Shown here: piece by piece, positions 1 to 24,451 of the stretch
Numbering within the stretch: the stretch's first letter is position 1
How the letters are laid out: every line of letters starts with the position of its first letter
From: a virus
Length of the DNA: 24,451 bases
Direction: 5' to 3' (one strand)
IMG/VR virus record: IMGVR_UViG_3300017964_000074
Coordinates: 1-24,451 of that record
Notes under the pieces: model-generated
Told to the model about the DNA's origin: nothing
Seen by the model: the letters and a program-made list of their open reading frames with translations, nothing else
The model's database searches: none
Made by a program: the position numbers and the translations under genes

Positions 1-560
1 TCCATGATCTTCAGCAGGGACATCGCGTTACCTGACGTTTGATCTCCGATCTGCACAGGCGTATCGGTTATCTGAATTTGCTGAAGAATTTGCTCATCTG
101 TGAACTGGCCACTATCAATCATGGCAAACACGTTTTGATATGCTGCCGCAGCCGCCTGCTGGTACTCGTCTTTTGCCGCAGTTTTATTTGTGAGAATGGC
201 TCCGCTGGTCTCCGCTTGCTGCCTGAGAAGCTCGGTTTGCGCTCTTGCTTCAGCAATATCTGTGTTTTGCTGAGTGATGCCCTGCTGGAATCTTCTCGTT
301 TCCGACGCCTCTTCTCGGTCTGCCTTCCGCCCTTCTCTCTCCTCTCTAAGGCGCTCCAGATCAAGTCCATAGGCTCTGTCAGCCGCTGCTTCGCTTGCCC
401 TAAAAGCACGCTCGTCCCTAGCCGCCGCTTCACGAAGGCGGCGCTCTTCCAGCTCCATTTCTCTTTCGGTGTTGTACTGGTTCTGAACCAGACCAAATCC
501 CTGAGTAAAGCCGTCAGCAAATCCGCCGTAAGAGGATGGGTAATAAGATCTTCGAGCCAT
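1..560 (-). CDS. Coiled-coil, probable internal virion protein (3' end beyond window)
   Basis: The reading frame is open from an ATG at 560 to the window edge, giving 186 codons without a stop, so the C-terminus is missing. An AGAGGTC Shine-Dalgarno sits just before the ATG, and the upstream gene stops only 10 bases away. The N-terminus (MARRSYYPSSYGGFADG) is Gly/Tyr rich. It is followed from about residue 35 to 125 by a highly charged Glu/Arg/Ala heptad-like stretch (EREMELEERRLREAAARDER) that should form a long helix or coiled coil. Then comes a Gln-rich segment ending in QFTDEQILQQIQITDTP. No enzymatic motif is visible. Its place at the end of a run of small virion-type proteins suggests an internal virion or DNA-ejection component; this is inference from position and composition. 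The overlapping plus-strand frame (39-566) is a shadow. Confidence 0.75.
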   Translation of the reverse strand, partial: MARRSYYPSSYGGFADGFTQGFGLVQNQYNTEREMELEERRLREAAARDERAFRASEAAADRAYGLDLERLREEREGRKADREEASETRRFQQGITQQNTDIAEARAQTELLRQQAETSGAILTNKTAAKDEYQQAAAAAYQNVFAMIDSGQFTDEQILQQIQITDTPVQIGDQTSGNAMSLLKIM

Positions 561-570
561 AGCTGACCTC

Positions 571-1287
571 TTAGAAGTCGAATAGTTTGTTGAGAATGAA
601 GAACGCGCCCAAGCCGATGGCCAGAGGGGCGGCTATCGCGGCTAAAGCAGACCCTGCTGGGGCTGCGGCTGCTGGAGCTGCGGCGGCGGCAGTTGAGGTG
701 GTCGCCCCAACGCCCACGCCAGTAGTGGCACCGCCTGCGCCAGCAGCAGCAGCAGTGCCTGCTCCGGCAACACCAACCCCAGAAGTTGCGGCCTTGGTTG
801 CAGCCAAAGCCTCTCCCGTTGCGGTCGCGCCGCTAGCAACCCCTGCGGCAGGCGCAGTAGCGGAAAGCCCGCCACCAGTGCTCAGAAACGCAGACTGACC
901 AACCGGAGCCGTCAAGGCATTAGCCACCCCAGCCTCTAGCGTTCCTGAAGCTGGAGTGCCAAGGACCGCTGCGACCTCTCCACCGTAAGGTGTTGCGGCT
1001 AAAGCTTGGCCCATTTGTGGCGCGGTAATTGGGGAGATGCCCATGGATGGGGCTTGGGGAGATGAAAAAAGCCCAGAAACGTAATTAGATATGTCGCCGC
1101 CGTATTCTCTTGCGACATAAGCGCCACCAATCCCAAGACCCGTGCCAGCAAGCTGTGCTCTTTGAGCTTTCTCCGCCTGCAAAATTTGCTGTCTGATGGC
1201 CTCACGCTCTGCCTCTTCCTGAGACATAGCCTCAAGACCAAGAATTGCTTTGTTTCGGAGATTGTCTCCGGTAGCTATTAACGTCAT
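571..1287 (-). CDS. Ala/Gly-rich hydrophobic virion protein, probable ejection component
   Basis: This 238-residue protein begins at an ATG that overlaps the preceding TAA by one base (TAATG). Residues 20-45 form a charged helix (SQEEAEREAIRQQILQAEKA). The rest is extremely rich in Ala, Gly, Thr and Val, with runs such as TAAAAGAGGATTGVGVG. It ends in a hydrophobic segment, ALAAIAAPLAIGLGAFFIL, followed by NKLFDF, which reads as one C-terminal membrane-spanning helix. Proteins of this size and composition are typical of the small ejection proteins made late in podovirus morphogenesis (P22 gp7/gp20 or T7 gp14 type), which insert into the cell envelope during DNA delivery. No direct sequence similarity to those could be verified here. 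GCN codon repeats leave all frames open across 587-898, so alternative frames there should be ignored. Confidence 0.7.
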   Translation of the reverse strand: MTLIATGDNLRNKAILGLEAMSQEEAEREAIRQQILQAEKAQRAQLAGTGLGIGGAYVAREYGGDISNYVSGLFSSPQAPSMGISPITAPQMGQALAATPYGGEVAAVLGTPASGTLEAGVANALTAPVGQSAFLSTGGGLSATAPAAGVASGATATGEALAATKAATSGVGVAGAGTAAAAGAGGATTGVGVGATTSTAAAAAPAAAAPAGSALAAIAAPLAIGLGAFFILNKLFDF

Positions 1288-1928
1288 TAGCCTGTCCCTT
1301 GTTGTGCGCGAGTCTTCATTCCTATGGACCCGAGTCCACCCCCAAGAAGCGCGATCTTCCTGTCAACGTCTCTGTCTCTGGTGTCGTTCATGCCGCCAAC
1401 CAGAGCGCTGGTCGTGGCGTTTGTGTTGTCTAGTTGCTTGCCCATAACGCCGTAGCGCTCGAACTGGCGCGTGTACTGGTCTCTTGCACTCTGAGCGCCG
1501 CCCATGACAGCGTCTCTAGTGCGCTCCATGTCGCCCTCAAGAAACGTGGTGCCGGTTCGGGTGATCGTGCTCGCCAAGTAATCTTCAATCGGCGCGAAGC
1601 GAGTTAAGTAGTCTTGAGTCTGGGCGCGGATGATGTCTGCGAATAAGCGAGAAGCGCCCTCTTTGTCGTCTCCCAGATAAGCGTTTGGATTGATTGTTCC
1701 AGTGGCTGCGAACTCTGCGGCTCTTGCCTCTTGCTCTGCGTCACCTGCCACGCCTCTGATCACACCTCCAAGTAAGCCGCCACCCGAGTAAGGCCCGCCG
1801 CTCACTCCGGTAGTGGCAGGCTGGTAATTAGGCCCGTAAGTTGGAACGCCATCATCCCCAAAGTAAAACTGTGACACCGCATCTCTGGCGTCCGGCCCTA
1901 GCTGACCCATAAGAGTTGTAAAGTCCAT
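1287..1928 (-). CDS. Internal-virion-type protein, paralogue of the upstream gene
   Basis: This 213-residue protein starts at an ATG sharing one base with the upstream TAA. A Gly/Pro/Tyr-rich N-terminus (residues 20-60, with GGPYSGGGLLGG) precedes a mostly helical region. That region contains QDYLTRFAPIEDYLASTI, then a charged helix (EGDMERTRDAVMGGAQSARD) and a C-terminal DTRDRDVDRKIALLGGGLG segment. The 'Y..RF.PIED' motif and the Gly-rich stretch about 60 residues later match the order seen in the upstream neighbour (QYFNRYQSVFRPLEDMYI). The two are therefore probably divergent tandem duplicates. No transmembrane helix or enzymatic motif is visible. Position among small helical genes after the tail genes suggests a structural protein ejected with the DNA or lodged inside the capsid. 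The exact function is unknown. Confidence 0.7.
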   Translation of the reverse strand: MDFTTLMGQLGPDARDAVSQFYFGDDGVPTYGPNYQPATTGVSGGPYSGGGLLGGVIRGVAGDAEQEARAAEFAATGTINPNAYLGDDKEGASRLFADIIRAQTQDYLTRFAPIEDYLASTITRTGTTFLEGDMERTRDAVMGGAQSARDQYTRQFERYGVMGKQLDNTNATTSALVGGMNDTRDRDVDRKIALLGGGLGSIGMKTRAQQGTG

Positions 1929-2515
1929 TAGGTGTAGCCTTTGTTGTTACCGAAGTAGTTAACTGCGTAGCCAGCGCCCATGCCTGCGGCAGTGCCAAGC
2001 GCGTTCTGGCCCTGCATCTGGTCCGCAAAATCCGTCATGGCCTGAGATCTGGCCTTGTCTTCCGCTGCTCTGGCCAAAGCGATCTGACCTCCCATCGCCT
2101 CGCTCGCAACGCCCTGACCCATCTTGAGCACGTTCTGGACGCCACCGAGGTATCGGTCAGTGTTGTTGATGCCTGCGTCTGCGGCGAGAAGGCCTCTTGC
2201 GGTCCCGAGTTTTGAGTACCCGTCCTGTAAGCCGCCAGCAAAGCTTCCGGATGTGGGCGTCACCCCGCCCTTAGCGAGCAGTCCTGTCTGCAACTTCTGG
2301 AGCTGCGGGGAAAACTCCCGCTGTGCGGCATTAGATCCGGCGTCCATAGCCTTGCGATACTGAGAATCATCGTCAGCCCGAAACACCTGCTGGATGTACA
2401 TATCCTCCAGCGGGCGGAATACGCTCTGGTAACGATTGAAGTATTGCGCCGACTGCTCCGCTAGCGCTCTGTATGCTGGGGTTTCATCTGGCTGTTCTCC
2501 GCCTCCACCACCCAT
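1928..2515 (-). CDS. Internal-virion-type helical protein
   Basis: This is a 195-residue protein. The start ATG at 2515 has an excellent Shine-Dalgarno (TAGGAG, six bases upstream), and the TAG of that motif is also the stop codon of the preceding gene. After a poly-Gly N-terminus (MGGGGGEQPDETP) it is predicted helical, with QSAQYFNRYQSVFRPLEDMY at about residues 21-40. The next parts are QREFSPQLQKLQTGLLAKGG, a Gly/Ser turn (TPTSGSFAGGLQDG), further helices and a Gly-rich end (GTAAGMGAGYAVNYFGNNKG). Small proteins with an 'R(F/Y)xPLED' helix followed by a Gly-rich linker recur downstream of tail genes in many podophages, where they are annotated only as virion or DNA-ejection-type proteins. 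That assignment is inference; no enzymatic residues are visible. Confidence 0.7.
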   Translation of the reverse strand: MGGGGGEQPDETPAYRALAEQSAQYFNRYQSVFRPLEDMYIQQVFRADDDSQYRKAMDAGSNAAQREFSPQLQKLQTGLLAKGGVTPTSGSFAGGLQDGYSKLGTARGLLAADAGINNTDRYLGGVQNVLKMGQGVASEAMGGQIALARAAEDKARSQAMTDFADQMQGQNALGTAAGMGAGYAVNYFGNNKGYT

Positions 2516-2524
2516 AACTTTCTC

Positions 2525-2929
2525 CTACAGATCTTTTCTATAAAGACTCGATACCTTTCGGTATCCATGCCTTCTTGTGAGTCGCCCTATGGCGTCTATC
2601 GGGGTGACAAATTCAACAGCGTCGTGTCCCGTTTTTATGGCCAGCTCTTCCCACTCCTCGCGGTAGTGATCTGCTGTGCCGTACTCAGGGTCGTAAACAA
2701 CCCAAAGCAAAAACTTGCTGATCCGCTCAAACTCGCAATACTGCGACTGAACTACAGCGAACCCCTTTTCTGTTCTGTCGCGATCCATGTACAGGAACGC
2801 TTTCTGACTCACGCAATAGGCGTAAATGTCCTCTGGGATCCAAGGCGGATTGGTCGATTCTTTGACCAAAACAAGACCCTCGCGGACGGTTGGCCATACC
2901 TCTCTTATGTCAACCGGCTCCAAAGCCAT
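2525..2929 (-). CDS. GNAT-like protein in the position of T7 gp13
   Basis: The chosen start is the ATG at 2929, which has a GGAGA Shine-Dalgarno at the right distance. The frame can be extended to a TTG at 2971, but that codon lacks a ribosome site. The resulting protein has 134 residues. The order of elements resembles a small GNAT fold: a helical N-terminus (DIREVWPTVREGLVLV), the segment PPWIPEDIYAYCVSQKAFLY, a central beta strand KGFAVVQ, a second strand FLLWVVYDPEYG, an amphipathic helix DHYREEWEELAIKTGHD and the terminal strands DAVEFVTPIDAIGRLTRRHG and YRKVSSLY. GNAT-like proteins of this length occupy the T7 gp13 position, just ahead of the internal virion proteins. The same order is seen here. 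An intact acetyl-CoA binding loop (Q/RxxGxG/A) is not evident, so it may be structural rather than catalytic. Confidence 0.7.
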   Translation of the reverse strand: MALEPVDIREVWPTVREGLVLVKESTNPPWIPEDIYAYCVSQKAFLYMDRDRTEKGFAVVQSQYCEFERISKFLLWVVYDPEYGTADHYREEWEELAIKTGHDAVEFVTPIDAIGRLTRRHGYRKVSSLYRKDL

Positions 2930-3033
2930 ACTTTTTCTCCACGCACAGCAATGCCTGTGACTGGGCCACAAGCAATCCGTTGATATATAAGGAGTTTCCC
3001 GATCTGCCCCACGGGCGGGGTAATGCTTACATC

Positions 3034-3061
3034 ATCATAACGCGATGTTGCTAAAACTCAA
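3034..3061 (-). promoter_or_regulatory. Putative sigma70-like promoter
   Basis: On the minus strand, TTGAGT (3061-3056) is separated by 16 bases from TATGAT (3039-3034). These match the -35 and -10 consensus at 4/6 and 5/6 positions. The motif lies at the start of the 137-base non-coding gap between the DUF4376-type gene and the GNAT-like gene, the widest break in the tail/internal-virion region. It could give separate expression of the four genes read towards position 1. A short CCCC/GGGG hairpin (3007-3020) would fall in the leader and has no T tract, so it is not a terminator. The rest of the gap shows no ORF. The call rests on motif matching alone. Confidence 0.35.
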
Positions 3062-3066
3062 CGTAA

Positions 3067-3624
3067 CTACCACGTTATAAGGTCAAGTTCTGCCTCTGTT
3101 TCCGCCGCATTTATCTGAGTTCTCAGGCCTCTAGCCTTACCGTGACAGGCGTCAATGTGTGACGCTAGCGCCTGCCCCACCTGCTTCAATTCTTCGGAAT
3201 TCAGGCTAACCGTGGAGTTATCGGACAAAGTCCATACCAGTGTTAGCGTTGAATCTAACTGCGCCCTCTGCACTGCACTCATGATCCTAGACTGGCTGCG
3301 CTCATCGCACTGAAACGTGCGTGAGTTCCACTCAAATGTGCTGAATTCTTCTTGGCTTCTACAAGATTTGATGCGACTCCATGCCTGACTCTTCGCTTCA
3401 TCGAGGTTCAGAACCCATGACGCGGACGTATAATCAAAGTAATGAGCGCCAGAAGGCCTGTCACCCTTCGGCCTGATTTCTCCAGAGGAAACGTAAAAGT
3501 CATCAGGGTCGCCATCTAAATCTACCTGCAAATAGCTTCTGCCAGCCACAACAGACGCAGTGGCATTCTTTTTGACAGAAGTAATCCGGCCATCAGGCTC
3601 ATAAAATACTGCTGCGAATCTCAT
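3067..3624 (-). CDS. DUF4376-type tail-fibre-associated protein
   Basis: This 185-residue protein begins at an ATG overlapping the stop of the large fibre gene by four bases (ATGA). The N-terminal half (residues 1-70) is beta-rich: MRFAAVFYEPDGRITSV, SYLQVDLDGDPDDFYVS, IRPKGDRPSG. The C-terminal half (about 75-180) has the hallmarks of the DUF4376 family of phage proteins. It opens with a helix (DEAKSQAWSRIKSCRSQEEF), continues with FEWNSRTFQCDERSQSRI, LVWTLSDNSTVSLNSEELK and QALASHIDACHGKARGLRTQI, and ends in an acidic tail. The family is usually encoded beside tail fibres and is thought to help their assembly or form part of them. Direct coupling to the 940-residue fibre upstream supports a role in maturing that fibre. 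Confidence 0.75.
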   Translation of the reverse strand: MRFAAVFYEPDGRITSVKKNATASVVAGRSYLQVDLDGDPDDFYVSSGEIRPKGDRPSGAHYFDYTSASWVLNLDEAKSQAWSRIKSCRSQEEFSTFEWNSRTFQCDERSQSRIMSAVQRAQLDSTLTLVWTLSDNSTVSLNSEELKQVGQALASHIDACHGKARGLRTQINAAETEAELDLITW

Positions 3625-6443
3625 TTTTTGCTCGCCTGCACGACCATGCCAGCCTGCTCTCGTCTCCAGTAACCCTGACTGGCAGTTCCGCTATATGTTG
3701 CGTAAGCCTCGATGATATAGCTTTCATTTTGCGCAATCGGCGAGGGAAATTCCGCAAAAGTTGCATACTGTACTTCACGCCCCGGTCTGTCTATGGCCTG
3801 CCAGACCTGACCCCTTGGAGATCCTGCGTTCCCCGAAGAGTTTATTCTGTTTAGCCTCATGAAAATGCTTTCCTGCATACCATCTTGGTGCTGACTGCCA
3901 AGCACTCCGCCAAATCTTTGCCTGCCAAAGACCAAAACTGAGTTGATGTCCTGCCATCCATCGCCCCAATCAACATTCATTCTGACGCACTCTGTCCATG
4001 CGCTGGAATTAGCGCCTATTTTTATTTCTGTAGAGGGGGGCGCAAAGTCTTCTGAATCTGGGACGGTGATAGCATCGTCGTCTATCTTCGCGGTCGTAAC
4101 GCTAAGGTCTTTAATGACTGCGCCAGATGCCTCAAAGACCCCCGTGTTCCCGTTAAACTTTATGTACTTCGACGCATCGCCCATATTGAACGCGGCATAT
4201 CCATTGACATTGCCGAGGAAAAAGCCAGACGCATTAGAGTTGTAGTTACCGACCGTTTCTCCGCTGATAACTTGGGTCTTACCCTGAAAGATTGCAAAGT
4301 TGTTTTGGTTGTCTATCTGGATCTGCCCAGACCTAATCTTTCCTGCATCTAGACTGCCGATATTGGCGTCCGTAATGGTCGCCTCCTCGATCATCGCCCC
4401 AGTTATTTGTGCGTCATGAATAAAGGCATCTTTAATGTAGACGCCCGCTGGAATTGTCTTAGCTGTGCCGTCGTCGTTATATGACTGATTACCATCGGCA
4501 TCCGTCACGTTGTGCGGAGTGGTAAATACTTTGAACGGGTAGTTGTTCCCTACGTTTGAGTTTTCCGTCGCAGTCGAGTCTGAATCAGAAGTAATCGCAA
4601 ACCTATCCGCCGCGACAATGAACGCAGATCCCGTGCCTGTAGACGGCACTCCAGTGTTTGAAGTTGAGATCAAACCAAACCCAGCAACACTGCCGTTGTC
4701 ATCTATCTTGATTGCGTATTTGCCCTGTATGCCGTCAATAGATGAGTGGTGCTGTTGAAGCGTTAAGGTTTCGTTTCCAACAGTGGTGGTGTAATTGGTA
4801 ATCCCGCTAGAGATCGCGCTATCGGTAGAGGTCTTGGTGTAGTAGTTCTGCGTAAGATCGGCTGTAGTAGTGTAGTCACCAAGCTCTGTTTGAACGTATG
4901 TGGTGCTGGCAAGGCCTGTTGTCGCGGCAGATATTGCTGAGTCAGCACCAGTCTTGGTGTAATAATTCTGGTTTAAATTTGCTGTAGTAGTGTAGTCACC
5001 AAGCTCTGTTTGAACGTATGTCTGGCTTGCAAGGCCTGATGTTGCGGCAGATATTGCTGAGTCGGCACCCGTCTTGGTGTAGTAATTTTGTTGCAGGCTG
5101 GCCGTAGTAGTGTAATCACCAAGCTCGGTCTGCACGTATGACTGGGAAGCCAAGTTTAGGGTCGCCGCAGAAATCGCTGAGTCAGTCGCTGTTTTCGTGT
5201 AGTAGTTCTGCTGAAGCGTTGATGTGTTGGTGTAGTTGCCAAGCTGGTTTGTAACATAGGTCTGGCTGGCAAGTCCGGTTGTTGCCGTAGCAATGGCCGA
5301 GTCAGCGTCTGTCTTAGTGTAGTAGTTCTGCTCAAGCGTTGATGTGTTGGTGTAGTTGCCAAGCTGGTTTGTGACGTAGGTTTCGGATGCTAAGCCTGTG
5401 GTCGCAGCAGAAATTGCGCTATTCGTATCCGTCGTTGTGTAATAATTCTGACTTAGCGTGGCTAACGTACTTGCGTTTTGACTCTGAGTGGCAGACACAA
5501 AGTCAACTAGATTTGCATAGTTGCCCACCTCTGACCAATAACTGCTGTTAGCCGCTGGCGTTTGATTGGTAGACGACTGAAGCGCCTTCCATATCTTTCC
5601 GTTGTGGGTGACCATGTCATCTTTAACATAGGAGGTCGAAGAACTCCACGCATTGATAGAGTTAAGGTCATCTATGTCACTTTCTATCGCTGTAATTTCA
5701 GCGTTTATAGATGTGATGTCATCGTTCACATCACTGATATCTGACTCTATAGCAGCTATGTCTGCCTGAATCTGAGTGGTGTCTGGGCCAGCGTTAGATA
5801 TGGCTGTGTTTAGACCGAGGTTATTTACGTCGTCGTCCAGAATGTCATCGATCAGTCCAGAAACATACAAGTAATCAATCGCAGTAGTCGCAGAAGTTCC
5901 CGATGAGCTATTAAATGCAGAAGTAGCTCCCAGCCTGTTCATTGACCGAACCCAATAGTAATAGGTCGTCCCGCTGGGAAGTCCAATGTCATACCAAAAG
6001 TGAACGTCCCCGAAATACTCTTGATATACGCCGTTTGCCTGCGCGTCAGACAGACTGTCTGAAGTATGCCGAAAGATTTGAATCCTAGAATGGCCTCTGT
6101 ATCGCGGCAAATTCCACGAAAGATAAATTCTTCCAAAGCCCCCGCTAGCCGTAAGATTTGTAGGCTGTGTTGGTTGATCTACTACGCCGCCGTCAGGATC
6201 GTTCGGATCGCCGCCAGCGACCACCTCTATGGTTCCGCTGTCAGTGACTAATCCAGATGCTTTTCTTAGGATGCCGGTGTCCAGCAGGTCTCTAAACGTG
6301 ACCGCCCTGTCTATCAGATTCCCGCGACGACCAGTAAGCACGTCCAAGTTCTCTGATACAGACTCAGCAAAACGCCGCTCCTGACCTGAGATGTCGGTCG
6401 GAACTTTAGCCAGAGACTTCCGTATTAAGGACTTTAGCTTCAT
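3621..6443 (-). CDS. Large central tail fibre with J-like (DUF1983-type) region
   Basis: This 940-residue fibre starts at an ATG that overlaps the upstream stop by four bases. Domains in order: a basic N-terminal anchor (1-60, MKLKSLIRKSLAKVP, then RGNLIDRAVTFRDLLDTG); an FN3-like domain (about 92-188, PTNLTASGGFGRIYLSWN to TTYYYWVRSMNRLG); an acidic coiled coil (220-262, IAAIESDISDVNDDITSINA); a CBM5/12-like module (263-307, AWSSSTSYVKDDMVTHNGKI, then YWSEVG). Five and a part 40-residue repeats begin at 333 (NYYTKT..DSAISAAT..LAS). A region like the centre and C-terminus of lambda J follows (571-760, KYAIKIDDNGSVAGFGLIST, AFIVAADRFAI, YIKDAFIHDAQITGAMIEEA, LDAGKIRSGQIQ). A beta-rich tip (about 800-940) probably contacts the receptor. 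J-like proteins are classic siphovirus tail-tip fibres, so finding one here with no tail-tube or tape-measure genes is notable. Confidence 0.8.
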   Translation of the reverse strand: MKLKSLIRKSLAKVPTDISGQERRFAESVSENLDVLTGRRGNLIDRAVTFRDLLDTGILRKASGLVTDSGTIEVVAGGDPNDPDGGVVDQPTQPTNLTASGGFGRIYLSWNLPRYRGHSRIQIFRHTSDSLSDAQANGVYQEYFGDVHFWYDIGLPSGTTYYYWVRSMNRLGATSAFNSSSGTSATTAIDYLYVSGLIDDILDDDVNNLGLNTAISNAGPDTTQIQADIAAIESDISDVNDDITSINAEITAIESDIDDLNSINAWSSSTSYVKDDMVTHNGKIWKALQSSTNQTPAANSSYWSEVGNYANLVDFVSATQSQNASTLATLSQNYYTTTDTNSAISAATTGLASETYVTNQLGNYTNTSTLEQNYYTKTDADSAIATATTGLASQTYVTNQLGNYTNTSTLQQNYYTKTATDSAISAATLNLASQSYVQTELGDYTTTASLQQNYYTKTGADSAISAATSGLASQTYVQTELGDYTTTANLNQNYYTKTGADSAISAATTGLASTTYVQTELGDYTTTADLTQNYYTKTSTDSAISSGITNYTTTVGNETLTLQQHHSSIDGIQGKYAIKIDDNGSVAGFGLISTSNTGVPSTGTGSAFIVAADRFAITSDSDSTATENSNVGNNYPFKVFTTPHNVTDADGNQSYNDDGTAKTIPAGVYIKDAFIHDAQITGAMIEEATITDANIGSLDAGKIRSGQIQIDNQNNFAIFQGKTQVISGETVGNYNSNASGFFLGNVNGYAAFNMGDASKYIKFNGNTGVFEASGAVIKDLSVTTAKIDDDAITVPDSEDFAPPSTEIKIGANSSAWTECVRMNVDWGDGWQDINSVLVFGRQRFGGVLGSQHQDGMQESIFMRLNRINSSGNAGSPRGQVWQAIDRPGREVQYATFAEFPSPIAQNESYIIEAYATYSGTASQGYWRREQAGMVVQASKK
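4848..5447 (-). repeat. Five tandem 120-bp in-frame repeats in the central fibre
   Basis: Residues 333-532 of the large fibre consist of five 40-residue units starting NYYTKT, with a sixth partial unit after them. Two subtypes are visible. Units 1-2 end LGNYTNTSTL and units 3-5 end LGDYTTTA(S/N/D)L. Within a subtype, DNA blocks are identical or nearly so over 30-40 bases: compare 4862-4901 with 4982-5021, and 5221-5252 with 5341-5372. This indicates duplication or gene conversion more recent than the split between subtypes. The units probably form a trimeric stalk that sets fibre length. They are coding and in frame, not a CRISPR array. Confidence 0.9.
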
Positions 6444-8221
6444 AACTCAGCCATGGACTCCACGTACTTAACCATCGAAACGCCAGTGCGGGACGATGAA
6501 TCCGCTCTGTCAATCCTGACCTCTATGTAAACCTCATTGTGCTTACTGCCGGACGGAAGACGATCTATCTGCTCGGCGTCTGATTCATGGCCCATGCCAA
6601 GAGTGTTGTCAGCAGTATCAAAATCCGTGGCGCGAATAGAAGCCCATCCAGCTCGCCCCATGCCGTAAAGGGTGATAGCCCCAGCAGCTCCGCCCGCACC
6701 CTCTGCATTTATTTTCACCGCACCGAAATTTACTGGTCGCGGAGAATAAAAGACCGAAGAGACAACCTTGGCCTCCATGAGGTCTGTGCCTTCAGCCCAC
6801 TTCAGGATGTCTGTAGTACCAGTGTTAGATGAGAGGTAAAGGGTGTCGCTTTTCAAGTCGCTGAATCCCGCAGCGATCCTGCCCCACTCTCTGCCATCAT
6901 TGGTGCCATCGTCGTATGTCCCCTCCAGCCATGAAAAGCTAGGAGACTGACCTCTAGGGTCGATCACAAAACCCGTTGATCTTGCATAGCCATTTACTGT
7001 TTCTGAGGTTTTTCCAAAGCTAATGTATTGGCCTTCCCAGAAAAATCCTTGTAACTCATCTTGCGCGGTAAAGGCATACTGGGACCACTGGTCCCTACTA
7101 AACACCATCTCTGTTAAGTTTCTGCCACCAGAAGAACTGAGCTGCATCATTCCATCAGGGGAGGGGTAGATAACCGAATCCCCCATCTCTGCAACACCTC
7201 TGGCGGATATGCAACTTTGAGGGAAGTCCAGCTCCGCTAGCGTCATACCGGCAGGGTCATTACCTGTAGCAATAGAAGGCTTGCCCTCTGTCAAAACCAA
7301 AATGCCATCAGGCAAATTTGCTAGCGCGACAATATTAAAGTTAGTCGTTAGCTGATACTGCTCCGGCCATGCGTGAGGAAGGTAGCGCTCGCTGAAGTAA
7401 AGGGTCTTGCCAGAAAATCCAGCAACGATGCCGTTGCCAGCGTGGATTATTCCCTGCAAATCGGCAGGCGGCTCTTCCCAATCGGTGCTTGGCACTTCCT
7501 CGCCTAACGCACTATCTGAAGTCGAATCCGTAAAGGCGCTTCCGCTGTTGCCAGCCGAAGTAATACTGGTCAGAACGCGGAAAACGCCGTCCTCGTCAGT
7601 GCGATAAAACCTGATAGTTTGGATATTTCTGCCTGACGGCGCGGCACCTGCCTCCACCGTCACTGTCTGGTCTGAGTAAACATCGATGATGTCAGTGGCG
7701 GTTACCGTGGAAGGCCGACCCTCTTCGCCAAAGTTAGTCACGTAGGTTATGGCATAGGCTCGGGATACAGGTGTTTCTGAATCTACGTTAGCCGACGTCG
7801 CGGGGCTAAGAGATACCGAGGGGGGGTTAGATGGCTTGGGAACGCCAAGCTGATAGGGAGTAGAAAGGTTAGAGTCTGACTGACCATCTCGAACTCTCGG
7901 TGCAAGCGCTACTCCGGAGGCAACCTCTCCTGTGGTGTAAACCCTTTCAAAAGAATCATCAGGGACAGGGCTATCCATGACCGACACAAAGTCGTCGAAC
8001 GCTAGCCACTTGCCACCCTGAGTAAGGTAGATGCGCTCAGTAGTTCCGGTAAACGAATTTAAGTTTGCTGAAATAGATGCGGAAGCAGGCTGCTTGAATG
8101 GCTTGATGTGGCCGTGGCCAAACTCAATGTTATAGGCCTCCTGAGCCATCCCTTCAGGAAGCTTTTTAGGGTCTATCTTTTTAGACATTCCACGGCAATC
8201 TTGAATAGTGATCTCGGCCAT
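6440..8221 (-). CDS. Nozzle-like tail protein (tail tubular B / P22 gp10-like role)
   Basis: This 593-residue protein has an ATG sharing one base with the upstream TAA and is coupled by ATGA to the fibre that follows. The N-terminus (EITIQDCRGMSKKIDPKKLP, then GMAQEAYNIEFGHGHIKPFK) is typical of podovirus nozzle proteins, which begin by referring to a list of values. An Ig/FN3-like insertion follows near 150-245 (SRAYAITYVTNFGEEGRPST, FYRTDEDGVFRVLTSIT). Then comes a beta-propeller-like middle (GIIHAGNGIVAGFSGKTLYF, SERYLPHAWPEQYQL, LANLPDGILVLTEGKPSI, VIYPSPDGMMQLS) and a beta-rich C-terminus. Proteins with this layout form the distal tail tube attached under the connectors and are called nozzle, stabilisation or tail tubular protein B. 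The subfamily is not certain. Being encoded between the holin genes and the central fibre fits a tail-tip job. Confidence 0.7.
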   Translation of the reverse strand: MAEITIQDCRGMSKKIDPKKLPEGMAQEAYNIEFGHGHIKPFKQPASASISANLNSFTGTTERIYLTQGGKWLAFDDFVSVMDSPVPDDSFERVYTTGEVASGVALAPRVRDGQSDSNLSTPYQLGVPKPSNPPSVSLSPATSANVDSETPVSRAYAITYVTNFGEEGRPSTVTATDIIDVYSDQTVTVEAGAAPSGRNIQTIRFYRTDEDGVFRVLTSITSAGNSGSAFTDSTSDSALGEEVPSTDWEEPPADLQGIIHAGNGIVAGFSGKTLYFSERYLPHAWPEQYQLTTNFNIVALANLPDGILVLTEGKPSIATGNDPAGMTLAELDFPQSCISARGVAEMGDSVIYPSPDGMMQLSSSGGRNLTEMVFSRDQWSQYAFTAQDELQGFFWEGQYISFGKTSETVNGYARSTGFVIDPRGQSPSFSWLEGTYDDGTNDGREWGRIAAGFSDLKSDTLYLSSNTGTTDILKWAEGTDLMEAKVVSSVFYSPRPVNFGAVKINAEGAGGAAGAITLYGMGRAGWASIRATDFDTADNTLGMGHESDAEQIDRLPSGSKHNEVYIEVRIDRADSSSRTGVSMVKYVESMAEL

Positions 8222-8424
8222 TACTCTTTTTTCCCGCTACCCAAAAAAATTCCAAACGCCCCCGTCAAGGCCCCAGACATAACCGACACTAAAGCCGCCT
8301 GCTCCAAAGTTGGGCTTGGTAGCTGCATAAACCAATCAACAGACCGATACGTCATAATCAGGATTACGAGCATCAGCAGGCGAGGAATAATCCTCCATCG
8401 ATCAAGTCCTTCAGGAGTTATCAT
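8221..8424 (-). CDS. Small two-helix membrane protein of lysis region
   Basis: The start is taken as the ATG at 8424, which overlaps the holin TGA by one base (TGATG); the TTG three bases further up is unlikely. The 67-residue product begins MITPEGLDRWRIIPRLLM. It has two hydrophobic stretches, about residues 11-33 (IIPRLLMLVILIMTYRSVDW) and 40-62 (QAALVSVMSGALTGAFGIFL), and ends in a basic tail GSGKKE. Two membrane helices with a charged tail, coupled to a holin-family gene, suggest a second holin or a holin-modulating protein. Proteins with a similar 'MTPERLDR.R.IPR' start are, as far as I recall, widespread in marine phages without an assigned function. No endolysin is seen in the window. 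Confidence 0.65.
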   Translation of the reverse strand: MITPEGLDRWRIIPRLLMLVILIMTYRSVDWFMQLPSPTLEQAALVSVMSGALTGAFGIFLGSGKKE

Positions 8425-8819
8425 CAATCTCTAGCTACTTGCTTAGTTTTCTCTACCGTCCTCATCGCGCCCAGACCCAGCATCCCCAATAGAACCGGCA
8501 TCATTTCCGAGATATCAAGGTTAGGCATAACGACATCTATGCCAGCAAGAGCGCAAACAAAATTCCCAAGAGGAACGAAAATGCTATTAACGGCCATGCC
8601 GCAGACGCAACACCAGCCTGTTGCTGGACGCCAGCCACTAACGAAGATGCTAGCGTGTTTAGCCTCTTCGCGGTTGACTGATATTTGCTCTCTAGCCAGT
8701 TCGTAAGCCTGTTTTGAGGCCATAGTCGATATTTCATGGGCCAACCTCGCCTTTTCATCTGCATCAGGTATAAATTTATCCAGCAAGCTCGTTACTGGCG
8801 CTATAAGGGCTTCAATCAT
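8424..8819 (-). CDS. Holin, GTA-type three-transmembrane family
   Basis: This 131-residue protein matches the layout of the 3TM holin family named after gene transfer agents (GTA_holin_3TM). An amphipathic charged N-terminal region (LLDKFIPDADEKARLAHEIS) is followed by SIFVSGWRPATGWCCVCGMA, then a hydrophobic stretch to about residue 92. The diagnostic end is DISEMMPVLLGMLGLGAMRT followed by VEKTK. Residues 57-95 and 103-121 are the clear membrane segments. The family makes pores that release virions or GTA particles by letting a muralytic enzyme through the inner membrane. The ATG at 8819 has only a weak Shine-Dalgarno, but it overlaps the stop of a 19-codon ORF that does have a good one (8816-8875), so translation may be coupled to that leader. 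Confidence 0.85.
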   Translation of the reverse strand: MIEALIAPVTSLLDKFIPDADEKARLAHEISTMASKQAYELAREQISVNREEAKHASIFVSGWRPATGWCCVCGMAVNSIFVPLGNFVCALAGIDVVMPNLDISEMMPVLLGMLGLGAMRTVEKTKQVARD

Positions 8820-8875
8820 TGGGCCAAGTCCACTCTGGGTCGCTTGTCGTTACAATGGTGCATGACGTTAATCAT
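8816..8875 (-). CDS. Possible 19-residue leader peptide coupled to the holin
   Basis: An ATG at 8875 is preceded at seven bases by GGAG (in GGCGGAGATTGAGC), a better ribosome site than that of the holin itself. It opens a 19-codon frame (MINVMHHCNDKRPRVDLAQ) whose TGA overlaps the holin ATG by four bases. That geometry is what a coupling leader would look like, and most other genes here are arranged the same way. It is too short to judge by coding statistics, and the peptide matches nothing I recognise. The GGAG also lies within the preceding 30-codon ORF, so the two ORFs overlap out of frame. Chance is a real alternative. Confidence 0.3.
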   Translation of the reverse strand: MINVMHHCNDKRPRVDLAQ

Positions 8876-8960
8876 GCTCAATCTCCGCCCCTTTGCTAAC
8901 GAGTATTTGCAAGCCCTTAAACGTAGTGCTTGCCATCGCCAAAAGGGACATCGGATCCAT
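8868..8960 (-). pseudogene. 30-codon ORF, apparent remnant of an MDP-start phage protein
   Basis: In the 147-base gap before the holin, an ATG at 8960 opens a 30-codon frame that begins MDPMSLLAMASTTFKG and ends KGAEIEHD before TAA. Its start resembles the N-terminus of a roughly 100-residue family (MDPxxxxAMAxxxxKGIxxLVxxGxEIE...) that I recall from phage lysis/tail regions, often next to holin-type genes. If that recollection is right, the C-terminal two thirds are missing and this is a decayed or truncated copy; the downstream bases do not continue the family in any frame. The Shine-Dalgarno is weak (GAGTGA). It could instead be a true micro-protein. The call depends on memory of the family rather than on a search. 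Confidence 0.4.
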
Positions 8961-8966
8961 AAATCA

Positions 8967-9428
8967 TCACTCAGAATTTGGCGCGGTAGGCCAAGTTACG
9001 GTATACGGAAAGCCCTCTTGCGCTGGCAAATCTCGCAATGCCTGTCGATACGCAGACATTTCGGCTGACATTGTTACGTCACTCAGGGCGCACCAATCTG
9101 TGTCGGACAACCTTCTATTTCTAAGGACTCGCAATTTCTCGCCTTCGGTGGCAGTGTCGTTTGCTATTTGCTCTGATGTTTTATCTACAATGCTTTTGGT
9201 CAGCATCCAGCCGCCATTAACAAGAGACGGTTGTGACGATATGACTAGCCTTTGAGTAGCAGGGTCATACGCTGGCGCTGGCTCATAACCAACCGGATAA
9301 ACGCCATACGCCGCGAGCGTGTCGTTTGATATCTCTGCTGGAAACGAAATAGTCGGGTTATCAGCACGAAACTGCTCGATGCTGTACGGATACTGGACTA
9401 CCTCATTGTCTGCTGTTTTTACAAACAT
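8967..9428 (-). CDS. Tail fibre/tail assembly chaperone (Phage_tail_APC type)
   Basis: The likely start is the ATG at 9428, with AGGTG six bases upstream; a GTG at 9437 in the same frame is the longer alternative. The 153-residue product has a short N-terminal domain (VVQYPYSIEQFRADNPTISF, YGVYPVGYEPAPAYDPATQ) and a C-terminal signature of the Phage_tail_APC family. That signature is EKLRVLRNRRLSDTDWCALS, then SAYRQALRDLPAQEGFPYTV and TWPTAP. Proteins of this family sit directly after tail fibre genes and are thought to help fibre folding or assembly. It follows the beta-propeller fibre, whose TAG overlaps this gene's ribosome site. With the DUF4376-type gene at 3067, the window has two candidate fibre-assembly proteins. 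Confidence 0.85.
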   Translation of the reverse strand: MFVKTADNEVVQYPYSIEQFRADNPTISFPAEISNDTLAAYGVYPVGYEPAPAYDPATQRLVISSQPSLVNGGWMLTKSIVDKTSEQIANDTATEGEKLRVLRNRRLSDTDWCALSDVTMSAEMSAYRQALRDLPAQEGFPYTVTWPTAPNSE

Positions 9429-9437
9429 CGCCTGCAC

Positions 9438-11057
9438 CTATGTAATTGCGTATTGGAAAATTGTGTCCGTGTTACGACCAACAACGTAGTATTTTGTGCC
9501 ATCAGGCTTGACATATAATCCGTGCAAGGTCGTTTCTGTCTCTATGTGATCTTTTTCTGCCGAATAAGTTGCTGTGCTGATGTCCCACGGAGTCGATAGC
9601 TCGTATTCCACGACAGCGCTACTACCTATTGACCGCGTTACAAAAAATTTTGTTCCGTCAGACTTAAAGCGCACTTCGCCCGGATTGTTTGCATTGCTAG
9701 CTAATCCACTAGAATCCTGATAATGACTCGCCGTGCTTATGTCCCACGCGGTGCTTAGGCTGTATTCGCTAATTTTGTCGCCTGTCACGCCGCATACATA
9801 CATTTTTGTGCCATCAGGCTTAAATTCGACACCAAGCGGAGTGGCTTGTTGGCTAGAAACGGAAAGGGTACGGACATAACTCAAAGTGCTTATGTCCCAC
9901 GCTGTTGATAGGCTGTATTGATAGACAGAAGCGTTGGTGCTTCCGGTCACATACAGTGCGGTTCCGTCTGGTTTTATGTAAAGCCCTTGAGGAGTGGTCT
10001 CCTGTGTGCCTACTGAAGTCTTCTGCGAATACGTTGCGGTAGCGACCTCCCATGCGGTGCTTAAATTGTACTCATTGATGTCGTCACCAGCGTGTCCCAT
10101 CAAATACATTTTAGTACCGTCTGTGCTGAAAACTATGGAATTGCTATTGCCCTCTTCAGATATAATTGATAATTGCTTAACGCCAAATAGATAGGAATCT
10201 ATATTATCTTGGTAGTACCCAATTATAAAAAGTTGTTTTTGGTCTGAGGCTATATACAGCGCCGAAGGCAATGATTCGTATGTGCTAAGAGAGGCAGAAG
10301 TTTGCGAATAACTTGCAGTGCTAATGTCCCACGCTGTAGACAGGGTGTACTGGTTAATATCATCGCCAGTTGAGCCAAGTATCCACATTGTTTCGCCGTC
10401 ATCTGAAAAAAATAAATCCTGCGGAAACGTCTCTTGCGCGGACACGGAAAAGTTTTGTGAATAACTTGCGGTGCTTACATCCCATGCTGTGCTTAGGGCG
10501 TATTCGTTTACCTCATCACCATCAGAGCCGGTGATGAACATTTTAGTGCCATCCGGTTTAAACCTAATTCCCCTTGGCAAGGTCTCTTGTGTAGCAACTG
10601 AAAAGCCTTGGTTATAACTAGCCGTACTAACGTCCCACGCAGTGGACATATCATATTCATACACAGTGTCGCTGGTACCACCGGCTATATAAAATTTAGT
10701 GCCGTCAGGCTTAAACACCAACGCGGCGGAAGTTGCTTCTTCCGAGCTGATATCAAAAGCATAATCTAAAGATGCAGTCGTTGTATCCCATGCAGTGCTT
10801 AATCCGTACTCTTTTACATTGTCGCCACCTGATCCAGTAACGTACATTTTGGTGCCGTCAGGCTTAAAAAATAATCCCCCCGCATTGCCGCCGATGTTCG
10901 TTGATGTATTTACACCAATATGAGTAATCGCCGACACATCTCCGAGCAGTGCAGAGTCAACTTCTAACTCTGCATAAGAAATATCCCAAGCGTTAGACTG
11001 GGTAGCGGCGCTCACATTGCCTGCGGCGGCTAGCAATCCCCTATCTAGCGGTTTCAT
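9438..11057 (-). CDS. Fibre-type beta-propeller protein with ten 51-residue repeats
   Basis: This 539-residue protein starts at an ATG overlapping the previous stop by four bases. From residue 64 the sequence is a chain of repeats with the form [FIV]KPDGTKMYVTGSxGDxVxEY, LSTAWDISTASYxQ, SVxxQETxP. Unit starts fall at about 64, 115, 166, 217, 269, 310, 361, 412, 464 and 515. The spacing is 51 residues except for unit 5, which is shortened by about ten residues and has lost the STAWDIS segment. The last unit stops at QYAIT, and the N-terminus carries an isolated AWDISYAELE (22-31). The ends could thus close a ring in the way propellers do. 'F.PDG..(M/L)YV' is the typical blade core. It is most likely a receptor- or surface-binding fibre tip. 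Ring size is inferred, not proven. Confidence 0.75.
   Translation of the reverse strand: MKPLDRGLLAAAGNVSAATQSNAWDISYAELEVDSALLGDVSAITHIGVNTSTNIGGNAGGLFFKPDGTKMYVTGSGGDNVKEYGLSTAWDTTTASLDYAFDISSEEATSAALVFKPDGTKFYIAGGTSDTVYEYDMSTAWDVSTASYNQGFSVATQETLPRGIRFKPDGTKMFITGSDGDEVNEYALSTAWDVSTASYSQNFSVSAQETFPQDLFFSDDGETMWILGSTGDDINQYTLSTAWDISTASYSQTSASLSTYESLPSALYIASDQKQLFIIGYYQDNIDSYLFGVKQLSIISEEGNSNSIVFSTDGTKMYLMGHAGDDINEYNLSTAWEVATATYSQKTSVGTQETTPQGLYIKPDGTALYVTGSTNASVYQYSLSTAWDISTLSYVRTLSVSSQQATPLGVEFKPDGTKMYVCGVTGDKISEYSLSTAWDISTASHYQDSSGLASNANNPGEVRFKSDGTKFFVTRSIGSSAVVEYELSTPWDISTATYSAEKDHIETETTLHGLYVKPDGTKYYVVGRNTDTIFQYAIT
9441..10868 (-). repeat. Ten ~153-bp propeller-type repeats
   Basis: The coding region contains ten imperfect units of about 51 codons each, covering residues 64-539 of the propeller protein. 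On the plus strand they can be followed by the recurrent complement of TTTAAGCCTGATGGCACAAA-like segments (for example near 9500, 9800, 10550, 10700 and 10850). DNA identity between units is moderate and concentrated in the PDGTK and STAWDIS parts. The fifth unit (around 10180-10255) is the most degenerate. The pattern fits old tandem duplication followed by selection for the fold. Confidence 0.85.
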
Positions 11058-11638
11058 GCGTAGCTACCTACATAAGCGCCGTACAGCGTTGTGCTGACCT
11101 TCCAAAGCACCAGCGTATCTTTCGCTGTAAGCGTAGGGGCAGAGTTACCGGAGCTTGTCACCCACGTTATCGTAGGCCATGTGATCGTGTAAGACGCCGC
11201 GCCTTCCAGCATTAGCACAACACTTTCTCCAGAGGCTAGCGTCTCTGTGAATGTTGTATTAGCTGATATGGTCTTTGTTTGGATGCCGCCGTTGTCTGGA
11301 TCGATGGCTGTGCCAGTGAGCGAATATACTGTGGTGCTGATTTGGCTGTCTGCAATAGACAGGGCCGCTTCATGTGCCGTCACGTCACTTTCTGTGACCG
11401 TGTAACTCGTAAGGTAGCTAGACAGGTCTGGGGGCGTATAGGTGAACACGCCTGTCGTGTCGCTGTATGAAAGAGCCGCAGTGCCTGCTGAATTAGTGGT
11501 AACTGACAGGTCAGTAAGCGCAATGTTTGCGGCGGCACCATCCCAGCGCGTTTTGCTACTGCTATAGGTGTAGGTAATCCCGTTTGAGGTTACCGTATCG
11601 CCATCGGAGGGTGAGTTGGGAAAGTTATACGCGGCCAT
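11054..11638 (-). CDS. Short modular tail fibre
   Basis: This is a 194-residue protein. Residues 1-35 form the head module shared by the neighbouring fibres (FPNSPSDGDTVTSNGITYTY, then W). Residues 39-77 hold one copy of the LTDLSVTTNxAGTAALSY / TPPDLSSYLT repeat that occurs four times in the 723-residue fibre. Residues 78-103 (YTVTESDVTAHEAALSIADS) match a segment of that same fibre. The C-terminal domain (about 112-194) starts GGIQTKTISANTTFTETLAS and ends VLWKVSTTLYGAYVGSYA. It is a beta domain of a kind often found at the ends of marine phage fibres. The gene lies two bases after the LamG fibre, whose final GGG GGT codons supply its ribosome site. It looks like a small fibre built from modules borrowed from its neighbours. 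Confidence 0.75.
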   Translation of the reverse strand: MAAYNFPNSPSDGDTVTSNGITYTYSSSKTRWDGAAANIALTDLSVTTNSAGTAALSYSDTTGVFTYTPPDLSSYLTSYTVTESDVTAHEAALSIADSQISTTVYSLTGTAIDPDNGGIQTKTISANTTFTETLASGESVVLMLEGAASYTITWPTITWVTSSGNSAPTLTAKDTLVLWKVSTTLYGAYVGSYA

Positions 11639-11640
11639 TA

Positions 11641-14253
11641 TTAACCCCCAAGCGCGGCTGATGGCGGTGTGAAATTAGCTGTGTATCTAGCAAGACCTTT
11701 GGTGATGCGAACGTCAGACATATAACCTCCAAAATAATCCGCACCGGTATATCGACTACCTAGAGTTATTCGCGTAGTACTAGACAAATTTGTAGTATTA
11801 GTTATTTGCCACTCTGCTGTGCCATCAATGTATACCGTTATATTATTTGTTCCACTTCCGTTTCTAACATATGCGAAGTGGTACCATTGATTAAGAGAAA
11901 GAGTCGTAACGGAGGAGTCATTTACATTTCCGTAGCCAGCATAAAGGCCCGTACCATTATTAAGATATAGGTAGGTAACATCTGTGCCCCCGTTTCTACC
12001 ATCAAAAATATACTGATAAGCTCCGGTGGAAGTAGTATAAAACCATCCTTCCACGGTAAAGTCCTCCGATCCAAAAGTAAGTAAGTTACTTGTTGGTGTT
12101 TGAACGTAATCGCCTGTCCCATCAAAATACATTGACGAAGTGAGGTACTTACTTTGAGTCGTAGAAGATTTAACGTCGCCGTTTAAGGTGATCGTTTTGA
12201 CAGACTGTGACTTGTCGATAATGCCTGCGTCATCAAACGGCAGGAGCAAGCCAGTTCCAGAAATTGCTGTTAGTGGTGCGGTTGGAGGTGTGAAGGCAGA
12301 TGTGTAGACAGCAGTGCCTTGAACCACTCTCACATCCGCAATATAGCCAGAGTATAAGTAGTGAACGCCAGCATATACATTTGTGCCAATTGTTGCATAG
12401 CCTGTTGAAAAATTAGCAGTGCTAGTGCCTTGTCCTGATGCCACGCCGTTAACATAAATGGTCATGTTGTTAGTTGCAGTGCCGTTCCTCACTAATGCAA
12501 CATGATTCCACTGTCCGACTTTTACAGCGCCAGACGTTGAATTAAAAATAGACGACGCCGCTGTTTGGACGGCTAATGTTGTACTACTTGTACCAAGATT
12601 GCCAAACCGCAACGCATTGCTATCCCCTTGCCCTTCGCTAGTATTTGAATAAATCGCTGCATAATTTGCCATTGTTGCAGTCGGTGGATATATCCAGCAC
12701 TCAAAAGTAAAATCTCCGCTTCCTAGAGCTAAACTTGAGTCCGTTCCCGCATTCAAATAATCACCCGTGCCGTCAAAGTACGCAGACCCGCCGTTGTTGC
12801 TAGCTGAATAGGTTTGGTAATCGTAGGGGCCGAAGGGTTCTGTCTTGGTGTTGCCGTTTACAGTAATAGCGTGGCTGTTAGTTGAACCGTCTGCTATGTA
12901 AGGCAAGTGACAGGTTAATAAGCTAGTGTTAGTGATTGCTGTAAGGCGTTCTGTTGTTGGGGTGAAAGCGGAAGTGTAAACAGCGGCGCCTTTGACGATA
13001 CGAATATCCGCAATATATCCTTGATAGTAACCGTTGCCGTTGAAGTCATATCCGATTCTTGTGCCGCCGCCCCCACTGCTATCGGTAAATGTGGTGCTAT
13101 TTGTTGCACTATCGACAACCGAGCCGTTTAGGAACATTTGCAGAGATGTCCCGCTTCTTGTAACAGCTACATGATTCCATTGGTTATCTATTACCGTTCC
13201 ACCTGATAGCAAGAATGAGCTAAAGAAAAACTTTAGAGCGTTTGAGCTGTTTTCTATGTAGATAGTCCATCCATTAACGCCGTTTCCGTTGCCCCCAATG
13301 ATGGATTGATAAGTGCCTGATGTATCACCCTCTCTGTACAGCCATAACTCAACGCAAAAATCCCCATCAAAATCGAAACCAGAATCATCAGGAACACCTA
13401 AATAATCACCCGTCCCATCAAAATAAGTCGAATACCCACCATGCCTATATGGGCTGAAGGTGCTCTGCGTTGCGTCACCATTTGCAGTAATGGTGTGATT
13501 GTTTCCAGAGCTATCGCGGAATAATTTATTGCTGGTAAAGCCGTTATCTGCCGTAGTAATTAACGCTGTGGTGTAGTTGCTATTCACGACCGAGAATTGA
13601 AGCTCAAACGTCGAGCTTGCCGACGCTACATTGACGCCATCACTGGCCCTAAACACCAGAGTAAAGTTACCCGCATTCGCAGAGTTAGTGCTGGGAGTAA
13701 TCGTCCACTGATTGGTATTTGCACCAGTGCCCTGAGTGACAGTTGCAATGTTTCCAGACGTATCACTAACAATACTGTAGGTGAGAGGTAAACCCTCTGG
13801 GTCAGTTGCGGTAACCGTAACGACCGTAGCCGTGCCGTCTGTAGCAAGGGTGTAAGTGGCGTTTACGCCGCTAATTGATGGCGTGATGTTTACCAGAGTG
13901 ATCGAATACCACCCCGCATCACTGAAGATGTAGAGCTTGTCGGTAGAATCAACCAGCGCCATCGAGCCTTCTGCGACACCAGATAACGGCAGATCGTCAA
14001 TCGTTGCGTAGACCGTTACGCCAGCAGATGAGTCAGCCGGTTGCCACTCACTGTCTGTGCTGTTCCACTGAAGCACTTGACCGTTAGTAGGCGCTACCGT
14101 GGACGTATCTACGTCTGTCAGCGCGTCAATAGCCTGAGTCAGACCTTGGGGGCTGTCAGACCAAACGCCTTGAGTGGAGTCGTAAGCGTAAGTGATTCCG
14201 CTGACGGTAATGGTCTGTCCGTTAGTGGGGTTGCTTGGAAAATCAACTGCCAT
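11641..14253 (-). CDS. Tail fibre/adhesin with three LamG-like domains
   Basis: This is an 870-residue protein with a good AGAGG ribosome site. In order it has the shared fibre head (residues 3-32, FPSNPTNGQTITVSGITYAY), one DVDTSTVAPTNGQVLQWN module (46-73) and a linker with VYATIDDLPLSGVAEGSMAL. A cadherin/Ig-like domain follows (about 124-222, VTVTATDPEGLPLTYSIVSD). Three concanavalin/LamG_3-like domains then run at about 228-436, 445-666 and 669-868. Each LamG unit repeats the same landmarks: S..H.IT.NG, YFDGTGDYL (277, 492, 709), 'QW(N/Y)H.A..R.G' (358, 581, 788) and GYIADIRIVKG..(V/R)YTSAFTPP near its end. LamG domains of this sort bind glycans, so the protein is a plausible host-polysaccharide adhesin. 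No catalytic residues of a depolymerase are evident. Confidence 0.85.
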   Translation of the reverse strand: MAVDFPSNPTNGQTITVSGITYAYDSTQGVWSDSPQGLTQAIDALTDVDTSTVAPTNGQVLQWNSTDSEWQPADSSAGVTVYATIDDLPLSGVAEGSMALVDSTDKLYIFSDAGWYSITLVNITPSISGVNATYTLATDGTATVVTVTATDPEGLPLTYSIVSDTSGNIATVTQGTGANTNQWTITPSTNSANAGNFTLVFRASDGVNVASASSTFELQFSVVNSNYTTALITTADNGFTSNKLFRDSSGNNHTITANGDATQSTFSPYRHGGYSTYFDGTGDYLGVPDDSGFDFDGDFCVELWLYREGDTSGTYQSIIGGNGNGVNGWTIYIENSSNALKFFFSSFLLSGGTVIDNQWNHVAVTRSGTSLQMFLNGSVVDSATNSTTFTDSSGGGGTRIGYDFNGNGYYQGYIADIRIVKGAAVYTSAFTPTTERLTAITNTSLLTCHLPYIADGSTNSHAITVNGNTKTEPFGPYDYQTYSASNNGGSAYFDGTGDYLNAGTDSSLALGSGDFTFECWIYPPTATMANYAAIYSNTSEGQGDSNALRFGNLGTSSTTLAVQTAASSIFNSTSGAVKVGQWNHVALVRNGTATNNMTIYVNGVASGQGTSTANFSTGYATIGTNVYAGVHYLYSGYIADVRVVQGTAVYTSAFTPPTAPLTAISGTGLLLPFDDAGIIDKSQSVKTITLNGDVKSSTTQSKYLTSSMYFDGTGDYVQTPTSNLLTFGSEDFTVEGWFYTTSTGAYQYIFDGRNGGTDVTYLYLNNGTGLYAGYGNVNDSSVTTLSLNQWYHFAYVRNGSGTNNITVYIDGTAEWQITNTTNLSSTTRITLGSRYTGADYFGGYMSDVRITKGLARYTANFTPPSAALGG
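11650..13572 (-). repeat. Three tandem LamG-domain coding units
   Basis: The three units, each about 600-670 bases, encode the LamG-like domains at residues 228-436, 445-666 and 669-868. They are alignable at protein level through YFDGTGDYL, WNHVA and YTSAFTPP. The DNA has diverged widely, so the triplication is old or the units were acquired separately. Confidence 0.75.
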
Positions 14254-14263
14254 TAGTACGCCT

Positions 14264-16435
14264 CTATCCTATTTGCACCCATTGACTGCTGTCACCGTCA
14301 CTGTAATAAACAGCCATGATTAAGTCGGCTGTATCCCACCAAAGGTCACCGGAACTGGGATTGCTCGGTGCAGTTTCCTGAACAGCAACACTTGCTCCCG
14401 ACCCGCTCCCAGAGGGGTTAGCCTTAACCCACTGCGACGAAGAACCGTCGTTGTAATAAACATAGAGCCGCAGAGTGGTTGTGTCGTACCAAAGGTCGCC
14501 ATCGGACGGGGAGCTTGGTGCTGTATCTGCGGTAGTTACAGACGCACCGCCACCACCCGACTGTGCGACCCAATCGTAATCTGTGCCGTTCCAGCTTAAT
14601 ACTTCGTTTGTTGCCGCCGTGCTGGTGTTAAGGTGAGCATCTACACTGGCGTCGTTATAACTGCCGCCTGATGGCGAGGCCGCATCCCAGCGACTATTTG
14701 CGTTATCCCACGTAAGCACTTGCCCGTCTGTCGGGGTCATAGTGTTTACATCAGACAAATCTTCGATGCTTTGTCCGGTAATGCCTGTTAAGTAGCTAGA
14801 TAAATCTGGCGGCGTGTAGCTAAACGCGCCTGTAGAGTTGTTATAGCTAAGAGCCGCAGTACCAGCGGCATTAGTCGTAACAGACAGATCCGTTAGTGCT
14901 ATGCCACCAGCGTCAGCGGCGTTCACCCATGCAGTACCGTTGTATTTCAGTACCTGTCCATTAGACGCTGATGTAATCGTTACGTCTGAAACGTCGTCTA
15001 GCGCTACGCTTGTTAGGTAACTGGATAAGTCTGGAGGCGTAAAGGTGAACACCCCTGTGGTGTTACTGTATGTAAGCGCCGCCGTTCCCGCGCTGGTGGT
15101 CGTAACAGAGTGATCAAAAAGGGTGGAACTCCAAGCGTAATCCGTGCCAGTCCAAGTAAGAACTTTATTTTGGCTTGCGGTGATGATATTTAAATGATTG
15201 TCAACTTGATCATGTATGTAAGCGCCTATATTGCGGGCATCCCAACGGCTGTTCGTAGGATCCCACCCGAGCACATAGTTAGTTGCTCCCGTGATGGAGC
15301 TATTTACGTCGGATAAGTCTCCGATGCTTTGACTTGAAATGCCGGTAAGGTAGCTAGACAGGTCTGGCGGGGTGTAACTAAATGTACCAGTCGTATTGTT
15401 GTAGCTCAGCGCCGCCGTGCCTGCCGCATTAGTTGTGACAGAGATATCAGTTAAGGCGATGCCGCCAGATTGCGCTACCCAGTCATAGTCTGAGCCATTC
15501 CAGCTAAGGACTTCGTTCGTTGCTGCCGAACTTTGGTTTAGGTGAAAGTCTACATAGCTGTTTACATTGTTAGGCGTTATGCCAACTTGCGCGTCCCACC
15601 GGCTATTCGTAGCGTCCCACCCAAGAACGTGATTACCCGATCCAGTAATAGAGCTGTTTACGTCAGATAAATCTCCGATGCTCTCGTTGGTAATGCCGGT
15701 CAGATATGTTCCAAGATCGCTAATCTGAGATTCAGTGATCGAAAGGGCGGCTTGGTGAGTCGTTACGTCGCTTTGGGTAACCGTGTAGCTAGTTATATAG
15801 CTAGATAGGTCTGGGGGCGTATAGCTGAATACCCCTGTGCTGTTGCTGTATGAAAGTGCCGCTGTGCCTGCGGTATTAGTGGTAACAGAGAGGTCGGTCA
15901 ACGCAATGCCGCCACTCGCTGTAGCTGGCTCCCACTGACTGTTTGCATTGTCCCAAGTTAATACCTGCCCATCAGTCGGCGCTGTCGTTGATGTATCTAC
16001 ATCACTGAGATCATCAATCTGCGCGGCTCTGGGGATGATAATTTCCCCTGCCATAGAGCCGTGATACTGACAGTTGTAGTAGAGCTTGGATGGCGCGTCC
16101 TGTGGCACAACAAACTTAATGGTTCCGGTTGCCGCTCCATTGTTGGTAACACCATCAGAGTAGGCGTTGCCGGTGCCGGTTCCAGATGTGGAGTTGATGT
16201 AAAACGGATGACCTGTAGCATCTACGGCAAACTCGTAAGTCTTGCCTCTATGCAGGTAAAGCGTCGGGTTACTGTCGCTATCGGTGCCGAATCCGTTGAA
16301 GACGTAAGCGCTTGAGCCACTAGCAGTGACCGCGAAGTACCCGTCAGACGTGGCAACGTCCCACACACCAAGTGTGGCGTTGTAGATGAATCCGTTGAAA
16401 AGATCTCCGCCTGATGGATTGTCTGGGAAGTTCAT
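14264..16435 (-). CDS. Long modular tail fibre with cupredoxin-like domain
   Basis: This is a 723-residue protein. Residues 1-30 are the short form of the shared fibre head (MNFPDNPSGGDLFNGFIYNA). Residues about 33-135 form a cupredoxin-like beta domain (NPTLYLHRGKTYEFAVDATG, HPFYI, TIKFVVPQDAPSKLYY, NCQYHGSMAGEIIIP) with the ligand pattern His76, Cys122, His125, Met128. From 140 to 620 it is built of alternating modules: DDLSDVD..PTDGQVLTWDN...W and four copies of LTDLSVTTN.AGTAALSY / FSYTPPDLSSYLT, plus VD.HLN.S.AATNEVLSWNG. The last 90 residues carry two APS.PS.GDLW(Y/W)DT / YY.DG.SSQWV units. Such proteins are trimeric fibre shafts. The ribosome site is AGGTG. It lies between two pairs of related fibres. 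Confidence 0.85.
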   Translation of the reverse strand: MNFPDNPSGGDLFNGFIYNATLGVWDVATSDGYFAVTASGSSAYVFNGFGTDSDSNPTLYLHRGKTYEFAVDATGHPFYINSTSGTGTGNAYSDGVTNNGAATGTIKFVVPQDAPSKLYYNCQYHGSMAGEIIIPRAAQIDDLSDVDTSTTAPTDGQVLTWDNANSQWEPATASGGIALTDLSVTTNTAGTAALSYSNSTGVFSYTPPDLSSYITSYTVTQSDVTTHQAALSITESQISDLGTYLTGITNESIGDLSDVNSSITGSGNHVLGWDATNSRWDAQVGITPNNVNSYVDFHLNQSSAATNEVLSWNGSDYDWVAQSGGIALTDISVTTNAAGTAALSYNNTTGTFSYTPPDLSSYLTGISSQSIGDLSDVNSSITGATNYVLGWDPTNSRWDARNIGAYIHDQVDNHLNIITASQNKVLTWTGTDYAWSSTLFDHSVTTTSAGTAALTYSNTTGVFTFTPPDLSSYLTSVALDDVSDVTITSASNGQVLKYNGTAWVNAADAGGIALTDLSVTTNAAGTAALSYNNSTGAFSYTPPDLSSYLTGITGQSIEDLSDVNTMTPTDGQVLTWDNANSRWDAASPSGGSYNDASVDAHLNTSTAATNEVLSWNGTDYDWVAQSGGGGASVTTADTAPSSPSDGDLWYDTTTLRLYVYYNDGSSSQWVKANPSGSGSGASVAVQETAPSNPSSGDLWWDTADLIMAVYYSDGDSSQWVQIG
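14786..15907 (-). repeat. Four copies of a 39-residue fibre module
   Basis: Copies of the ALTDLSVTT.AGTAALSY / TG.FSYTPPDLSSYLT module lie at 15907-15791, 15460-15344, 15115-15011 and 14902-14786 (the third lacks the first few residues). A fifth copy is in the short fibre at 11524-11408. Protein identity is high, while the third codon positions differ freely between copies. This points to long-standing purifying selection rather than fresh duplication. Spacer modules between copies (DLSDVNSSITG, NEVLSWNG) also recur. Confidence 0.9.
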
Positions 16436-16442
16436 TATTAAT

Positions 16443-17339
16443 TCACCTTATCGGCTTCAATGCGAGAAACACTTGCATTTCTGGGGCACATTGACGAAAG
16501 CTGGTTTTTGAAAATCGAAGCGTAGACCCGCCGTTGACAATATTTATGAACGTGGATTTTTTCCAGTGGGGTTGGCTAGTCGTATATAGGTTTGCAAAAC
16601 TGCCCGAGGATGGCAGGGAATTGCTGCTAGAAGATACTGTATGAACCACACTGTAATTACTGTTCTCAAAAGACACAGGCTTCTGCAAAGTGCTGCCAAT
16701 TCTGTATTCCGCTGAACAGTAACTACTCTGGCCGGTCGATAAGCCGTCTGGATAAAATGACAAACGGTAGCCAGCTAGAAAAATTTGACAAAAAACCATC
16801 CAAACGCCACTACCTAGCACCTTGTTAGCAAAATATATGTCAGTGCCGCCGTTGTATTGCGTATATGTTGAATCACCTTGCGCCACGTCACTTGGGGAAG
16901 GTGCGGAGCTTGAGTAGGTTTCGTATTCTGCTTCAGCAGAATCATCGTCCCACTCATTAGCGTTGTATGTGAGCCTTGAGGAGTAAGTCCCTGCATTGGA
17001 GGCGAGAGAAGGCATTCCAGCTAATAAAGTCGAAGCGCCGCCTCGTCCCGTACCCCCGAGTGCCACCCAAGCGCCAGCAGTGCTATCATAAACATAAGTC
17101 ACTCCATTGCTTTCTGAAAACCAAGGCTGGCCGTCGATAGGGTTTGAGGGCTTTGTAGACGAAGTCTCTACAAATGAATCGGCGACTAAATTAGCCCAAG
17201 ATCCGTTCTCTCTTATGTACTGCGTACCATCTGAGGGCGCGTCTTCTAACTTATCTGCATTCAAGTTAGAGAAGTTTGCGTCCATCTCTACAACAGACAG
17301 CGGCGCACTTTTACTGGCAGTTGTAACGATTGTTGTCAT
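16443..17339 (-). CDS. Tail fibre, paralogue B with distinct C-terminal domain
   Basis: This 298-residue protein starts at an ATG overlapping the previous fibre's stop by four bases. Its first 50 residues (TTIVTTASKSAPLSVVEMDA, NFSNLNADKLEDAPSDGTQY) are clearly homologous to those of the gene just upstream (ATIVTRSGKGSPLTNTEVDS, NFTNLNTDKIEDAPSDGTTY). Next comes a module KPSNPIDGQPWFSESNGVTY that matches the GDVWYSESNGVTYVYYD of the neighbour. The C-terminal part from about residue 105 is unrelated to the neighbour's. It has acidic DDDSAEAEYETYSSS, then GSGVWMVFCQIFLAGYRLSF and ends APEMQVFLALKPIR, consistent with a beta-sandwich (C1q/TNF-like) head. It is likely one of a set of alternative or hetero-fibre tips. 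Confidence 0.75.
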   Translation of the reverse strand: MTTIVTTASKSAPLSVVEMDANFSNLNADKLEDAPSDGTQYIRENGSWANLVADSFVETSSTKPSNPIDGQPWFSESNGVTYVYDSTAGAWVALGGTGRGGASTLLAGMPSLASNAGTYSSRLTYNANEWDDDSAEAEYETYSSSAPSPSDVAQGDSTYTQYNGGTDIYFANKVLGSGVWMVFCQIFLAGYRLSFYPDGLSTGQSSYCSAEYRIGSTLQKPVSFENSNYSVVHTVSSSSNSLPSSGSFANLYTTSQPHWKKSTFINIVNGGSTLRFSKTSFRQCAPEMQVFLALKPIR

Positions 17340-18190
17340 AATCCAAAAGGCTTCTCAAATGTTACTAACGGAGTTATGGTTGAACTGCTATTTGAATACT
17401 GCCAGCCGACGCCGATTCTCAATCTATTGGTGCTGGTATTTGTTACGTCAAATACATAAAACTCATCGTTCGTCTGGGTTCCGGTGGAGCTATAACGAAT
17501 TGCTGTCAAGCCGGTCGCAGTTACAGTAGAAAAACTTGATCCGCTGTTGGTGCTTTTCTCTATTCTGCTGTAGAGGGTGTTATTAGAGCTGGAAGAGAAA
17601 TAAAGCGTAGAGCTTAATCGGACTACCCACTTCCCCGTCTCAGAAAAGCTAAATACCCCAGATGAATCGGTTACCCAGCTACCGCTGTTGTAAGATTCCG
17701 TGAACGATGTAGCGTAGGTATTAGTCGTGCTTCCCGAAGCCGATCTAGCAGAACCTGCGAATTGAGCAAATCTTGGCTGTTGGTTTACCCAAGCACTACC
17801 GTTGTACTCCAAAAAATCGCCCGTTGCTAAATTGCTTAGGGTGACATCAGACAATTCTGCTAAAGAAGACGCGCCTTTTGGACTGCTTACTGGTGCGCCA
17901 GTAGCCACCCATTGCGAAGACGTTCCGTCGTCGTAATACACATACGTGACACCATTACTTTCTGAATACCAAACGTCTCCATCAGATGGAGATGACGGTG
18001 CTGTGCTGGACGTTGTAATCGTGGCAGCAGCAGCAGTGACCGCCGCCCACGCACCAGACTGACGGGCATAGGTAGTTCCGTCAGATGGAGCGTCCTCGAT
18101 CTTGTCTGTATTCAGGTTAGTGAAATTAGAGTCCACCTCTGTGTTAGTCAGAGGTGAACCCTTTCCACTACGAGTGACAATGGTTGCCAT
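17336..18190 (-). CDS. Tail fibre, paralogue A with C1q-like C-terminal head
   Basis: This is a 284-residue fibre. The N-terminal module (1-50, ATIVTRSGKGSPLTNTEVDS then NFTNLNTDK) is a common start in marine phage fibres. It is followed by TAPSSPSDGDVWYSESNGVT, VYYDDGTSSQWVATG (62-99) and a LAELSDVTLSNLATGDFLEY, NGSAWVNQ module (108-137). Residues 140-284 look like a jelly-roll head: SSGVFSFSETGKWVVRLSST, LYFSSSSNNTLYSRIEKS and a last strand TPLVTFEKPFGL. The GxWxVxxS pattern and an aromatic/hydrophobic final strand resemble C1q-like trimeric heads; this is inference from pattern. It overlaps the next fibre by four bases. Confidence 0.75.
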   Translation of the reverse strand: MATIVTRSGKGSPLTNTEVDSNFTNLNTDKIEDAPSDGTTYARQSGAWAAVTAAAATITTSSTAPSSPSDGDVWYSESNGVTYVYYDDGTSSQWVATGAPVSSPKGASSLAELSDVTLSNLATGDFLEYNGSAWVNQQPRFAQFAGSARSASGSTTNTYATSFTESYNSGSWVTDSSGVFSFSETGKWVVRLSSTLYFSSSSNNTLYSRIEKSTNSGSSFSTVTATGLTAIRYSSTGTQTNDEFYVFDVTNTSTNRLRIGVGWQYSNSSSTITPLVTFEKPFGL

Positions 18191-18204
18191 CGTGGTTTCC
18201 TATA

Positions 18205-18651
18205 TTAGGAAGCTGAGACCGTTATAGTCCACGTAATGGTCATGCTGTCGTCAGCGGCCTTGGTCACAGTTCCGAAGACCGTGCGGCAGAGCATGGTTCC
18301 TCCTGAAGAGGCATTGAAGATACCGGCTTCGGTCAATGAACCAGTTCCGTCACCTGCGCTCCAGCTACAGACATAAGCGATTGCATTATCTGTAACCGTG
18401 GTGCTGGTCAGGGCGTTGCGGTCCAGCTCAGTACCAAGAGTGGTATCGCCAGCCGCCGCAGCAGTAGAGCCAGTGCCCACTGCCATGTGGCTCATTACGT
18501 TCTCGCTCGTACCGCTCATGCGAGATGCAATGTAGTCCAGTCCAGTATCGACGATCAGGTTTTCAACCTTCTTCTCGTCTTTGATATTTCCGTCAGGGCC
18601 ACGAACTACAATGTCCAGTGTTCCCTTCGCTTTCAGTCCATCGATGATCAT
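18205..18651 (-). CDS. Small beta-rich tail/fibre-associated protein
   Basis: This is a 148-residue protein with a clear AAAGGAT ribosome site. It begins MIIDGLKAKGTLDIVVRGPD, then KVENLIVDTGLDYIASRMSG, a Gly/Ala linker (HMAVGTGSTAAAAGDTTLGT), TVTDNAIAYVCSWSAGDGTG, SLTEAGIFNASSGGTMLCRT and a final strand ITWTITVSAS. This is a recognisable kind of phage structural protein seen near tail fibres in several podo- and siphophages. The 'VGTGSTAAAAGDTTLGTEL' and 'EAGIFN' parts are the most characteristic. No function is established. It is probably a virion protein that joins a fibre to the tail, given the fibre genes on both sides. It carries no membrane segment or catalytic motif. Confidence 0.7.
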   Translation of the reverse strand: MIIDGLKAKGTLDIVVRGPDGNIKDEKKVENLIVDTGLDYIASRMSGTSENVMSHMAVGTGSTAAAAGDTTLGTELDRNALTSTTVTDNAIAYVCSWSAGDGTGSLTEAGIFNASSGGTMLCRTVFGTVTKAADDSMTITWTITVSAS

Positions 18652-18663
18652 GGCTTATATCCT

Positions 18664-19929
18664 TTAGGTTAAGGTTCGTTTGACTCCGACAAAGTCGTCG
18701 CTGAAATAGTCAGTGCTACTGACGTAGCCCTGAGCCAGAAGAACGCCCGTGTCGGAGCAATTAGCGGGGTCTTCTAGATTCTTTGAAAACGCAGCAGCGT
18801 AAGCGTCGGCTGCATCGAAGGTGTTTGACTTGCTAGCACCGACTGAAATAGCGGCGCTATCAGATGCATTAGCTGTGTTGCTTGGGCTGAGAATGTTGTC
18901 TTCAACAAGAGCGAACGCATCCGAAATGTCAGCAGTGTCGGCAATGACTTTAGAAATAGACTTAGCAAACGTGTCGGTGACTGAAGGCGTTTCCGTCTTA
19001 ACAAGAAACAGGGCCAGCGCGGCGTTCTCTGAAACGCTAGGCTGCTCGCTAAAGCCCTTGCCAAACTCAAACAGCGGGCTATCCGTGATGCCAGCGCTGT
19101 CTGACTTCGATGTATCAACCGACTTTCCTATTTGCTCTGATACAGAAGGCGCTTCGCTGACAGGCTTGCTAAACGAAGAAACATACACATCTGTCGCAGA
19201 CGAAGTCTCTGACAGGTGCTTGCTGTAACCCAAAGCGGCTACGTCCGTGACGCCCGCCGTGTTTTGCTGCTCACGGTCGAGGCCATCAATCATCGTATTC
19301 GAGATGATGTCGCTGACCGATACCGAGTCAGAGAATGATCGGTTGTAAGCAATAGCCCTAACAAAAGTTTCACTAATACCTGCGGCATCTGACAAACCCT
19401 TGCCTACCGTAAATACTTGCGCGTCCGTAATAGCTGGTGTTTCGCTCGGGTTCTTCCCGAAAGTAGTTACGTGAGCGTCAGAGCTGGTGAACGTGTCTGA
19501 TACAGGTCGGCTAACAGCCTTTGCAGGAACATCTGACAAAGAACCTGCATCTGACAGCGCCTTAGAGGCATCGTAAGTCAGAGCCTCAGAAATGCTTGGC
19601 GCTTCTGAAAGGCCTTTGCCGAACTCAGTGCTGATTGAGTCGGAAACGGTCCCCATCGAAACCACATCGGACACGTTCTTGAACAGGTGCGCGGCATAAA
19701 GATCGGAACTGCCTGCCGAGTCTGCGATGGCTTTTTCTACGGCAAATGCAATAGCGTCATCAAACTCAGGGCTTTCAAAGAAGGCCCTAATAAGGCCAAC
19801 AAGTAGCGAACCAGAATCCAGATGCACGTTGGTCGCAACTAGATTGCTGACCTCAACATCAGATACGGATAGCTTGCCTTGAGCCGCCATGGCCTTGAGC
19901 AAAGCACGTTGTATGCTCGCTCGAATCAT
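18664..19929 (-). CDS. 18-residue-repeat virion protein
   Basis: This is a 421-residue protein coupled by ATGA to the BppU-like gene. Residues 1-65 form a distinct N-terminal domain (MIRASIQRALLKAMAAQGKL, SLLVGLIRAFFESPEFDDAI). From about 70 to 400 the chain is made of some 18 short units, most of them 18 residues long, with consensus (K)xLSDxxSxSDxxxxxxGK. Examples are KGLSEAPSISEALTYDAS, KALSDAGSLSDVPAKAVS and KNPSETPAITDAQVFTVG. It ends with DYFSDDFVGVKRTLT, a terminal motif I recall from other marine phage repeat proteins. The regular length and alternating Ser/Asp and hydrophobic positions suggest a repetitive beta-solenoid-like shaft or spring. No named family is assigned. Its place between the connectors and fibres suggests a tail appendage. 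Confidence 0.7.
   Translation of the reverse strand: MIRASIQRALLKAMAAQGKLSVSDVEVSNLVATNVHLDSGSLLVGLIRAFFESPEFDDAIAFAVEKAIADSAGSSDLYAAHLFKNVSDVVSMGTVSDSISTEFGKGLSEAPSISEALTYDASKALSDAGSLSDVPAKAVSRPVSDTFTSSDAHVTTFGKNPSETPAITDAQVFTVGKGLSDAAGISETFVRAIAYNRSFSDSVSVSDIISNTMIDGLDREQQNTAGVTDVAALGYSKHLSETSSATDVYVSSFSKPVSEAPSVSEQIGKSVDTSKSDSAGITDSPLFEFGKGFSEQPSVSENAALALFLVKTETPSVTDTFAKSISKVIADTADISDAFALVEDNILSPSNTANASDSAAISVGASKSNTFDAADAYAAAFSKNLEDPANCSDTGVLLAQGYVSSTDYFSDDFVGVKRTLT
18700..19720 (-). repeat. About 18 degenerate 54-bp coding repeats
   Basis: The coding strand repeats units of about 54 bases (18 codons), visible on the plus strand as recurring complements of the LSD/LSE...SVSE/SISD segments at intervals of 50-70 bases. 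Several units are extended to 20-24 residues (for example near GLDREQQNT). The DNA is too diverged for simple tandem-repeat detection; the signal is at protein level. Confidence 0.75.
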
Positions 19930-20300
19930 CCGAAGGCTTCTCTCACTTTAAGCTTCAGCAGATCGTTGACGGTCTGAATTTCTCCGCCCTGAAACGTAGC
20001 CTCGATCTCAGCCTCAAAAACACCTGCCGTATCAAGAGTTCCGGTCGGAAAGTCAGTGCTCGCTATGCCGTTTTCAGCATCAGTCACCGTCATGGTGAGT
20101 GTCGCTTTGACTGTGGACGCGCCGATCTCCCTGATCCGCAAGCGCACAGTTGCGCCATTGAGGTCAATGGGTGCCCACGTAGAAGAGTCTTCTGGGTCTA
20201 GCGTCTGGCCGGTTGCCGCCTCAGATGCGTCCTTGAGGGTGATCACAACACGCGGAAGCGTGTCGCCCTGAACCAACTCTAGAGTGTCGGAGTACGCCAT
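19926..20300 (-). CDS. BppU N-terminal domain-like tail protein
   Basis: This is a 124-residue beta-sandwich candidate. It opens MAYSDTLELVQGDTLPRVVI, continues with PIDLNGATVRLRIREIGAST, TDAENGIASTDFPTGTLDTA and GVFEAEIEATFQGGEIQTVN, and ends LLKLKVREAFG. The 'G.t.p...itl.d', 'dL.ga.v...i', 'd...G.....' and 'pG.y..e......g' rhythm is that of the N-terminal domain of phage baseplate upper proteins (BppU_N) and its many stand-alone relatives in phages. In the baseplate protein this domain serves as an attachment plug. Here it probably anchors the neighbouring repeat protein or fibres to the tail. It is coupled at both ends: TAATG with the connector gene and ATGA with the repeat protein. Confidence 0.75.
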   Translation of the reverse strand: MAYSDTLELVQGDTLPRVVITLKDASEAATGQTLDPEDSSTWAPIDLNGATVRLRIREIGASTVKATLTMTVTDAENGIASTDFPTGTLDTAGVFEAEIEATFQGGEIQTVNDLLKLKVREAFG

Positions 20301-20923
20301 TAGATAAACGCCCTCGATTTAACAGTTAGGGATCCGCCGCTGTATCCGTATTTCACTTCGCGAGTCACCTGCCCTACCCGCTGGTCGAACAGCGCTTTGT
20401 TTGATTGAGCAGCACCCATGTTTGACCATGGCTGACTAACCATCATTTGCAGGCGGTATATCGCGCCGTGAACAAGCGGCTCTTTGTATTCCTCCCCAAT
20501 CGTGTCGGGAATGCTGGTCGATGACGGAGACGGCTTTACTGAATACAGAACCTTGAGCGTTTCTCGCTCAGAAGGCGTCGGGCTAAGATAGAAAACTGTG
20601 TTATCTCTCTGTGAGTAATACCTTGGCTTTGCTTTCTGGGTTCCGTCACCAGTTACCTCTAATAGGCGCGTGTATGAAACCGGCGAGAGAGTCTGTCTGT
20701 TTCGATAAATATCAATTATGTGATTCAGTTCTGTCCCTGTAGGGATCGTGACTTCGTACTCTGTAATGTTGGGGATTACGAGAAAGTCTTCAGGGTCGGG
20801 TCGATAGATATCTGTTTTGACGCAGAACTCTACCGCTGACTCTCGAAGCGCTCGCTCAATCAAAAAGTCAGGCGCTCCATGAGCCTCTGGCCTGACGTAC
20901 TCCGCAATCTCCAGATAGCGCAC
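20300..20923 (-). CDS. Second head-tail connector/adaptor protein
   Basis: This 207-residue protein starts with GTG at 20923, two bases after the stop of the first adaptor; an AAAGGGCG site precedes it. The N-terminal helix APDFLIERALRESAVEFCVK followed by TDIYR is typical of phage adaptors that sit under the portal. It continues with a beta domain (YEVTIPTGTELNHIIDIYRN, TVFYLSPTPSERETLKVLYS, VKPSP), a helical segment EEYKEPLVHGAIYRLQMM with QSNKALFDQRVGQVTREVKY, and a Ser-rich end. Residues in the middle and the helix order resemble the first adaptor, so the two may have a common origin. The role would be to join portal and tail nozzle. The exact family is uncertain. Confidence 0.7.
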   Translation of the reverse strand: MRYLEIAEYVRPEAHGAPDFLIERALRESAVEFCVKTDIYRPDPEDFLVIPNITEYEVTIPTGTELNHIIDIYRNRQTLSPVSYTRLLEVTGDGTQKAKPRYYSQRDNTVFYLSPTPSERETLKVLYSVKPSPSSTSIPDTIGEEYKEPLVHGAIYRLQMMVSQPWSNMGAAQSNKALFDQRVGQVTREVKYGYSGGSLTVKSRAFI

Positions 20924-20925
20924 TA

Positions 20926-21591
20926 TTACGCCCTTTGTTCGTTTCGATCAGGATTGTTGGGTCTGGGATCTGTTGCAGCGTCAGCGCGTGTTTTGATGCC
21001 TAAGCCATTAGCAAATGACTGATAGTGCATCATCGAGCGCTCGGCATTTCCTGCGTACTCGCTGTCTTTCTGGTATGCGCGGTACAGCATATAGTCCAAT
21101 ATCGCATTCGCATAAATGTCATCCAAGCTAATAACTTGAGTGGCCGAGTAGGTCAGGTCTGCTGGTGCTGTGCTGTAAATGATCTCAATATCCATGCTGG
21201 TAGTAGCATTCGGATAAACGTAGAAGTTCTTTGGGTCAGCCGGATCGTAAACAAAATGCTCGACCTTCTTAGTGGCGTCCGCCGCAGTGTTGTGCCAGTC
21301 CGGCAGAGTTTCATCCAAGATCTTGCGATCAATCTGAGTGATCGCACGACCGCCATCGTTGCGAACGACATCAATCAGGCGAAGGCCGGTAGTTGGAATT
21401 GACTGCTTGCTACCAGCAACGCACGTCATAGTTCCATTTACCGTCTTTGCATCCGGTCTGTGCAGGACGATCTCTCTTTGCCCGTCGTTTAGAAACGTCA
21501 GCAACTCCGCTTGAGGAAAGCGAACTTGGGACGTGTCCTGAAGGATTATCCCTGCTGTATCTATTAAAGTTGCTACCTTAGTCGTTGCCAT
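20926..21591 (-). CDS. Head-tail connector protein (DUF6682-type adaptor)
   Basis: This 221-residue protein overlaps the stop of the preceding gene by 14 bases. The N-terminal stretch (IDTAGIILQDTSQVRFPQAE, LLTFLNDGQREIVLHRPDA) is the signature of a common podophage adaptor family, which I recall as DUF6682. It is followed by a beta domain (GLRLIDVVRNDGGRAITQID, HFVYDPADPKNFYVYPNATT) and a helical C-terminus. That C-terminus has ISLDDIYANAILDYMLYRAY then QKDSEYAGNAERSMMHYQSF, the usual helices of portal-bound adaptors. The polar tail (RPNNPDRNEQRA) is probably disordered. It comes soon after the capsid genes, as expected for a protein that closes the filled head. Confidence 0.8.
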   Translation of the reverse strand: MATTKVATLIDTAGIILQDTSQVRFPQAELLTFLNDGQREIVLHRPDAKTVNGTMTCVAGSKQSIPTTGLRLIDVVRNDGGRAITQIDRKILDETLPDWHNTAADATKKVEHFVYDPADPKNFYVYPNATTSMDIEIIYSTAPADLTYSATQVISLDDIYANAILDYMLYRAYQKDSEYAGNAERSMMHYQSFANGLGIKTRADAATDPRPNNPDRNEQRA

Positions 21592-21853
21592 CTACAGGCT
21601 CCCACTCGATCACTTCGAGGTCTGGATTGTTTGCAAAGCCTTCGCTGTACGGCCACTCGACTCCAGTGACAATGTTGCGAAGAGTTTTAGGAATTCGTTT
21701 CGGCAAAACTTTCTCAGGCTCCTTGCCGTTTTTTCGGAGCCGATTTACCTGATCCTGCATCGCATCAAGAGTCATGCGACGGTCAAGAGTGACGTCGAAT
21801 TTCTCTTTAGCTTCGATGTACAGGTCGTCCTTCTCGGTTCGTGCTTCTTCCAC
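21578..21853 (-). CDS. Small post-capsid hypothetical protein
   Basis: This is a 91-residue protein with a GTG start and a clear TGGAGA site. It is charged and mainly helical at the N-terminus (EEARTEKDDLYIEAKEKFDV, LDRRMTLDAMQDQVNRLRKN) and ends WEPVDGND. The 'LDRR.TL..M..QV..L' helix-turn-helix resembles the small HeH/LEM-like domains that often follow capsid genes, and PKRIPKTLRNIVTGVEWPYS contributes a beta-like part. Small proteins here may be capsid decoration or completion factors, but no function can be assigned. It is the first gene after the terminator that follows the coat gene, so it should be made in smaller amounts than the coat protein. Confidence 0.65.
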   Translation of the reverse strand: MEEARTEKDDLYIEAKEKFDVTLDRRMTLDAMQDQVNRLRKNGKEPEKVLPKRIPKTLRNIVTGVEWPYSEGFANNPDLEVIEWEPVDGND

Positions 21854-21872
21854 GCTAATCTCCAGTAAGAAG

Positions 21873-21896
21873 AAAAGGGGGAGGAAACCCTCCCCC
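21873..21896 (-). terminator. Rho-independent terminator after the capsid gene
   Basis: On the minus strand, GGGGGAGG (21896-21889) and CCTCCCCC (21884-21877) form a perfect 8-bp, GC-rich stem with a four-base GTTT loop, followed by TTTT and CTTCTT. It lies eight bases past the coat TAA, inside the only gap between the coat gene and its neighbour. This placement fits a (probably partial) terminator that raises capsid transcript over downstream genes, as T7 does after gene 10. Confidence 0.85.
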
Positions 21897-21904
21897 GTCA
21901 GTCC

Positions 21905-22780
21905 TTAGACCTTCCACTTACCTACAGCGAGGCAGTCAGGAGTTACGACCTTGCGACCGTAAACTTTCAGACCACGAACGCCGTCGCCGAAGGTGCTCTC
22001 AAGGCGAACGGTCTCAGTGTTGGTGAACTGAGAGGCGAACGTGATTGCCTTGGGGTGACCCGCGAGGACGTGGGTGTAGGTAGCATCAGTACCTGTAGAT
22101 GGGGTGTAGAGCAGGTTGCTCTGGAAAACCTTAAAGCGGTCTACCGTACCCACCTGACCGTTACGGAGAGGCGAAGTCGCATCACCAGTCAAGTACGCTT
22201 GACGCAGCTCGCTCTGCTTGAGCAGAGAGATCATGCTGGGAGGCAGAACGATGAAGCGACCCTCTTCAGGGATGTTCAACTCGTCCAGCTCCTTAGCAAT
22301 GTCAAGGATGCTAGCGAGAATGTTGCTAGACGTGATCGTAGTCTGAGCACCGATAGTGGTTGCGCCAGTTACGACGTTAGCCAGAACGTCAGTCTCGACT
22401 GCGATACGCATTTGCTCAGCGGCATCCTTGGAAGCCTCTGCCAGCATATCGATGTCGCCCTGTGCAGACAGAACGTCGTCGATCTTGAACGCATAGCTCT
22501 TAGCCTGATCGATAAGCAGCTCGACCGTGCTGGTGGTCAAATCAGCGTAGCTGACAGTACCAGTGTAGTCGGCAATGCTTACTGCGGGCACGGTACGAAT
22601 GTGTACCTTGTCGCCCTGACCAGAGATCTCGCCTTCGTAGTCGGTGTTAGAAATAGCAGGAAGTACAGACGAGCTGTAGAACTTAGCCTGCAACAGTTTT
22701 GAAAAGACTTCTGGGATGAAGCCGCCCTGATTGGCAGCGTAAGTAAACGCCGCGCCAGAGCCAGATGCACCAATAGCCAT
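21905..22780 (-). CDS. Major capsid protein (HK97-fold, P22/N4-type coat family)
   Basis: This 291-residue protein has an AGAGGT ribosome site. The N-terminal segment is characteristic of this coat family: IPEVFSKLLQAKFYSSSVLP, AISNTDYEGEISGQGDKVHI and RTVPAVSIADYTG (residues 22-74). A helix follows (SKDAAEQMRIAVETDVLANV, after FKIDDVLSAQGDIDMLAEAS) that corresponds to the long spine helix of the HK97 fold. The later part has NIPEEGRFIVLPPSMISLLK, a G-rich loop (TGDATSPLRNGQVGTVDRFK) and a C-terminal beta region ending VRGLKVYGRKVVTPDCLAVG KWKV. The length is normal for the family. It sits between the scaffold and connector genes, and a terminator follows directly. The plus-strand frame 22055-22702 is an antisense shadow of this gene. 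Confidence 0.9.
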   Translation of the reverse strand: MAIGASGSGAAFTYAANQGGFIPEVFSKLLQAKFYSSSVLPAISNTDYEGEISGQGDKVHIRTVPAVSIADYTGTVSYADLTTSTVELLIDQAKSYAFKIDDVLSAQGDIDMLAEASKDAAEQMRIAVETDVLANVVTGATTIGAQTTITSSNILASILDIAKELDELNIPEEGRFIVLPPSMISLLKQSELRQAYLTGDATSPLRNGQVGTVDRFKVFQSNLLYTPSTGTDATYTHVLAGHPKAITFASQFTNTETVRLESTFGDGVRGLKVYGRKVVTPDCLAVGKWKV

Positions 22781-22808
22781 CGTTAAATACCTCTATGCAA
22801 GAGTTGTA

Positions 22809-23708
22809 TTAACGCCGGATTCGGTCTTGCCTCCACGCTTCCATCACTGCTTCTTGGTTCGCTTCAAAATCTTTCAGCGACATCGCATTGATTTCCGCCC
22901 GAGACCAGATTTTTTGTCCGGCACCAGTATCAGGCTTTCTCGATTTCGGGAGCTTTGGCTCTGCCACAGCTTTCGCCTTATCGAGCGCCTTCTCTTGCGG
23001 CGTCGGTTGTCCGAATCCCATATCGCTCTTGAACTTGTTCAACAGATAGATCACTTCAGGCACTGAGCCTCTCTCAGCGTAGCGATGCATCTCGTCGTTC
23101 TGTACCTCCAGCCAGTCAGCCCAGTCTCCTGACTCAACGATGTTGTCGAGGTCAGGGTGAGCTTCCCTAATGAGAGTCATGTGCTGCTCTTGCGCTTTGG
23201 CGTGAGCCTCTTGATCTCTCATCTGCCGGAGTTGTTCAAGCTCGGCATTGGTTTCGGCAACTTGTGCTTGCGTCCTTTCCATCTGATCCAGAATTGGTGC
23301 CGCTAAGTCTGGGTACTCTTCCCTGACCTGCTTCAACTTCTCCAGATCGACGTCTTTCTCTGCAAGCTGACGCTTCAGGTTGCTCAACTCAGCCATTGTC
23401 TGCTCGTGCAAACGTCGCAGCTCTTTAGCCTCAGTTGTTGCCTGAGTCATCTTCCTTTGCGCATTCTTGTAGCGTTCGTCAGCCTTTTTCAGGGCTAACT
23501 CCGTCTCAGACAATTCGCCGCGTTCGTCTTCGACGGGAGCCTCGACAGGTTCTCCGGCAGTATCCGTTGGCTCTTCGGGTGCCTCTGCCTCAACCTCCTG
23601 CTGAACTTCCTCTGGCGTTTCCTCTTCTTGAGGGGCCGGAACTTCACCTTTCAGTTGGGCCATTAACTCCTGTGCTTCCGCTTCAAGTTTTGCTGGATCT
23701 ACTTTCAT
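22809..23708 (-). CDS. Capsid scaffolding protein
   Basis: This is a 299-residue protein. After a short basic start (KVDPAKLEAEAQELMAQLKG) residues 22-75 are strongly acidic (QEEETPEEVQQEVEAEAPEE). From about 65 to 190 it is an uninterrupted charged helix with heptad character (ERYKNAQRKMTQATTEAKEL, KQVREEYPDLAAPILDQMER, then QAQVAETNAELEQLRQMRDQ). A second helical part contains HPDLDNIVESGDWADWLEVQ. The C-terminus ends with a basic helix-turn-helix (RAEINAMSLKDFEANQEAVM, EAWRQDRIRR) that is typical of the coat-binding end of scaffolds. The protein directs assembly of the procapsid and then leaves. It sits directly upstream of the coat gene. Confidence 0.85.
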   Translation of the reverse strand: MKVDPAKLEAEAQELMAQLKGEVPAPQEEETPEEVQQEVEAEAPEEPTDTAGEPVEAPVEDERGELSETELALKKADERYKNAQRKMTQATTEAKELRRLHEQTMAELSNLKRQLAEKDVDLEKLKQVREEYPDLAAPILDQMERTQAQVAETNAELEQLRQMRDQEAHAKAQEQHMTLIREAHPDLDNIVESGDWADWLEVQNDEMHRYAERGSVPEVIYLLNKFKSDMGFGQPTPQEKALDKAKAVAEPKLPKSRKPDTGAGQKIWSRAEINAMSLKDFEANQEAVMEAWRQDRIRR

Positions 23709-23734
23709 CTTCCGGTTCCTATTAAGGGTGTCCG

Positions 23735-23920
23735 TCAGTCGATGCTTGGGGGTCGTATCTTCAACGACCGCTCTGCTTCGATAACCGCTTCAGCGGCTTG
23801 TTCTAGCTCAAGCACGTCACGCAGCTCAGCCACGCGACCCTGCTCGAACCTAAAATCGTTTTTATCCGCAGACTCTAATTTGGTCTGAGCGTCAGCCAAT
23901 CGCCCCGCCAGCAACTCCAT
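23735..23920 (-). CDS. Small helical protein between portal and scaffold
   Basis: The frame is open from a TTG at 24019, but that would overlap the portal by 128 bases. The ATG at 23920 (61 residues) overlaps it by only 29 and is chosen here. A GGAGG lies 14 bases before this ATG, which is longer than ideal, so the true start could be a near-upstream non-ATG codon. The product (MELLAGRLADAQTKLESADK, then DFRFEQGRVAELRDVLELEQ) is a charged helical pair. Short proteins with a '..Q G R..ELR..L.L' C-terminal helix often follow the portal gene in podophages, and no function is known. Position suggests a portal- or scaffold-associated role. Confidence 0.6.
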   Translation of the reverse strand: MELLAGRLADAQTKLESADKNDFRFEQGRVAELRDVLELEQAAEAVIEAERSLKIRPPSID

Positions 23921-24451
23921 TAGGAGGGGCCATTCCTCCGTCAGGGCTAAAACCTTGATCGCCCGCGCCTGACGCGGCGAGCATTTGCTGTTGCTGTAAT
24001 AACGCTTGTTGCTCGGCAATTAGCTGTTCCTCAGACTTGATAACGTCAGCAGGATCGATGTCCATGCTCTGCGCGATGTCACGCAGGAGCTTGCCTCGAT
24101 CTACTAGCTGAGAGTCCATGGGATTTGAAACCAGAGAGAGGAATTGAAGAAGTCTCTGGCTCTGCACTTCTTTCTGCACAAGTGCGGTGCTACCGCGAGC
24201 TACGACCTTGAGGTCGCCCTTCGCTCGCTCATTCGTTCCGAACTCCATATTGAAGTGGAACAATGATTCAATCATAGGGCGTATAAGGAAATCGTCAATG
24301 TTTTTGATGGTGCTTTTGAGCGCTACGTTAGCCGCCCCCATCAGCATTGAGATGCCTGTCGCCGTCTTGTTCAGGCTCTTCGTTTGCTCGCCGTGAGTGT
24401 ACGACGGCAGTGATGTCGTCTCATCCGCAAAGCGCCTGAAGATCTCGATAA
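23892..24451 (-). CDS. Portal protein, C-terminal part (5' end beyond window)
   Basis: The frame is open from the window edge at 24451 to the TGA at 23892, so only the last 185 or so residues are present. The visible segment begins IEIFRRFADETTSLPSYTHG, continues EQTKSLNKTATGISMLMGAA, NVALKSTIKNIDDFLIRPMI and ESLFHFNMEFGTNERAKGDL, and ends in a Gln-rich stretch (IAEQQALLQQQQMLAAS) and a Gly/Pro-rich tail. The 'SYTHGEQ...TATGISMLM..A......IKNID....RPMI' pattern is the conserved C-terminal half of podovirus portal proteins (P22/N4-type). The portal forms the dodecameric DNA gate at one capsid vertex and nucleates head assembly with scaffold. Its position directly upstream of the scaffold and coat genes fits that. 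Confidence 0.85.
   Translation of the reverse strand, partial: IEIFRRFADETTSLPSYTHGEQTKSLNKTATGISMLMGAANVALKSTIKNIDDFLIRPMIESLFHFNMEFGTNERAKGDLKVVARGSTALVQKEVQSQRLLQFLSLVSNPMDSQLVDRGKLLRDIAQSMDIDPADVIKSEEQLIAEQQALLQQQQMLAASGAGDQGFSPDGGMAPPNGVAGGAIG

Follow-up and report, generated by a model that had tools for sequence, protein, structure and literature searches.

Cupredoxins are familiar as electron carriers and as domains of copper enzymes. Their copper is buried, and the type-1 sites of rusticyanin, amicyanin, plastocyanin and CuNiR are electron carriers. Copper-free domains with the cupredoxin fold exist as well, e.g., the ephrins, and these have typically lost the ligand set. Rusticyanin from Acidithiobacillus ferrooxidans (1rcy/1cur) is a free carrier in the periplasm, amicyanin from Paracoccus (1aac) serves methylamine dehydrogenase, and the N-terminal cupredoxin domain of the three-domain CuNiR from Hyphomicrobium (2dv6) is fused to other domains of a copper enzyme. 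Metal sites in phage fibres, such as the one predicted here, have a precedent in T4 gp37, which binds iron via HxH motifs, and marine phages were proposed to do likewise (PMC11705849). The gp37 site, with octahedral iron held by HxH motifs in the fibre trimer, is unrelated in structure and metal to the predicted cupredoxin site.

A tail fibre protein of 723 residues from a marine bacteriophage sequence is described here, of which residues 26–138 probably form a cupredoxin with a complete predicted type-1 site; the domain would be a module of marine phage virion proteins, and its copper would serve for stabilisation. Literature searches of open papers (titles and abstracts) turned up no report of a cupredoxin or blue-copper domain in phage fibres, baseplates or virions, and none of such a domain recurring, with its copper site intact, as a component of fibres and baseplate connectors.

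The fibre protein and its predicted fold

The fibre gene is located at 14264–16435 on the minus strand of the window, i.e., the whole stretch of 24,451 nucleotides that was analysed (IMG/VR record IMGVR_UViG_3300017964_000074). The open reading frame matched PHROG 9729 (tail fiber protein) with an E-value of 9.9e-85, in 8 stretches. Three parts, all on the minus strand, were distinguished: an N-terminal stretch (residues 1–25, MNFPDNPSGGDLFNGFIYNATLGVW; 16361–16435), which is conserved in 13 related fibres; the putative cupredoxin domain (residues 26–138; 16022–16360), supported by an AlphaFold2 model, PDB fold matches and PHROG 677; and the shaft with the tip (residues 139–723 including the stop codon; 14264–16021), recognised by its repeats and by the differing C-termini of relatives. 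Ser/Thr/Gly-rich fibre repeats follow directly downstream of the domain and lead to a variable C-terminal end; length and sequence of this whole part vary from relative to relative. A preliminary description had placed the domain at 16031–16339, which corresponds to residues 33–135, just after a head module; its position in the fibre was given correctly, while the "head module" comprises only about 25–30 residues.

The strings on which that description was based are present in the reading frame, namely LYLHRGKTYEFAV, ATGHPFYI with His76, and NCQYHGSMAGEI with Cys122, His125 and Met128. The candidate ligands, again on the minus strand, are thus His76 as the first, N-terminal one, in GHPFYI (16208–16210), Cys122 as the thiolate (16070–16072), His125 as the second histidine (16061–16063) and Met128 as the axial ligand (16052–16054). 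Their assignment was based on conservation, for His76 also on the alignment with rusticyanin, and for Cys122 on the fact that it is the sole cysteine of the 723-residue fibre. A chance motif was rejected on account of shuffling and of the conservation among relatives: CxxHxxM arose once in 20,000 shuffled fibre sequences, and in none of 20,000 together with a histidine 30–60 residues upstream. In a six-frame translation of the window the fibre motif was the only uninterrupted CxxHxxM.

An AlphaFold2 model of residues 26–138, for which an alignment of 66 relatives was the input, reached a mean pLDDT of 91.9 and a pTM of 0.87, and the predicted structure is, over the whole domain, the Greek-key beta-sandwich of the cupredoxin superfamily. 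Foldseek listed 42 matches in the PDB at E ≤ 0.001, led by rusticyanin, and each of those listed was a copper cupredoxin or belonged, as a cupredoxin domain, to a copper enzyme. With VIA-align, the highest Z score (10.3; rmsd 2.8 and 24% identity over 95 residues) was obtained for the N-terminal domain of the Hyphomicrobium CuNiR, and a Z score of 9.8 (rmsd 2.5 over 96 residues) for rusticyanin. The cupredoxin fold suspected earlier is thus supported by structure prediction, fold search and profile matches, and an attempt to refute the fold with the predicted model failed.

Similarity at the level of sequence was more remote. A single-sequence phmmer search of the PDB with the fibre domain gave chance matches only, so that profiles were needed; with the profile of the 66 relatives, all 12 matches to PDB sequences were copper proteins, with weak E-values (best, 0.0066). 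The weakness of the sequence E-values to solved cupredoxins counts against the cupredoxin reading. Also against it, the domain of the window had no match to the cupredoxin models of Pfam, including PF00127 (Copper-bind; cut-off 21.2 bits), nor did the fibre match the NCBIfam model TIGR02657 (amicyanin equivalog; cut-off 110.2 bits). PF00127 matches at E ≤ 1 were found for 17 of the 66 relatives, and one phage homologue (L025) scored 24.9 bits, above the curated PF00127 cut-off, and 20.1 bits with TIGR02657. A match with an E-value of 4.1e-44 was obtained between the fibre domain and the C-terminal domain of PHROG 677 (baseplate wedge tail fibre connector, gp9). Since the best match spanned only positions 307–409 of the 412 of that profile, it is the domain which is common to both proteins and not the body of the connector, and the fibre as a whole does not belong to PHROG 677. 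Matches to the model in BFVD were predicted viral structures, including cyanophage gp9 and fibres. Also matching the domain fold there were "Beta-sandwich proteins" of Pithovirus LCPAC302/304 and Marseillevirus LCMAC201/202 (TMq 0.64–0.71).

Two of the solved proteins resemble the fibre domain in different ways. In the family HMM, GHSFDI of rusticyanin corresponds to GHPFYI of the fibre, with the histidine columns aligned directly, and YYYVCQ..GH...M.GKI corresponds to YYNCQYHGSMAGEI; however, the ligand loop is C-x4-H-x4-M in rusticyanin and C-x2-H-x2-M in the fibre domain. Amicyanin is similar in size and has the same ligand loop, its CTPHPFM falling without a gap onto the CxxHxxM loop of the family HMM, and the amicyanin-like spacing pointed out in the preliminary description was thus right. 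Around the first histidine amicyanin differs (MPHNVHF); in the HMMER alignment this residue is off the His76 column, as is His37 of plastocyanin, by two residues, and the GHPFYI region is closer to rusticyanin than to amicyanin. Both the CuNiR domain and the fibre domain are fused, the former within an enzyme and the latter within a virion protein. The C-terminal domain of cyanophage gp9 (PHROG 677) is homologous to the fibre domain, with four invariant ligands and the same predicted fold, but there it stands at the C-terminus of a T4 gp9-like myovirus connector and here in the N-terminal part of a fibre.

Conservation of the ligand residues

A set of 83 non-redundant relatives was compared (less than 80% identical to each other, median pairwise identity 47%). 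All four ligands were kept in 78 of these; singly, His76 was kept in 82 of 83 relatives, and Cys122, His125 and Met128 in 81 of 82, 82 of 82 and 80 of 81 aligned relatives, respectively. Among the viral members 57 of 59 had the complete set, and one of the two exceptions was a truncated sequence. The entropy of the ligand columns was 0–0.1 bit; residues between the ligands varied freely (1.9–2.7 bits). The domain has, accordingly, the conserved sequence pattern of a type-1 copper site, i.e., a histidine followed by Cys-x(n)-His-x(n)-Met. The domain accounted for every cysteine of the protein in 44 of 83 phage proteins that carry it. Among close relatives, dN/dS was 0.02–0.08 in every pair where dS was computable, and the codons of Cys122 and His125 showed synonymous changes; judged from these comparisons, purifying selection is strong.

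A bias was possible, because the patterns used in the profile search contained the ligand motifs GHPF and YYNC..H, and less biased checks were therefore made by tblastn without such seeds and by collecting gp9 sequences with seeds outside the ligands. Among reference loci retrieved from the phage collection by tblastn, all four ligands were kept in 17 of 19; the exceptions were PSS2, a weak match (E 0.07), and S-CAM1. Of gp9, 74 distinct sequences were found with the ligand-free seeds, every one with all four ligands, and in 72 of them the ligand cysteine was the only one. These results argue against search-seed bias as the source of the conservation. The complete ligand set claimed in the preliminary description would appear to be genuine, and the comparison with relatives failed to refute it.

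In the copy of Synechococcus phage S-CAM1 (positions 1501–1770 of the locus compared), HPF was kept and the Cys, His and Met ligands were lost; the fold may survive there without copper, or the domain may be decaying. A few cellular copies have lost one ligand.

Distribution and position of the domain

With tblastn the domain was found in 351 phage records, mostly from phages of Synechococcus and Prochlorococcus. Cyanomyoviruses have it as the last domain of gp9, the connector between baseplate wedge and tail fibre, the N-terminal part of which matches gp9 and gp10 of T4. An independent model of the C-terminal 100 residues of gp9 was again a cupredoxin, with amicyanin as the top Foldseek match and a Z score of 10.3 to CuNiR; the T4 gp9-like N-terminal part was modelled with low confidence (pLDDT about 40–50) and was left uninterpreted. 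In the cyanopodoviruses P-GSP1 and P-SCSP2 the domain is situated near the N-terminus of proteins, and large virion proteins have between one and three copies, in differing positions. Three copies within one virion protein of 1453–1955 residues were present at three loci (L110, L120 and L025). The preliminary description had regarded an intact copper site in a phage fibre as unusual; in one sense this does not hold, since tail proteins of marine phages widely carry the domain with its ligands intact, and the observation is more general than first thought.

Cellular relatives are mainly proteins of Bacteroidota which resemble lipoproteins; CHRD or DUF7282 domains occur in some of them. The resemblance to lipoproteins points to an extracytoplasmic setting, as in known cupredoxins. 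Close relatives came from Marivirga, Gillisia, Aurantibacter and others (L128–L158), again in apparent lipoproteins, two of which (L156 and L158) are small and consist of little beyond the domain.

Comparison of the 13 related fibres showed the cupredoxin domain and the N-terminal 30 residues to be constant, while the C-termini fall into several types. When a virion protein of the window (20300–20923) was used as a marker, the domain was at the same place in the 9 loci covering it with a marker identity of 72–99%. Five loci with 62–72% identical markers (L186, L187, L190, L192 and L195) had no cupredoxin domain within the stretch compared. The module thus seems to be stable within the lineage and apparently dispensable for the wider phage type. 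Relatives of the capsid protein (35–43% identity) were found in phages of Rhizobium, Puniceispirillum, Roseobacter and Pelagibacter, among others, and because of these varied hosts, none is named for the virus of the window.

Possible roles of the putative copper site, and neighbouring genes

The cupredoxin fold and the ligand set of the predicted domain are well supported, and the domain is likely to be occupied by copper. Given the intact ligands and the recurrence in hundreds of marine phages, virus particles may carry bound copper. The beta-sandwich would be a bead-like, compact unit at the N-terminus of the fibre, probably its virion-proximal end, and in cyanophage gp9 at the C-terminal end of the fibre connector; within virion fibres it could serve as a spacer or as a joint. 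Most likely, the protein would fold metal-free in the cytoplasm of the host and would take up copper outside the cell, after lysis, and the metal would then lock and stabilise the domain at the base or joint of the fibre. Stabilisation rather than chemistry is assumed as the default role. Two points should be considered: seawater offers little copper and the cytoplasm keeps its level very low, which counts against a copper-loaded domain, and in other relatives the domain lies midway along a large protein or at its end, so that the function as a joint would not be universal.

The site could also hold a different metal, perhaps zinc or nickel, or be empty, the four residues then being retained because the fold needs them for its packing, as in the copper-free ephrins. 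Loss of ligands in some copies, namely three in S-CAM1 and one in a few cellular proteins, would fit, and the identity of a metal cannot be named from sequence alone; but the joint retention of all four residues in nearly all viral members, with free variation between them, and the frequent occurrence of the ligand cysteine as the sole one of its protein make this quite unlikely, the more so as copper-free relatives of the fold typically lose these residues. Redox chemistry, in which the domain, on the host surface or in seawater under sunlight, would pass electrons or take up free copper or reactive oxygen, and so protect the particle or trigger a conformational step, is suggested by the electron-carrying sites of the closest solved folds and by the full ligand set including the axial methionine. 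It appears very improbable nevertheless, since no redox partner was recognisable among the other genes of the window, residues around the exposed histidine loop vary and the module recurs in many unrelated architectures.

Sensing of the host surface had been proposed in the preliminary description and has become less likely, as the domain belongs to the constant N-terminal part of the fibre and not to the variable tip, which argues against a role in host specificity, and as it also ends the gp9 connector. The same positions, far from the variable fibre end and away from a receptor-binding tip, speak against copper as a bait, a copper "Ferrojan horse" by which a copper-uptake or copper-binding surface protein of the host would recognise the metallated domain. 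The iron in T4 gp37 (PMC11705849) is a precedent for metal in tail fibres and the ligands in tail proteins are strongly constrained, but a cupredoxin buries its copper, and such a bait is highly unlikely.

If copper is indeed bound, each particle would contain a number of copper atoms, virus assembly and stability would be tied to marine copper, and some of the most abundant ocean viruses could depend on metal for infection. It seems doubtful, and on balance unlikely, that tail joints of marine phages, including many cyanomyoviruses via gp9, carry type-1 copper with an active part in infection (a redox trigger, recognition of host copper proteins or protection from photo-oxidation) and that virions constitute a pool of copper ligands in the surface ocean.

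Several neighbouring genes on the minus strand deserve mention. A 539-residue protein (9438–11057) in a structural gene cluster matched SMP-30/gluconolactonase and lactonase beta-propeller models. A protein of 870 residues (11641–14253) had three Laminin_G_3 (concanavalin A-like) matches, and its C-terminal part recurs in other phages, in baseplate wedge proteins and virion structural proteins. Two adjoining fibre-like proteins (16443–17339 and 17336–18190) have similar N-termini and a Fibritin_C-like motif just below the Pfam cut-off; they apparently represent a duplicated attachment segment with different tips.
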